In this document: piece after piece, positions 1-64,000 of the stretch
Layout of the letters: the number at the start of each line of letters is the position of its first letter
Numbering within the stretch: position 1 is the stretch's first letter
NCBI GenBank assembly: GCA_902523635.1
Contig: CABZAE010000004.1
Location: 45,844-109,843 of the forward strand
DNA: 64,000 bases
Source: an uncultured Bacteroidota bacterium
GTDB taxonomy: Bacteria > Bacteroidota > Bacteroidia > Flavobacteriales > Flavobacteriaceae
Direction of reading: 5' to 3'
The notes under the pieces: model-generated
The model's input: only the letters and a program-made list of their open reading frames with translations
Databases searched by the model: none
What the model was told of the DNA's origin: nothing
Made by a program: the position numbers and the translations under genes

Positions 1-2
1 GA

Positions 3-161
3 TTGGTTATGGGCGTATATACTTTTGTTTTTGGTTGGCGTTTTTCGTTATTTTCAAAGACAAGGCAATTTTGGTCTGTGCCTTTCGTCTCTCAAAGAAA
101 AAGAGAAAAATATTTAAATTCCGTAAGCAAAGATATTAAGAGAGACATTAAAGTTGATTAG
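3..161 (+). CDS. C-terminal end of an unidentified (probably membrane) protein, truncated by window start
   Basis: Open frame 3 from window start, ...VYTFVFGWRFSLFSKTRQFWSVPFVSQRKREKYLNSVSKDIKRDIKVD*, ending just before the next gene. Confidence 0.45.
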   Translation: MVMGVYTFVFGWRFSLFSKTRQFWSVPFVSQRKREKYLNSVSKDIKRDIKVD

Positions 162-177
162 TATTTAAAAAAGTAAA

Positions 178-1092
178 TTGTCATTTTTAAAAATAGCTTA
201 CAATAAAATTTACAAACATGATCTTGGTATTGGTCATCGTTTTCCAATGGAAAAGTACGATCTAATTCCAAAGAAATTGATTTCTAGTAATGTTGTTAGC
301 AATCAAAACTTTTTTGATCCTGTTGATATTGAGGAACACAATATTTTTTTAACTCATGATAAAGATTATTACAAGAATTTAACAGGTTTCAATCTGACTA
401 AAAATCAAATCAGATCCATAGGTTTTCCATTATCAAAAAATTTAATTGAAAGAGAAAAGAAAATTGCTCAAGGAACAATAGAATGTTCATTGTATTCAAT
501 CAAAAATGGTATTTCAATGAATATTGCAGGTGGAACACACCATGCTTTCCGTGAAAAACCAGGTGCATTTTGTATGTTAAATGATCAAGCTATTGCCGCT
601 AACTTTTTATTGGAAAACAATTATTCTAAACAAATATTAATTATTGATCTTGATGTTCATCAGGGAGATGGGACAGCCTCAATTTTTAAGAATGATAGAA
701 GAGTATTTACATTATCTTTCCACGGCAAAAACAATTATCCTTTTCGAAAGCAGATTAGTGATTTAGATTATGAATTCGATGATAGAACTGAGGATGATTT
801 CTATTTAAACACATTGAATAAAATTTTACCCGATTTAGTCAATAAAATTGAACCTGATTTTATTTTTTACTTAGCTGGAGTTGACGTACTTAAAAATGAT
901 AAACTGGGGCGTTTATCAATGAGTCTTCATGGCTGCAGAGAAAGAGATAAAATAGTGATTGACATCTGTAAAAAAATGAAAATACCAATTCAGATAAGTA
1001 TGGGTGGGGGATATTCATCGAGTGTTGATGAAATTGTTGAAGCACACTGCAACACTTTTGTTACCGCTCAAGAAATTTTCTTTAATGAGTGA
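178..1092 (+). CDS. Histone deacetylase family protein (AcuC/AphA-like)
   Basis: Motifs GGTHHAF, IDLDVHQGDGTA, LAGVDVL, MGGGY; TTG start. Confidence 0.85.
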   Translation: MSFLKIAYNKIYKHDLGIGHRFPMEKYDLIPKKLISSNVVSNQNFFDPVDIEEHNIFLTHDKDYYKNLTGFNLTKNQIRSIGFPLSKNLIEREKKIAQGTIECSLYSIKNGISMNIAGGTHHAFREKPGAFCMLNDQAIAANFLLENNYSKQILIIDLDVHQGDGTASIFKNDRRVFTLSFHGKNNYPFRKQISDLDYEFDDRTEDDFYLNTLNKILPDLVNKIEPDFIFYLAGVDVLKNDKLGRLSMSLHGCRERDKIVIDICKKMKIPIQISMGGGYSSSVDEIVEAHCNTFVTAQEIFFNE

Positions 1093-1138
1093 AGAATTGA
1101 ATTAATTTTTCTATTTTGTGCAATCTTAAAATTTATAG

Positions 1139-4126
1139 ATGAAAAAGTTATCCTTAATTTTATTTTTTACGATTCAACTTAGTTCTTTTTCACAAGAATA
1201 TTTTCCAACGAATATTGACATAAAATCTGAGCTAAAAACTTACATTTTAATTGAAAATGCAACGGTAATAGTTTCTCCAGGAGAGATTATAAAAGATGGT
1301 TCAATACTTGTTAAAGATGGCAAAATTGTTGAGATAGGTTCTGATTTTTCAGTCCCCAATAACACTGTTAAATATGACATGTCTGGACTTTATGTATATC
1401 CTTCATTTGTGGATGTTTCTAGTTCTTTTGGAACAAAAAATCCATCCAATACATCTCGCTCAAGAAGTACTGAGTATAAATCGTCCAGACAGGGTTATTA
1501 TTGGAATGATCACATCTTGAGTGATTATAATACAATTGATGATTTTAATTATGATGAAAAAAAATCAAAAGAATTGAGAGAATTTGGATTTGGTGTGGTT
1601 AATATTCACAGAAAGGACGGAGTTCATAGAGGAACTGGAGCTTTAGTTGCTTTAGATGATAAATCCAATAATTCATTTAGGATTTTAAACCCAACATCAA
1701 CTGAAAGTTTTTCATTTAACAGAAGTTTACAATTTAATCAAGCCTATCCAAGCTCAATTATGGGTGCCATGGCTTTGTTAAGACAATTTTATCATGATCT
1801 CAAATGGTATGAAGATGGTGGCAGTACATCAACTGATATGGCCATCGAGGCAGCTATCAAAAATTATTCTCTTCCCAAAATTTTTAGTGCAGGTGATAAA
1901 TTAAATGTCATTAGAGCGCTTAAAATTTCAGACCAGCTTGGATTTAAAAGCATTGTTGAGGGCTCAGGATATGAATATGAAAACATTGAGGATTTAAAAA
2001 ATTATGATAACACAATTGTTGTTCCTATTAACTATCCCAAGGCATTTGATTTAACAGACGTACACATAGTTGAAAAATTAACATTACAACAACTTAAAAG
2101 ATGGAATCAAGCACCATCTAATTTAGTTCAACTTTCAAATAACAATATAAATTTTGCTATCAGCCCAAAAAATGTAAAGAACTCATCAGAATTTTTTAAT
2201 AATATTCGAAAATCAATTTCTTATGGGCTAGACAGTGATGAGGCTCTTGCTGCTTTGACAATTACTCCTGCTAAATCCATCAATATGGAGGGTAAAATTG
2301 GGGTTATCAAACAGGGAGCTTATGCAAACTTTCTTGTGACGTCTGGTCCAATTTTTGAAAAAGAAACAATCATTTTTGAGAACTGGGTGATGGGTAATAA
2401 ACATACGGTTAAAAATGTTCCTAAAAATTCAATTGACGGAGATTATGTTTTTTCAGACAACGGCTCAAAATATGAGCTCGTAGTTAAAAACAGTCAAGGT
2501 AAGATTAATGTCTCGTTGAAAAAAGATAGTATAAAATTAAATGTTAAGTCGGTCGTTAAAAATGGTTGGTTGAACATGTCTATTGTAGATAAGGAAAATG
2601 AATTATATGGTTTCATTAGCTCTACTATTAATACAAACGGTTTGGGCTCCATTTCATTTACCGATTTTGAAGGAATAAAGAAAAATATTTTATTAAAAAA
2701 GTCTGGCGAAAACACAGAACCTGTCAAAAAAATAAAAAAACATGATCAGTATGAACTGATCCCAGTTTCTTATCCAAATAAAGCGTATGGTTTCAAATCA
2801 AAACCAAAAAAACAAAACGTATTGTTTAAGAACGCAACCGTTTGGACTGGCGAGTCTGATGGTATTCTCGAAAATACAGACGTGTTAGTTTCCGATGGTA
2901 AAATAAAATCTTTTGGTAAAAATTTATCCTTCTCAAATGTCAAAGTTATTGATGCTACCAACAAGCATCTCACCGCTGGAATAATAGATGAACATTCGCA
3001 TATAGCTGCTTCTAGCATTAATGAAGGAGGACAAAACTCATCTGCCGAAGTTTCGATTGAGGATGTGGTGGATCATGAAGACATTAATATTTACAGAAAC
3101 CTTAGCGGGGGTGTTACCACAATTCAAATCTTACATGGTTCTGCTAATCCAATTGGAGGTCAGTCAGCTATCATTAAGTTGAAATGGGGAGAAAAAAATG
3201 ATGAAATGATTTTTAAAGACGCTCCCAAGTTTATCAAGTTTGCGCTGGGAGAGAATGTTAAACAATCCAATTGGGGTAGCTACAACAGATACCCACAATC
3301 TAGAATGGGTGTAGAACAAGTTTTTGTTGATCATTTTCAGAGGGCAAGTGAGTATGATAAGGAATGGAAAAAGTATAATAAATTATCGAAAAGAGAAAAA
3401 AACAAAACTATAGCTCCAAGGTTTGATATCGAAATGGAAGTCATCGCTGAAATATTAAATAAGGAAAGACACATCTCATGTCATTCATATGTGCAGAGTG
3501 AAATCAATATGCTTATGAAAGTTGCAGAAAAATTTGGTTTCACAGTTTCTACATTTACTCATATTCTTGAGGGCTATAAAGTTGCATCGTTAATGAAAAG
3601 ACATGGGGTTGGAGGTGCAGCATTTTCGGATTGGTGGGGCTATAAGTTTGAGGTAAATGATGCTATTCCTTACAATGGTCCAATCATGACAAAAGCTGGG
3701 GTTCTTGTCGCTTACAACTCTGATGATGCTGAAATGTCTAGAAGACTAAATCAAGAAGCTGCTAAAGCTGTAAAATATGGTAATTTGAGTGAAGAGGAGG
3801 CATGGAAATATGTTACTCTAAACCCTGCTAAATTATTAAAAATTGATGATAAAGTTGGAAGTATTAAAGTTGGAAAACATGCGGACTTAGTCTTGTGGGA
3901 TAAAAATCCTCTTTCTGTATATGCAAATGCGGAAAAAACTATGATTGAAGGAGTTTTCTATTATGAGAAAGATAATATTGATGCTCAATTAAAGAGCATG
4001 CAAGAGGAAAAAAACCTTATTCTTTCAATGATGATTGAGGCTAAAAAGAGAGGAGAGGAAACTGTAGAGCCTGTCTTAGAAGAAAAAAGAATTTACGAAT
4101 GTGAAACTGTTGAGACAATATTATGA
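1139..4126 (+). CDS. Amidohydrolase family protein with two amidohydrolase-like domains, secreted
   Basis: Signal peptide; imidazolonepropionase-like C-terminal half with DEHSHIA and HADLVLWDKNPL; degenerate N-terminal half. Confidence 0.8.
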   Translation: MKKLSLILFFTIQLSSFSQEYFPTNIDIKSELKTYILIENATVIVSPGEIIKDGSILVKDGKIVEIGSDFSVPNNTVKYDMSGLYVYPSFVDVSSSFGTKNPSNTSRSRSTEYKSSRQGYYWNDHILSDYNTIDDFNYDEKKSKELREFGFGVVNIHRKDGVHRGTGALVALDDKSNNSFRILNPTSTESFSFNRSLQFNQAYPSSIMGAMALLRQFYHDLKWYEDGGSTSTDMAIEAAIKNYSLPKIFSAGDKLNVIRALKISDQLGFKSIVEGSGYEYENIEDLKNYDNTIVVPINYPKAFDLTDVHIVEKLTLQQLKRWNQAPSNLVQLSNNNINFAISPKNVKNSSEFFNNIRKSISYGLDSDEALAALTITPAKSINMEGKIGVIKQGAYANFLVTSGPIFEKETIIFENWVMGNKHTVKNVPKNSIDGDYVFSDNGSKYELVVKNSQGKINVSLKKDSIKLNVKSVVKNGWLNMSIVDKENELYGFISSTINTNGLGSISFTDFEGIKKNILLKKSGENTEPVKKIKKHDQYELIPVSYPNKAYGFKSKPKKQNVLFKNATVWTGESDGILENTDVLVSDGKIKSFGKNLSFSNVKVIDATNKHLTAGIIDEHSHIAASSINEGGQNSSAEVSIEDVVDHEDINIYRNLSGGVTTIQILHGSANPIGGQSAIIKLKWGEKNDEMIFKDAPKFIKFALGENVKQSNWGSYNRYPQSRMGVEQVFVDHFQRASEYDKEWKKYNKLSKREKNKTIAPRFDIEMEVIAEILNKERHISCHSYVQSEINMLMKVAEKFGFTVSTFTHILEGYKVASLMKRHGVGGAAFSDWWGYKFEVNDAIPYNGPIMTKAGVLVAYNSDDAEMSRRLNQEAAKAVKYGNLSEEEAWKYVTLNPAKLLKIDDKVGSIKVGKHADLVLWDKNPLSVYANAEKTMIEGVFYYEKDNIDAQLKSMQEEKNLILSMMIEAKKRGEETVEPVLEEKRIYECETVETIL

Positions 4127-5421
4127 GAAAAATTAAATACTTAATTATCTGTTTTTTTATTTTTGCCAACTGCTGGTCACAAAAGCAGATTCCTGGTGAT
4201 GATCAAAACAAAACTATCCTTCTTTATAATGCAAAAATTATTACAGGAGTTGGAACTGTTGTTGAAGATGGTTTTTTTGGATTTAGTAATGGTAAAATTG
4301 ATCACCTCAGTATTTCTAAACCAGAAAAAAAATATGATTTAGAAATTGACCTAAAGGGACAACACATTTATCCAGGATTTATTGCACTGAATTCCACGCT
4401 TGGCTTAGTTGAAATAAGTGCTGTTAGAGCCAGTGATGATCAAAGGGAAATTGGTACATTCAATCCAAATATTCGTTCTATAATCGCATATAACGCTGAA
4501 TCAAGAATTGTTGAAACAATGAGATTAAACGGTGTATTAATTGGTCAAATTACACCTAGAGGAGGAGTTATCTCAGGAAGTTCTTCAGTGGTTCAATTTG
4601 ATGCATGGAATTGGGAAGATGCAACTATAAAATATGATGAAGGAATGCATGTTAATTGGCCCAATCCCTACAATAGACCGAGTAGATGGTCTTCTGGATC
4701 AAGAACTGTTACTTCATCAAAAAATTATTTAGATGAAGTCAATAATCTGAAAAATATTTTCAATAAAGCCCTCTCTTACAATAGCGACTTTTCTAAAAAA
4801 TTGGATTTAAAACTTGAGTCGATGAAGAATCTCTTTAATGGACTACAAACATTGTATCTTCATGCTAAGGATCAAAGACAAATCATTGATGGTGTTTCAT
4901 TTTTTAAGTCTCTTGGAATTGATAAGATTGTTGTCATAGGTGGAGATGAAGCGCATCAAATTATTGAATTTCTAAAAAACAATAATGTTTCAGTCATAGC
5001 TTCTCACCCCCACAGATTACCCTCTCGTGAAGACTCCGATGTTAAGGAAGCATTCAAATTAGCTAAAACTCTTGTTTCAAACGGTATCAATTTATCAATT
5101 GATGTCAGAGGCGGAATGGAGAGACCTAACACAAGAAACCTTCCATTTTTTGCAGGTAGTTTCGTTGGTAATGGATTAGATTATGATGCTGCAATCAAAG
5201 CACTAACTATAAATCCTGCAAAAATATTAGGAATTGACAAAGATTATGGCAGTTTGGAGGTTGGTAAAAGCGCGACTTTTTTTGTTAGTAAGGGGGATGC
5301 TCTAGACATGAAAACAAATATTCTTTATCACGCCTTCATTGACGGACGAGAGCTTGAGTTATCGAATCATCAAACAAAACTACGAGACAAATTTTTAGAA
5401 AAAGTTTCGAGAAACAATTAA
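4123..5421 (+). CDS. Amidohydrolase family protein, secreted
   Basis: Signal peptide, LDYDAAIKALTINPAKILGIDKDYGSLEVGKSATFFV; overlaps previous ORF by ATGA. Confidence 0.75.
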   Translation: MRKIKYLIICFFIFANCWSQKQIPGDDQNKTILLYNAKIITGVGTVVEDGFFGFSNGKIDHLSISKPEKKYDLEIDLKGQHIYPGFIALNSTLGLVEISAVRASDDQREIGTFNPNIRSIIAYNAESRIVETMRLNGVLIGQITPRGGVISGSSSVVQFDAWNWEDATIKYDEGMHVNWPNPYNRPSRWSSGSRTVTSSKNYLDEVNNLKNIFNKALSYNSDFSKKLDLKLESMKNLFNGLQTLYLHAKDQRQIIDGVSFFKSLGIDKIVVIGGDEAHQIIEFLKNNNVSVIASHPHRLPSREDSDVKEAFKLAKTLVSNGINLSIDVRGGMERPNTRNLPFFAGSFVGNGLDYDAAIKALTINPAKILGIDKDYGSLEVGKSATFFVSKGDALDMKTNILYHAFIDGRELELSNHQTKLRDKFLEKVSRNN

Positions 5422-5439
5422 TTTTGTCAAAAAATTGAT

Positions 5440-6363
5440 TTGACAAATCTTTCCATTGTTATAGTTAATTATAAAACTTGGCCAAGTCTTAGTCTGTGTT
5501 TAGACAGTATAAAAAAACAAGAAAATATTTTAATTAATGTAATCGTTGTGGACAACAACTCCGGTGACCATAAAATATCGGATTTTAAAATTAGATATGA
5601 TTGGGTGAAATGGATTGAAAGTTCTGAAAACCTAGGTTTTGCAAAGGCGTGTAACCTTGGTGCTTCCAAATCTAATTCAGATTGGATTTTATTTTTAAAT
5701 CCAGACACGATTCTAGACAAAAATAGTTTAAAACCATTGTTGAATTTTTGTGAAAAAAACCTCTCTTACAGAATTATTGGTATCAAACAATTAAACGATA
5801 ATTTTCAAAACACAAATTCGTTTGGTTTTTTTCTCAGTTTTTGGGCACTAACAGGACCCTCAAGAGCAGTTCTAAGATTATTTAGAGGTTCTAACTCATA
5901 TTTTAATAAAAACGAAATCACATTCCCTGACTGGATATCAGGATCCTTTATTTTGCTAAGGCATGCCGATTATGATCTACTAAATGGTTGGGATGAGGAT
6001 TTTTGGATGTATTACGAAGATATGGATCTTTGTAAAAGAGCTAACAATCTTGGTCTTCAAGTAACTTTAATCAACAAATGGAAATGCATACATTCTCATG
6101 GTAAGGCGTCAAGAAAAAGTGATAAAATAAAAATTAGATCTAAATCTGAGGTCATAGTTTCTTCACATATATATTTAGAAAAACACTTTAATAAATATGT
6201 AAAATATTCAACCCATTTAATACTGATAATTTTTCAAGCTTTTGAATTAATAATTAAATCAATTTTCTCAAAAAATTACAGAGATATTTTAAATAATGTG
6301 TCCAGATTCTGGTTAAGAGGAGTATTCAAAAATATATGGAAAAGTAAAATGGCACTTAATTAA
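5440..6363 (+). CDS. Glycosyltransferase family 2
   Basis: LSIVIVNYKTWPSLSLCLDSI, VVDNNSGD, NLGFAKACNLGA, LFLNPDT; TTG start. Confidence 0.88.
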   Translation: MTNLSIVIVNYKTWPSLSLCLDSIKKQENILINVIVVDNNSGDHKISDFKIRYDWVKWIESSENLGFAKACNLGASKSNSDWILFLNPDTILDKNSLKPLLNFCEKNLSYRIIGIKQLNDNFQNTNSFGFFLSFWALTGPSRAVLRLFRGSNSYFNKNEITFPDWISGSFILLRHADYDLLNGWDEDFWMYYEDMDLCKRANNLGLQVTLINKWKCIHSHGKASRKSDKIKIRSKSEVIVSSHIYLEKHFNKYVKYSTHLILIIFQAFELIIKSIFSKNYRDILNNVSRFWLRGVFKNIWKSKMALN

Positions 6364-6398
6364 TTATACCTTTAAGATTTATAAACCAAAATTAATTT

Positions 6399-7274
6399 AT
6401 GAATAAACTTAACTCCAATCCTTTGTATAGGTTTTTTGTTCCAAAGTCTTTAAGAACTCGGATCTGGAAGAATTATTTGCAGAAAAAGATATTGAGCCAT
6501 TACGAAAGTTCTAAAGATGAAGAGATACAAGATTTGATAAAAAATATAAGGAAAAATGGTTTAAAAATAATTTCAAATAAATTGACAAGAGACTATAATC
6601 AGGAGGAAATTAATGTCAGTTATGATGAAAAGAGAAAAATGAAATTTGTGAAGTTTAATAACAATAAAAAGATATATTTTAAGAAAAATTGGTCCAAAAG
6701 TAGAATTCAAAAAGCATTCAACCAACTATTAATTGAACAAGATAAAAATAGTCCACACAGGTATTTAAGCTCTGATTTTGATGTAGATGAGGAGACAGTA
6801 GTTGCAGATATTGGATGCGCTGAGGCCAATTTTTCACTCGATATTGTTGACAGAGTCAAACATATATACTTATTCGAAACTAATAATGTATGGGACAAAC
6901 CCTTAAAATCTACATTTGAAAAATATAAAAATAAAGTTACTATTGTAAATAAGAAGTTTTCAAATAAAGATTCATCAAACACAATAAATGGAATTAAATT
7001 TCTTAATGACAAAGGAGTAAATTTTATTAAAATTGATGTTGATGGTTATGAGGAAGAAGTTATGTCTAATATTGAGGAAATGATAAAAAAAACAAAAAAG
7101 ATGAAAATTGCCTTGTGCACTTATCACGCTCAAGCTGACTACAATAAATACTCAAAAATGCTGAAATCTTATGGATATGAGGTCACACACTCCAAAGGTT
7201 ATATGATTTTCTATTGGGATAAAAATTTAAAATTTCCTTATTTAAGACGAGGACTTATAAGAGCAAAAAAATAA
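6399..7274 (+). CDS. FkbM-like SAM-dependent methyltransferase
   Basis: VADIGCAEANFSL, FIKIDVDGYEEEV. Confidence 0.65.
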   Translation: MNKLNSNPLYRFFVPKSLRTRIWKNYLQKKILSHYESSKDEEIQDLIKNIRKNGLKIISNKLTRDYNQEEINVSYDEKRKMKFVKFNNNKKIYFKKNWSKSRIQKAFNQLLIEQDKNSPHRYLSSDFDVDEETVVADIGCAEANFSLDIVDRVKHIYLFETNNVWDKPLKSTFEKYKNKVTIVNKKFSNKDSSNTINGIKFLNDKGVNFIKIDVDGYEEEVMSNIEEMIKKTKKMKIALCTYHAQADYNKYSKMLKSYGYEVTHSKGYMIFYWDKNLKFPYLRRGLIRAKK

Positions 7275-7406
7275 TTGAAATTTATAGATTAGTTATAAAA
7301 TGAACTTTTATTTTTTATTAATTGTAATAGAATTAATTCAATTGATTTAGATTTGATACTTAAACTCTAAACACTATCTTTACATATAAAATAACACAAA
7401 AATATT

Positions 7407-7919
7407 ATGAAAAATCTATTATACATTACCACATTTATTGCTTTAATCCTGGGCTGCGATCAAACAGCTCCTACAAATACAGATTTTGATAAGGGACTAG
7501 CATTGTTTGAAAAAAATAAAACGATAGCCAATGAAAGTTTCAACCTTTTTATTGCTAAAGATTTAGATGGCATGATGGATTTGCATTCTGAGGATCTTAT
7601 TTGGTCACCTGCGAGCACTACTGATTCTCTTTCCAAAGATGAATTTAGGGCAGGTATGAATGAATGGATGACTGAGTTCGATGAATTTAAATTTATTGAT
7701 AGACAGTTCTACCCTGGTGTGGATGAAGACTTTATTCCAAATGGTTCTGTTAGAACTTATGGCACATGGTTAGGAACTCATAAATCTGGAACAGAAACAG
7801 TCACTAAGTATTACTCAGTTCTAGAGTTTAATGAGGATGGAAAAATTACTGCTGATTTAGAGTATTTTGATGTTGGCGGTGTATTCGATCAACTTGAAGA
7901 AGCTCAAATAGAAGAGTAA
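7407..7919 (+). CDS. Lipoprotein with SnoaL/NTF2-like fold
   Basis: Lipobox LILGC; NTF2-like length and pattern. Confidence 0.55.
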   Translation: MKNLLYITTFIALILGCDQTAPTNTDFDKGLALFEKNKTIANESFNLFIAKDLDGMMDLHSEDLIWSPASTTDSLSKDEFRAGMNEWMTEFDEFKFIDRQFYPGVDEDFIPNGSVRTYGTWLGTHKSGTETVTKYYSVLEFNEDGKITADLEYFDVGGVFDQLEEAQIEE

Positions 7920-7943
7920 CTACAATAAATTATTAATATTCTG

Positions 7944-7983
7944 GGGCGCTTAGCTCAGTTGGTTCAGAGCACTTGGTTTACAC
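7944..7983 (+). repeat. attL: truncated 5' half of tRNA-Val
   Basis: gggcgcttagctcagttggttcagagcacttggtttacac identical to 12648-12687; no tRNA 3' half follows. Confidence 0.9.
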
Positions 7984-8061
7984 TCAAGTCCCTACTACTT
8001 TTATATCCCTGTAAAATCCACTTAACAGAGTAGGATATTATAAAATATTGTCATATATTGC

Positions 8062-8105
8062 GATGACCATTGTGATGACCACAGAGGTTTTAACGTGATG
8101 ACCAT
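8062..8105 (+). repeat. Candidate integrase arm-type sites, left end (three copies of GATGACCAY)
   Basis: GATGACCAT 8062-8070, GATGACCAC 8074-8082, GATGACCAT 8097-8105. Confidence 0.65.
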
Positions 8106-8108
8106 TAA

Positions 8109-9785
8109 ATGACAATAGCATTTTTCTTAAAATCCAGACCACTAAAAGACGGGCGCAAAAAAGTAGGTTTGCAGTTTACGTTTAGTAGATACGATAGACC
8201 ACAACAACTTTTAGATATTGCAGTTAATCCTAAATTTTGGGATAAGAATAAAAGTCGAGTTACTGAAGATCATATTGAAAATGAGCATATCAACAGGACA
8301 CTTGCTGAATACAAGCATCGTATTGAAACTGCAACAACCAAGTATGAAAATAAAAGATTGAATAGGGATGGGGTTGTTGACGAAGTAATGAACAGGACAG
8401 TTAACAAGTCGGTTGACAATTACATAAAAACACAACTAAGAAAAGACATTCCTAAAGATGCTACCTATGACAGTTACGTAAATTGGTGGAATGGTTTTAA
8501 AAATATGATTGGTCAAAAAGACAAGACTTTTAAGATTGAAGATTTAATGGTCGAAAGGTTGTATTCAACTGCGAGAAATATAGGAAACAAAAAAGTAAAA
8601 GATGGGGAGATAACAACCAGGACTTATAAGAATTACCTTTCAGTATGTCAGACAGTTTTAAATCACGCATACAACAACAGAAACGTTTATGAACAATACA
8701 TTATTGCAGAGAAGTTTAGAACAACAGAGGTTTTTACAAAAAAAAGTAAACCTATGCACGAGCCTTGGGTTGTACACGATGCAATAAGAGACTTAACTAC
8801 AATAGAGCAATGGCAGGCAGTTTCGTTTTGGGTTATTTCATTTTGTCTTAGAGGGTTTCTTTATTCAGACTTATTAATGCTAAGTGATAAAAAAGTAACA
8901 GACAAAAAAGGTAAAGAAATTGTAGGTCGACAAATCTTTAATGATATGTATTTAGATACGCTTAGAGAAAAGTCTAAGATTAACATTTTTGTTAAAATAC
9001 CTAGAGATGTTTTAAGATTAATAACAATGGTCAAATACTCTTTGGTACATACTAAATTAGACAAGAAACTAAAAGGTAAAACAATACTAGCAGACATAAA
9101 TGATGTACTTAAATTTTATGATTATGACAAGGACACAAACGGAAAATTTCATAAAGGACTTTGGAGGGAGGTTAATAAAAAAACAAAGAAGTTTGGATTT
9201 AGATTTTCGGATGCGAGACAGACATTTAACCAGTATGCTCAAAGAGTTAAGGTTGACAAAGAAACAAGAGAAATACTACTGGGTCACATAGGTCAAAGGA
9301 CTATTGAACAACATTACGACAATTATAAGTTACCAGAGGTTGTTGATGACGTTGATAAGGCTCATAATGACGTCTTAGAGAAGTTTAAAGCACCTAAGTT
9401 GATACAGTTATTGATGGATAAATTAAACACTCTTATAACGCATAATAATAGGTTGCCGAAATGGTTGCTAATGCAAAGTGGAGTTCATAAAGTAGGTAGG
9501 GAGTATAAAGTCTTAACAGGCTTCAAAGATCATAAACCGACTTGGACAAATATTGAATCTAAGTACAAATGGTATTTCAAAAAAGATCAGTCAAAAGAAG
9601 ATGGGTACTGGAGCGACTTAGAAACTTGGTTGGATTCAAAAAATAAAATACACAGCACTGTATTGAAAAATCTTACAGAAAATAAGTGGGTCAAGGAAGC
9701 TAAGAAACAAGAAAAGGAGTTGAAGCAGGCAAATGATTTAAGCAAAGAATTAGCAAAGAATGGTATTCAATATGCTGCAAATTAA
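8109..9785 (+). CDS. Tyrosine-type recombinase/integrase
   Basis: CLRGFLYSDLLML (box I Arg), FSDARQTF (Arg), LLGHIGQRTIEQHYDNY (His and Tyr); adjacent to attL. Confidence 0.88.
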   Translation: MTIAFFLKSRPLKDGRKKVGLQFTFSRYDRPQQLLDIAVNPKFWDKNKSRVTEDHIENEHINRTLAEYKHRIETATTKYENKRLNRDGVVDEVMNRTVNKSVDNYIKTQLRKDIPKDATYDSYVNWWNGFKNMIGQKDKTFKIEDLMVERLYSTARNIGNKKVKDGEITTRTYKNYLSVCQTVLNHAYNNRNVYEQYIIAEKFRTTEVFTKKSKPMHEPWVVHDAIRDLTTIEQWQAVSFWVISFCLRGFLYSDLLMLSDKKVTDKKGKEIVGRQIFNDMYLDTLREKSKINIFVKIPRDVLRLITMVKYSLVHTKLDKKLKGKTILADINDVLKFYDYDKDTNGKFHKGLWREVNKKTKKFGFRFSDARQTFNQYAQRVKVDKETREILLGHIGQRTIEQHYDNYKLPEVVDDVDKAHNDVLEKFKAPKLIQLLMDKLNTLITHNNRLPKWLLMQSGVHKVGREYKVLTGFKDHKPTWTNIESKYKWYFKKDQSKEDGYWSDLETWLDSKNKIHSTVLKNLTENKWVKEAKKQEKELKQANDLSKELAKNGIQYAAN

Positions 9786-9856
9786 ATTGACAAATACAAA
9801 ATATTATTAAATATTCGATATAGTTATACTGGTGGCGCTCCAAGTTAAACGCAACA

Positions 9857-9886
9857 GTTGTTGCCCGCCCATGGCGGGCCTACAAC
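9857..9886. other. GC-rich interrupted hairpin in element intergenic region
   Basis: GTTGT..GCCCGCC-cat-GGCGGGC..ACAAC. Confidence 0.6.
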
Positions 9887-9984
9887 AATAAACAATAACA
9901 AAACAATTACGGGATAAGTTAAGGTTGCTTACAAGTGATCTGCATTGATGATAGTGCGGACATTTAAAGCAAGGTTAGATTAGT

Positions 9985-10020
9985 TTTTTTACCAATGCAT
10001 TGAAAATGCATGGTAAATAA
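9985..10020. repeat. Hairpin repeat copy 1 upstream of rep operon
   Basis: Core ACCAATGCATTGAAAATGCATGGT (9991-10014), identical to 11551-11574; flanks TTT/AAA extend the stem. Confidence 0.85.
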
Positions 10021-10082
10021 AACAAGGTTACTGGCAGAGATGCCTGACAAGAAAATATTATATAAACTGAAGCAGTAAAATT

Positions 10083-10649
10083 ATGGCAATTACAGAGAAT
10101 ACAGAGATCAAAAGTTACTCAAATCACAAAGACAATTTGCTTAAATCTACAATAGACAGCAGCGGCAAAAAACATACCAGGAAAAGAGATAACGAAGGAT
10201 ATATGAAACTTGATAGGAGGTTTAAAAATGGTACACCTTATGATCCTGCAGACTTGCAAAAAAGAAAATATACAGTTAGAGAAAAAAGTAAATATGAATG
10301 GGTCAAACTGCTAACAAAAGAAAAATACAATACACTTGCAACAATACAATTCAGGATGCGCAACAAATATATGTTTGAAGATAAAATGAGACATCTAAGC
10401 GAACATCCAAGATCACGCAGTCTGTTCTATGCAGTTGAGCAAAATGCAGATGGGTTAGGGTATCATATACACTTGATGCTGAAAGCTACAAAAGTAGATT
10501 CTTACAATCTGTCTTATGCTTTAGATATTGCACCAAGTTGCATAACATATTTTGAAAATATTGACAATAACCAAAAGGTCTCGCGGTATGTCAATAAAGA
10601 AATGGGTAGAGACTTAACACACTATAATTTTTATAAAAATGGATTATAA
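10083..10649 (+). CDS. HUH-superfamily replication initiation endonuclease (Rep)
   Basis: Motif I TLATIQF, motif II GYHIHLML (HxH), motif III SRYVNKE (YxxK). Confidence 0.7.
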   Translation: MAITENTEIKSYSNHKDNLLKSTIDSSGKKHTRKRDNEGYMKLDRRFKNGTPYDPADLQKRKYTVREKSKYEWVKLLTKEKYNTLATIQFRMRNKYMFEDKMRHLSEHPRSRSLFYAVEQNADGLGYHIHLMLKATKVDSYNLSYALDIAPSCITYFENIDNNQKVSRYVNKEMGRDLTHYNFYKNGL

Positions 10650-10773
10650 CGATACAATAATATTTAAAACAAGTAAAGAAGATAAAGCAGAGCTTCAAAA
10701 AGAAGCAAATAAATTAAGAGTAAATCTTTCAAGTCTAATCAGATATAAATTATTTTCAGATGGGACTATATAG
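10639..10773 (+). CDS. Small ribbon-helix-helix-like protein (44 aa)
   Basis: MDYNDTIIFKTSKEDKAELQKEANKLRVNLSSLIRYKLFSDGTI*; overlaps both neighbours; not in the supplied ORF track. Confidence 0.55.
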   Translation: MDYNDTIIFKTSKEDKAELQKEANKLRVNLSSLIRYKLFSDGTI

Positions 10774-11005
10774 AGTAAAAGCAGATGCAAACCAACCTGA
10801 AATGCAACATCTCACAGACAAACAGGTCGCGGTGCTAAAATCTACAAAAGAGATGATTCGTCAAAGACTAAAAGTCAGTCTGACTAACAAGGAGATCAAA
10901 CTATTAAGAGAAATAATGGGAGTTGCTGCAGATACCAAAATAGATAGACTTGCAGAATTATTTATATGTCAAACTTTAGAAAAATACAGTAATGGGAAAA
11001 GGTAA
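10760..11005 (+). CDS. Hypothetical protein (element)
   Basis: 81-aa ORF overlapping upstream and downstream genes. Confidence 0.6.
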   Translation: MGLYRVKADANQPEMQHLTDKQVAVLKSTKEMIRQRLKVSLTNKEIKLLREIMGVAADTKIDRLAELFICQTLEKYSNGKR

Positions 11006-11540
11006 AAAGTTCGTACCAATGAAAGTTCACGTGAATGAACAAGGGTATAAATATGCGCAGAAATGTGCCAAAGAAAAATTAGAAATATTATGGGCAGGTA
11101 TGAGCTGGTGTGGGTCTCACATCAATACAGATGCAATAGACAGAAAGTTATTTTTAGATGATATGGTTAAAGAGTTCAGGCGTTGTGTCCAGGAACAAAA
11201 GGGTAAGCAAATGGGAATAAAATTAACAGACGAAAAGATACTGTTCCTATTGGATATCAATGACAGTCCACTAAGTAATTATGCAATGGAGTTTAATAAA
11301 ATAGATGCAGACATTATTGTAAAAGGAGATGATTATGCTAGTATCGTAGATATAGAAAACTTTACTAGGTACACAGAAAATGAAATAGAGAATGAAAAAA
11401 TAATTAGGGGTAACAATCTTATTAAGGCTTTAGATTTAGTAGGAAAATATACTAAGGTTCTACCATTCCAGGTTCAACAGGCTACAAGTAATTTTCTGAC
11501 TTTCGATATTTCAGGCAATGGATATAAAATAAATATTTAA
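10992..11540 (+). CDS. Hypothetical protein (element)
   Basis: 182-aa ORF, last gene of overlapping operon. Confidence 0.65.
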   Translation: MGKGKKFVPMKVHVNEQGYKYAQKCAKEKLEILWAGMSWCGSHINTDAIDRKLFLDDMVKEFRRCVQEQKGKQMGIKLTDEKILFLLDINDSPLSNYAMEFNKIDADIIVKGDDYASIVDIENFTRYTENEIENEKIIRGNNLIKALDLVGKYTKVLPFQVQQATSNFLTFDISGNGYKINI

Positions 11541-11541
11541 A

Positions 11542-11580
11542 GGTTTCTGGACCAATGCATTGAAAATGCATGGTCAGAAA
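11542..11580. repeat. Hairpin repeat copy 2 downstream of rep operon
   Basis: Core ACCAATGCATTGAAAATGCATGGT (11551-11574) with TTTCTG..CAGAAA stem extension. Confidence 0.85.
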
Positions 11581-11587
11581 ACAAGTG

Positions 11588-11642
11588 TAGTAATGGCAGG
11601 TTTTTCTTCTATCATTTCTGCTTCAGTCCCCTGCTGTTACTA
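11588..11642 (+). ncRNA. Putative structured 3'UTR RNA with loop complementary to rep leader
   Basis: 13-bp stem TAGTAATGGCAGG/CCTGCTGTTACTA with two G-U pairs; loop contains CTGCTTCAGT, reverse complement of ACTGAAGCAG at 10066-10075. Confidence 0.4.
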
Positions 11643-11724
11643 TGCTAATAACGATAAAGTAACGAGGTTAATCTGGAACTAGATAATTGTTTTTAAGGTC
11701 AGATGTTTGTAGATTTAGAGTATT

Positions 11725-11874
11725 GTGAGTGTTAGTAAACGTAAATTATCTGAAAAAGAAAAATGGGATATGGTGTCTGGAAAATTTACACCACCACCTA
11801 AAAAAAATAATAACAAATGGATAGCCGTTATAATTATTATAGCTGGTATTCTTATGTTATTATTTGGTTTTTAA
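11725..11874 (+). CDS. Small single-pass membrane protein (49 aa)
   Basis: GTG start; MSVSKRKLSEKEKWDMVSGKFTPPPKKNNNKWIAVIIIIAGILMLLFGF*; not in the supplied ORF track. Confidence 0.45.
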   Translation: MSVSKRKLSEKEKWDMVSGKFTPPPKKNNNKWIAVIIIIAGILMLLFGF

Positions 11875-12152
11875 TTTGTATTGAAAACTTTTAAAAAACC
11901 AACAAGTCCAAAGATTGATCCGAATACAATTTGAGCTGTATCAAAGTGGGTCATAAATAAGAAATTATAACCTTCTATTATGTATTCGTTCGTTATCATA
12001 TCACTATCAATCATAATAAAAGTAAATCCTCTTACCATCCATAGAACGAAGATGCCAAACAGACCATAAACAAAAAACATAACAATGCCACCTCCAATAG
12101 CACCTAAAGTTCTAACAGTTGAGTTTAAGAAACTAAATACAGCTTTAAACAT
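11871..12152 (-). CDS. Small multi-pass membrane protein (element)
   Basis: 93 aa with 2-3 hydrophobic segments. Confidence 0.55.
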   Translation of the reverse strand: MFKAVFSFLNSTVRTLGAIGGGIVMFFVYGLFGIFVLWMVRGFTFIMIDSDMITNEYIIEGYNFLFMTHFDTAQIVFGSIFGLVGFLKVFNTN

Positions 12153-12169
12153 ATCTAAATATACAAATT

Positions 12170-12529
12170 ATGAGATTTCAACAAGGTAACGAATACGGCA
12201 AGCTGTCTAAACGCAGTAAAGATTTATTCAAACAAGAAATCAAGGACAAACTAAAGAATAATGTTTTTGATGTACTTTACAATATGGATGTAACAGAATT
12301 TACTACAAATCAAAAGTTAAAATACTTACAAGTTGTGCTGCCATATCTAACACCAAAATTAAGAATGTCTTATAATAATGATGTCGCTGAAGATGTACCG
12401 CTCTTTTGTGATGAGCCACCAACAATATTGGTATTTAAAAATGCAGAACAGAAGCAAGCTTACGACAATGCAACAGACGAAGAAAAAATAGAAATGGAAA
12501 AGGAATTAGCTATAAAAAATGATAAATAA
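12170..12529 (+). CDS. Possible terminase-small-subunit-like / phage-type small protein
   Basis: RFQQGNEYGKLSKRSKDLFKQEIKDKLKNN...TTNQKLKYLQVVLPYLTPKL resembles basic N-terminal and helical pattern of Bacteroidota TerS-like proteins. Confidence 0.4.
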   Translation: MRFQQGNEYGKLSKRSKDLFKQEIKDKLKNNVFDVLYNMDVTEFTTNQKLKYLQVVLPYLTPKLRMSYNNDVAEDVPLFCDEPPTILVFKNAEQKQAYDNATDEEKIEMEKELAIKNDK

Positions 12530-12573
12530 AACTATATTTGTCAAGCAATTTTAAGCATCAAAATAGGTCTATT

Positions 12574-12594
12574 GATGACCCAAATGATGACCAC
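12574..12594 (+). repeat. Candidate integrase arm-type sites, right end (two copies)
   Basis: GATGACCCA 12574-12582 and GATGACCAC 12586-12594; same 12-bp period as left pair. Confidence 0.65.
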
Positions 12595-12647
12595 AAATAT
12601 TATTTGTAACTTTAAAATTGATGTAAGTGATTGATTATCAGTTACTT

Positions 12648-12722
12648 GGGCGCTTAGCTCAGTTGGTTCAGAGCACTTGGTTTACACCCAAGGGGTCGGG
12701 GGTTCGAATCCCTCAGCGCCCA
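12648..12722 (+). tRNA. tRNA-Val(TAC)
   Basis: Acceptor GGGCGCT/AGCGCCC, anticodon arm CTTGG-TTTACAC-CCAAG, T-loop GGTTCGAATCC. Confidence 0.95.
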
Positions 12723-12785
12723 CGTTATCAAACTATAATTAAATTTTTTTCAATTTAAAAATAGCTTCCATAATTCCTGAATGTA

Positions 12786-15320
12786 TTAAATATTATCTAA
12801 TGCACTATCAATTAATTTTTTCAAATGATTTTTGTGAGCTAATGTCGACAGGTTTCCATTCTTTGATTTGAGCTTTTTTGATAATTTTTCAAGGTTATAA
12901 ATAGCCATTGACTTTGCAGGTATTTTATATCTTCTAGAATTTGTTCCAGAAACCATTTCAATCAATCTTGAAACATAAGTTGCTTGTAGATTTTGACGAA
13001 ATGTGTTTATGTTATTATTTTTTATATCTGCATCGAAAATAGCGCTATTTAAATCTGTCATAAATTCTGTTAATTTATATTGATTTCCATATAGTTCTGA
13101 ATCAATTATCCTTTGCAATGTATTTGGATGTAAAAGATGAGATAAAGTGACTGTTTGGTAACCCAAAACTTGGTCATGAATTTTGGGATCCTCTGGGCCT
13201 GAAAAGAAATCCTGACCACGTCTTTCTCTTGCTAATAAATTGTAAAGTTCATTTGGAATTTTAAAGGATTCTGGCGAAAAGATATATTTAGCCAAAGTAT
13301 TCATAGCTTTTTTTTGATCTTCATAGTTGACTGGAGTGTAAGGTTTGGTACCACCTTGTTGACCAACAACAGATCTGTCAACATAAACACCACCAATAAA
13401 TCTTGAGATTACGCTACCTGCTCTTGAAGATGAGCTATTTAAAATGTAAAAGGCTCTCCTTAAATCTTCATATGTTGATCCTTCTTTTAGAAATTTGTCT
13501 TGAATTTCAGACATTAACCTTTTGTTTAATATGAATCTATCAGTCGCAAATTTGATTGGATCATTAGATAAATCGTAAACCATAATTCTTGGATCAATTC
13601 CTCTGTTAGAGCTACTCATTGCATCTGCATCATTACCGAAAGCTAGTTCAGGCTCAGTCGATCTAATGAGTATATCATTTATTTCACCACTAGTCAGTTT
13701 TGGTTTATATGCAAATTCAATTGCCCAAACATCATATGGACCAACAGAAACATCTGAAAATTGTGCTTGTTTACTTTTGTCTAAACTAACATTGGGTGCA
13801 GGGTACTCCATTACCGATCCATTGATAGATTTTCCTTTAATTAGTTCAGGATTCGTTAACTCTTCAGGACTATACAGATGACTGCTTTTAAAATTATGGT
13901 TTAAACCTAATGTATGCCCTACCTCATGCATTATTAGACGGTACATATTATCTTTTTCAAGTTTTCCCAGTTCAATGTCATCACTTGAAAGTTCAGGATA
14001 AATTGTTTTACCGTAAAGGATGTTTTCATGCACGTGTTCGCCAGCAAGGCAAATATGTTCAAAATTTTCTGAGTGAGTGTCGTCATCATCTAAGCTCATA
14101 TTTGCATTTGGATCCAAATAAAGTTTTTCATAAAAAACTCGATTTGTGAAATGAACAAACTCTAACATAATGTCTGCAGCTATGATTTCTCCAGTTCTTG
14201 GATTGGCCATGGATGGGCCATATCCACCAAAAGGTGGATTTGGAGATGAAGTCCAACGAAGAACGTTGTACCTTATGTCACCAGCATCCCAATCAGCATC
14301 ATCAGGTTGAGTTTTTACTACAATTGCATTTTTAAAGCCAGCTTTTTCAAAAGCAATATTCCATTTTAGTACAGCATCTTTAATCGTTTCTCTCCACTCA
14401 ATTGGTGTTGAATTTTCAATCCAAAATGTAATTGGTTTAATTGGCTCTGAAATTTTGAGTTCAGGATTTTTTTTAATCAGTCTCCATTTATTGATCATGT
14501 CTCTGTAGTTGGTAGTTTTTGTTGAAGTCATGTCAGAGGTTTCTGTCGTGAAGTAACCAACTCTTGGATCTGCATATCTAATCTCATAATCCTCGTCGGG
14601 CATTTCAACTAAAGAGTGAAAAACTTGTATTGAAACATGTCTAGGATCAGCAATTGCATCTGAACCACCGTTCAGATAATTCGGATTATTGTAAACATAT
14701 TCCGTTTTTAAATTTGTATTTTTCGGGTAATTTTTAATTTCTCTAATTTTTGATTTTTCTTTGTCAAAGCTCCCTAAACTAAATGAATTGGAGGAAGCAC
14801 CAGGACGCCTTGGGCTCTTAATTCTGGTTAAAGTTTCAGAATTAAACATTTTATCAGTATCTATCAAAAAGAGACCGTTTTTTTTATCCTCAACTAAAAT
14901 TTTGGTACTAAAAAAAATTGATTCACTGATATTGGCTTCTTTTGATTTTGAGAGAGGACTTTTGGGGTCAAAATAAAAATTAGTATTTGGAGCAATAAAT
15001 TCAATTTTATCAAAAAACCTTTTAATATAAAAAATTGTTCCTCCGTTATATCTTCCTCTAAAACCGCCGGCCTCAGTAACTCCGTCAGCAATTTGAGAAA
15101 AATGTATGAATTCCTTATCAAACTGATCATTAGAAACTGTCATTTTGAGTTTACCTGAAACTGTATCTTGGTATATAGTGAATAAACCATCGATTTTTTT
15201 ACTTGATTTGGTTAACTCAGAAATTGTTTTTTCTTTCTTTTTTTCATTTTTTTTGTCCTGTGAAATGGTATTGACAGAAAAAAGTAGAGATATTAAAATA
15301 AGAGTGATTTTTTTTTTCAT
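12786..15320 (-). CDS. Zinc-dependent metalloprotease (DUF5117/DUF5118-type), secreted
   Basis: MHEVGHTLGLNHNFKSS (HExxHxxxxxH); signal peptide. Confidence 0.88.
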   Translation of the reverse strand: MKKKITLILISLLFSVNTISQDKKNEKKKEKTISELTKSSKKIDGLFTIYQDTVSGKLKMTVSNDQFDKEFIHFSQIADGVTEAGGFRGRYNGGTIFYIKRFFDKIEFIAPNTNFYFDPKSPLSKSKEANISESIFFSTKILVEDKKNGLFLIDTDKMFNSETLTRIKSPRRPGASSNSFSLGSFDKEKSKIREIKNYPKNTNLKTEYVYNNPNYLNGGSDAIADPRHVSIQVFHSLVEMPDEDYEIRYADPRVGYFTTETSDMTSTKTTNYRDMINKWRLIKKNPELKISEPIKPITFWIENSTPIEWRETIKDAVLKWNIAFEKAGFKNAIVVKTQPDDADWDAGDIRYNVLRWTSSPNPPFGGYGPSMANPRTGEIIAADIMLEFVHFTNRVFYEKLYLDPNANMSLDDDDTHSENFEHICLAGEHVHENILYGKTIYPELSSDDIELGKLEKDNMYRLIMHEVGHTLGLNHNFKSSHLYSPEELTNPELIKGKSINGSVMEYPAPNVSLDKSKQAQFSDVSVGPYDVWAIEFAYKPKLTSGEINDILIRSTEPELAFGNDADAMSSSNRGIDPRIMVYDLSNDPIKFATDRFILNKRLMSEIQDKFLKEGSTYEDLRRAFYILNSSSSRAGSVISRFIGGVYVDRSVVGQQGGTKPYTPVNYEDQKKAMNTLAKYIFSPESFKIPNELYNLLARERRGQDFFSGPEDPKIHDQVLGYQTVTLSHLLHPNTLQRIIDSELYGNQYKLTEFMTDLNSAIFDADIKNNNINTFRQNLQATYVSRLIEMVSGTNSRRYKIPAKSMAIYNLEKLSKKLKSKNGNLSTLAHKNHLKKLIDSALDNI

Positions 15321-15468
15321 TTTTTGTATTCTTTATATGACAATATACTAAATCAGAATTTAGTAGTTGTCATAAAATTTAAAATTATCTACAAATAAAA
15401 TTTAAGTTTTAATTCTATTAAATTTTGTTCTGTTGTTTTGATTTTATATAATTACATTAAAATAAAAG

Positions 15469-16218
15469 TTGAAAGTATTAATAACAGGTGCGTCGCGTGG
15501 TATTGGATTACAAATAGCTAAAGATTTACTTGAAAGAGGTCATGATTTGGCTCTCCATTGTAATAAAAATTCTTCTGCTCTAAAATTGCTTTTAAAAAAA
15601 AATAAATCTGATTCATTCATTATACAAGCAAATCTTTCCAAAATTACTCACATCAAGAAACTCGTTAATGAAACATATAATAAATTCAATATTCCTGACT
15701 GTATCATTAACAATGCTGGGATAGCTCAGTCTGCTGACATATCTTTAGAAATTGATAAATGGAATAACCTGTTCGAAGAAACAATGCATGTAAACTTGAG
15801 AGCTCCAGCTTTAATTTCAAAAGAATTTATCTGTTTAAAGAGAAAAAAAAATATCAATTCTAGATTACGTATTATAAATATCAGCTCAAGAGCAGCCTTT
15901 CGTGGAGAGCAAGCCGATTACATCTCATACGCATGTTCTAAAGGAGCTTTATTGTCATTGACTAAAACTATTTCAAAATCTTTTGGAAAAATTGATAATG
16001 TTATAGCAATAAGTATTGCTCCTGGGTTTGTAAGAACTGAAATGGCTCAAAAGTTTATTGATAAACATGGGGAAGAAATTGCTACTGAGGGAATAACGCT
16101 CGATAGACTTACAGAGCCTACGGATCTATCACCAGTAATTTCTTTAATTACTGAGGGTAAATTAGATCATGCTTCAGGATCAACTATTGATATTAATGCA
16201 GGAAGTTATTTAAGATAA
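15469..16218 (+). CDS. SDR family oxidoreductase (FabG-like)
   Basis: LITGASRGIGLQIA, NNAGIA, YISYACSKGA; TTG start. Confidence 0.85.
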   Translation: MKVLITGASRGIGLQIAKDLLERGHDLALHCNKNSSALKLLLKKNKSDSFIIQANLSKITHIKKLVNETYNKFNIPDCIINNAGIAQSADISLEIDKWNNLFEETMHVNLRAPALISKEFICLKRKKNINSRLRIINISSRAAFRGEQADYISYACSKGALLSLTKTISKSFGKIDNVIAISIAPGFVRTEMAQKFIDKHGEEIATEGITLDRLTEPTDLSPVISLITEGKLDHASGSTIDINAGSYLR

Positions 16219-16284
16219 ATTAACTAGCATACAAAAAATAGTTATTTAATATTTTATCTATTACTTTTGATAAAAATTATAATT

Positions 16285-16968
16285 ATGAAAAAAACAATTT
16301 TATTAATAGCTTTTATATTTAGCTCATTTTCCTATTCTCAGTATTGTGCATTTTTTGATTTTGAAACTACAGAACCAGATTCTGTTGTTTCCACTCTGAA
16401 AGGAATGATGGATACTGAATGGGCCAAAAATATAGAGGGAACAAAATCATTATTTGCGTATCAATTCAATGGATCCAACAATGCAACACATTCTGTTCAA
16501 TTTTGTTTTCCCAGTGAAGCCGCTTTTGCAAATTTCATGAACTCTTGGTATGGTTCTGTTCAAGCTCAGGTTTTCGGAGACAAAATGAATAAGTATATCA
16601 AACCTGTAAATCAAGCGCTCAATACCCCTGCTTGGTTTAAAAATGATTGGACGCCGGATCAAGTTTTTATGATTTGGCAAATGGAAGTCACAAATCCTCC
16701 ATTGTATGTAAAAGAGTTTGCAGAATTTTCTCAAAATTTTGCAAAAAAATATGATCTTCAAAATTCATATGGCGTAGGATATCCAATTAGCGGAAAAAAC
16801 GCAGACTTTTCACATTTTGTTTGGGTCGGTGCCCCAGATGTTGAAACTGCTTTAAAAAACACAAAAGAGATGTACTCCGATCCCTCTTTCGCAAAATATT
16901 CCGCAAAAGTAAATGACATAAGAAAAGTTGTCAATACAATGATGATGGTAAGAGTCATGGACTTCTAA
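16285..16968 (+). CDS. Secreted hypothetical protein
   Basis: Signal peptide MKKTILLIAFIFSSFSYSQ. Confidence 0.6.
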   Translation: MKKTILLIAFIFSSFSYSQYCAFFDFETTEPDSVVSTLKGMMDTEWAKNIEGTKSLFAYQFNGSNNATHSVQFCFPSEAAFANFMNSWYGSVQAQVFGDKMNKYIKPVNQALNTPAWFKNDWTPDQVFMIWQMEVTNPPLYVKEFAEFSQNFAKKYDLQNSYGVGYPISGKNADFSHFVWVGAPDVETALKNTKEMYSDPSFAKYSAKVNDIRKVVNTMMMVRVMDF

Positions 16969-16976
16969 TAACTTTT

Positions 16977-17005
16977 AAAAACCCACTGAAAGGTGGGTTT
17001 TTTTA
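16977..17005 (+). terminator. Rho-independent terminator
   Basis: aaaACCCAC-tgaaag-GTGGGTttttttt. Confidence 0.85.
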
Positions 17006-17205
17006 TAAACAATTAATTTATCAATCGTTTTTAAGTTTAACTTACCATTTCAGCCTCAATCTGTAAAATCTATCCACTTACAAACATTAATTCTCGAATA
17101 AAGTCTTAAGGACTGATACCCCTTGATAATTTAAAATTATTCAATTATAGTTAAAATGTATTAGTTTTTAACAACTAAAAACTTACTTTCACAGAAAGAT
17201 ATTTA

Positions 17206-17880
17206 ATGAAAAAAAAAATTGTTTATTTTTTTCTCTTTACATTCAAAAAAAATAAGTTCTGGGCATTTTCTCAGATGGGAATAAACAATAAATATATGAA
17301 GAATGCAGGGGGATTACTCTTTCATAAATTTATGGGTTCAGGTGGTAAAACAGGTTTCAGTTTGTTTCCAGATTTTTCTACTTATGCATTGGTCTCTGTT
17401 TGGGATAGTATGGATAGTGCTGAAAAATTTATTAAGTCCAGTGAACTAATCAGCACTTATAAATTAAAATCCCATGAAATAAGAGTATTAATTTTGGATC
17501 CATTTCACAGTCATGGATTATGGTCGGGTGTAAATCCATTTAAAATTGAAAAATCTACAGCTAACAAAAACTCAAAAATTGCTATAATAACCAGAGCAAC
17601 ATTGAATTTTTCAAAGTTAATTTCGTTTTGGAAATCTGTTCCTGATTCCAGCAAAGCAATTTCTAGGGCAAAGGGTGTTTATTACTTCAAAGGTATTGGA
17701 GAAATACCTTTCATACAACAAGCAACTATAAGTTTATGGAATTCATTAAATGATGTTTTAGAGTTTGCTTATAAATCAAAATCTCATTCAGAAATCGTTA
17801 AAAAAACAAGGAAGGAGAATTGGTATAAAGAAGAATTATTCTCCAGGTTTTATCTTATTAAAGATTTTATTTTGAAGTAA
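17206..17880 (+). CDS. CrtA-like (spheroidene monooxygenase family) protein
   Basis: FWAFSQMGINNKYMKNAGGLLFHKFMGSGGKTGFSLFPDFSTYALVSVWDS; followed directly by a carotenoid desaturase. Confidence 0.65.
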   Translation: MKKKIVYFFLFTFKKNKFWAFSQMGINNKYMKNAGGLLFHKFMGSGGKTGFSLFPDFSTYALVSVWDSMDSAEKFIKSSELISTYKLKSHEIRVLILDPFHSHGLWSGVNPFKIEKSTANKNSKIAIITRATLNFSKLISFWKSVPDSSKAISRAKGVYYFKGIGEIPFIQQATISLWNSLNDVLEFAYKSKSHSEIVKKTRKENWYKEELFSRFYLIKDFILK

Positions 17881-17881
17881 A

Positions 17882-19369
17882 ATGAAAAAAGTTGCTATTA
17901 TTGGATCAGGGATAGGAGCAATATCTCTTTCAATCAGATTATCAAATCTTGGATATGATGTTGATGTTTATGAAAAAAACAGTTACCCCGGAGGAAAATT
18001 AACTACTATAAAGTCTGGAAAATATAGCTTTGATGCTGGCCCTCAACTTTTTACGATGCCGACTTATGTAGATGAGTTGTTTGAGTTATCAGGCGAAAAC
18101 CCTAGAAAATTTTTTAATTACAAAAGAAAAGAAATTGGTTGTAAATACTTTTGGGAGGATGGTATTGAATTGTGTGCGTATTCAGACCAAAATAAGTTTG
18201 TAAAAGAGGTTAATTTAAAATTAGGTGTGGATAAAAATATACTTAAATCTTATTTAAAAAAAGCCAAGAAGAAGTATGAATTATCGACTAAAATTGTTTT
18301 AGAAAAATCTCTACACAAGCTCAGTACCTTTTTTTCTAAGGATGTATTAAAGGCTATTTTAAATTTTAGATTGTTCGAGTTTTTTAAAACACTATCAAAA
18401 GTAAACCAACAACAACTCAAGGAAAAACACCTCATCCAATTTTATAATCGATTTGCCACTTACATAGGCTCATCTCCATACAAAACTTCAGGAATAATGA
18501 CAGTAATACAGCATTTAGAATCTCATTTCGGTACCTTTTTTCCAGAGGGCGGACTAAGAATGATAACAAACGTTTTAGTTGAGTTAGCTGAAAGAAAGAA
18601 TGTTAATTTTATTTACAATACTGTAGTAACGGAAATTTTATGTGAAAAGAACAATGTTGTAGGTGTCCAAATCAATGGAAATACAAAAAAGAAATATGAA
18701 ATAGTAATTTCTAATATGGACATCTATTTTACCTACGAAAAACTATTGAAAAATATTAAAACTCCATACAGAGTAAAAAATGTAAATTCATCAAGCTCAG
18801 CATTGATTTTCTATTGGGGAATTAATGATTCTTTTGAAAATCTTGAACTTCATAATATTTTCTTTTCTAAAGATTATAAAAAGGAGTTCAATTCAATTTT
18901 TAATGAAATGGAATTTTGTGATGATCCAACCATATATTTAAGTATTACATCAAAAGATAATCCTTCGGACGCACCTGTAGGTTGTGAAAATTGGTATGTA
19001 ATGATAAATACGCATTATGACTCTGATCATGACTGGGAAGATTTAGCTAAACGTTACAAAAAAATCATTATAAATAAAATTGAAAGAGTTCTTGGAAAAC
19101 ACATTGAAAAGAACATTGTTTCGGAAAAAATATTATCCCCGAAAACTATTTTTGAAAGAACTCAATCATACAGGGGGGCCTTGTATGGACCATCCAGTAA
19201 TGAGACCTTTTCTGCATTTCACAGACACCCAAATTTTACTAATAAACTAAATAATTTATATTTCTGTGGTGGAAGTGTTCACCCCGGTGGTGGTATTCCT
19301 ATGTGTTTACTTTCCGCTAAAATCGTGAGTGCTTTAATTAGTCAAAAGTATAACTCTAAAGTTATGTAA
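17882..19369 (+). CDS. Phytoene desaturase / CrtD-CrtI family FAD oxidoreductase
   Basis: VAIIGSGIGAISLSIRLSNLGYDVDVYEKNSYPGGK; C-terminal NLYFCGGSVHPGGGIPMCLLSAKIV. Confidence 0.88.
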   Translation: MKKVAIIGSGIGAISLSIRLSNLGYDVDVYEKNSYPGGKLTTIKSGKYSFDAGPQLFTMPTYVDELFELSGENPRKFFNYKRKEIGCKYFWEDGIELCAYSDQNKFVKEVNLKLGVDKNILKSYLKKAKKKYELSTKIVLEKSLHKLSTFFSKDVLKAILNFRLFEFFKTLSKVNQQQLKEKHLIQFYNRFATYIGSSPYKTSGIMTVIQHLESHFGTFFPEGGLRMITNVLVELAERKNVNFIYNTVVTEILCEKNNVVGVQINGNTKKKYEIVISNMDIYFTYEKLLKNIKTPYRVKNVNSSSSALIFYWGINDSFENLELHNIFFSKDYKKEFNSIFNEMEFCDDPTIYLSITSKDNPSDAPVGCENWYVMINTHYDSDHDWEDLAKRYKKIIINKIERVLGKHIEKNIVSEKILSPKTIFERTQSYRGALYGPSSNETFSAFHRHPNFTNKLNNLYFCGGSVHPGGGIPMCLLSAKIVSALISQKYNSKVM

Positions 19370-19401
19370 ATCATTTAGTTATAATTGACTATTTTTGGTT
19401 A

Positions 19402-20859
19402 ATGGCAAGTTGTAATAATTCTAATTTAACTGCTTATAATCCATCTTCTGCTAATCCATGGGATATCTCAAAAATCAAATTCATTTACAGAAGGTTAGGA
19501 TTTGGTATTAGCTTAGAAAAAGCCAAGACAAAACTTGGCTTTACTCCTTCAGAACTGATTGATCAAATTATTGATAATGCAAAAAATCTTCCTCTAACAA
19601 CTGCTCCTGAATGGGGATATTGGAATAATTCTCAAATTAATCAGTCAGGGAAAAATCAATCCTATTATAAAAATATTTGGCAGAGGCAAGCATTTTCAAA
19701 TTTTTTGAACGATGGTTTTAGAGAAAGAATAACATTGTTTTGGAGTAATCACTTTGTCACAGAGTATTATGATTACAATCGAGCACCTTATCTATTTCAA
19801 TATCATATTAAACTTCAAAAACATTCATTGGGAAACTTCAAAGAATTTGTCAGTGAAATTGGATTGGAACCAGCAATGCTGCTCTATCTCAATGGATATT
19901 CAAACAGGAAACAGGCACCTAATGAAAATTATGCAAGAGAATTATACGAACTTTTTACTTTGGGGGAGGGAAATGGGTATCAATCTAATGATATAACTGA
20001 AACTGCTCGGGCTTTAACTGGATACAATAAATATTCCGATGGAAATGGAAGTTCCATTATTTTTAATTCAAATACTTTTGATAATGGAGATAAAACAATA
20101 TTTGGAAAAACTGGAAATTGGGGATATCAAGATGTAATTGACATACTTTTTAATGAAAAGAAAGATTTAATTGCAAAATTTATATGTCAAAAGTTATACA
20201 AATATTTTATTAGTCCAAAAGTTGAAAATGAAATAGTTAATCAACTTGCAGCAACTTTTGTCTCAAATGACTTTAATTTAATTCCTGTTTACAAATTATT
20301 ATTTAAGAGTGAACATTTTTTCGATACCAATTCCTCAAATGTTTTAATTAAGAGCCCAATAGATACCTTCGTTTTTCTTCAAAATGATTTTGAATTTGAT
20401 TTTCCTGAAACTTTTCAAAGTAATTATCTTAATTACATAAAAAATAAGTGTGTAGAAATGGGTCAGGAAATTTTTAAACCTGTTGATGTTGCTGGTTGGC
20501 AAGAGAATCACGATTGGATCTCAACGGGAACTTTACCCATGAGGTGGGAATTTTTAGAATATATTATTAGGAGACATTGGGTAAAAAATAAGGAACAGTT
20601 TAGAAGTTTTATAATTGAATTGGTTGGTAATGATGAAAAAAATCCATCCACTATTGTTTCTAAAATGAAAGATTATATGTTTTGTAAATTTGATATGAAA
20701 CCAGAGGAGATGCTGGATGCAGTAAATGTTTTTAAGGGAGATACACCAGAAAATTATTATGAAGATGGAACATGGACACTAAGCTTTGAATCAGTTCCAA
20801 ATCAAGTGTTTAATTTGATGTTGTTTTTTATCAACTTGCCAGAGTATCAATTAAAATAA
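19402..20859 (+). CDS. DUF1800 family protein
   Basis: FRERITLFWSNHFVTE, PNENYARELYELFTLGEGNGYQ. Confidence 0.85.
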   Translation: MASCNNSNLTAYNPSSANPWDISKIKFIYRRLGFGISLEKAKTKLGFTPSELIDQIIDNAKNLPLTTAPEWGYWNNSQINQSGKNQSYYKNIWQRQAFSNFLNDGFRERITLFWSNHFVTEYYDYNRAPYLFQYHIKLQKHSLGNFKEFVSEIGLEPAMLLYLNGYSNRKQAPNENYARELYELFTLGEGNGYQSNDITETARALTGYNKYSDGNGSSIIFNSNTFDNGDKTIFGKTGNWGYQDVIDILFNEKKDLIAKFICQKLYKYFISPKVENEIVNQLAATFVSNDFNLIPVYKLLFKSEHFFDTNSSNVLIKSPIDTFVFLQNDFEFDFPETFQSNYLNYIKNKCVEMGQEIFKPVDVAGWQENHDWISTGTLPMRWEFLEYIIRRHWVKNKEQFRSFIIELVGNDEKNPSTIVSKMKDYMFCKFDMKPEEMLDAVNVFKGDTPENYYEDGTWTLSFESVPNQVFNLMLFFINLPEYQLK

Positions 20860-20861
20860 AA

Positions 20862-22463
20862 ATGAGCAAAGGAGATTACCTAAATTCAAAAAAGCATAGA
20901 GACGAGCACTCTTCATGGAGTGGGAGAAGAGGTTTTTTAAAAACACTTGGTTTAGCAGGTGCTGGTGCGATCTCATTTGGAAATAATTCTCTCTCAGTCA
21001 TTAACTCAAATTTTATAACCAATGCCCTAAAAAACTCTTTTGCTGATAGATGTTTGGTTTTGATTAGATTGAAGGGTGGAAATGATGGTTTAAATACTAT
21101 TGTTCCACTATATGACTACGACACATACATTAGTAAGAGACCTAAAATTAGTATACCCAGTTCAAATATCATAAAATTGAATGATAAGTTTGGGATCCCA
21201 AATTTCATGAGTGATGTTGAAAATATTTGGAAAAATGGTAACATGAAGGTTGTTCACGGAGTAGGATATGAAAATCCAAATGGGTCTCATTTTAAATCGT
21301 CTGATATATGGGCAACAGCTTCTCAAGATCCTGAAATTTCAACAGGTTGGTTGGGAAGGTATTATGATGAAAAATATCTTGATTATTTAACAAACCCTAC
21401 TGAGAAACCATTAGCCATTCAGATAGGCAGCCGTGGAAATTTGATTTTTAATGGTTCAAGCACTGCATATGCGTTTGCTGTATCAAGTCCCGAAAGGCTA
21501 AAGAAAGTTGCTGAAAACGGAACTCTATTTGATACATCAAATCTACCTGACTGTACTCACGGAGATCAATTAGAATTTTTAAGACGAATTTCTAATGCAA
21601 CATTTAGTTATGCATCCGTCATTCATGAAGCTTACAACAATTCGGAAGATTTTAATCAATACGATTCAAAAAATAATTTGGACAAACAATTAAGTTTGGT
21701 TTCCCGTTTGATCAAAGGGAATTTGGGTACAAAAATTTATATGGTCTCCCTTGGTGGTTTTGATACACATGGCAACCAACCGGATCGTCATCAAAAATTA
21801 TTAAATACATTATCAAGTTCAATTAAGGTTTTTTATGATGATCTAAAGTCTTTTGGATTGGATGACAAAGTTATCTCTGTAACATTTTCAGAATTTGGAA
21901 GAAGGGTAGCTGAAAATGGCTCCCTTGGGACAGATCATGGTACCGCCGCCCCAATAATGTTATTTGGATCAGCACTGAAAGGTAACGGTTTCGTTGGAAA
22001 TCATCCTAGTTTATCTGACCTAAACAATAGAGGGAACTTAAAACATTCTATTGATTTCAGATCAATTTATACAACTCTTTTGACTGATTGGTTATGCGGG
22101 GACAATGAATATATAAACAAAGCGATGTTGGGCAAAGAGTACTCTTTGTTAGGATTAGGCCTAAATTGCAACGACGATGTTGTTGATCTTAATAATATTG
22201 TTACTTATCATGCAGCTATTTACTCATTTAATCAAGTTGATTTGCATTTAAGAATTAATCAAGATCACCATATTAAAATTTTGATTTATGATACTCTCGG
22301 AAGAACAAATGGAATGGTTTTCGATGGATTATTAAGAAAAGGAACTCACATTTTTCCATTAGATAGAACCATGACTCAAAAAAGTCTTTCGTCCGGTCAA
22401 TATTTTTACAACATCAAGATTTCAGGAGGAAATGACCTAAACAAATCATTTATTGTTAAATAA
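20862..22463 (+). CDS. DUF1501 family protein with T9SS type A C-terminal domain
   Basis: RRGFLKTLGLAGAGA; LIRLKGGNDGLNTIVPL; EFGRRVAENGSLGTDHGTAAP; C-terminal LSSGQYFYNIKISGG..KSFIVK. Confidence 0.85.
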   Translation: MSKGDYLNSKKHRDEHSSWSGRRGFLKTLGLAGAGAISFGNNSLSVINSNFITNALKNSFADRCLVLIRLKGGNDGLNTIVPLYDYDTYISKRPKISIPSSNIIKLNDKFGIPNFMSDVENIWKNGNMKVVHGVGYENPNGSHFKSSDIWATASQDPEISTGWLGRYYDEKYLDYLTNPTEKPLAIQIGSRGNLIFNGSSTAYAFAVSSPERLKKVAENGTLFDTSNLPDCTHGDQLEFLRRISNATFSYASVIHEAYNNSEDFNQYDSKNNLDKQLSLVSRLIKGNLGTKIYMVSLGGFDTHGNQPDRHQKLLNTLSSSIKVFYDDLKSFGLDDKVISVTFSEFGRRVAENGSLGTDHGTAAPIMLFGSALKGNGFVGNHPSLSDLNNRGNLKHSIDFRSIYTTLLTDWLCGDNEYINKAMLGKEYSLLGLGLNCNDDVVDLNNIVTYHAAIYSFNQVDLHLRINQDHHIKILIYDTLGRTNGMVFDGLLRKGTHIFPLDRTMTQKSLSSGQYFYNIKISGGNDLNKSFIVK

Positions 22464-22465
22464 AA

Positions 22466-23245
22466 TTATAGGCTTGTAAATAATTTTTCCATCTTGAGAC
22501 TTTCCTCATCGGCCAGCTCTTTATCAACTAAAATTCTACCACTATGTTCGTCGGTGATTAGTTTTTTTCTTGATGCAATATCAAGTTGAACTTGTGGTGG
22601 GATAGTAAAAAATGAGCCTGCAGAGGCACCTCTATCAACAGCAACAACAGCTAGGCCATTTCGAACACTTGATCTAATTTTTTTATATGAAATAAGTAAG
22701 GACTCGTCAATTTTTGATTCAAATTCATTGGATTTTTTTAACAATTCATTCTCTTCATTTTCAGTTTCTTTTAAGATGTCTTGCAGTTCTCCTTTTTTAT
22801 GTTCAAGATGCTCACTTCTCTCTTTAAGAGCTTCATTATTTTGTTCTATTGATTCTTTTTTAAACTCAATTTGAGTTTCTAATTCTTTGATTTGCTTGGT
22901 ACACAATTCAATTTCTAGTTCCTGAAATTCAATTTCTTTACTTAATGATTCAAAAGCTCTATTATTTCTTACATTTTTTTGTTGATCATTATACTTTTTA
23001 ATCATTGACTTTGAATGTTCTATGGCATTTTTTTTTGATTTGATTTCATCCGAGTATTGATTAAGTTCTTCATTTATTTTTTCAATTCTGACTTTGAGAC
23101 CAGCAACTTCATCTTCAAGATCTTCAACTTCTAAGGGTAATTCCCCTCTGACACTCCTTATTTTGTCAACTCTTGAATCGATTAGCTGTAAGTCGTACAA
23201 TGCTCTTAATTTTTCTTCAACTGTAAACTCAGTTTTCTTTGCCAT
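22466..23245 (-). CDS. DUF164/zinc-ribbon family coiled-coil protein (ribbon cysteines lost)
   Basis: RNGLAVVAVDRGASAGSFFTIPPQVQLDIASRKKLITDEHSGRILVD. Confidence 0.8.
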   Translation of the reverse strand: MAKKTEFTVEEKLRALYDLQLIDSRVDKIRSVRGELPLEVEDLEDEVAGLKVRIEKINEELNQYSDEIKSKKNAIEHSKSMIKKYNDQQKNVRNNRAFESLSKEIEFQELEIELCTKQIKELETQIEFKKESIEQNNEALKERSEHLEHKKGELQDILKETENEENELLKKSNEFESKIDESLLISYKKIRSSVRNGLAVVAVDRGASAGSFFTIPPQVQLDIASRKKLITDEHSGRILVDKELADEESLKMEKLFTSL

Positions 23246-24032
23246 AATTAAAATAATTTACAGGGTTAGTATTGATTTTAGATTTTACGCACGCAAACTT
23301 AGGAATTTTTTTATTAAGAAAATCCAAAATTAGATCTTTTGTGAATTGTTCACTTTCATAATGTCCAATGTCAATTAACAATATTTTCTTTTCAGCCTTG
23401 AAATAATCATGATATTTGAGATCAGATGTCACATAACAATCCGCGTTGTTTTCTATGGCATTTCCTATTGCAAAACTTCCAGAACCACCCAAAACAGCAA
23501 CTCTACTAATTTTTTTCCCAAGGAAATCAGAATGTTTTAAAAAACCAGAGTTCATTTTTTTACTAAGATCTAATAAAAAATCATATTCATCTTCAGGATT
23601 CTGCAAATCACCAATCATTCCCATACCAATATCAAAATTCTTTTTAGGAATTAAAAATGATACATTTTTTAGGTTCAGTTTTTTTGAAATTATGTAGTTG
23701 ACACCCTTGGGATGATTGTCAAGGTTTGTGTGTATTGCGTATATATTGATATTATTTTTAAGAGCTTTTAACACAACTCTTTCAACATAAGTTTCAGTAG
23801 TTATTTTCTTTAATCCAGAAAATATAATTGGATGAAAAGTTATTATCAGATTACAATTGTTTTTAACAGCTTCATCAATAACATCTTCACTAGTATCAAG
23901 AGTAATTATGGCCTTATTGATAATAGAGTTTTTATCTCCAACAATCAAACCAACATTATCAAAATCCTCTGAAAAATTTTTTGGAGCCCAATCTTCAATG
24001 ATTTTTATTAGATCAGATAGTTTTATTTTCAT
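23229..24032 (-). CDS. Nif3-like dinuclear metal center protein
   Basis: WAPKNFSEDFDNVGLIVGD, ITFHPIIFSGLKKI, HTNLDNHPKGVN, DIGHYESE. Confidence 0.88.
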   Translation of the reverse strand: MKIKLSDLIKIIEDWAPKNFSEDFDNVGLIVGDKNSIINKAIITLDTSEDVIDEAVKNNCNLIITFHPIIFSGLKKITTETYVERVVLKALKNNINIYAIHTNLDNHPKGVNYIISKKLNLKNVSFLIPKKNFDIGMGMIGDLQNPEDEYDFLLDLSKKMNSGFLKHSDFLGKKISRVAVLGGSGSFAIGNAIENNADCYVTSDLKYHDYFKAEKKILLIDIGHYESEQFTKDLILDFLNKKIPKFACVKSKINTNPVNYFNYGKEN

Positions 24033-24096
24033 GTATACAAATCTATAAATAATGTGCTTAATACTTTATTGCACATAAATTTTTTAAATTCGTCAG

Positions 24097-25110
24097 ATGT
24101 ATTTGTTTAAATATTTACTATATCCACTTTCTTTAATTTATTTCTTTGTCACTTTTCTCAAGAATTACTTGTATGAAATAAACATATTAAAATCAACAAG
24201 TTTTGATTTACCCATAATTGGAATTGGCAATTTAAGTTTTGGTGGTACGGGGAAGACGCCTATGTCTGAGTATATAATAGAAAATTTTAATAAAAGTTTT
24301 GAGTTAGCTTTTCTTAGTAGAGGATATAAAAGATCAACTAATGGTTTTATTTTAGCTTCTGAAAATTCTACTGTTGAACAAATAGGTGACGAACCTTTTC
24401 AAATCTTAAAAAAATTTAAAAATATAAAAGTTGGTGTTGATGTAGATAGATCAAACGGAGTAAAAAAATTAATAAAAGAGTTTCCAAAAATTGATGGAAT
24501 CATACTAGACGATGTTTTCCAGCACAGATCTATAGATTTAAAATTAAGTATTTTACTAACCACATTCAGAAAACCTTTTTACACTGATCATATTGCTCCT
24601 GTGGGAACTTTGAGAGAATCCTCATCCGAATCTAAAAGAGCAGACATTATTATAGTTACCAAATGTCCAGTAGATCTTAAAGAAGAATCAAAAATAAAAA
24701 TTGCCCAAAAAATTAAATTGAAAAATAATCAAGACTTATTCTTTTCGTCAATACATTATGATGATAAACTTTTGGGTAGAGATCAAATAGATATTGGCCA
24801 GATATTAAAAAGGAAAGTCTTATTGATAACTGGAATTGCAGATTCAACTCAAATAGTTGAACATTTGAAAAGAAAAAAAATTATTTTCTCACATATTTCG
24901 TTTGGAGATCATCATTTTTATGACAGATCTGACTATGAAAGGATTAGTAATGAGTTTAAAAATTATCTAATACTTACAACAGAAAAAGATTTTTACAAGA
25001 TTTCAAAACTTGGACTAAAAAATGATATTTACTATTTGAGAATAAAAATTAAATTTCTTGATTCTGAAAATCGTTTTAAAAGAATTGTAGAACGTAACTT
25101 AACTAATTAA
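24097..25110 (+). CDS. lpxK: Tetraacyldisaccharide 4'-kinase
   Basis: GIGNLSFGGTGKTPM, LSRGYKR, ILDDVFQHR. Confidence 0.93.
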   Translation: MYLFKYLLYPLSLIYFFVTFLKNYLYEINILKSTSFDLPIIGIGNLSFGGTGKTPMSEYIIENFNKSFELAFLSRGYKRSTNGFILASENSTVEQIGDEPFQILKKFKNIKVGVDVDRSNGVKKLIKEFPKIDGIILDDVFQHRSIDLKLSILLTTFRKPFYTDHIAPVGTLRESSSESKRADIIIVTKCPVDLKEESKIKIAQKIKLKNNQDLFFSSIHYDDKLLGRDQIDIGQILKRKVLLITGIADSTQIVEHLKRKKIIFSHISFGDHHFYDRSDYERISNEFKNYLILTTEKDFYKISKLGLKNDIYYLRIKIKFLDSENRFKRIVERNLTN

Positions 25111-26047
25111 CGTGCTTTTGGGCTTTGTACGAGGACCGAACCAAAGCACTACTTTCGACGTGTCTGAATCCTAAACTTTTGGCATAAAGTTCGTAAACTT
25201 TAAATTGTTCTGGAGTTATAAAGTCTTTAACAGGTAAATGTTTTTTTGAAGGTTGTAAATATTGTCCTATTGTAACAATGTCCACATTATTTTCTCTAAG
25301 ATCAATCAGGGTCTGAAAAACTTCATTTTCCTTTTCTCCTAATCCTAACATAATTCCAGATTTAGTACGTCTAATTCCTTTTCTTTTTAAATAATTTAAA
25401 ACATAAAGGCTTTTATCATATTTAGCCTGAATTCTTACTTCTCTTGTTAACCTCCTTACTGTTTCCATATTGTGTGAAACAACTTCTGGTTTTACGTCAA
25501 CTATTTTGTCAATATGCCTCTCACTGCCTTGAAAATCAGGTATAAGAGTTTCGAGTGTTGTTTCAGGGTTTAACCTTCTAATTGCTTTCACGGTTTCAGT
25601 CCATATAAAAGTACCCATATCTTTCAAATCATCTCTGTCAACAGATGTGATCACTGCATGTTTCACCTTCATTAATGATATTGATCTTGCAACTTTTTCT
25701 GGCTCAGCCCAATCAACTGCTTCAGGCCTTCCAGTCTTAACTCCACAAAATCCACATGATCTTGTACAAATATTTCCAAGAATCATAAAAGTTGCGGTTC
25801 CCTCTCCCCAGCATTCACCCATATTAGGGCAACTTCCAGATGAACAAATTGTATTTAACTTATATTTATCGACAAGACCTCTTAGCTCTGTGTATTTTTT
25901 TCCAGTCGGCAGCTTAACTCTGATCCATTTTGGTTTTCTTTTAAAAGAAGGTTTGATTTTAGAATTAAGCTTATTTGAAATTTTAAGACTTTTCCAACTT
26001 TCGTTAGTAATTGCGTTATTAGTTAAAGTGTTTGATTCAGTAGACAT
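25103..26047 (-). CDS. lipA: Lipoyl synthase
   Basis: CSSGSCPNMGECWGEGTATFMILGNICTRSCGFCGV; internal ATG at 26047 likely start. Confidence 0.95.
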   Translation of the reverse strand: MSTESNTLTNNAITNESWKSLKISNKLNSKIKPSFKRKPKWIRVKLPTGKKYTELRGLVDKYKLNTICSSGSCPNMGECWGEGTATFMILGNICTRSCGFCGVKTGRPEAVDWAEPEKVARSISLMKVKHAVITSVDRDDLKDMGTFIWTETVKAIRRLNPETTLETLIPDFQGSERHIDKIVDVKPEVVSHNMETVRRLTREVRIQAKYDKSLYVLNYLKRKGIRRTKSGIMLGLGEKENEVFQTLIDLRENNVDIVTIGQYLQPSKKHLPVKDFITPEQFKVYELYAKSLGFRHVESSALVRSSYKAQKHVN

Positions 26048-26070
26048 ATGTTTTACAAAATTACGAACAA

Positions 26071-27276
26071 TTAAATAATTAACGTCAAATACCATACCGT
26101 AAAACACGTTAAGAAAATTATTCCCAAAATACTCAAAATTTTTATCGATCTTTTAGGTCTATTATTTTCTGGATTGTGTTTACTGTAAATTAGTATGTGA
26201 TTAATAATCGCATAAAAAGGTGTTGTTACGAAAGATAAAATTGTGGCAACTTTAACAAGAAATCCCATCTCTGACATCAGAAAAATAAAAATAAATGATG
26301 TGCCAAATGATAAAATACCTATCCATAATTTGTAACTGGCTAATTGTTTTATTTCAAGAAGCTCAAATGTTTTTTTCATTGCTCTGGGTGATGCGTCTAG
26401 ACATGTAATTGTAGTACTAAACATTGTTGTGAATGCTGCTATAGCTATGATTATAAAAACACTTTCACCAATGGATTGGGTATATAAACTGATTAATTGA
26501 CTTGCAAAAACTCCACCATTACTAGAAAACGTCTGTTCAGTTCCATACATGACAAAAAAACCAAGAGACATAAAACAAATACCTAAGAAAATAGTTGTGA
26601 TGTAACCAATATTAAAATCAAAGATTATTTCTTGCTTTTGTAGTCTTTTTATTTTTTTCTTTTTTTCTAATGTCCATATTGACTGCCATATTGATATGTC
26701 TAAAGGAGCTGGCATCCAACCCATGAATGCCACTAGAAATGCAATATTTAAGCTAGCACTTGGAAAAACTTGTTGCAGAGAAATTGGATTATTACTTTTA
26801 TTAGCTGCGAATACAACAGCTAAAACAGTTGATATAGCAAGTAACATTATTACAAATTTTATGAGTCTATCTAAAAACTTATATTTTCCAATTAAAAGAA
26901 TTAACAGGCAAACGAAAATCATTAGTATTGCCCAAAGTTCAATCTTTGAACTAAATCCAAAAAGTTCAATGGCCAGCCCAGCAGTGACAATTGTTACAGC
27001 TGATTGAATTGTGAACATTGTAACCAGAGATAAAACTAAATATGTAATTAAAACAGGCTTACCAATCTTTAGATATCCATCTAACAAGCTTTCACCATTA
27101 GCAGCTGCATATTTTGGGCCATAAAGAAAGAAAGGGTATTTGAAAAAATTGGATAAAATTAATGCCCAAATTAAACCAAATCCAAATTCTGCTCCAGCCT
27201 TGGTTGATTGTACAAGGTGAGATACACCAATGGCTGCTCCAGCGAAAAGTAGACCAGGACCGAGTTTTTTAATCAT
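26071..27276 (-). CDS. Nramp-related transporter, divergent
   Basis: GPGLLFAGAAIGVSHLVQSTKAGAEFGFGLIWALILSNF; LeuT-fold multi-TM pattern. Confidence 0.75.
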   Translation of the reverse strand: MIKKLGPGLLFAGAAIGVSHLVQSTKAGAEFGFGLIWALILSNFFKYPFFLYGPKYAAANGESLLDGYLKIGKPVLITYLVLSLVTMFTIQSAVTIVTAGLAIELFGFSSKIELWAILMIFVCLLILLIGKYKFLDRLIKFVIMLLAISTVLAVVFAANKSNNPISLQQVFPSASLNIAFLVAFMGWMPAPLDISIWQSIWTLEKKKKIKRLQKQEIIFDFNIGYITTIFLGICFMSLGFFVMYGTEQTFSSNGGVFASQLISLYTQSIGESVFIIIAIAAFTTMFSTTITCLDASPRAMKKTFELLEIKQLASYKLWIGILSFGTSFIFIFLMSEMGFLVKVATILSFVTTPFYAIINHILIYSKHNPENNRPKRSIKILSILGIIFLTCFTVWYLTLII

Positions 27277-27281
27277 CTATA

Positions 27282-27830
27282 TTAAGATTGATTAATAATT
27301 TCAGCTAGTATTTTTTTTGCTCTCAATACTCTAACTTTAACACTGTTAACAGGCTGATTTAATTCTTTAGCGATTTCTTTATGTGAAAGGTCATTCAGGT
27401 ATCTTAATTCAATTGCTTTTCTGTAAAGTGGTTTAAGTAGCTGAATTTTATTTTTTAAACTTACCAATTTCTGTTCATTTATCAGGTCATCCTCAGGACT
27501 TGGCGAATATTCAGAAAGATTATTTTGGTCATCAACCTCTAATAAATTAAAATTATTTTTATGTTTTCTAAGCCTATCAATATGAATATTTTTTGATATT
27601 GTAATTATCCAAGTTTTAAATGAATATTTAGCGTTATAAGAATTAATTTTTTCAAAAGCTTTCGCAAAACTTTCAATGGTTATGTCCTCAGCACTGGATT
27701 TATTATTAGTTCTTTTTAATTGAAAACAATAAACATCTTTCCAAAAAGTTTCTAATAAAAAACTAAAAGCATTTTGATCATTATTTTTTGCAAGACAAAT
27801 TTGGTCTTGAATATTTTTAGTTTCAGCCAA
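27282..27830 (-). CDS. ECF-type RNA polymerase sigma factor
   Basis: AEDITIESFAKAFEKI, ELRYLNDLSHKEIAKELNQPVNSVKVRVLRAKKIL. Confidence 0.9.
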   Translation of the reverse strand: MAETKNIQDQICLAKNNDQNAFSFLLETFWKDVYCFQLKRTNNKSSAEDITIESFAKAFEKINSYNAKYSFKTWIITISKNIHIDRLRKHKNNFNLLEVDDQNNLSEYSPSPEDDLINEQKLVSLKNKIQLLKPLYRKAIELRYLNDLSHKEIAKELNQPVNSVKVRVLRAKKILAEIINQS

Positions 27831-27833
27831 TTT

Positions 27834-28037
27834 TTAATTCAAGTTTATTTTTGACTCTTTGCAGTCGGTTTCGCCAGGTAACTTACCACAAATCCCACAT
27901 GGTTCAGAATTTGTGTTTAGAAATGGGCTAGCACTTGCACACGTACCAGAAAATTTTCCATTTTTCTTAAATATTACTTTTACTGAAATAGCTATTATTG
28001 ATAAGGAGAGTAAAGCTAATGTGACTACAAATAACAT
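27834..28037 (-). CDS. Small membrane protein
   Basis: N-terminal TM, Cys-containing tail SEPCGICGKLPGETDCKES. Confidence 0.6.
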   Translation of the reverse strand: MLFVVTLALLSLSIIAISVKVIFKKNGKFSGTCASASPFLNTNSEPCGICGKLPGETDCKESKINLN

Positions 28038-29054
28038 TTATTGATTTATTATGTTCACTTCTTCTTTAAGCAAGATATTAAATTTTCTTAAAACATAATC
28101 TTTAATCATAGTTGAAAAATCAAAAATTTCTTCACCACTTGCGTTTCCATAATTTACAATTATTAATGCGTGCTTTTTGAATGTTCCTACATTTCCTTTT
28201 TTGATACCTTTCAAACCACATTTTTCAATTAAATAAGCTGCTGGAATTTTAACTCTGTTATCTGACATATAGTAACTTGGGACTGAGTGATCCTTTTTTT
28301 TTAATTCTTCAAATTCGTCAAAACTTAAAACAGGATTTTGAAAAAAACTCCCACAATTTCCGAGCTTTTTTGGGTCCGGAAGTTTACTTTTTCTAATTTT
28401 TTTAACAAATTTAGATATTTCTTTAATTGTTGGTGTTTTAATTCTATTTTTTGACAAAATTTCTTGCAGAGGTCTGTAGGAAAAGTTAATCCTGTGATTC
28501 TTTTTGGTTAATCGAAAGTTAACATAGCAAATAACGTAATGCCCTTTTAATTCCTCTTTAAATATGGAACTTCTATAGCTGAATTTACAATCTTCATTTT
28601 TGAATTTGAAATCATGAAAGTTTGAAATTGATATAGTTTCACAAAATGTTAATGAATCACTAATTTCAACTCCATATGCTCCAATATTTTGGACTGGGGC
28701 ACTTCCAACACTCCCTGGTATCAAACTAAGATTTTCTAGACCTCCATAATCATTATTTACTGCCCAATTCACTAGATCGTCCCAATTTTCACCTGCACCG
28801 ACTCTTACAAAAATAAAATCTTTGTCTTCATCTACTATTTCTATTCCTTTAATTCCGATTTTTATTATCGATCTCTCAATTTCTTTTTTGAATAGTATGT
28901 TTGTTCCTTCACCGAGGATAAATGGCGTATCCTTAATTTTTTCTAAAATTTCTTTCAGTTCATTTTTTGAGTTAGCACAAAAAAATTTTTTAGAAATTAT
29001 ATCAATACCGAAACTATTGTATTTCTTTAGAGAAGTTTGAGTACAGTTTTGCAA
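28038..29054 (-). CDS. murB: UDP-N-acetylmuramate dehydrogenase
   Basis: LIPGSVGSAPVQNIGAYGVEI, FSYRSSIFK, LGNCGSFFQNP. Confidence 0.93.
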   Translation of the reverse strand: MQNCTQTSLKKYNSFGIDIISKKFFCANSKNELKEILEKIKDTPFILGEGTNILFKKEIERSIIKIGIKGIEIVDEDKDFIFVRVGAGENWDDLVNWAVNNDYGGLENLSLIPGSVGSAPVQNIGAYGVEISDSLTFCETISISNFHDFKFKNEDCKFSYRSSIFKEELKGHYVICYVNFRLTKKNHRINFSYRPLQEILSKNRIKTPTIKEISKFVKKIRKSKLPDPKKLGNCGSFFQNPVLSFDEFEELKKKDHSVPSYYMSDNRVKIPAAYLIEKCGLKGIKKGNVGTFKKHALIIVNYGNASGEEIFDFSTMIKDYVLRKFNILLKEEVNIINQ

Positions 29055-29069
29055 TTTATTAACTCTAAT

Positions 29070-29498
29070 TTACTTTTTTTTCTTAGGATTTTTTATTGGA
29101 TCTCCGTTCTCATCCAATTCGACCTCTGGAAGAACTTCACCTTTAATTCTTAAAATTATATTTGAATTTGAAGCATTTGAATTTACAGTGATAGCTTTTA
29201 GAAAAACACCAGTTCTTTTAGTATCATACTCAACATCAATTGAGCTTGACTCTCCAGGTTGAATTGGTTTTTCGGGCTTTTTTGGAATGGTACAACCACA
29301 GGATGAATATATTCTATTAAATATTAATGGTGCATTTCCAGTATTTTTGAACTTAAACGTTTTTTTTCCATCTGCTCCATGTTCGACCGTTCCATAGTCA
29401 ATTAGTGTTTGATCAAATGTAACCTGTGCAATCTTTTCTTGTGATTTAACTGAAATTGTTAATAGCATTAAAAATATAAGTAGCAAACGGTTTTTCAT
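29070..29498 (-). CDS. DUF1573 domain-containing protein
   Basis: DYGTVEHGADGKKTFKFKNTGNAPLIFNRIYSSCGCTIPKKP. Confidence 0.9.
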   Translation of the reverse strand: MKNRLLLIFLMLLTISVKSQEKIAQVTFDQTLIDYGTVEHGADGKKTFKFKNTGNAPLIFNRIYSSCGCTIPKKPEKPIQPGESSSIDVEYDTKRTGVFLKAITVNSNASNSNIILRIKGEVLPEVELDENGDPIKNPKKKK

Positions 29499-29581
29499 AA
29501 TAATGTATTTTAACTAAAACTATGATTTTTTGAACATATTACAAAAAAAGGCAATAGCTTTTGATTTGTAATATTGTTAAG

Positions 29582-29589
29582 TACTTTTG
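29582..29589 (+). promoter_or_regulatory. Candidate Bacteroidota -7 promoter element upstream of valS
   Basis: TACTTTTG matches TAnnTTTG. Confidence 0.4.
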
Positions 29590-29606
29590 TGAAATTATTC
29601 AATGAA

Positions 29607-32222
29607 ATGGAGATTGAAAAGAGTTTTGATGCAAAAAAAATCCAATCCAAGTGGTACAAACACTGGACTAAAAATGGATATTTTAGTTCAATCCCCAATG
29701 AAAAAACACCATTTACTATTGTAATACCTCCTCCTAATGTGACAGGAATTTTGCACATGGGACACATGCTAAATAACACAATACAAGACGTTCTTATAAG
29801 AAAGGCTAGATTAGAAGGATTTAATGCGTGTTGGGTACCAGGTACGGATCACGCTTCGATTGCTACAGAGGCTAAAGTTGTTAAGCATTTAAAAGAAAAA
29901 GGAATACAAAAAGAAGATCTATCCCGAGATAAATTTCTTAGTCATGCTTGGGACTGGACTGAAAAATATGGAGGAAAAATTTTAGATCAATTAAAAAGAT
30001 TAGGTTGCTCATGTGATTGGAGTAGAACGAAATTTACTCTCGACTCAGATATGTCAGAATCAGTAATTAAGGTATTTATTGACCTACATGAAAAAGGTTT
30101 GATATATCGTGGCTATAAAATGGTTAATTGGGATCCAGAGGCCAAGACCACTTTGTCAAATGAGGAGGTTGTTTTTGTTGAGGAAGAAACAAAAATTTAT
30201 TTTATTTCTTACAAGATTTCAGAATCAGATGATGAAATACATGTTGCCACAACGAGACCTGAAACCATATTTGGAGACACTGCAATTGCAGTTAACCCCA
30301 AAGACACGAGGTATCAAAAATTTATTGGTCAAAATGCTTCTATTCCAATTTTAAATAAAAGTATTCCAATAATCTCTGATGACCTTGTAGATCCTGAATT
30401 CGGAACAGGATGTCTTAAAATTACGCCAGCTCACAGCGAAAATGATAAAGAAATAGGAGATCGACATAATTTAGAGTTGTTAGATATTCTTAATGATGAT
30501 GGCTCACTAAATCATTTTAATCTACATTATTCAGGGATGGATAGGTTTGAAGCTAGAAAAAAAATAGTTGTTGAACTTAATTCGATGGGTGCGCTAATTA
30601 AAAGTGAACCTTATGTTACAAAAATTGGTAGATCCGAGAGGACGAACTGCATCATTGAGCCAAGGTTATCCAAACAGTGGTTTTTAAAAATGGAAAAAAT
30701 AGCGAAACCAGCATTGAATGCAGTTTTGAATAATGAAGTACAGTTTTTCCCAAAAAAGTTCAAAAACATCTATAGAAATTGGATGGAAAACATAAGAGAT
30801 TGGAATATTTCTAGACAACTTTGGTGGGGTCACAGAATACCTGTATACTATTACACTAATGATAAAAACAATTATGTTGTTGCCGAAAATATCGACGAAG
30901 CTTTAAAATTAATTAATCAAAAAAAAGGTTTTGAATATGTGAATAAAGAGAAAATATATCAAGAAAATGATGTTTTGGACACATGGTTTTCATCTTGGAT
31001 TTGGCCAATAAGTGTATTTGATGGAATAAGAAATCCAGATAATAAGGATTTTAAGTATTATTATCCAACAAATGACTTGGTAACAGGTCCTGACATTTTA
31101 TTTTTCTGGGTTGCAAGAATGATTGTTTCTGGCTATGAATTTAAAAAAAATAAACCTTTTAATTCTGTTTATTTTACTGGACTTGTTCGCGACAAATTGG
31201 GTAGAAAAATGTCTAAACAATTGGGAAATTCACCTGATGCATTGAAACTAATTGATAAATTTGGTGCTGATAGTGTTCGTGTTGGTTTATTATTTAGCGC
31301 ACCTGCTGGTAATGACTTGTTGTTTGACGAATCCCTTTGTCAACAAGGTAAAAACTTTTCAAATAAGATATGGAATTCTCTTAGACTTCTCAAGTCATGG
31401 ACCGTCTCCGAAAAATTGAGTGAACCTAAAACGTCTACTATTGCTTCTAAATGGTTTGAATCAAAATTTAATTCTAAATTAAATGATGTAGAAGATTTCT
31501 TTAGAAAGTATAGAATATCTGATGCTTTAATTACAATTTACAAATTAATTTGGGAGGATTACTGTTCATGGTATTTGGAAATTATAAAACCAAATTATGG
31601 AGAATCAATTGATCAAGTAACCTATAAAAAAACGCTTATGTATTTTAAAAAATGTTTAAAAATACTTCACCCTTTTATGCCTTTTCTAACCGAAGAAATT
31701 TGGAGTTTGATTAAAGATCAAAAAGAATCATCAATCATAATTAGTAATTGGCCAAACATAGGTTCAATTGATTCAAATTATATTGAAAATTTCCAACACA
31801 CTCAGAAAATCATTACCAATATTAGAAAGTTTAGAAATGTCAATGGTATTTCTGTCAATAAAAGAATAGAACTTTTAAGTAAAAATAAACCAGATTATAA
31901 TTTTGAGTTCAAAGAGATCGTATTAAAGCTAGTGAATGTCAGTATTGAATTTAACAATGAAAAAATTAATAATAATTTAAGCTCAATTATGGTTGAGAGT
32001 AAGGAGTATTTTATATCAAATAATTTTGAACTAAAAGATGATTTATCTAACATACGTCAACAATTAGATTACAACCTTGGGTTTCTAAAATCGATACAGA
32101 GTAAGTTAAATAATAAAAAATTTGTCGACAATGCACCAAAACAGGTTCTGCTTAATGAACAAAAAAAAGAGAGAGATACATTGGAAAAAATCAAAATATT
32201 AGAGAATAAATTATCAAAATAA
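29607..32222 (+). CDS. valS: Valine--tRNA ligase
   Basis: PPPNVTGILHMGHMLNNTIQD, GRKMSKQLGNSPD; internal ATG likely start. Confidence 0.95.
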   Translation: MEIEKSFDAKKIQSKWYKHWTKNGYFSSIPNEKTPFTIVIPPPNVTGILHMGHMLNNTIQDVLIRKARLEGFNACWVPGTDHASIATEAKVVKHLKEKGIQKEDLSRDKFLSHAWDWTEKYGGKILDQLKRLGCSCDWSRTKFTLDSDMSESVIKVFIDLHEKGLIYRGYKMVNWDPEAKTTLSNEEVVFVEEETKIYFISYKISESDDEIHVATTRPETIFGDTAIAVNPKDTRYQKFIGQNASIPILNKSIPIISDDLVDPEFGTGCLKITPAHSENDKEIGDRHNLELLDILNDDGSLNHFNLHYSGMDRFEARKKIVVELNSMGALIKSEPYVTKIGRSERTNCIIEPRLSKQWFLKMEKIAKPALNAVLNNEVQFFPKKFKNIYRNWMENIRDWNISRQLWWGHRIPVYYYTNDKNNYVVAENIDEALKLINQKKGFEYVNKEKIYQENDVLDTWFSSWIWPISVFDGIRNPDNKDFKYYYPTNDLVTGPDILFFWVARMIVSGYEFKKNKPFNSVYFTGLVRDKLGRKMSKQLGNSPDALKLIDKFGADSVRVGLLFSAPAGNDLLFDESLCQQGKNFSNKIWNSLRLLKSWTVSEKLSEPKTSTIASKWFESKFNSKLNDVEDFFRKYRISDALITIYKLIWEDYCSWYLEIIKPNYGESIDQVTYKKTLMYFKKCLKILHPFMPFLTEEIWSLIKDQKESSIIISNWPNIGSIDSNYIENFQHTQKIITNIRKFRNVNGISVNKRIELLSKNKPDYNFEFKEIVLKLVNVSIEFNNEKINNNLSSIMVESKEYFISNNFELKDDLSNIRQQLDYNLGFLKSIQSKLNNKKFVDNAPKQVLLNEQKKERDTLEKIKILENKLSK

Positions 32223-32226
32223 AGTT

Positions 32227-32880
32227 TTAGATTGTTGCGATTACATCTATACCTCCTTTTACTTTATCACCTTCCTGAACGTTGACTTTAATATCTGTGG
32301 GAAGAAATAAATCAACCCTAGATCCAAATTTGATAAATCCCGCATCAGTACCTTGAACAACATTTAAACCTTCTTTTGAATAATTAACAATTCTTCTTGC
32401 TAATGCACCTGCAATTTGTCTAAACATTACATCACCAAAGACTTCGTTGTTAACAACGATCGTTGTTCTTTCATTTAGTTCAGAAGATTTTGGAAGCCAG
32501 GCAACAAGATATTTTCCAGGATGATACTTACTAAACTTTACTAATCCACTTATGGGATGTCTTGTAACATGAACATTTAATGGAGACATGAAAACTGAAA
32601 CTTGAATACGTTCATCCTTAAAATATTCTTTTTCAAAAACTTTTTTTATTATGACAACTTTACCATCAACAGAGGAAATTATATTTTCTTTGTTAATTTT
32701 TGTTTTTCTTTTTGGGTTTCTAAAAAACTGTAGAATTAATATGAACTTAATTAATATGATAATTTGAATACCATTTCTCAAATATGAGTTAGTGATTTGC
32801 TCAGTTAATATTACAATGAGAGTTGTTAAAAAGAATGATGCTAAAATGATTTTATAACCCTCTTTATGAAACACTTTCAA
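32227..32880 (-). CDS. psd: Phosphatidylserine decarboxylase family protein
   Basis: SVFMSPLNVHVTRHPISG, KFGSRVDLFLP. Confidence 0.92.
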   Translation of the reverse strand: MKVFHKEGYKIILASFFLTTLIVILTEQITNSYLRNGIQIIILIKFILILQFFRNPKRKTKINKENIISSVDGKVVIIKKVFEKEYFKDERIQVSVFMSPLNVHVTRHPISGLVKFSKYHPGKYLVAWLPKSSELNERTTIVVNNEVFGDVMFRQIAGALARRIVNYSKEGLNVVQGTDAGFIKFGSRVDLFLPTDIKVNVQEGDKVKGGIDVIATI

Positions 32881-33703
32881 AATATTTTAATAATAAATAA
32901 ACAAATGGTGCTGCAAATATAACACTATCCATTCTATCGTACAGACCACCATGGCCAGGCAACCAATTTCCACTGTCCTTAACTCCAGCTTCTCTTTTGA
33001 ACTGAGATTGTACAAGATCTCCAATTGCTCCGGAAGTAGTAATAATAATTGCCAAAGCAATCCATTGAGTTAGACTTAAATTTAAATTGACGAAGTTAAA
33101 AAGTAGAATACTTGTTATTACAGACATTGCAAGTGCTCCAATAAATCCCTCAACACTTTTTTTTGGAGAAACCACTTGCAATAGGGGTCTTTTCCCAAAA
33201 TTAATACCAAAAATATATGCACTAGAATCAGAAACCCACATCAATATTAGAAAATAAAAAATATAGTATGGATTATATTCATTTGTAAGTGTTGGAATTG
33301 AAAATAAAATCACTAATGAACCAACTAAATAAAAATGACCCAAGAATCTATTTTTCAGAATAGAAAAAGAAAATTCTTTTTTTTTAAGTAAAGAAAATCC
33401 CAATAAAATATTAGTAATAGTTATTGTAAGCACAAAAAAGATTTGAAATACCCAATTATATGAAAGTATAAATAAAGAAATATACAACGGAAAAGTTAAG
33501 TACAATATTAAATTTGATTTACCTGTATCGGAGGAAAAAAATTTATGATTATAATTGGAAATCAACTTGATAAACTCAAATACCAACACTAGACTACAAA
33601 AAAAACCGACTATGTAGAAAAGAATTTCATTGTAAAACAAAGGAAAAATTAAAAAAATAGCGTATGAAATTGCAGTAAACGATCTAATATAAAAATCTTT
33701 CAT
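32864..33703 (-). CDS. cdsA: Phosphatidate cytidylyltransferase
   Basis: SPKKSVEGFIGA, GDLVQSQFKREAGVKDSGNWLPGHGGLYDRMDS. Confidence 0.95.
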   Translation of the reverse strand: MKDFYIRSFTAISYAIFLIFPLFYNEILFYIVGFFCSLVLVFEFIKLISNYNHKFFSSDTGKSNLILYLTFPLYISLFILSYNWVFQIFFVLTITITNILLGFSLLKKKEFSFSILKNRFLGHFYLVGSLVILFSIPTLTNEYNPYYIFYFLILMWVSDSSAYIFGINFGKRPLLQVVSPKKSVEGFIGALAMSVITSILLFNFVNLNLSLTQWIALAIIITTSGAIGDLVQSQFKREAGVKDSGNWLPGHGGLYDRMDSVIFAAPFVYLLLKYFESVS

Positions 33704-34312
33704 TTAAAAATCTTCTAAAAGTAATAAGTAAAGATTTTTAGCTGAACTTCCGTAGGTAAGAAAATTAGTATTTTCTTTTTCAAGATTTTTGAAATTTTTA
33801 ATACTTGTGATATTAGTTGGTAAATTATTAGGGTATTTATTTTTGATTCTATTTAAACCTTCACTTAAGGTGTCAGTGATCTGACTTATTTTTGCAATAA
33901 CAATGAAATTTAGAGGCAGGTCATTCACTTTATGTGACTTTATTTGTTCAGCACATATCAGTAAACTTCCATCATTTGCAACTAAAAATTCACACCCAGT
34001 CAAAAAAAACTTTGAATTTAAATTAGTTTTTGAAATATTTAATTTATTATTTTTAGAAGTGAATTCCAAAAGTGAATCATCGTAACATAATATCTCAGCA
34101 TCTTCCCAATTATTTTCTTCAATTATTTGTAAAAAGAAATTTATACATTCAGGCTTATTTTCACAATACAAAAATTTTCCACCATTTTCTGTAAAGAAAT
34201 ATGTGAATCTTTCTTCAATTGGATCATTTAAACCTGGCATATATTTACCAGAAACTTCTTCACTTAATTCTTCCTCACCTTTATTAAAAAAAGATTTGAT
34301 GAATTTTTTCAA
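33704..34312 (-). CDS. LUD domain-containing protein
   Basis: TGCEFLVANDGSLLICAEQIKSHKVNDLPLNFIVIAKISQI. Confidence 0.8.
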   Translation of the reverse strand: MKKFIKSFFNKGEEELSEEVSGKYMPGLNDPIEERFTYFFTENGGKFLYCENKPECINFFLQIIEENNWEDAEILCYDDSLLEFTSKNNKLNISKTNLNSKFFLTGCEFLVANDGSLLICAEQIKSHKVNDLPLNFIVIAKISQITDTLSEGLNRIKNKYPNNLPTNITSIKNFKNLEKENTNFLTYGSSAKNLYLLLLEDF

Positions 34313-34378
34313 AATAATGATTTTGAATGTAAATATAAAAAATCTTATTTTTCGAGTAAGTTATGAGAATATCGAAGA

Positions 34379-36316
34379 TTATTTTGAATTGGATTTTTTA
34401 ATTGCTTCTTTGATGTCAAAAGGTCTTTCACCATAAATTCTTACAAGATCTTCCTTAAAAATAACTTCTTTTTCGAGCAGGGAATTTGCTAATTCTATTA
34501 ATTTAGTTTTGTGTTTCTTTAACAATTTGATCGCTCTTTGGTATTGAGTTTCGATGATATTAGAGATTTCTTTATCAATTACTTGAGCAGTAACATCACT
34601 GTATGGTTTGGTGAAGCCATAATCGTTTTGACCACTGGAATCATAATAAGTTAAATTTCCTATTTTATCATTTAATCCATACACTGTCACCATTGATCTT
34701 GCTTGCTTGGTAACTTTTTCAAGATCACTTAGTGCTCCTGTTGAAATATTATTAAACATAACTTTTTCAGCTGCTCTTCCTCCTAAAGCTGCACACATTT
34801 CGTCCAAAATTTGTTCGGGTTTAACAATTTGTCTTTCTTCAGGTAAGTACCATGCTGCTCCAAGTGACTGGCCTCTTGGAACTATAGTGACTTTTACAAG
34901 TGGGGCAGCGTGTTCTAACATCCAGCTTACGGTTGCATGGCCAGCTTCGTGAAAAGCAATTGTTTTTTTCTCTGCATCTGTAATGATTTTATTTTTCTTT
35001 TCAAGTCCTCCAACGATTCGGTCAACTGCATCTAGAAAGTCTTGTTTGTTAACTGATTTTTTTAATTTCCTTGCAGCTATTAGTGCGGCTTCATTACAAA
35101 CGTTAGCAATATCAGCACCTGAAAAGCCAGGTGTTTGCTTTGCCAGAAAATCAGTGTCGAGTGATTTAGCAATTTTAATAGGTTTTAAGTGGACGTTGAA
35201 AATTTCTTTCCTCTCTCTTACATCAGGAAGATCAACATAAATTTGTCTATCAAATCTACCAGCTCTCATCAATGCTTTATCAAGGACATCAGCTCTGTTA
35301 GTAGCTGCTAGAACAATTACGTTAGTATTAGTTCCAAATCCATCCATTTCAGTTAATAATTGATTTAGTGTGTTTTCTCTTTCATCATTTCCTCCGGTCA
35401 TGTTACTTTTCCCCCTAGCTCTTCCAATCGCATCTATTTCGTCAATAAAAATTATAGATGGCGATTTTTCTTTAGCTTGCTTAAAAAGATCACGCACTCT
35501 TGAAGCACCTACACCAACAAACATTTCAACAAAATCAGAACCTGAGAGAGAGAAAAAGGGTACTTTTGCTTCACCAGCTACTGCTTTTGCAAGTAGTGTT
35601 TTTCCAGTTCCAGGTAATCCAACAAGCAGAGCACCTTTCGGAATTTTACCACCTAATTTTGTGTATTTAGTTGGGTTTTTTAGAAAGTCAACAATTTCTT
35701 GTACTTCTTCTTTAGCCCCTTCGAGTCCGGCAACATCTTTGAAAGTGGTCTTAACATCATTCTTTTCATCAAATAGTTTTGCTTTTGATTTGCCAATACT
35801 GAAAATTTGTGAGCCTCCACCTGCTCCACCGGACATCCTTCTCATAAAAAAGAACCAAAGTCCGACAAGGATGATTAAGGGTAAAAATCCTATTATGTAA
35901 TCTAGAAATTTATTTTCAACTGTCTTAAAATCATAATTGAATTGTATTCCGTTATTTTCAGCACTTTCAAGTTTGTTTTGAAAGTTTTCAAGATTTCCAA
36001 TTTCAAAAACGTAATGTGGACCATTGATATTTCTCTGTCCAAGAAAATTAGTAGAGTTGGCCTTTTTATGGTCTGGGCTGTTCAAAGCATCCCGGTTTAA
36101 AGTTACTTGCGCAATGTTTTTATTTACTACTGTAACATTTTTAATTTCTCCTTTGTTCAGAAATTTTTCGAAGCTTGATATATTAATTTTTTTAGATGCA
36201 CTTGTATTTCCGTCTCCACCCATAAAATATGTGCTAGCAAAAAACACCAATATAGAGGCATAGATCCAATATGAATTAAATTTTGGTTTATTAGAAATAT
36301 TTTTCTTTTTATTCAT
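34379..36316 (-). CDS. ftsH: ATP-dependent zinc metalloprotease FtsH
   Basis: [34 protein letters not shown]. Confidence 0.97.
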
Positions 36317-36317
36317 C

Positions 36318-36674
36318 TTAAAATTTATTTTCAAAAAGAGTTGATTGTGCTTCTTCCCACAATTCCTCTATGTTGTAATAATTTCTAGTTTCTTCAACAA
36401 ATATATGAACTACAACATCAATATAGTCAACCAGTACCCATTTAGAATTTTCAAGCCCCTCGATTTGATGTGGTTTTTCACCTATTTTTTTTGAAACTAC
36501 TTTTTTTATTGAGTTTGTTATAGCATTAACTTGAGTATTTGAGTTTCCTGAGCACACTATAAAATATTGACATACTACATTATCGATATTTTTTAGATTG
36601 AGAATATTTATTTTAGAACCTTTTACTTCCTCAATTCCCTCAACAACACAAGATATTAACTTATCAGTATTCAA
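36318..36674 (-). CDS. rsfS: Ribosome silencing factor
   Basis: YFIVCSGNSNTQVNAI, WVLVDYIDVVVHIF, YYNIEELW. Confidence 0.92.
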   Translation of the reverse strand: MNTDKLISCVVEGIEEVKGSKINILNLKNIDNVVCQYFIVCSGNSNTQVNAITNSIKKVVSKKIGEKPHQIEGLENSKWVLVDYIDVVVHIFVEETRNYYNIEELWEEAQSTLFENKF

Positions 36675-36731
36675 ATTGATTATTTAAGTGTAAATTTAAT
36701 TTTTTTAACTGATTTTTTAATAATCCTTTTA

Positions 36732-37475
36732 ATGATAGAAATAATCAAACTTGATGCCACTAATTCAACTAACGATCATTTAAAAGAAAAATTAAGTACA
36801 ATTAATAAAAAGAAAACAATAATAGCTTACACATATAATCAAAAAAAAGGCAGAGGTCAAAGAAATAATGAGTGGATCTCAGAGCCGTTTAAAAACCTAT
36901 CATTATCTCTGTTAATTTTTCCAAAAAATCTATTAACTAAGGATATATTTTATGTAAATATTTTTGCTTCTGTTCTTTTAATCGATTTTTTTAAAAAAGA
37001 AAAAATTAAAAGACTACAGATTAAGTGGCCAAACGACATTTTGTCATACAATAAAAAATTTTGTGGAATATTATGTGAATCAATCATTAATAAACATTTA
37101 GTAAATAAATTAATTATTGGAATAGGAATTAATGTTAACCAAATTTCATTTGAAGGTTTGCCAAATGCATCCTCCATAAGAAAAATTTTAAAAAAAGAGA
37201 TAAATTTAGATTCTTTTACTAAAAGGCTCATAGAAAGTATTAAAAAAAGTATCAGCATATTTGAAGATACACCAAAAATAAAATCATTTAAAATATTTAA
37301 TAATTATTTGGATAACCTCCATGGTTATGGAACCATCAAATCCTATAAAATAAGTGGAGGAAATAAAATTCAAGCTGAAATTGTAGGTTTAAACAGGGAT
37401 GGATCTTTAAAAATTAAACTTATTAATGGAGAAATAAAAAAGTACAATTTCAATGATATTCAATTAATATACTGA
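36732..37475 (+). CDS. birA: Biotin--[acetyl-CoA-carboxylase] ligase
   Basis: TNSTNDHL, KGRGQRNNEW, IKWPNDI, GIGINVNQ. Confidence 0.9.
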   Translation: MIEIIKLDATNSTNDHLKEKLSTINKKKTIIAYTYNQKKGRGQRNNEWISEPFKNLSLSLLIFPKNLLTKDIFYVNIFASVLLIDFFKKEKIKRLQIKWPNDILSYNKKFCGILCESIINKHLVNKLIIGIGINVNQISFEGLPNASSIRKILKKEINLDSFTKRLIESIKKSISIFEDTPKIKSFKIFNNYLDNLHGYGTIKSYKISGGNKIQAEIVGLNRDGSLKIKLINGEIKKYNFNDIQLIY

Positions 37476-37476
37476 A

Positions 37477-37932
37477 ATGGAGTTTTTAACTGATTGGGGA
37501 TACATTGGATTGTTTATTGCTAGTTTTCTATCTGCAACTATTATTCCATTTAGCTCCGAATTTGTTTTGAGTTTCATGATTGCAAATGGTTTTAATTTTA
37601 ATTTAACAGTAATTGTTGCTACAATTGGAAATTGGATTGGAGCACTAAGTAGTTATGCCTTGGGATGGTTAGGTAATTGGAGTTTACTAGAAAAATATTT
37701 TGGTATAAAGAGAAAAAAAGTTTATAGTTTCAAATTGAAAATTGAGCGTTGGGGTAGTTTACTTGCATTTTTTTCTTGGGTTCCCTTATTTGGAGATCTA
37801 ATTGCTGTGAGTTTAGGCTTTTTTAAAATAGATTTTGTTAAGGTCTCAACCTTTATGCTATTGGGAAAAATGTTAAGGTATTTTATTTGGGCACTGATGA
37901 CTTTGTGGGGTTTATCATTTTTTAAACTTTAA
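37477..37932 (+). CDS. YqaA/DedA-like membrane protein
   Basis: GYIGLFIASFLSATIIPFSSEFVLSFMI, WVPLFGDLIAVSLGF. Confidence 0.8.
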   Translation: MEFLTDWGYIGLFIASFLSATIIPFSSEFVLSFMIANGFNFNLTVIVATIGNWIGALSSYALGWLGNWSLLEKYFGIKRKKVYSFKLKIERWGSLLAFFSWVPLFGDLIAVSLGFFKIDFVKVSTFMLLGKMLRYFIWALMTLWGLSFFKL

Positions 37933-37933
37933 G

Positions 37934-38731
37934 TTATTTTGAAAATCTCCCTGGTGCGATGATTGAACTAAGTACATTAAAAACAGGTTTAGGTACTGTT
38001 TTCAATAAAAATGCAATAAATTTCCATCTTTTGGTTGGAACATAAAGTTTTTTTCTTTTAACCATTGCTTCAACAGACTCTTTGGCAACTCTTTGTGCTG
38101 AGTTTTTTAAAAAACTGGGTACTCTATCCATTTCTTCCTGAACACCACTTGCGGTATGAAAATTTGTTATCGTATATCCTGGGCAAATTGCAGTACAAGA
38201 AATGCCTTCATTATTATAGTTTAGGTTTATCAGCTCACTGAATCTGTTTACAAAAGTTTTCGTAGGTCCGTACAAAGACTGAACTTGCGATGGAGGGGCA
38301 AATGCAGCTACAGACGAAACTATCATAATTCTACCATCTTTAATTTTCAGCATTTGTGGAAGAAATAATTTTGTCAAGGATATTACCGAAATACTCAAAA
38401 CTCTAATACACTTTTCTTCCTCATCCATAGATGACAAATGCAAGGGTGTTACAATTCCGTAGCCTGCGTTGTTAATCAAAATTTTGATTAAATATTTATT
38501 TGAATTACAAAATTCATATATTTTATTGGGAGTGTTTTTATCGCTCAAGTCACCATCAATATAGTCTACATTAACTTTGTATTTAGTTTTTATATGTTTA
38601 GAAAATTTTTTTAATAAATCTTTTCTTCTGGCTGTCAAAACTAAATTGAATCCTTTTTCCGCCAAGATATATGCGATTTCAAGTCCGATCCCGGATGTTG
38701 AACCAGTTATGAGTGCATAAGGCTCATTCAT
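37934..38731 (-). CDS. SDR family oxidoreductase
   Basis: ALITGSTSGIGLEIAYILAEKG, NNAGYG, YGPTKTFV. Confidence 0.88.
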   Translation of the reverse strand: MNEPYALITGSTSGIGLEIAYILAEKGFNLVLTARRKDLLKKFSKHIKTKYKVNVDYIDGDLSDKNTPNKIYEFCNSNKYLIKILINNAGYGIVTPLHLSSMDEEEKCIRVLSISVISLTKLFLPQMLKIKDGRIMIVSSVAAFAPPSQVQSLYGPTKTFVNRFSELINLNYNNEGISCTAICPGYTITNFHTASGVQEEMDRVPSFLKNSAQRVAKESVEAMVKRKKLYVPTKRWKFIAFLLKTVPKPVFNVLSSIIAPGRFSK

Positions 38732-39127
38732 TTAGTTTAAGTTAGCTATGTTTTTTGATAGATCATTGATGAAAGTCTGTAGAGGAGTTTTAACCATTAT
38801 TTCCATCATTGGGTTTAATTGACCTTTAAATTCAATGTGAAACTGGGTAATTTTATCATTTACTTCTTTAATGTGACCCTCTAAATAAAAATCTATTTTA
38901 GATTCCAATGACTTTAAAATAATTTTTTTTGACTCTATCTTTTCAATAATTTTTAATTGAAATATTGGCATACCTTTAATACCAAAAATAAAAGAATCTG
39001 AACTCAATACATCAAATTTTGAAATATTATTAGGCATTATTTTTTCAAAATTTTTCACAACTGATAATTTTCGAAATAAATCTTTTGCCGATAACTCTGA
39101 GCTTGAGACGATGCTTTTGAGTTCCAT
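38732..39127 (-). CDS. SRPBCC-like protein
   Basis: MELKSIVSSSELSAKDLFRKLSVVKNFEKIMP...; position after pyrE. Confidence 0.6.
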   Translation of the reverse strand: MELKSIVSSSELSAKDLFRKLSVVKNFEKIMPNNISKFDVLSSDSFIFGIKGMPIFQLKIIEKIESKKIILKSLESKIDFYLEGHIKEVNDKITQFHIEFKGQLNPMMEIMVKTPLQTFINDLSKNIANLN

Positions 39128-39132
39128 TGTTC

Positions 39133-39777
39133 TTATTTTATTTTCCAATTTTCTGGATCCTTTTTCCAATCAAGCAGAACCTCGTATTCTTTAGAATCTA
39201 TGTAATTTGAATCCAATGCTTGTTCAAGCAAGATGTCATATGAACTAAGTGTTTTAAGTTCAACATTACTTGCTTTAAAGTTCTTATTCGATATTGGAAA
39301 GCCATAACTGAAAATACTAACCATTCCATTGATTTTCAATTCTGCATTTCTAAGAGCATCTACAGCCATTAAACTACTTTTACCCGTGCTGATTAAATCT
39401 TCAACAACTACAACTGATTGTCCTTTGCTAAAGGCACCCTCAATTTGATTCATTCTCCCGTGTTTTTTAGCGCTTGTACGAACATAAATAAAGGGGAGTT
39501 CTAATAGATCAGCTACTAAAGTACCAATTCCTATGGCACCAGTTGCAACACCAGCAATAACATCAGGTTTTTTGTAGAAAGTATTAATTTTCTTGCAAAT
39601 TTGAGTGGTTATGAATGATCTTGTTTTGGGATAGGATAAAATGATTCTATTGTCACAATATATTGGAGATTTCCAACCGCTTGTCCAAATAAATGGGCTT
39701 TTTGAATTCAATTTAATTGCATTAATTTGTAATAAATTTTTTGCTATATTTTTTGCATCTATTAAATCCAAAGCCAT
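39133..39777 (-). CDS. pyrE: Orotate phosphoribosyltransferase
   Basis: PFIWTSGWKSPIYCDNR, GVATGAIGIG, VVVVEDLISTGKSS. Confidence 0.95.
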   Translation of the reverse strand: MALDLIDAKNIAKNLLQINAIKLNSKSPFIWTSGWKSPIYCDNRIILSYPKTRSFITTQICKKINTFYKKPDVIAGVATGAIGIGTLVADLLELPFIYVRTSAKKHGRMNQIEGAFSKGQSVVVVEDLISTGKSSLMAVDALRNAELKINGMVSIFSYGFPISNKNFKASNVELKTLSSYDILLEQALDSNYIDSKEYEVLLDWKKDPENWKIK

Positions 39778-39784
39778 TAAACAA

Positions 39785-40363
39785 ATGTATAAAGTTTTTG
39801 TGAATCAAAAGGTTATTATTTTAACCTCAAAACCTTCTCATGATTCGAAATACCCTCAACTTTCTCTAAAAGAATCATCTTTAAATGAAGTTTTAAAGAT
39901 TCTTAAAAAAAACAAAAAAGTATTATTGGTACACAAAAATGAAGATAAATTAATATCAAAATTTAAGAAAAAAATTAAAGTTGTTAAGGCAGGGGGTGGT
40001 ATAGTAAAAAATCAAAAGGATGAGACACTTTTTATTTTTAGGAGAAATAAGTGGGATTTGCCAAAAGGTAAGAAAGATAAATTTGAATCTATTGAAGATG
40101 CAGCCATGAGAGAGGTGGAAGAGGAAACTGGGGTAAAAGGTTTGAAAATGGATTCATTCTACAAAAAAACCTATCATATTTTTAAAAAAGGAAAAAGACA
40201 TTTGTTAAAAGAAACGAGTTGGTTTAGAATGAAAACAAATTATTCAGGTAAACTTCAACCAGAACTGAGTGAGGATATAACTAAGGTCGTATGGAAGGAT
40301 GAAAAAACAATTCGTTTGATAAAAAATACTTTTCCTAACATAAAACTTCTTTTGGATATCTAG
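39785..40363 (+). CDS. NUDIX hydrolase
   Basis: GKKDKFESIEDAAMREVEEETGVKG (Nudix box). Confidence 0.92.
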   Translation: MYKVFVNQKVIILTSKPSHDSKYPQLSLKESSLNEVLKILKKNKKVLLVHKNEDKLISKFKKKIKVVKAGGGIVKNQKDETLFIFRRNKWDLPKGKKDKFESIEDAAMREVEEETGVKGLKMDSFYKKTYHIFKKGKRHLLKETSWFRMKTNYSGKLQPELSEDITKVVWKDEKTIRLIKNTFPNIKLLLDI

Positions 40364-40815
40364 GATAAATTTAAACAATCAGGAACCAATAATTTATAAT
40401 CCCCATTATTTGAAATAAGCTCCCTTACAATTGAGCTACTTATGTATGATGTCTTTGCTGATGTTAACAAAAATATAGTTTCAATTTTTGATAATTTTCG
40501 ATTGGTCCTTGCAATTGCTTTTTCAAATTCAAAATCACCATTATTGCGAATACCTCGGACGATAAAATTTGCACCAACCTTTTTACAAAAATCAATTGTA
40601 AGTCCACTGTAACTTAAAACTTTTACTTTTGGTTCATTTTTTAGACATTTTTTGATGAAATCTACTCTTTGTTTAGAGTTAAACATTGTGTTTTTATTTT
40701 CATTAACACCAACACCTACAATAATTTCATCAAACATGGAAAGACTTCTTTTTAATATATCAAGATGTCCTAATGTAAATGGGTCGAAAGTTCCTGGAAA
40801 AATAGCTTTTCTCAT
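40360..40815 (-). CDS. coaD: Phosphopantetheine adenylyltransferase
   Basis: AIFPGTFDPFTLGHLDIL, IVRGIRNNGDFEFE, TSYISSSIVREL. Confidence 0.95.
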   Translation of the reverse strand: MRKAIFPGTFDPFTLGHLDILKRSLSMFDEIIVGVGVNENKNTMFNSKQRVDFIKKCLKNEPKVKVLSYSGLTIDFCKKVGANFIVRGIRNNGDFEFEKAIARTNRKLSKIETIFLLTSAKTSYISSSIVRELISNNGDYKLLVPDCLNLS

Positions 40816-40828
40816 TATTAATTAAAAT

Positions 40829-41803
40829 TTATATAAACGTTTGTTCAATAAGTTCGTCAATTATCTCCTTTACAGATATTCCAATATTTTTGGCTTGTTT
40901 TGGGAAAATACTCTCATTTGTCATTCCTGGGATTGAATTAAGTTCCAGAAAATGAGGTATTTGATCAACAAATATAAATTCACTTCTGGAGATTCCTTTA
41001 ATTCCAAGCTTGTTGTAAATTTTTACAGCAATTTCAGAAACATTTTTTCTTTGAACAGCATTGATATTTGCAGGAGTAATTTCTTGTGATTGACCGAGAT
41101 ATTTAGCATCATAATCAAAAAAATCGTTTTCAGAAATTAGTTCAGTTATTCCAAAAACCAGTGTTTCATTTTTATATTTCATAACTCCTACTGAAACTTC
41201 AGTTCCTTCCAAAAATGATTCTATTAAAATTTCATTATCAAATTCGAATGCTTTTTTTACCGATGAGGTGAGTTCGCTAACTGAGTGAACTTTATAAACT
41301 CCAAAGCTACTTCCAGATTTATTTGCTTTTACAAAACAGGGTAATCCAAGCTCATCAATTATTTGAGTTGGTTCAATAATGTCTGAACAATTTATATGAA
41401 CAGATTTTGCAGTTGGAATATTGTATTTTTTGAGAACAGAAATACAATCACGTTTGTTAAAAGTCAAGGCTGATGTATATGAATTACATCCAGTGTATGG
41501 AATGCCTAAAAGATCAAAATATGATTGTAAAATCCCATCTTCACCAGGTGAGCCGTGAATCATAATTATAACTACATCAAAATTTATGCGATTCTTACCG
41601 ATTTCTATTGAGAAATCTTCCTTATTAACAGCTATTTTTTCACCATCTGAGGAATGATACAGCCAGGAGTCTTTTTTAATTACTATTTTAAATGGAGTAT
41701 ATTTGTTTCTGTCAATATTTTGGAAGATGACATCTCCACTTTGAATTGAAACATCAAATTCGCTCGAAAAACCACCGGAAAGTATTGCGACATTTTTTTT
41801 CAC
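40829..41803 (-). CDS. ddl: D-alanine--D-alanine ligase
   Basis: HGSPGEDGILQSYFDLLGIPYTGC, FLELNSIPGMT. Confidence 0.94.
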   Translation of the reverse strand: MKKNVAILSGGFSSEFDVSIQSGDVIFQNIDRNKYTPFKIVIKKDSWLYHSSDGEKIAVNKEDFSIEIGKNRINFDVVIIMIHGSPGEDGILQSYFDLLGIPYTGCNSYTSALTFNKRDCISVLKKYNIPTAKSVHINCSDIIEPTQIIDELGLPCFVKANKSGSSFGVYKVHSVSELTSSVKKAFEFDNEILIESFLEGTEVSVGVMKYKNETLVFGITELISENDFFDYDAKYLGQSQEITPANINAVQRKNVSEIAVKIYNKLGIKGISRSEFIFVDQIPHFLELNSIPGMTNESIFPKQAKNIGISVKEIIDELIEQTFI

Positions 41804-41855
41804 TTTAGTAAAAGTACCAATTTTTACTGTCTAAATATTTAGATAACATATTTTA

Positions 41856-41863
41856 TATATTTG
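41856..41863 (+). promoter_or_regulatory. Candidate Bacteroidota -7 promoter element
   Basis: TATATTTG, just upstream of ATG at 41874. Confidence 0.35.
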
Positions 41864-41873
41864 TTTTTTTGCA

Positions 41874-42437
41874 ATGAATCTGTTAAAATATTTTTTTTCC
41901 ATATATTTTTTTAGACAGTTTTTTACAGCTTGTTTAACAACAACCTTTTTGGTCCTTTTTGTTTTTGTCTTTTTAAATCTAAGTACAAATCACAATCGCT
42001 ATATTTTAGTTCCAGATTTGGTTGGTAAAAACCTAATCGAAATCAATGAAATTTTGAATGAAAACAAATTGAATTTTGAAATAACAGACTCTACATTTTA
42101 TAATCCTGATTTTCCAAAATACACCGTTCTTAGCCATTTTCCATCAGCTAATTCGAAAGTAAAAAAAAATAGAAAAATATACCTAACAGTAAATCCAACC
42201 AACTTTAGAAAAGTCGCAATTCCGAATATAATTCAAATTACTAAAAGAAGCGCAATCTCATCACTACTATCGACCGATCTTGAAATAGGAGAGATTTTAT
42301 ACGAGAATAACATTGGAAAAGATATGGTTATTCAAATACTATTTAATGATGATGAGGTTGAGCCTGGACTTTTAGTTCCAAAAAAATCACGAATTGACCT
42401 TGTTCTTGGCAACGGTATCGCACCAAATGATGAATAA
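41874..42437 (+). CDS. PASTA domain-containing protein
   Basis: VPDLVGKNLIEINEILNENKLNFEI repeats; N-terminal TM. Confidence 0.85.
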   Translation: MNLLKYFFSIYFFRQFFTACLTTTFLVLFVFVFLNLSTNHNRYILVPDLVGKNLIEINEILNENKLNFEITDSTFYNPDFPKYTVLSHFPSANSKVKKNRKIYLTVNPTNFRKVAIPNIIQITKRSAISSLLSTDLEIGEILYENNIGKDMVIQILFNDDEVEPGLLVPKKSRIDLVLGNGIAPNDE

Positions 42438-43452
42438 AGTTTCAAATATTGATGATCTTAACTCAGAGCTTTTTGAACATTTTCAATTTAAAGCTGATAA
42501 GGGACAAGAGCCTTTGAGGGTTGATAAATTTTTAATGAACAGAATTGAAAATGCCACTAGAAATAAAATTCAAAAAGCTGCAAAAAAAGGCTACATTTTG
42601 ATCAATGATTTTTCAGTAAAACCAAGTCAAAAAGTAAAACCATACGATTATGTAAGGGTAATGTTTTCGCATCCTCCTTATGAAAATTTATTGGAACCTG
42701 AAAATATATCTCTTGATGTTGTTTTTGAAGATCAAGATTTAATAATAGTTAACAAACCGCCAGGAATTGTAGTTCACCCAGGTCATGGAAATTATAGTGG
42801 AACATTACTAAATGGTCTAATTTACCATTTTCAAAATTTACCTAATAACGAGCAAGGAAGACCTGGACTAGTACATAGAATTGATAAAGATACAAGTGGA
42901 TTATTAGTTGTTGCCAAAACAGAGTCTGCAATGACAGATCTTGCAAAACAATTTTTTTTAAAGTCGACTAAGCGAGTTTACAATGCACTAGTTTGGGGGG
43001 TTTTGAAAAAAAAAAGTGGAACAATTGATAAAAACTTGATGAGGGATAGTAAAAATCGTCTAATTATGAGTGTAACCAACCAACCTGAAATTGGGAAACG
43101 AGCAATTACTCATTACAAAGTTGTTCGTGAATTTAATTATGTGTCTCTAATTGAATGTAAATTGGAAACTGGAAGAACACATCAAATCAGAGCGCATATG
43201 AAACACATAGGACATCCAATTTTTAATGATATTAGATATGGTGGTGACAAAATACTCAAAGGGACGGTATTTAATAAATATAAACAGTTCGTAGAGAACT
43301 GCTTTAAATTACTTCCAAGACAAGCATTACATGCTAAAACAATAGGTTTTATTCATCCCACCACAAAAAAAGAAATGGTCTTTGATTCTAATCTTCCAAC
43401 AGATCTTACTAATTGTATTGAAAAATGGAAAAACTATTCAAATAAAGTTTGA
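42427..43452 (+). CDS. RluA/RluD family pseudouridine synthase
   Basis: PGIVVHPGHGNYSGTL, GLVHRIDKDTSGLLVVAKT. Confidence 0.93.
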   Translation: MMNKVSNIDDLNSELFEHFQFKADKGQEPLRVDKFLMNRIENATRNKIQKAAKKGYILINDFSVKPSQKVKPYDYVRVMFSHPPYENLLEPENISLDVVFEDQDLIIVNKPPGIVVHPGHGNYSGTLLNGLIYHFQNLPNNEQGRPGLVHRIDKDTSGLLVVAKTESAMTDLAKQFFLKSTKRVYNALVWGVLKKKSGTIDKNLMRDSKNRLIMSVTNQPEIGKRAITHYKVVREFNYVSLIECKLETGRTHQIRAHMKHIGHPIFNDIRYGGDKILKGTVFNKYKQFVENCFKLLPRQALHAKTIGFIHPTTKKEMVFDSNLPTDLTNCIEKWKNYSNKV

Positions 43453-43485
43453 TTTTTTTTAATTTTGTGAAAAATATTTAATAGA

Positions 43486-44247
43486 ATGAAAATAATTATT
43501 TCACCAGCTAAATCTCTTGACTTCGAAACAAAATTGCCTACATCACAATTTTCAATTCCAGATTTTTTGAAAGAGTCATCTTTAATTAATGATTCCTTAA
43601 AAAAGAGGTCGCCCAATGAATTAAAATCAATGATGAAAATTTCTGAAAAACTGGCTGATTTAAATTGGAAAAGAAATAATAGTTTTAAACTACCTTTCAA
43701 TAAAGAAAATGCAAGACCCAGTATTTTTACATTTAATGGTGATGTGTATAGTGGTTTAGATGCATTTTCACTTAGCACTGAAAAAATATCAAGGTCTCAA
43801 GATTCAGTCAGAATTTTATCTGGCCTATATGGTGTTCTAAGACCTTTAGATTTGATTCAAGCTTACAGGCTAGAAATGGGAACAAAGCTAAGTGTAAACG
43901 GTTCTTCAAATTTATATGATTTTTGGAGTGAAAAAATTACAAAAAAACTTAACGAGGAATTAAAAGAAAACGAAATTTTAGTAAACCTGGCAAGTAATGA
44001 GTATTCCTCTGTTATCGACAAAAAATCTCTAAAAACTACAATGATATCGCCAGTTTTCAAAGATCTGAAAAATGGGAAATTAAAAATTATATCTTTCTAT
44101 GCTAAAAAAGCAAGGGGGTTAATGGTAAGATTTATTTTAGACAGTGGATCCAAAACTTCAGAGGATTTGAAAAGCTTTAATTACGGAGGATATTCGTTCA
44201 GCGAAATTGAATCTCAGAAACAAAAGGAATTGGTTTTTATACGCTAA
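43486..44247 (+). CDS. yaaA: Peroxide stress protein YaaA
   Basis: MKIIISPAKSLDF, LSGLYGVLRPLDLIQAYRLEMGTKL, KKARGLMVRF. Confidence 0.93.
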   Translation: MKIIISPAKSLDFETKLPTSQFSIPDFLKESSLINDSLKKRSPNELKSMMKISEKLADLNWKRNNSFKLPFNKENARPSIFTFNGDVYSGLDAFSLSTEKISRSQDSVRILSGLYGVLRPLDLIQAYRLEMGTKLSVNGSSNLYDFWSEKITKKLNEELKENEILVNLASNEYSSVIDKKSLKTTMISPVFKDLKNGKLKIISFYAKKARGLMVRFILDSGSKTSEDLKSFNYGGYSFSEIESQKQKELVFIR

Positions 44248-44248
44248 T

Positions 44249-45013
44249 CTAAGCTCTAATTTTTTTAATAAATCTGTCAATTTTTCCAATTCCCTCTTTA
44301 TCTATAAAATTTATGAAGGCTGAACCAATGATGGCACCATTGCTAAAATTGATTGCGTCTTTGTAGGTGTTTTTATTACTGATACCAAACCCAATAAGAA
44401 GAGGTGATTTTAAATTCATGTTATTGATTCTTCTAAAATATTTTTTTTGGTCAGCCTGAAAGGATTTTACGGCTCCAGTAATACTAAAACTACTAACCAT
44501 ATAAATGAAACCGGTTGAAATTTTGTCAATGAATCGAATCCTTTTGTCAGATGTTTGAGGTGTGATTAAAAACATATTTAAAAGCCTGTATTTGTAAAAA
44601 ACTTCTTTGTACTTAGCATGATATATATCAGCAGGTAAATCTGGAATGATTAAACCATCTATTCCAACAGACTGACAATCTTTACAGAAAGATTCGATAC
44701 CATATTGTATGATAGGGTTCAAATAACCCATTATAACCAACGGAATATTGGTTTTACTTCTAATATTTTTTAGTTGTTTAAATAAATTTTTTGTTGTCAT
44801 TCCGTTTTTAAGTGCAATAGTTGAGCTTTCTTGTATTGTTGGCCCATCTGCAAGAGGGTCACTGTATGGAAGACCGATCTCAACGATGTCTACTCCGCTT
44901 TTTTCTAGACTCTCAATAACATTAACTGTATCATTTAGTTCTGGAAAGCCTGCAGTAAAATATATGGACAAAATTTCCTTTTTATCTTTGAAAACTTTAT
45001 TAATTCTATTCAT
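44249..45013 (-). CDS. trpA: Tryptophan synthase alpha chain
   Basis: IVEIGLPYSDPLADGPTIQ, GLIIPDLP, IGFGISNK; ATG at 45013. Confidence 0.93.
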   Translation of the reverse strand: MNRINKVFKDKKEILSIYFTAGFPELNDTVNVIESLEKSGVDIVEIGLPYSDPLADGPTIQESSTIALKNGMTTKNLFKQLKNIRSKTNIPLVIMGYLNPIIQYGIESFCKDCQSVGIDGLIIPDLPADIYHAKYKEVFYKYRLLNMFLITPQTSDKRIRFIDKISTGFIYMVSSFSITGAVKSFQADQKKYFRRINNMNLKSPLLIGFGISNKNTYKDAINFSNGAIIGSAFINFIDKEGIGKIDRFIKKIRA

Positions 45014-46556
45014 CAGCTGGTTTAAAATATGTTCTTTTACCATTTTTATCATACAAATCACCGGGGGTGATATTTGGAGCTTTTTTGTAAGATTCTTGCT
45101 CAAGTTGTCTTCCAATGCCTTTGGGGATGGCATTTGCTCCTTTAATTCTCAAATCAATTTCTAGTTTTAGTGAATCAAGAACTTTAAGATAATTTGGATT
45201 TTTTGATTGGTTAACCATTTCCTCCTTATCATTTTGATGATCGTAAAGTTCATAACCTAATTCTCCATCTTCTCCCCACTTTGTTAATCTATACCTGTCT
45301 GTTTTTATTGAATAACCATTTTTCCATCTTGTTAATGCACTCTTTCTAACAGACGAACCAACATTTTTTAAAATAGGAGTTAAGCTTTTTCCAACTACAT
45401 GGTCAGGTGTTTCAATTCCAGTCAATTCCATAAGTGTGGGATATATATCTATCATTTCCACCGGAGAATTGGTTCTTAATCCACTTTTCAAGCCTGGAAC
45501 AGAAAAAATTAAAGGGATTCTTGTTGAATTTTCAAATAAAGTTTGCTTTTGCCAATGACCATGTTCACTTAAATGATAACCATGATCTGACGTAAAAACG
45601 ACAACAGTATTTTTATCCAATCCCGTTTGTTTAAGTTTTTTTAGAATTCTTCCAATTTGAGCATCCATAAAAGTGGTAGTGGCGAAGTATGCTTCTTTAA
45701 TCTCTTTCGCAAGATCATTATTTGATTTTAAGTTTAGTAATCCCTGATTTCTATTTCCCCATCTTATAGATTTAGCAGCAGGATCTGGTAAAGTGCTTAA
45801 ATATTCCTCGGTACTACCGTTGTATAGAATTTCCATATTATCCATATCATACATGTCATAATATTTTTTTGGAGCAACGAAAGGCACATGTGGTCGATAC
45901 ATACCAACAGCTAAAAAGAAATTTTGACCACTTTTAGAGAATTTATCTAATTGCTCTATAGCTTCAGTCGCAACAATACCATCAGTTTGTTCCTCATCTG
46001 TTCCATCAGCGGCTAACCAACTCAGAGTTCCTCCATAGTGTCTTTCCCTAAGTGTATTGATTTTATATTCTTCTTCTTTATCCCTTCCCCATGGATTTAT
46101 CGTATAATCCCATGTGTAAATGTCATCTGCACTTGAAGTACCAATTGAACTGGGGTTATCGTAATGATAAATTTTTCCAATACGAACAGATCTATAACCC
46201 TGCTGTCTAAATCTTTGTCCAATTGTTACAACATCAGGAACTGTTGTTCTCAGTAAAACATTATTTTGAGTGATTTTGGTTTGATCCGAGTACATACCAG
46301 TCATAAATGAAGCTCTTGATGGTCCGCACAGTGGATATTGATTGTGTGCATTTTCAAATAAAACTCCGTTGGATGCCAATTTGTCAATTGAAGGACTAAT
46401 AACTTGAGGGTGATTATAAGATCCAAGGTCACAGTTTAAATCGTCAGCAATTAAAAAAAGAACATTAAGTTTTTTGTTCCCTTGCGTTTCATTTTTTTTT
46501 ACGCATCCCAACGAAAGAACTACAATTAACATTAAAAAAAATTTTAAATTTTTCAT
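45006..46556 (-). CDS. Sulfatase (iduronate-2-sulfatase-like)
   Basis: LCGPSRASFMTGMY (CxPSR), TSDHGYHLSEHGHW; lipobox LGC. Confidence 0.9.
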   Translation of the reverse strand: MKNLKFFLMLIVVLSLGCVKKNETQGNKKLNVLFLIADDLNCDLGSYNHPQVISPSIDKLASNGVLFENAHNQYPLCGPSRASFMTGMYSDQTKITQNNVLLRTTVPDVVTIGQRFRQQGYRSVRIGKIYHYDNPSSIGTSSADDIYTWDYTINPWGRDKEEEYKINTLRERHYGGTLSWLAADGTDEEQTDGIVATEAIEQLDKFSKSGQNFFLAVGMYRPHVPFVAPKKYYDMYDMDNMEILYNGSTEEYLSTLPDPAAKSIRWGNRNQGLLNLKSNNDLAKEIKEAYFATTTFMDAQIGRILKKLKQTGLDKNTVVVFTSDHGYHLSEHGHWQKQTLFENSTRIPLIFSVPGLKSGLRTNSPVEMIDIYPTLMELTGIETPDHVVGKSLTPILKNVGSSVRKSALTRWKNGYSIKTDRYRLTKWGEDGELGYELYDHQNDKEEMVNQSKNPNYLKVLDSLKLEIDLRIKGANAIPKGIGRQLEQESYKKAPNITPGDLYDKNGKRTYFKPADE

Positions 46557-46625
46557 TTATTTAATTTTCACATTTAATAACAACTAAAAGATTTTTGGAT
46601 GCTTTTCGTTTAAAAACTAAGTTAA

Positions 46626-47813
46626 TTAAAGTTTAAAAAAATCAATGTAAGTATCTAAATCTTTATCTCCTCTCCCAGAACAATTGAATACAACTATATC
46701 ATCTTTTTTAAATTTCATATGATCGAGTACTGCAAAAGCATGTGCTGTCTCAATTGCAGGAATTATGCCCTCAGAGACTGACAGATTTAGACCCCAATCC
46801 ATGGCCTCATTGTCATTGATTGAGATAAACTTTCCTCTTCCTGTTTTGTACAGATTAGCATGCATTGGACCTATTCCTGGATAATCAAGACCAGCTGAAA
46901 TCGAGTAAGGTTCAGTTATTTGTCCATCTTTACTTTGCATGAGTAATGTTTTTGAACCATGAATAATTCCTTCTTTACCCAAGCTTGTTGTTGCAGCACT
47001 GTAACCAGAGTTAACTCCTTTTCCCTCAGCTTCAACACAAACTATATTTACTTTTTTGTTGTCCAAGAATGGGTAAAAAATTCCGGCTGCGTTGCTTCCA
47101 CCCCCAACACAAGCAATTAGATAATCAGGATAATCCCTATTCTCTAAGCTTTTTAATTGATCTTTAATTTCAAAACCAATTACAGACTGAAATCGTGCAA
47201 CCATATCAGGATAGGGATGAGGTCCAACAACAGAGCCTATGATGTAATGTGTGTCAACGGGGTTTTTTATCCAATCCCTAATGGCCTCATTTGTAGCATC
47301 TTTGAGTGTTTTACTTCCAGATTTTGCGGGAATCACTTCAGCACCAAGCATTTTCATTCTAGCAACATTAGGCGATTGTCTTTTTATGTCAACTTCACCC
47401 ATATAAATTACACATTCAATTCCCATCAATGCACAAACTGTTGCTGTTGCAACCCCATGCTGACCAGCCCCTGTTTCGGCAATTATCCGTTTCTTACCCA
47501 ACTTTTGAGCAAGCAGTATTTGACCTATTGTATTGTTTATTTTATGGGCACCAGTATGACACAAATCTTCCCTTTTAAGGTATATTCTCGTATTATATTT
47601 TTCTGAAATTCTTTTCGCAAAGTATAGTGGAGTAGGTCTTCCGACATAATTTTTCAATAATTCATCAAACTCTTTGGTAAAGCTTTTTCTTGTAATCAAA
47701 CTAACGTATTTCTTACGCAACTCTTCAATATTGGCATGCATCATTTCAGGGATAAAGGCTCCGCCAAAGTCGCCATAAAAACCGTTTTTATCAATGTTGT
47801 AAGATGTTTTCAT
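46626..47813 (-). CDS. trpB: Tryptophan synthase beta chain
   Basis: LKREDLCHTGAHKINN, ETGAGQHGVATA. Confidence 0.96.
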   Translation of the reverse strand: MKTSYNIDKNGFYGDFGGAFIPEMMHANIEELRKKYVSLITRKSFTKEFDELLKNYVGRPTPLYFAKRISEKYNTRIYLKREDLCHTGAHKINNTIGQILLAQKLGKKRIIAETGAGQHGVATATVCALMGIECVIYMGEVDIKRQSPNVARMKMLGAEVIPAKSGSKTLKDATNEAIRDWIKNPVDTHYIIGSVVGPHPYPDMVARFQSVIGFEIKDQLKSLENRDYPDYLIACVGGGSNAAGIFYPFLDNKKVNIVCVEAEGKGVNSGYSAATTSLGKEGIIHGSKTLLMQSKDGQITEPYSISAGLDYPGIGPMHANLYKTGRGKFISINDNEAMDWGLNLSVSEGIIPAIETAHAFAVLDHMKFKKDDIVVFNCSGRGDKDLDTYIDFFKL

Positions 47814-48420
47814 TATTTAATTTATTTATAAGTTTTTCGATTTTAGTTTTATTTTTTAGTCCAGGTCTTATTTCAAATTTACTGTTGATATCAATTCCAA
47901 AAATTGGGAGATTCATTTTTTTTAACTCAATTATTCTGTTGACATCGCTGATATCTATTCCGCCGCTTAGAAAGAAACCTTTCGATGAATTGTAATTTTT
48001 AAGAATGGACCAATTAAACTTTTGACCTGATCCACCATACTTTTCAGATTTTGTGTCAAATAAATAATATTTGCAGAGTTTTTCAAAGGGAGCTAATTTT
48101 TCAAAATTAAAGTTTTCACTTAGATGAAATACTTTTATCACTTTGCAAAAGGAATTTACTTCAGAACAAAACTCTTTATTTTCGTTTCCATGAAGTTGTA
48201 CAAAATCTAGACCAAATTTTTTAACATTTTTTTTAATTAGGTCTAAATCTTGATTTACAAAAACACCAACTTTCTTGACGTGATTTGGAATTGAAATTTC
48301 TTTTTCAGAAAAAAATCTTTTTGTTTTTGGCCAAAAAATAAATCCCATAAAATCAGGAAGAAGTTTCGCAACCTCTTTAATATTATCATTAATTTTCATT
48401 CCACAAACCTTCAGTTTCAT
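47791..48420 (-). CDS. trpF: Phosphoribosylanthranilate isomerase
   Basis: KVCGMK, VQLHGNE, FFLSGGID; position in trp operon. Confidence 0.9.
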   Translation of the reverse strand: MKLKVCGMKINDNIKEVAKLLPDFMGFIFWPKTKRFFSEKEISIPNHVKKVGVFVNQDLDLIKKNVKKFGLDFVQLHGNENKEFCSEVNSFCKVIKVFHLSENFNFEKLAPFEKLCKYYLFDTKSEKYGGSGQKFNWSILKNYNSSKGFFLSGGIDISDVNRIIELKKMNLPIFGIDINSKFEIRPGLKNKTKIEKLINKLNNENILQH

Positions 48421-48421
48421 T

Positions 48422-49207
48422 TTATTTATTTAAATCTTTCATCATTTTAGACAGCTCATTTCCGGGATTAGATTTTGACATGAATTTCTCTCCAATTAAA
48501 AACCCATTAAAACCGTAATCTTTTAATAGTAATATTTCAGATGAATTTGAAATTCCACTTTCAGAAATTTTAGCATACTCATTGGGAATTAGTTTAGATA
48601 ATATTTTACTTTGATTTAAATCAACTTTAAAATTTTTCAAATTTCTGTTGTTGATTCCAATAATGTCAACTGTTTCATGAAAACACATATTAAGCTCATT
48701 TTTATTATGGACTTCAACTAGAACATCTAATCCTATTGATTTTGCACAAATACTTAAATTTCTTATTGATTTTTTATCTAAACATGCTGCTATTAATAAA
48801 ATTGCATCAGCTCCAATTGCTTTGGATTCCACCACTTGGAACTCATCTATAATAAATTCCTTTCTCAATATAGGCAAGTTAGTTATCTCCCTTGATTCAA
48901 TTATGTCATTAATGTTTCCTCCAAAAAACTTTTGATCAGTTAAAATTGATAATGCATTGGCACCCTCATTCTCATAATCTCTAATAATTCTATTGACTTT
49001 GGCTTCCAAATTAATTTTTGGTTTAGATGGAGATTTTCTTTTGAATTCGGTAATTATCCCGAAACTACTTTTAATCAAGTTATTTTTCAAGGAATTTGTT
49101 TTTCTATTAAAATTTTCGTGCTTTTCTAGATCACCATATGACTTAACAGATCTTTGATGAAGCAGTTCATTTCTTTTAAATTTTATGATCTTTTCTAAAA
49201 TGCTCAT
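48422..49207 (-). CDS. trpC: Indole-3-glycerol phosphate synthase
   Basis: IITEFKRKSPSK, LRKEFIID, IGINNRNLKNF, SESGI. Confidence 0.93.
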   Translation of the reverse strand: MSILEKIIKFKRNELLHQRSVKSYGDLEKHENFNRKTNSLKNNLIKSSFGIITEFKRKSPSKPKINLEAKVNRIIRDYENEGANALSILTDQKFFGGNINDIIESREITNLPILRKEFIIDEFQVVESKAIGADAILLIAACLDKKSIRNLSICAKSIGLDVLVEVHNKNELNMCFHETVDIIGINNRNLKNFKVDLNQSKILSKLIPNEYAKISESGISNSSEILLLKDYGFNGFLIGEKFMSKSNPGNELSKMMKDLNK

Positions 49208-50196
49208 AGGCTACATTTTTTTAGAGATTTGAAAGAGTTAAATGCAGCACCAGATTCGATTGATTCTTTTGCTTTTTCAAGTCCATAATCTAAAGTTTTA
49301 TTGAGCGCTGTCGAAATGGCTAAACCGGAGTTAGCTATCACTACATTTTTTTGAGTGATTGTAGATTTATTTTTCAAAATATTCATAAAAATTTCGGAAG
49401 ACTTTTTGATTGAAACACCTCCTTCTAGAGACTTTGCATCAACTTTATTAAATGAAAAATCTGAAGGATTTAAAAACTCATTTGAGTTGTTTCTGATGAT
49501 ATTTACTTTTCCAGTCAAGGAAATCTCATCATAACCATCTAGCGAATGTATTATTGAAAATTTTTTTTCAGAATTTCGTAGTATGTGTGAGTAAAGTCTC
49601 GACAATTCTAAACTATACACTCCTACCATTTGATATTTTGGTTTTGATGGATTAACAAGAGGGCCAAGCATATTGAAAAATGTTTTTAGCCCAAGTTCTT
49701 TTCTAACTGGAGCAACATGCTTCATTGCAGGGTGAAATAGTGGAGCGTGTAAAATACAAATATTAGATTCGTCAAGGCATTTTTTTAAATAATTACAATC
49801 ATTTGAGAATTTGATTCCAAGAAATTCAAGCACATTGCTTGATCCACAAGAAGAGGACACACCATAATTTCCATGTTTTGATACTTTAATTCCACAACCT
49901 GCTGTAACAAATGCAGCAGCTGTAGATATGTTGAACGTGTCTTTGTTATCCCCACCTGTTCCACACAAATCAATAGTATCATATTCCTTTAAATCAATCT
50001 CAGTGCAAAGTTCAAGAAGAGCATCACGAAAACCTTCTAATTCTTCAACTGTAATTGGTCTTATCATAAAAACTGTCAGAAATGATGATATTAAGGAATT
50101 ATTAAACTTTCCAGTTGAAATTTCTAACAGAATTCTTTTTGCTTCTTCTTTTTTCAGTGTTTTATTGGAAATAAGATTGATTAATGTTTCTTTCAT
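49204..50196 (-). CDS. trpD: Anthranilate phosphoribosyltransferase
   Basis: DLCGTGGDNKDTFNIST, KHGNYGVSS, NMLGPLVNP. Confidence 0.95.
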   Translation of the reverse strand: MKETLINLISNKTLKKEEAKRILLEISTGKFNNSLISSFLTVFMIRPITVEELEGFRDALLELCTEIDLKEYDTIDLCGTGGDNKDTFNISTAAAFVTAGCGIKVSKHGNYGVSSSCGSSNVLEFLGIKFSNDCNYLKKCLDESNICILHAPLFHPAMKHVAPVRKELGLKTFFNMLGPLVNPSKPKYQMVGVYSLELSRLYSHILRNSEKKFSIIHSLDGYDEISLTGKVNIIRNNSNEFLNPSDFSFNKVDAKSLEGGVSIKKSSEIFMNILKNKSTITQKNVVIANSGLAISTALNKTLDYGLEKAKESIESGAAFNSFKSLKKCSL

Positions 50197-50198
50197 TT

Positions 50199-50765
50199 TT
50201 AAATGTTTAGCCAGTTTTTTAACAACAACTTTCCATGCTCTGTTAGTATTGATTCTGGATGGAATTGTACACCTCTCACATCTAAATATTTATGACGCAA
50301 AGCCATAATTTGATTATTTTCATCATAAGCTAATGCTTCTAAATTTTTTGGCAATGGTTGTTTTGAAACCCAAGAGTGGTACCTTCCAACATTAAAACTT
50401 TTTGGTATACCTTTAAATAATGAGTCTTCTGTTGTAATATTAATTTTTGTAGCAACTCCATGAAATACTTTTTTTAAGTTTATTATTTCACCTCCAAAAA
50501 CCTCTGTTATAGCTTGATGCCCTAGGCATACGCCGAGGATGCTTTTCGATTCAGCATAATTTGATATTATTTTTTTCAGTAATCCGGCCTCAGAGGGTAT
50601 TCCAGGTCCTGGAGACAAAACGATTTTTTCAAACTTTTTTAAATCATCAATTCCTAATTTATCGTTTCTTATTACAGTTGTTTTACTACCAAGTTCTTCC
50701 AAATAATGCACTAGATTGTAAGTGAATGAATCATAATTGTCTATAACAATAACATCTTTTTTCAT
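50199..50765 (-). CDS. trpG: Anthranilate synthase component II
   Basis: DNYDSFTYNLVHYLEELG, LSPGPG, GVCLGHQ, QFHPESILTEHG. Confidence 0.95.
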   Translation of the reverse strand: MKKDVIVIDNYDSFTYNLVHYLEELGSKTTVIRNDKLGIDDLKKFEKIVLSPGPGIPSEAGLLKKIISNYAESKSILGVCLGHQAITEVFGGEIINLKKVFHGVATKINITTEDSLFKGIPKSFNVGRYHSWVSKQPLPKNLEALAYDENNQIMALRHKYLDVRGVQFHPESILTEHGKLLLKNWLNI

Positions 50766-52153
50766 ATTTTTTCTGCAGATTTTAATGCTGAGTTTAAAGC
50801 ACCCAATTTGTTGTTAATTTCTTTGAGCTCTGTTTTTGGAATTGATTTCTCAACGATTCCTGCTCCGGCCTGAAAATACAGATCATTATTTTTACTTAAA
50901 AATGATCGAATAATAATTGCGTGATTGAAATTTCCCTCAAAATCCATGTATCCAATGGCCCCGCCATAAAATGATCGGTTACATGGTTCATACTTATTTA
51001 TGAGTTGCATGGCCCTGTGTTTTGGAGCGCCGCTGAGTGTTCCAGCGGGAAAAGTATCGGCAACAATTTGAAATGTTGATGTTCTGCTCTTAACATCACC
51101 CGAAACTTTTGAAACCAAGTGAATTACATGTGAGTAAAATTGAATCTCTCTATCTTTCTCAACTTTAACATTACTTCCGTTTCTACTTAAATCGTTTCTT
51201 GCAAGATCAACTAACATCATGTGTTCGCTGTTTTCTTTGTCATCCTTGGAAAGCTTTTTTGCTTTTATTGAATCTTTTATATCATTTCCAGTCCTTTTAA
51301 AAGTACCAGCTATTGGGTGGATTTCGGCTTTTCTATCTTTGATAACAATTTGAGCTTCAGGTGAACTTCCAAAAATTTTATAACCTCCAAAGTCAAAGTA
51401 AAACAAGTATGGTGAAGGATTGATAGACCTAAGCGCTCTGTAAAGCTTAAATTCGTCTCCAATAAAACTTTGCTTGAACCTTCTTGAAATTACAATTTGA
51501 AAAACGTCCCCTCTCAAACAATGATTGATTCCTTTTTTTACGAGCTTTATATAATCTTTATCACTCATGTTACATTCGATGTTTCCTTTTGTGGTGAACG
51601 GATAGTTTTGAAGTTTGTTGTTGAAAATGAGATCATGGATTTCATCCAAATTATTAGATTGATTAAGGCAATGATTGTATAATATTGCTTCATTGTTAAA
51701 TACGTTAACAACGATTATGTTCGTGTAAAAAGCATAAAAGATTGATGGAATATCTAATTCATCATTTTTTTCTTCGATCACTATGTCCTCAAAATATTTT
51801 ACTGCATCGTAGTTTGTATAACCAAATACACCATTGTTCATATGATTTTTATTGTTGATCTCACATTTGAAAGAATTACAAAATCCTGTAATTTGTTCAA
51901 CCACACAATCACCTGTTTTGATATTAATTTTTTTCTTTTGGTCTGGATACTCAATTTCAATTTGTTGTTTTTTGATAGAAATATGTGAAATTGGATTGAA
52001 ACATATGTAAGCGTAACTATTATCATTCACACCATAATCACTACTTTCAAGTAAAATTGAATTGGAAAATTTTTCCCTGACTTTTTGGTAAATACTGACA
52101 GGTGTGAGAGTATCTGCCAAAACCTTTTTTTTATATGTCTTAAAATTATACAA
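50762..52153 (-). CDS. trpE: Anthranilate synthase component I
   Basis: IVISRRF, AGTFKRTG, LVDLARNDLSRNG, AGTLSGAPKHRAM; TTG start at 52153 proposed because the longer ORF overlaps the leader. Confidence 0.92.
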   Translation of the reverse strand: MYNFKTYKKKVLADTLTPVSIYQKVREKFSNSILLESSDYGVNDNSYAYICFNPISHISIKKQQIEIEYPDQKKKINIKTGDCVVEQITGFCNSFKCEINNKNHMNNGVFGYTNYDAVKYFEDIVIEEKNDELDIPSIFYAFYTNIIVVNVFNNEAILYNHCLNQSNNLDEIHDLIFNNKLQNYPFTTKGNIECNMSDKDYIKLVKKGINHCLRGDVFQIVISRRFKQSFIGDEFKLYRALRSINPSPYLFYFDFGGYKIFGSSPEAQIVIKDRKAEIHPIAGTFKRTGNDIKDSIKAKKLSKDDKENSEHMMLVDLARNDLSRNGSNVKVEKDREIQFYSHVIHLVSKVSGDVKSRTSTFQIVADTFPAGTLSGAPKHRAMQLINKYEPCNRSFYGGAIGYMDFEGNFNHAIIIRSFLSKNNDLYFQAGAGIVEKSIPKTELKEINNKLGALNSALKSAEKI

Positions 52154-52164
52154 CCTTTTATAAA

Positions 52165-52194
52165 TTAAAAAAGGCCTGTCGCGAGACAAGCCTT
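52165..52194 (-). terminator. trp attenuator terminator
   Basis: Minus strand AAGGCTTGTC-TCGC-GACAGGCCTTTTTT; pairing perfect with one G-U on minus strand. Confidence 0.85.
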
Positions 52195-52218
52195 GGTTCA
52201 TTAACAAAATGGGTGTGA

Positions 52219-52260
52219 CTATCGCGAAATGCAATTAGGATTAAACCACCACCAAATCAT
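52219..52260 (-). CDS. trpL: trp operon leader peptide MIWWWFNPNCISR
   Basis: ATG ATT TGG TGG TGG TTT AAT CCT AAT TGC ATT TCG CGA TAG followed by terminator, upstream of trpE. Confidence 0.88.
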   Translation of the reverse strand: MIWWWFNPNCISR

Positions 52261-52370
52261 TTTTTTTATCATTTTTCAAATATATTAATCAATGTTTTAC
52301 AAAACAAACATTACTTTAATTTTTTATAACTAAAAATATTCAGAAATTTACATAGTTATTATATTGAAAA

Positions 52371-52676
52371 ATGAATTTAAATCAAGAAAAGTGGTTGTCC
52401 TCAATTAATAATTCTGAAAACAGCTTGATTATTGATGTTCGAACACAAGATGAATTTAATGACGGCCACATTGAAAACTCGTTAAATTTTAATATTTATG
52501 ATGCAGTTAAATTTATTGAAGAAATCAGTAAATTAGATAAACAAGCTAGCGTTCATGTTTATTGTAAGTCTGGTGTAAGAAGTCTTCAGGCTTGTGAAAT
52601 TATAAAAGGAATGGGTTTCAGTAAAGTTTTTAATTTGATTGGTGGTATTACTGAATGGAAAAATAAAATAGTTTAA
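52371..52676 (+). CDS. Rhodanese-like domain protein
   Basis: LIIDVRTQDEFNDGHIENSLN, VYCKSGVRS. Confidence 0.92.
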   Translation: MNLNQEKWLSSINNSENSLIIDVRTQDEFNDGHIENSLNFNIYDAVKFIEEISKLDKQASVHVYCKSGVRSLQACEIIKGMGFSKVFNLIGGITEWKNKIV

Positions 52677-52686
52677 TAGTGCTGTT

Positions 52687-52905
52687 TTGGATAACTTTAG
52701 ATATTTTTTAGAAAGAAATGGTTTTTCAGTTTGTTCAAGACTTGCTGATTGGATGGGAATTAGAGCTAAGAATGTTAGACTTTTTTTTATATACATAAGT
52801 TTTTTTTCTCTTGGATTTAATTTTGCTATTTATTTGACTTTGGCATTTTGGCTAAAAATGAAAGATTTAATTTCAACCAAAAGATCATCAGTTTTTGATT
52901 TATAA
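52687..52905 (+). CDS. PspC-like membrane protein
   Basis: GFSVCSRLADWMGIRAKNVRLFFIYISF; TTG start. Confidence 0.65.
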   Translation: MDNFRYFLERNGFSVCSRLADWMGIRAKNVRLFFIYISFFSLGFNFAIYLTLAFWLKMKDLISTKRSSVFDL

Positions 52906-52972
52906 AAAAATTATTTGAATTGATTCAATTAATTTGCATCTTGTTAAATTATATTTACTCCAAATAGAAAAA

Positions 52973-54499
52973 ATGAAAAAGACAATACTAAGCCTGATTT
53001 TAATTTTTACGACATTTACTAATTCAGCACAAGAAAAGGGTCTTGACCAAAAAATTGATGAAGCATTTGCTCCAATATCTGAATTTTTCACCAAAACAAT
53101 TTTTTTTGAAATTGCTGGTTATCCCTTTGTTATTCTTTTGCTAATTGCTAGTGCAGCTTTTTTTACAACATTTTTTGGATTCCCTAATTTAAGATACTTT
53201 AAAACTGCTATCAATGTTGTCAGAGGAAAATATGATGAAATAGAGAAAGACGACTCTGGTTCAAAGGATGGTGAAGTTTCTCATTTTCAAGCTTTAGCCA
53301 CTGCAGTTTCAGGTACAGTAGGGAATGGAAACATAGCTGGAGTTGCTTTAGCTATTGCTCTTGGTGGTCCTGGAGCAACATTTTGGATGATTATTTGTGG
53401 TCTTATTGGAATGTCCTCAAAATTTGTTGAGTGTACTCTTGGAGTTAAATATCGTGATGTTGGTGAGGATGGAACAGTGTATGGTGGTCCAATGTATTAT
53501 CTCACGAAGGGGTTAAAAGAAAAAGGTTTTACTATTTTGGGTAAAGTTGCTGCAGTTTTTTTTGCAATATTTTGTATTGGAGGTTCTTTTGGCGGAGGTA
53601 ATGCAGCCCAGTCAAATCAAGCAACGATAGTTTTAAAACAGCTTTTGGGACTAGAAAGCACCAGCGCTGGCGCAATGATTGGTCTTGTACTAGCAGTTTT
53701 AGTTGGTATAATTATTATTGGCGGTATAAAAAGAATTGCTTCTGTAACTGAAAAAATTGTTCCTTTTATGGCTCTTCTTTATTTGGTTGCATGTATTTAC
53801 ATACTATTAGTAAATTTCACACTTGTTGATGATGCAATTTCGTTAATTATTACAGAAGCATTTAATCCAACTGCCGTGGGTGTTGGGGGGTTCATTGGAG
53901 TTGTAATGGTTGGGTTTAGAAGGGCTGCATTTTCGAATGAAGCCGGAGTAGGCTCAGCGTCAATTGCGCATTCTGCAGTAAAAACAAAATATGCTGCATC
54001 TGAGGGGTTAGTAGCGTTATTGGAACCTTTTATAGACACTGTTGTTATTTGTACAATGACAGCACTCGTAATCATAATTTTTAATTTTGGAGGGTTTTTT
54101 GAATATGGAGGCGATGGTATGGGAACTGTGTTTATTGATGGCGTCCCTTTTGAAGGAGCAGCTATAACCACAAAAGCTTTTGAGCAATACATCCCTCTAT
54201 CAAATGTATTCTTGACAATTTCTGTTGTATTATTTGCTGTATCAACAATGATTTCATGGTCATATTATGGTCTGCAGTCATGGAAGTATTTATTCGGAAG
54301 AGGAAGAATAGCTGATCTGACATACAAATTGATTTTTTGCTTGTTTGTAATTATTGGGTCAGCAGCCAGTATGAGCTCAATATGGGATTTTTCTGATGCT
54401 ATGATATTTGCAATGGTATTTCCAAATATGATAGGATTATTTTTCTTGTTTCCTGTAGTTAAAAAAGAATTAAAAAAATATTTAAGCGCAATTAACTAA
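52973..54499 (+). CDS. Sodium:alanine symporter family (AGCS) transporter
   Basis: TAVSGTVGNGNIAGVALAIALGGPGA, AFSNEAGVGSASIAHSA. Confidence 0.93.
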   Translation: MKKTILSLILIFTTFTNSAQEKGLDQKIDEAFAPISEFFTKTIFFEIAGYPFVILLLIASAAFFTTFFGFPNLRYFKTAINVVRGKYDEIEKDDSGSKDGEVSHFQALATAVSGTVGNGNIAGVALAIALGGPGATFWMIICGLIGMSSKFVECTLGVKYRDVGEDGTVYGGPMYYLTKGLKEKGFTILGKVAAVFFAIFCIGGSFGGGNAAQSNQATIVLKQLLGLESTSAGAMIGLVLAVLVGIIIIGGIKRIASVTEKIVPFMALLYLVACIYILLVNFTLVDDAISLIITEAFNPTAVGVGGFIGVVMVGFRRAAFSNEAGVGSASIAHSAVKTKYAASEGLVALLEPFIDTVVICTMTALVIIIFNFGGFFEYGGDGMGTVFIDGVPFEGAAITTKAFEQYIPLSNVFLTISVVLFAVSTMISWSYYGLQSWKYLFGRGRIADLTYKLIFCLFVIIGSAASMSSIWDFSDAMIFAMVFPNMIGLFFLFPVVKKELKKYLSAIN

Positions 54500-54549
54500 A
54501 AACTTAGTTGAGAATCAAAAAAAAATTTTTAGTGATTAAAAAATGTTTC

Positions 54550-54557
54550 TATATTTG
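54550..54557 (+). promoter_or_regulatory. Candidate -7 promoter element upstream of rpsU
   Basis: TATATTTG followed by CGG. Confidence 0.5.
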
Positions 54558-54574
54558 CGGGCAATATATTAATT

Positions 54575-54769
54575 ATGTTAATAATTCCCGTCAAAGAAGG
54601 AGAAAATATAGATAGAGCTCTTAAAAGATTTAAACGAAAGTTTGACAAGACTGGCGCTATGAAAAACCTCCGTGAAAGACAAGCCTTTATAAAACCTTCG
54701 GTTAAACACAGAGACAAGATCAAAAAGGCTGCATATGTGCAAAATTTAAAAGATCTTCAAAACTTATAA
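54575..54769 (+). CDS. rpsU: 30S ribosomal protein S21
   Basis: IIPVKEGENIDRALKRFKRKFDKTGAMKNLRERQAFIKPSVKHRDKIKKAAY. Confidence 0.95.
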   Translation: MLIIPVKEGENIDRALKRFKRKFDKTGAMKNLRERQAFIKPSVKHRDKIKKAAYVQNLKDLQNL

Positions 54770-54817
54770 TCTGTTTTTTACAACCATTTTATTAAATTAG
54801 GTTTCTCAATAGGTTGT

Positions 54818-55702
54818 ATGCTTTTCAAAAATTTTTTTGATTACCTAATTAAGGAAAGAAATTATTCAGACAATACAGTTAAAGCTTATAAAAAAGATCT
54901 GAATACTTTTTCAAATTTCTGCATCTCTGAGTTAAAAAAAAATGATATCAGAGATATTGATTACACTGTCATAAGAAATTGGATTGTCAATTTATCTGAG
55001 TCTAAATTGTCCCCTTTGACAATCAACAGAAAAATATCTGCTTTAAGTAGATACTACGATTTTCTCATAAAAATCGATGAAATAAATGAATCTCCATTAA
55101 AAAATCACAAAAGACTTAAGGTTCAGCCCAAAATTATTATTCCATTTACCGAGGAAGAAGTTTATAATGTAATTGATGTGTTTGATGATGATTTTGAAGG
55201 TAAAAGAAACATGCTTATGGTTGAAATGCTTTACTCAACAGGAATCAGAAGAGATGAATTAATAAATATTAAAATTGATGATATTTTTATGGATGAAGAT
55301 TTAATTAAAGTAAGGGGTAAAAGAAATAAGGAAAGACTTGTTCCCTTAATCACTTCATTAAAAAAAAGTATCCATAAATATTTAATCTTTCGTGATCAAT
55401 TAAATTCTTCCTCAAAAAACTTGTTCTTAACCTCAAAGGGATTGAAAATTGGACCTTCCCTTGTTTACAGGGTAGTCAAAAAATATTTTTCCAAAGTTTC
55501 AACCAAAGTAAAGCGAAGTCCTCATGTGCTTAGACATTCATTTGCATCTCATCTGTTAAATAATGGTGCAGACATAAATTCAATAAAAGAAATTTTGGGT
55601 CATTCGAGTCTGGCTTCAACACAGATTTACACCAAAATAAAACTTCCAAAAATCATTAGCGATTATCAAAAAAACCATCCAAGAGAAATAAAAAAAGAGT
55701 AA
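54818..55702 (+). CDS. Tyrosine recombinase (XerC/XerD type)
   Basis: YSTGIRRDELINI, HVLRHSFASHLLNNGADI, LGHSSLASTQIYT. Confidence 0.93.
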   Translation: MLFKNFFDYLIKERNYSDNTVKAYKKDLNTFSNFCISELKKNDIRDIDYTVIRNWIVNLSESKLSPLTINRKISALSRYYDFLIKIDEINESPLKNHKRLKVQPKIIIPFTEEEVYNVIDVFDDDFEGKRNMLMVEMLYSTGIRRDELINIKIDDIFMDEDLIKVRGKRNKERLVPLITSLKKSIHKYLIFRDQLNSSSKNLFLTSKGLKIGPSLVYRVVKKYFSKVSTKVKRSPHVLRHSFASHLLNNGADINSIKEILGHSSLASTQIYTKIKLPKIISDYQKNHPREIKKE

Positions 55703-55756
55703 TTAATTTAACGTTAAAAAATTTTATTAATCTTTGATTCAAAAAAAATAAATCTA

Positions 55757-55764
55757 TACATTTG
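55757..55764 (+). promoter_or_regulatory. Candidate -7 promoter element upstream of tRNA cluster
   Basis: TACATTTG followed by CG. Confidence 0.5.
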
Positions 55765-55785
55765 CGAACCATTAATTATGGACAA

Positions 55786-55859
55786 GCCGATGTAGCTCAG
55801 CTGGCTAGAGCAGCTGATTTGTAATCAGCAGGTCGTGGGTTCGAGTCCCTCCATCGGCT
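55786..55859 (+). tRNA. tRNA-Thr(TGT)
   Basis: Cloverleaf GCCGATG/CATCGGC; anticodon loop TTTGTAA. Confidence 0.95.
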
Positions 55860-55880
55860 CTAGTTGTTCTTTAAAATATT

Positions 55881-55965
55881 GGGGAGATACTCAAGCGGCC
55901 AACGAGGGCAGACTGTAAATCTGCTGTTTTTAACTTCGCAGGTTCGAATCCTGCTCTCCCCACCA
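55881..55965 (+). tRNA. tRNA-Tyr(GTA), long variable arm, encoded CCA
   Basis: Cloverleaf GGGGAGA/TCTCCCC; anticodon loop CTGTAAA. Confidence 0.95.
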
Positions 55966-55972
55966 AATTTAA

Positions 55973-56045
55973 GCGGGAGTAGCTCAGTTGGTAGAGCGTC
56001 AGCCTTCCAAGCTGAATGTCGCCGGTTCGAACCCGGTCTCCCGCT
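55973..56045 (+). tRNA. tRNA-Gly(TCC)
   Basis: Cloverleaf GCGGGAG/CTCCCGC; anticodon loop CTTCCAA. Confidence 0.95.
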
Positions 56046-56083
56046 CAATACACAGATTTTTTTGATATAAAACTAATACCAAA

Positions 56084-57004
56084 TTGAAAAAGGATTTTTT
56101 TAAAAATGTTAGGATCCTTGATGGTGGAATGGGCCAAGAACTATTATCCAGGGGGCTTAAAACCATTGGTACACTTTGGAGTGCAAGCGCTATTTTACAA
56201 GATAATTACCACGAACTAGTTGAAGACATTCATTTAGATTATATAAATGCTGGTTGTGACGTAATAATTACAACTACCTTTAGTACAAGAAAACAAAAGT
56301 TAGTAGAAAATGATTTAGCCCACAAATTTGAAGAATTGAATGTTAAGGCATGTGAAATTGCAATAAATGCCAAAGAAAAAAACCAACATATTTTAATTGC
56401 AGGGGGATTGCCTCCACAAAATGTGGTTTATTCTGCCGATGATAGATCTGATGAAGAAATACTTGAGAATTATTACGATCAAGCAAAGATAATCAACCCA
56501 TATGTAGATTTTTTTTTCTTTGAAGTAGTATCTAGTTTCAGGGAGGCCAAGTTAGCTACTAAAGCAATTGAATCTTTTAAAAAACCTTACTTACTTGGAT
56601 TACATATTTCTGAAGGTAAACTACTACCAAGTGGTGAAAAAATAGCCGCATTGAATGAAAATTTACAAATAAATGAAGCTTTGGGTGTTGTACTTTCTTG
56701 TGTTTCACCAGAAAATTATCTTCTTAATTCAAAAATTTTAAGAGATTTTGAATCTCCTTTCGGTTTCAAACTAAACGGATTTGATTTAACAAATCCAAAA
56801 CTTGGTTATTCAAATATTTATAATAGTGGTGATGTTGATAATCCAAATCTAATTTTGGGCAAGAGGCAAGATCTTGATCCAAAAAAATTCTATGAATTTT
56901 CAAAAACATTTAAAAATTTAGGTGCTACAATTTTAGGAGGATGTTGCGAAACATCTCCAGCACATATTAAAGAAATTGTTAAATTACGCAACACATTAGC
57001 ATAA
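56084..57004 (+). CDS. Homocysteine S-methyltransferase family protein
   Basis: ILDGGMGQELLSRG; VISNTTF-like DVIITTTFSTR; ILGGCCETSPAHI. Confidence 0.9.
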   Translation: MKKDFFKNVRILDGGMGQELLSRGLKTIGTLWSASAILQDNYHELVEDIHLDYINAGCDVIITTTFSTRKQKLVENDLAHKFEELNVKACEIAINAKEKNQHILIAGGLPPQNVVYSADDRSDEEILENYYDQAKIINPYVDFFFFEVVSSFREAKLATKAIESFKKPYLLGLHISEGKLLPSGEKIAALNENLQINEALGVVLSCVSPENYLLNSKILRDFESPFGFKLNGFDLTNPKLGYSNIYNSGDVDNPNLILGKRQDLDPKKFYEFSKTFKNLGATILGGCCETSPAHIKEIVKLRNTLA

Positions 57005-57011
57005 ATATAAC

Positions 57012-57083
<72 letters not shown>

Positions 57084-57107
57084 CAAAAAAATAACTATAT
57101 TTATACC

Positions 57108-57638
57108 ATGAAAAAATTAATAATAATATCCTTAATTATCTGTCCATTTTTCTTACAAGCTCAAAATTTTCGTGACCTAGATAAAAGTCCCATGGATCAA
57201 GCTAAGTATCCAACAAGTAATAGAGTCACTGAAAAAATTGTAGTCATAACTTATAGTAGACCTCAGCTTAATGAAAGATCATTTCAAGAAATAGTTCCTT
57301 ATAATAAAGTTTGGCGAACTGGTGCGAATGAGGCTACAGAAATAAGATTATTCAAACCTGTTGTAATTGGTGATACGAATTTACAAGCTGGAACATACAC
57401 AATATTTACAATTCCTGAAGAAGAGCAGGTAGTATTTATAATCAATTCCGCAACAAATATCTGGGGAAGTTATTCCTACAATTCAAAAAATGATATTTTG
57501 AGAATAAAGGTACCCTTAAATAAAAGTAAAAAATCACTCGAAGCTTTTTCAATCGCTTTTTCTGATAAAAATGATCAACCAAAGATTCATTTTGGCTGGG
57601 ATTATGTTCGTTTTGAAATTCCGTTTAATGTTTTGTAA
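57108..57638 (+). CDS. DUF2911 domain-containing protein
   Basis: ITYSRPQLNERSFQEIVPYNKVWRTGANEATEIRLFKPVVIG; real start inside ORF because upstream part overlaps tRNA. Confidence 0.88.
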   Translation: MKKLIIISLIICPFFLQAQNFRDLDKSPMDQAKYPTSNRVTEKIVVITYSRPQLNERSFQEIVPYNKVWRTGANEATEIRLFKPVVIGDTNLQAGTYTIFTIPEEEQVVFIINSATNIWGSYSYNSKNDILRIKVPLNKSKKSLEAFSIAFSDKNDQPKIHFGWDYVRFEIPFNVL

Positions 57639-57648
57639 ATATTTTAGT

Positions 57649-58140
57649 ATGAAAAAAATATACTCAGGATTAAAAATCGCTTTCACTGTACTTTTTTTAT
57701 CATGTTCTGGTGGAGATGATGAAGATAACACTGGTAATAATAATGAATCAAGTTCTGCTACAATTTGGAAAGGCACAACCACTACTTTCACAAAATCAGA
57801 CGGTGCTGATCCTTCAAAAGCTGAAAATCAAGATCGTATAACAGCAAATGTCTGGATTACCCGCGGAAACAACGGGGGTCAGATCTATAATGCTGCAAAT
57901 GAAAGTAATAGTGATAAAAATACAAGTCCTACAGGCACCAAATGGGCGCTAGGTACAATTGAAAAAGCTAGCTCTCTATCTTTTAAAGATTTCAGATCGG
58001 CAGTTGGTTCGCCTAAAGATGTGGTTGGAAAAGACCTAGTTATGCACTTGGAAACAGATAATATATATTTGTCTGTTAAATTTACATCATGGAGCTCCGG
58101 TAAAGGAGGTGGTTTCGCTTACCAAAGAAGCACAAAATAG
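57649..58140 (+). CDS. Lipoprotein, hypothetical
   Basis: Lipobox LFLSCSGGDDED. Confidence 0.65.
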   Translation: MKKIYSGLKIAFTVLFLSCSGGDDEDNTGNNNESSSATIWKGTTTTFTKSDGADPSKAENQDRITANVWITRGNNGGQIYNAANESNSDKNTSPTGTKWALGTIEKASSLSFKDFRSAVGSPKDVVGKDLVMHLETDNIYLSVKFTSWSSGKGGGFAYQRSTK

Positions 58141-58146
58141 TTTAGA

Positions 58147-59568
58147 TTATTTTTTTTTTCTGTATTTCAAAAGATCTTCTTTAAATTTCACACTCTTTTT
58201 GTGTCTTAAACCTATCAATTCAATTTTATCTAAAATATCTGGATGTTGCTTTGAAATATCAAACTTCTCTGAAGGATCATTGTTTAAGTTGTATAATAAT
58301 GGTTTTTCAAGAATTTTTTTCTCTGTTTTTTCTGGATAGTTGTAAGCACCTTGTATTATGTAATGCGCCTTATATTCCCCTTTTCTAATTGCATAGATTT
58401 CCCTATTTCTGTAAAAAATCATTTCATCTCGGGGTGAAGATTCACCACCAATTAGAGTTTTTTTTAAACTATATCCATCTATAATTCTATCATTAATTTT
58501 TTCTGCCCCGGAAATCTCTATAAATGTTGGTAAAATATCTAACGTAGATCCTAAACCAGAAATTACTCCTGGACTAATTCCTGCTCCCCAAAAAATTGCG
58601 GGCACCCGTTGACCTCCCTCCCATGTTGTCCCTTTACCCTCTCGCAACACTCCAGCTGATCCTCCGTGAGTTTTAAACGGAAGCCATGGTCCGTTGTCAG
58701 AGGTGAAAACTATCATTGTATTTTCATGTATGTTTTGTTCTTTTAATTCTTCCAATATCATACCAACTCCATGATCAATTTCCTCAATAACATCACCATA
58801 TAATCCAGCTTTGCTGGAACCCAAAAAATCTTTTGAAGCGTAAAGAGGGATGTGTGGTAAACTGTGTGCTAGATAAATAAAAAACTTGTTGTTTTTATTT
58901 TTTCTAATATATTCAACAACTTTTTCTGAATATCTTTTAGTTATCGTTGTTTGATCTGCGGGTCTCTCAATAATATCATTATTTTCTAGTAATGGAACAT
59001 TATAATTATTTGAATTTAACTCTTTTTGAGCATACTGTAACCAATAATTTTGACCAACACAACAACCGATTCCACTTTTAATTGCATCCATGTCATTTGA
59101 ATAAGGTATTCCATAATAATAATCAAATCCATTATTAAGAGGCAAAAATTGTTTCTTATGTCCTAAATGCCATTTTCCTATTGCTACTGACGAATATCCA
59201 ACTTCCTTTAATTTTTCAGCAATTGTTATTTCACTTTCAGGCAATCCGAATTCAGAATCTGGAAATAAAACTCTAGATGAATTATTTTCACTACCAATCA
59301 TCCCATTTCTTATCGGGAGTCTTCCTGTCAAAAGACCAGCTCTGCTGGGTGTACAAACACTTGATGCTGAGTAAAATTGAGTCCATTTTTGACCTTCAAT
59401 TGACATTTTATCTAAGTTTGGTGTTTTAATTGTTGGGTGACCATAAGAACCTAAATCTCCATACCCCATGTCGTCTAGAAATATAACAATGAAATTAGTG
59501 TGATCAGAGTTGTTACATGAAATTAAAAAAATAGAGATGATTAAAAACTTAATTTTTTTCATTAGCAT
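58147..59568 (-). CDS. Sulfatase (arylsulfatase-like)
   Basis: FLDDMGYGDLGSYGHPTIKTPNLD, SVCTPSRAGLLTGR (CxPSR); lipobox ISC. Confidence 0.93.
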   Translation of the reverse strand: MLMKKIKFLIISIFLISCNNSDHTNFIVIFLDDMGYGDLGSYGHPTIKTPNLDKMSIEGQKWTQFYSASSVCTPSRAGLLTGRLPIRNGMIGSENNSSRVLFPDSEFGLPESEITIAEKLKEVGYSSVAIGKWHLGHKKQFLPLNNGFDYYYGIPYSNDMDAIKSGIGCCVGQNYWLQYAQKELNSNNYNVPLLENNDIIERPADQTTITKRYSEKVVEYIRKNKNNKFFIYLAHSLPHIPLYASKDFLGSSKAGLYGDVIEEIDHGVGMILEELKEQNIHENTMIVFTSDNGPWLPFKTHGGSAGVLREGKGTTWEGGQRVPAIFWGAGISPGVISGLGSTLDILPTFIEISGAEKINDRIIDGYSLKKTLIGGESSPRDEMIFYRNREIYAIRKGEYKAHYIIQGAYNYPEKTEKKILEKPLLYNLNNDPSEKFDISKQHPDILDKIELIGLRHKKSVKFKEDLLKYRKKK

Positions 59569-59634
59569 TGAAAATTCATTTATTAATTTAGTTATGTAAA
59601 GTTAACAATCTTAAGCATTTCAATTTTATAATCT

Positions 59635-60126
59635 ATGAGTACACACCCAGTTTCTTATGAGAAAATAATTAGTTCAAGTAAAAAAGAACTTTGGGAATTA
59701 ATATCTAGTCCAGAACATTTAAATCTGGTACATCCATTTTGCAAGTCTAATGAGTCAATTGAGTGGGACCAAAAAAATTCAAAAGATGTTTTGGTGTACC
59801 TTAATGGCTTGGTATATTTTAGGGATTTCACTTTTTGGGATGATGAAAATGGTTACGAACTAATGATTGGAAGAAAAAGAGGAAAAAAATCAAGAGTAGT
59901 ATGGAAAATAAAGTCTGATGACAAATCAGTTTCTCTAAGAATAACGGTCTATCCTTATTTACTTTCTAATTGGCCACGAATCATAAGTTTAATTCCATAC
60001 AAGTTAATAATATCTCCACTATTGAAAAGTTATTTGAAATCAGTTATTGGTGGTATTAATTACTATTTAATTAATAAAAAACCAGTCGAAAAAAATCATT
60101 TTGGTAAACACATCTGGTTTTCATAA
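59635..60126 (+). CDS. SRPBCC-like protein
   Basis: VSYEKIISSSKKELWELISSPEHLNLVHPFCKSNE. Confidence 0.6.
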   Translation: MSTHPVSYEKIISSSKKELWELISSPEHLNLVHPFCKSNESIEWDQKNSKDVLVYLNGLVYFRDFTFWDDENGYELMIGRKRGKKSRVVWKIKSDDKSVSLRITVYPYLLSNWPRIISLIPYKLIISPLLKSYLKSVIGGINYYLINKKPVEKNHFGKHIWFS

Positions 60127-60226
60127 TAATAACTAATTTTAGTATACGATGTTTGTATTAGATTTTACAAAACAAAATGGTCATAAAAAAAATTACATTT
60201 TATTCAGTATTTTATGATAAAATTTA

Positions 60227-60234
60227 TATATTTG
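60227..60234 (+). promoter_or_regulatory. Candidate -7 promoter element upstream of tuf
   Basis: TATATTTG followed by CG. Confidence 0.5.
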
Positions 60235-60267
60235 CGCTCATTTTAAAAGTATAAAAAACAAAATATT

Positions 60268-61455
60268 ATGGCAAAGGAAACTTTTGATCGTTCAAAACCC
60301 CACCTAAACATCGGGACTATTGGACACGTTGATCACGGAAAAACTACATTAACTGCTGCTATCACAAAAGTTTTAGCGGATGCAGGACTTTCTGAAGCTA
60401 AAAGCTTTGATCAAATTGATAATGCTCCTGAAGAAAAAGAAAGGGGTATTACAATAAACACATCCCACGTTGAGTACCAAACGGCTAATCGTCATTATGC
60501 TCATGTCGATTGTCCAGGTCATGCCGATTACGTAAAAAATATGGTAACTGGTGCCGCTCAAATGGATGGAGCTATTTTAGTTGTTGCAGCATCTGATGGT
60601 CCAATGCCTCAAACAAGAGAACATATTTTATTAGGTAGACAGGTAGGTATTCCTAGAATAGTTGTTTTTCTAAACAAAGCAGATCAAGTCGACGACGAAG
60701 AATTACTTGAACTTGTAGAAATGGAGGTTAGAGACCTGTTAAACTTTTACGAGTACGATGGTGACAATGGTCCTGTTATATTAGGATCGGCTCTTGGTGC
60801 TCTCAATGGTGAACAAAAATGGGTAGATACAGTCATGAAATTGATGGAAAATGTTGATTCCTGGATAGAGTTGCCGAAAAGAGATGTTGATAAAGATTTT
60901 CTTATGCCAGTTGAAGATGTTTTTTCTATTACAGGGCGTGGTACTGTTGCTACTGGGAGAATTGAAACTGGTGTTGCCAACACCGGTGATGCTGTTGATA
61001 TAATTGGAATGGGTGCTGAAAAGCTTGCATCAACAGTTACAGGTGTTGAAATGTTTAGAAAAATACTTGACCGAGGGGAAGCTGGAGATAATGTGGGAAT
61101 TTTACTTAGAGGTATCGAGAAAACAGATATCAAAAGAGGTATGGTTATATGCAAACCTGGATCAGTTAAGCCTCATGGTAAATTTAAAGCCGAAGTTTAT
61201 ATACTAAAAAAAGAAGAAGGTGGTAGACACACTCCTTTTCACAATAATTACAGACCTCAGTTTTATGTAAGAACTACTGACGTAACTGGAAATATTGAGC
61301 TTCCAAAAGGAGTAGAAATGGTCATGCCTGGCGATAACCTAACAATAACTGTTGATCTAATAAGTCCAATCGCTTGTAGTGTTGGTTTAAGATTTGCAAT
61401 TAGAGAGGGAGGTAGAACCGTTGGTGCAGGCCAAGTTACAGAGATTTTAGATTAA
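60268..61455 (+). CDS. tuf: Elongation factor Tu
   Basis: [30 protein letters not shown]. Confidence 0.98.
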
Positions 61456-61555
61456 AATTAAATTAGTTAAAAGGTGTTGCATGCTTAAATAAGTAGTATG
61501 TACCTTTTAATGGGTAAATATAGTATGTCAGGGTGTATTAGGCACCATTGCAGAG

Positions 61556-61628
61556 ACGGGTTTAGCTCAGTTGGTAGAGCACTGGTCTCCAAAACCAGGT
61601 GTCGGGAGTTCGAGTCTCTCAACCCGTG
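61556..61628 (+). tRNA. tRNA-Trp(CCA)
   Basis: Cloverleaf ACGGGTT/AACCCGT; anticodon loop CTCCAAA. Confidence 0.95.
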
Positions 61629-61640
61629 CAAAAGTAAAAG

Positions 61641-61832
61641 ATGAATATAGCTTCTTATATTAAAGAATCTTTTTCGGAGTTAAAGGAACACGTTTCCTGG
61701 ACACCCACCAATGAACTTTCTAGAATCACAATGGTCGTTTTAATTTTCTCTGTAATATTTGCGTTGTTAATTTGGATGGCTGACTCAATTCTTTCTCGAA
61801 TTGTCAAGGTTTATTTCGATATAATTAATTAA
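61641..61832 (+). CDS. secE: Preprotein translocase subunit SecE
   Basis: SFSELKEHVSWTPTNELSR + single TM; between tRNA-Trp and nusG. Confidence 0.92.
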   Translation: MNIASYIKESFSELKEHVSWTPTNELSRITMVVLIFSVIFALLIWMADSILSRIVKVYFDIIN

Positions 61833-61835
61833 GTT

Positions 61836-62387
61836 ATGATTGATACAGAATTAAAAAAATGGTATGTAGTTAGGGCTGTAAGTGGTCAAGAAAACAAGAT
61901 ACGGTCTTACATGGAATCTGAAATAAAGCGACTTGGGCATTCATCCTCAGTAGAAGAAATATTAGTTCCAACCCAAAAAGTAATTCAAATTAGAAAAGGA
62001 AAAAAAATAAGTAAGGAAAAGGTTTATTTTCCTGGATACATCATGATAAAGGCTAATCTTTCTGGTGAAATCCCTCACATTATTAAGTCTTTACCCAACG
62101 TGATAGGATTTTTGGGTGAAACAAAAGGAGGTGATCCTGTTCCCTTAAGAGTGAGTGAAGTTAATCGAATGTTAGGAAAAGTTGATGAATTGTCATCTGA
62201 ATCAGAAAATATAGCAATCCCATTTTCTAATGGAGAAAATATAAAGGTTATTGATGGCCCTTTTAATGGTTTTAATGGCACGATCGAGAAAGTTAATGAA
62301 GATAAAAGGAAGTTAGAGGTAATGGTAAAAATTTTTGGAAGAAAAACACCACTAGAACTTTCATACATGCAAGTTGAAAAGTTATGA
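61836..62387 (+). CDS. nusG: Transcription termination/antitermination protein NusG
   Basis: KWYVVRAVSGQENKI, FPGYIMIKA, VIDGPFNGFNGTIEKV. Confidence 0.95.
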   Translation: MIDTELKKWYVVRAVSGQENKIRSYMESEIKRLGHSSSVEEILVPTQKVIQIRKGKKISKEKVYFPGYIMIKANLSGEIPHIIKSLPNVIGFLGETKGGDPVPLRVSEVNRMLGKVDELSSESENIAIPFSNGENIKVIDGPFNGFNGTIEKVNEDKRKLEVMVKIFGRKTPLELSYMQVEKL

Positions 62388-62417
62388 TTTAATTTTTTGT
62401 TATAATAACAATTACAA

Positions 62418-62855
62418 ATGGCAAAGGAAATTGATAAAATATTAAAATTACAAATCAGAGGAGGAGCTGCTAATCCATCGCCCCCCGTTGGTCCAGCATT
62501 GGGTGCTGCTGGAGTCAATATTATGGAGTTTTGCAAACAATTTAATTCAAGGACACAGGACAAACCTGGTAAAGTCCTGCCTGTTGTGATTTCTGTTTTC
62601 AAGGACAAGTCATTTGAATTCATTGTTAAAACCCCGCCTGCTGCTGTTCAATTGCTAGAGGCAGCAAAAATAAAGAAAGGCTCAGGTGAGCCAAACAGAA
62701 ATAAGGTGGCTTCTGTTTCTTGGGATCAAGTAAAATCAATTTCTGAGGATAAAATGGTTGATTTAAATGCATTTACTGTAGAATCAGCTATGAAAATGGT
62801 AGCCGGCACAGCTAGATCCATGGGTATTAAAGTAAATGGAAAAGCTCCTTTTTAA
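62418..62855 (+). CDS. rplK: 50S ribosomal protein L11
   Basis: [33 protein letters not shown]. Confidence 0.97.
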
Positions 62856-62872
62856 TCGTAACAATGTTAGAT

Positions 62873-63562
62873 ATGTCTAAAGTTTCAAAAAAAAGAAAAA
62901 GTATTTTGACGAAGTATGATAAAGATAAAACTTACTCATTAAAAGAAGCTTCATCTGTTGTGAAGGAAATTACTACTACTAAATTTGATTCCTCTGTTGA
63001 TTTAGCCGTAAGGCTTGGAGTGGATCCAAAAAAGGCTGATCAAAATATTAGAGGAATAGTTACCTTACCAAACGGCACTGGCAAAAACGTTAAGGTCTTG
63101 GCATTAGTAACACCAGACAAAGAAAAAGAGGCGATTGATGCGGGTGCTGATTTTGCAGGTTTAGACGAATATCTACAAAAAATAAAAGAAGGTTGGACCG
63201 ACGTAGATGTAATTGTAACTATGCCAAGTGTTATGGGTAAATTAGGTCCTCTAGGAAAAGTTTTAGGACCCAGAGGATTAATGCCCAACCCTAAAACAGG
63301 AACTGTAACTATGGATATATCCAAAGCTGTTTCGGATGTTAAGTCTGGTAAAATTGACTTTAGGGTTGATAAATCAGGAATCATCCATGCTTCAATTGGA
63401 AAAGTTTCTTTCGATGCTAACAAAATATATGAAAATTCCCTGGAATTAATTCAAAATATTTTAAAATTAAAACCTAGTTCATCCAAAGGGACCTATTTAA
63501 AAAGTATATCCATGTCTAGTACCATGAGTCCTGGATTAAATGTTGATACAAACTTTAGTTAA
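62873..63562 (+). CDS. rplA: 50S ribosomal protein L1
   Basis: [25 protein letters not shown]. Confidence 0.97.
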
Positions 63563-63574
63563 TAATATTAAAAG

Positions 63575-64000
63575 ATGACAAAAGCAGAAAAATCGGTAGT
63601 AATTGATAGATTAACATTAGAATTAAATGATAATAAAATTATTTATTTAACTGATACATCCGGTTTAAATTCTATTGATACGAGCAAACTTAGAAGGGCT
63701 TGCTTTAAAGCCAATGTCAGACTTTCAGTCGTAAAAAACACATTGTTAGAAAAGGCAATGTCATGCTCTGAAAAAGAATTTGGAGATCTTGATAAAGTTT
63801 TGAAGGGTAACACTTCGTTGATGTATTCTGAGGTGGGGAATGCTCCTGCAAAAATAATAAAGGAGTTTAGAAAAAAAATTGAAAAACCAATCTTAAAGGG
63901 TGCTTCTATTGATGATGCAATTTACATCGGAGATGAACAACTAGGCTTTTTGGCAAGCCTTAAGTCGAAAGAGGAATTAATAGGTGAGGTAATAACAATT
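63575..64000 (+). CDS. rplJ: 50S ribosomal protein L10 (truncated by window end)
   Basis: MTKAEKSVVIDRLTLELNDNKIIYLTDTSGLNSIDTSKLRRACFKANVRLSVVKNTLLEKAM. Confidence 0.93.
   Translation, partial: MTKAEKSVVIDRLTLELNDNKIIYLTDTSGLNSIDTSKLRRACFKANVRLSVVKNTLLEKAMSCSEKEFGDLDKVLKGNTSLMYSEVGNAPAKIIKEFRKKIEKPILKGASIDDAIYIGDEQLGFLASLKSKEELIGEVITI

Follow-up and report, generated by a model that had tools for sequence, protein, structure and literature searches.

A 4.7 kb integrative element in a flavobacterial tRNA-Val gene and its possible life as a minimal phage satellite

Little is known of phage satellites in Bacteroidota. The actinobacterial AICEs, which are larger than the element reported here, combine a tRNA integrase and a rolling-circle-type Rep with an FtsK-like transfer protein. 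A virulent phage activates PICMI115, one of the phage-inducible chromosomal minimalist islands (PICMI) of Vibrionaceae, which forms concatemers that fit rolling-circle replication and is packaged in that concatemeric form (PMC10803314); the word "terminase" is absent from the main text of that report. Tycheposons are listed among the proposed phage satellites in the available text of two further papers (PMC10872708, PMC11389934). The locus described here is a discrete insertion of 4,704 bp, at about 7944-12690 of the window (the whole stretch of 64,000 nucleotides that was analysed), in the tRNA-Val(tac) gene of a marine flavobacterium.

The insertion is flanked by a direct repeat, 7941-7988 and 12645-12692, whose copies are identical at 46/48 positions with a spacing of 4704. 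The left copy (attL, + strand) is a truncated 5' part of tRNA-Val in which the anticodon stem is retained as ACTTG..CAAGT, while the right copy lies in attR (12645-12723, + strand) within the intact tRNA-Val(tac) gene at 12648-12723 (Rfam tRNA, 72.3 bits), the 5' half of which is supplied by the element. The tRNA-derived direct repeats noted in an earlier sequence-only reading are confirmed. In the congener G402 (L036) the sequence is collinear with the window to 7988 and then runs into one intact tRNA-Val, identical at 76/76 positions, with no insert. Because this relative has an empty, intact locus, the element boundaries are real, and the concern that relatives might carry the same genes at an intact tRNA-Val falls away. 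The element thus has att direct repeats, an integrase at one end and a relative with an empty site. Its GC content of 31-33% is similar to that of the flanks and gives no signal, and PADLOC gave no defence match.

The element is one of a family. The core of integrase, Rep, RHH and TerS-like genes is found together again at three further sites, L010/NAT161, L011/SAG AG-319-B23 and L123/G407, which answers the earlier worry that the gene set might never be found elsewhere together and supports the proposal of an undescribed family of small satellites or integrative rolling-circle replicons. The L011 element, in a single-cell genome, has tRNA-Thr(ggt) at one boundary and, 5.1 kb away, an 82% copy of it at the other. 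In another element the block of a 72-81-aa protein, the 182-aa protein and TerS is kept, with a different gene at the Rep position. Since an order-wide genome sample yielded Rep in this genome only, the family appears to be concentrated in small-genome Flavobacteriaceae.

The sequence-only reading had also listed a tyrosine integrase at one end, an HUH-type Rep, a small RHH-like protein, two short TM proteins and a possible TerS at the far end, and all of these were borne out except the last, which was so in part. The integrase (558 aa, 8109-9785, + strand) is of a divergent type, with a match to Arm-DNA-bind_5 (E=2e-5), catalytic motifs of the divergent kind, no match to the Pfam catalytic domain, and relatives in L011 and L123. 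Upstream of it are three GATGACCA repeats (8062-8104, + strand), and at the other end two GATGACC[C/A] repeats (12574-12593, + strand); judged by repeat counts in the 64 kb, these are likely the left and right arm-type integrase sites, as the element ends account for 5/7 copies of GATGACC[A/C], every one on the + strand. The L011 element has its own, independent pair of integrase-arm-like repeats. Between the integrase gene and rep, upstream of the latter, lies a candidate replication origin, CTGGtGGcGctCCAAGTTAAA (9829-9849, + strand), which among 119 loci is common to the L011 element only and as an exact pattern is absent from IMG/VR. An element-specific hairpin repeat at 9983-10021 (+ strand; region z=-3.6) has a second copy at 11543-11581 (+ strand), with the lower stem altered on both sides, so that the pair brackets the rep operon; the 1.2 Mb assembly contains the 22-nt core of this repeat only in these two copies. 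A further long hairpin with a 17-bp stem (11584-11647, + strand; region z=-4.2) is found 3' of the 182-aa gene. The end repeats, the candidate origin, the paired hairpins and an 81-aa ORF are additions to the features listed earlier.

The predicted HUH endonuclease (Rep, 188 aa, 10083-10649, + strand) is a single-domain protein without a helicase domain, in which the HxH motif (HIH) is followed by a C-terminal YxxK (YVNK), an order that is conserved in the relatives. Members of the family give weak Rep_N and REP_ORF2-G2P matches. The structure model is of low confidence (pLDDT 47) and shows the expected beta-alpha-beta-beta-alpha-beta-alpha order, and weak Foldseek matches of this weak model to circovirus and SIRV Rep are of supporting value only. 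No relatives of Rep were found in phage records, plasmid records, PDB or IMG/VR. Directly behind rep is a gene for a ribbon-helix-helix protein of the NikA/CopG-like kind (44 aa, 10639-10773, + strand), which matches NikA/RHH weakly (E 0.03), while its relatives match better (E 5e-4 and 7e-4).

Two conserved proteins follow, of 81 aa (10760-11005, + strand; 26% identity to the homologue at the same position in L011, and a family also present in L037-L039) and of 182 aa (10992-11540, + strand; 49% to L011, and also in L037, L038, where it is frameshifted, and L039). For the latter there was no convincing match in Pfam, PHROG or PDB, and its AlphaFold model was uninformative (pLDDT 44). The two short TM proteins correspond to a putative membrane protein of 49 aa (11725-11874, + strand) and a membrane protein of 93 aa (11871-12152, - strand), the homologues of which adjoin the TerS-like gene in L010, on the opposite strand, and in L011, on the same strand. 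Pattern searches found neither the 182-aa nor the TM families in IMG/VR, and the relatives in viral sequences for which the earlier reading had suggested looking did not appear there by Rep, 182-aa or TM searches.

The last gene of the element encodes the TerS-like protein (119 aa, 12170-12529, + strand). The family is present in 29/400 sampled Flavobacteriaceae genomes, and 18/41 loci are within 1 kb of a tRNA or tmRNA, with the 3' end of the gene toward the RNA gene in 14/18. Distant phage relatives lie directly upstream of TerL in L044, L045, L076, L078, L079/L080 and L116; in L117 the position is three genes upstream. In the Bacteroides temperate phages L042, L043 and L077 the related gene adjoins the integrase and not TerL, and in Salmonella phage BPS15Q2 its neighbour is not a terminase. 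Profile comparison of the element set with the phage set gave 94.7% probability (E=6e-8), with the similarity concentrated in a short basic N-terminus (GRxKGxPNK). An HNH endonuclease adjoins TerS in L123; in L011 it is one gene beyond TerS, with a match to a PHROG named terminase small subunit at 3e-10. The suggestion of a TerS at the far end is strengthened by the gene position in most of the tailed phages examined and weakened by the Bacteroides temperate phages and BPS15Q2, and the protein stays a putative TerS.

We consider that this minimal integrative element of an undescribed flavobacterial family on balance probably, if by a narrow measure, depends on an outside helper as a phage satellite. 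The interpretation is preferred because the insertion is exact, with an empty site and arm-like repeats at both ends; because the core unit recurs in L010, L011 and L123; because the HUH motif order fits Rep proteins; because the TerS-like family is tRNA-linked and its phage relatives mostly precede TerL; because an HNH endonuclease lies near TerS in L123 and L011; because no TerL of the Pfam families PF04466 and PF03237 turned up in any of the 30 genomes checked; and because a small Vibrio satellite with an integrase, rolling-circle-type concatemers and packaging by a virulent phage is already known (PMC10803314). Against it speak the lack of any known helper phage and the failure of the searches in IMG/VR, phage records and plasmid records to yield a relative, the mainly N-terminal similarity of the TerS-like family, with the gene contexts of the Bacteroides phages and BPS15Q2 as described, and the absence of an alpA, capsid-size or primase gene from the element. 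The integrase would recombine in the anticodon region of tRNA-Val by way of the arm-type repeats at both ends, leaving a working tRNA with an element-derived 5' half. Once excised, it would act as an integrative rolling-circle replicon: the HUH Rep would nick an origin located between the int and rep genes, and copying by the host's polymerase and helicase in rolling-circle mode would give concatemers. The TerS-like protein would then direct element DNA to the TerL and procapsid that an infecting phage provides, and the element would be transduced and re-integrate. The RHH and 81-aa proteins may regulate copy number or excision, and the 182-aa and membrane proteins could, as a guess, help to control replication or interact with the helper.

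The same integration and Rep evidence also fits an integrative rolling-circle plasmid with no phage packaging, replicated by Rep and spread through transformation, vesicles or, rarely, generalized transduction, in which the TerS-like protein would bind DNA as an accessory factor in integration, maintenance or replication. The tendency of the TerS-like gene to the att or integrase side, including its place away from TerL in the Bacteroides phages, and the lack of relatives in the viral contigs of IMG/VR agree with such a plasmid, but the phage relatives stand mostly directly before TerL and the gene is retained when the replication gene is swapped, and we regard this explanation as rather unlikely. 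An integrative mobilizable element, with a relaxosome made up of HUH protein and NikA-like RHH and with carriage by a conjugative plasmid or ICE, is suggested by the place of the RHH gene directly behind the HUH gene and by the matches of the RHH relatives to NikA-like mobilization proteins (E 5e-4, 7e-4). Classical relaxases, however, have their tyrosine near the N-terminus. Here the HUH motif comes before a catalytic tyrosine in a C-terminal YxxK, which is the order of Rep proteins and not of classical relaxases (the MOB_T type lying outside this comparison); as no coupling protein was seen in the element and no plasmid relative was found, we consider this explanation improbable.

That the element is a remnant of a larger prophage or bigger island, as the degenerate, solitary TerS-like copies common near tRNAs in other genomes might suggest, is very improbable and largely refuted, given the clean bounds, the open genes, the same compact core at four places and the lack of the two tested TerL families in the carrying genomes (0/30). 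The earlier reading had recognised no capsid, portal or large terminase gene; likewise, none of the element's genes was recognisable here as a phage structural gene, and when all of its proteins were scanned against Pfam and PHROG no structural or lytic gene appeared.

Returning to the phage satellite, a wider proposal can be put forward only tentatively, and we hold it to be somewhat less than probable: an undescribed satellite family in marine Flavobacteriaceae, among the smallest known, would form concatemers by its HUH protein, divert the packaging of virulent phages by its own TerS, and by repeated insertion build many tRNA-linked islands. If true, a pair of HUH Rep and TerS-like protein in 4.7 kb would show the minimum for a helper-dependent life, namely to insert, concatemerise and tag for packaging. 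Being found at tRNA ends, the TerS-like gene would give a handle for finding similar elements in Flavobacteriaceae, and it supplies an explanation, open to testing, of the tRNA-linked islands that ocean bacteria with no detected TerL carry.

It is of interest to compare the element with the described systems. As in AICEs, a tRNA integrase is combined with a rolling-circle-type Rep, and no FtsK/TraB-like transfer domain was seen among the element ORFs. With PICIs it shares an integrase, a replication module, a small DNA-binding protein and the absence of structural and lytic genes, and some PICIs have terS; PICIs are, however, typically 12-15 kb with a master regulator (stl/alpA/merR), whereas the element has 4.7 kb, an HUH Rep and no such regulator recognised (PMC6092414). 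Charybdis is likewise marine, virus-like, about 4.6 kb and in some cases integrated adjacent to tRNA genes, but has a Marine Group II archaeal host and no recognised replication gene, and bears a hallmark gp3 fold (PMC12324425); it was considered as a possible match and provisionally set aside. PICMI and the element are both very small marine integrative elements with an integrase and a replication gene and without capsid genes (PMC10803314). PICMI require alpA and primase beside the integrase and sit at fis in Vibrionaceae, a combination that is not found here, whereas at the tRNA genes of Flavobacteriaceae there are an HUH Rep, an RHH and a TerS-like gene. The tycheposons of Prochlorococcus and others carry cargo and span 4-200 kb, with no HUH Rep core described in the available text (PMC10872708, PMC11389934). 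Like them, according to the same text, the element has a tyrosine recombinase at a tRNA gene in a marine streamlined genome, from which no membership is claimed, and the TerS-like loci of Flavobacteriaceae likewise form tRNA-linked islands.

The element of 4,704 bp is enclosed by a 48-nt direct repeat with 46 identical positions (7941-7988 and 12645-12692), the right copy of which is part of an intact tRNA-Val(tac) at 12648-12723; the tRNA-derived repeats proposed in the sequence-only reading are thus real. A congener genome (G402) matches the left flank of the element at 77% identity as far as window position 7988; beyond the equivalent position it has one tRNA-Val, identical at 76/76 nt and without insert. 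The locus of this relative is intact and free of the element genes, and the insertion in the window is clean, with integration and boundaries plainly visible. It follows from the single uninterrupted tRNA-Val in G402 that the 5' half of the tRNA is supplied by the element. Agreement between the repeat copies ends just beyond the anticodon loop (TTTACAC, followed by T or C), and the crossover therefore lies at or before this point; direct reading of the sequence shows that the anticodon stem can still be formed in attL (ACTTG...CAAGT).

The 558-aa integrase matches Arm-DNA-bind_5 and has a divergent catalytic part, with the first arginine within LRG. The motif GATGACC[A/C] occurs seven times in the 64 kb, and five of these copies, all on the + strand, lie at the element ends (8062-8104 and 12574-12593), a layout expected of arm-type integrase sites, for which they are candidates. 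A related element in the single-cell genome AG-319-B23 (L011) carries an unrelated repeat in matching layout at both ends (4133-4165 and 9037-9069), and in both integrases the HxxR histidine usual in integrases is replaced.

The 188-aa Rep (10083-10649) contains GYHIHLM and, close to the C-terminus, RYVNKE. The predicted HUH assignment holds, as HxH and YxxK are conserved across relatives of 120-190 aa, except in L012, where the N-terminal part is lost at a contig edge. A low-confidence structure model has its elements in HUH order and weakly matches circovirus and SIRV Rep. Rep has no helicase domain, so replication would need host enzymes. It is followed by an RHH protein, an 81-aa protein, a 182-aa protein without known relatives in database comparison, two membrane proteins and the TerS-like 119-aa protein (12170-12529). 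The sequence CTGGwGGygywCCAAGTTAAA upstream of rep, present only in the window and L011 among 119 loci, is a replication origin candidate. Further candidates are two copies of a strong, element-specific 39-nt hairpin on either side of the rep operon (9983-10021 and 11543-11581); the lower stem is altered on both sides, in a compensatory manner, and the 22-nt core is found only in those copies in the 1.2 Mb assembly. A third strong element-specific hairpin lies at 11584-11647.

The element belongs to a family with a common gene order. The gene set recurs as a unit: int-Rep-RHH-TerS is common to the window, the MAG NAT161 (L010), L011 and G407 (L123). The L011 element spans 5.1 kb and is bounded by tRNA-Thr(ggt) on one side and an 82% tRNA copy on the other. 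Rep relatives were found in 9/400 sampled Flavobacteriaceae genomes, the window's own included, and in 3/22 genomes of the genus, the surveyed genomes being often partial MAGs; IMG/VR scans, which were pattern-based and limited in reach, yielded no relatives of the Rep, 182-aa or membrane proteins. The 182-aa family adjoins tRNA-Leu in L037 and L038 (broken in the latter) and is also present in L039, where the 72-aa, 188-aa and TerS-like genes are kept and a different 332-aa gene, presumably also encoding a replication protein, holds the Rep position. The tRNA-Thr/Tyr/Gly/Thr cluster occupied by the L011 element in its own genome is also present in the window, at 55786-57084, with a gap of ~966 bp from tRNA-Gly to tRNA-Thr(ggt).

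With a profile built from seven members, the TerS-like gene was detected in 29/400 Flavobacteriaceae genomes. It lies <=1 kb from a tRNA or tmRNA in 18/41 loci (binomial P ~2.5e-13 against 5% expected, a generous figure that we chose ourselves), and in 14 of these 18 its 3' end faces the RNA gene. Phage relatives stand directly upstream of TerL (L044, L045, L076, L078, L079/L080, L116) or three genes upstream (L117); exceptions are Bacteroides temperate phages, where the relative adjoins the integrase, and BPS15Q2. The bacterial L066 protein matches the L076 phage gene at E=5e-7, and element and phage profiles align at 94.7% probability (E=6e-8, 65 columns), most strongly in the basic N-terminus. 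Terminases often have HNH proteins as partners, and an HNH endonuclease lies near the gene in L011 and L123. These observations point to TerS as the likeliest function, short of proof.

The gene is convergent with the integrase in the bacterial loci L104, L106 and L107 and in the Bacteroides phage L042. Larger Flavobacteriaceae carry the gene in further integrative loci (L105/L066, L111/L071 at tmRNA, L068, L113/L073), some adjoining tmRNA, where its neighbours are an AAA ATPase or a DUF6371/zinc-ribbon protein that we read as primase-like; it may mark several satellite-like lineages. The tRNA-Ala(ggc) island of G302 (L100 2474-19000 and L101; contig C2 260-292 kb) holds two Rep genes, a single integrase and roughly five TerS-like copies, of which some are degenerate, and resembles the product of repeated accretion of these elements. 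G344 has seven TerS-like copies in total; two of them (L115 2269-5000, contig C7), 84% alike, flank a cargo gene and share upstream and downstream sequence, like a cassette array.

That the genes are the remains of a degraded larger prophage finds no support, as neither Terminase_3 nor Terminase_6N, two TerL families, was found in the 30 genomes checked (several incomplete), with named controls positive, and we regard this origin as very unlikely. By the same result, any helper phage would probably need to be an external one, as with PICMI (PMC10803314). We propose that the element is excised and would replicate as a rolling circle with host enzymes, and that the resulting concatemers could be packaged by an outside phage under direction of TerS. 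PICMI is reported to follow a similar strategy (PMC10803314), but its defining genes and integration site are absent here, and PICMI identity is therefore rejected. Size and regulator likewise exclude a typical PICI (PMC6092414), and in ecological terms the tycheposon comes closest (PMC10872708).
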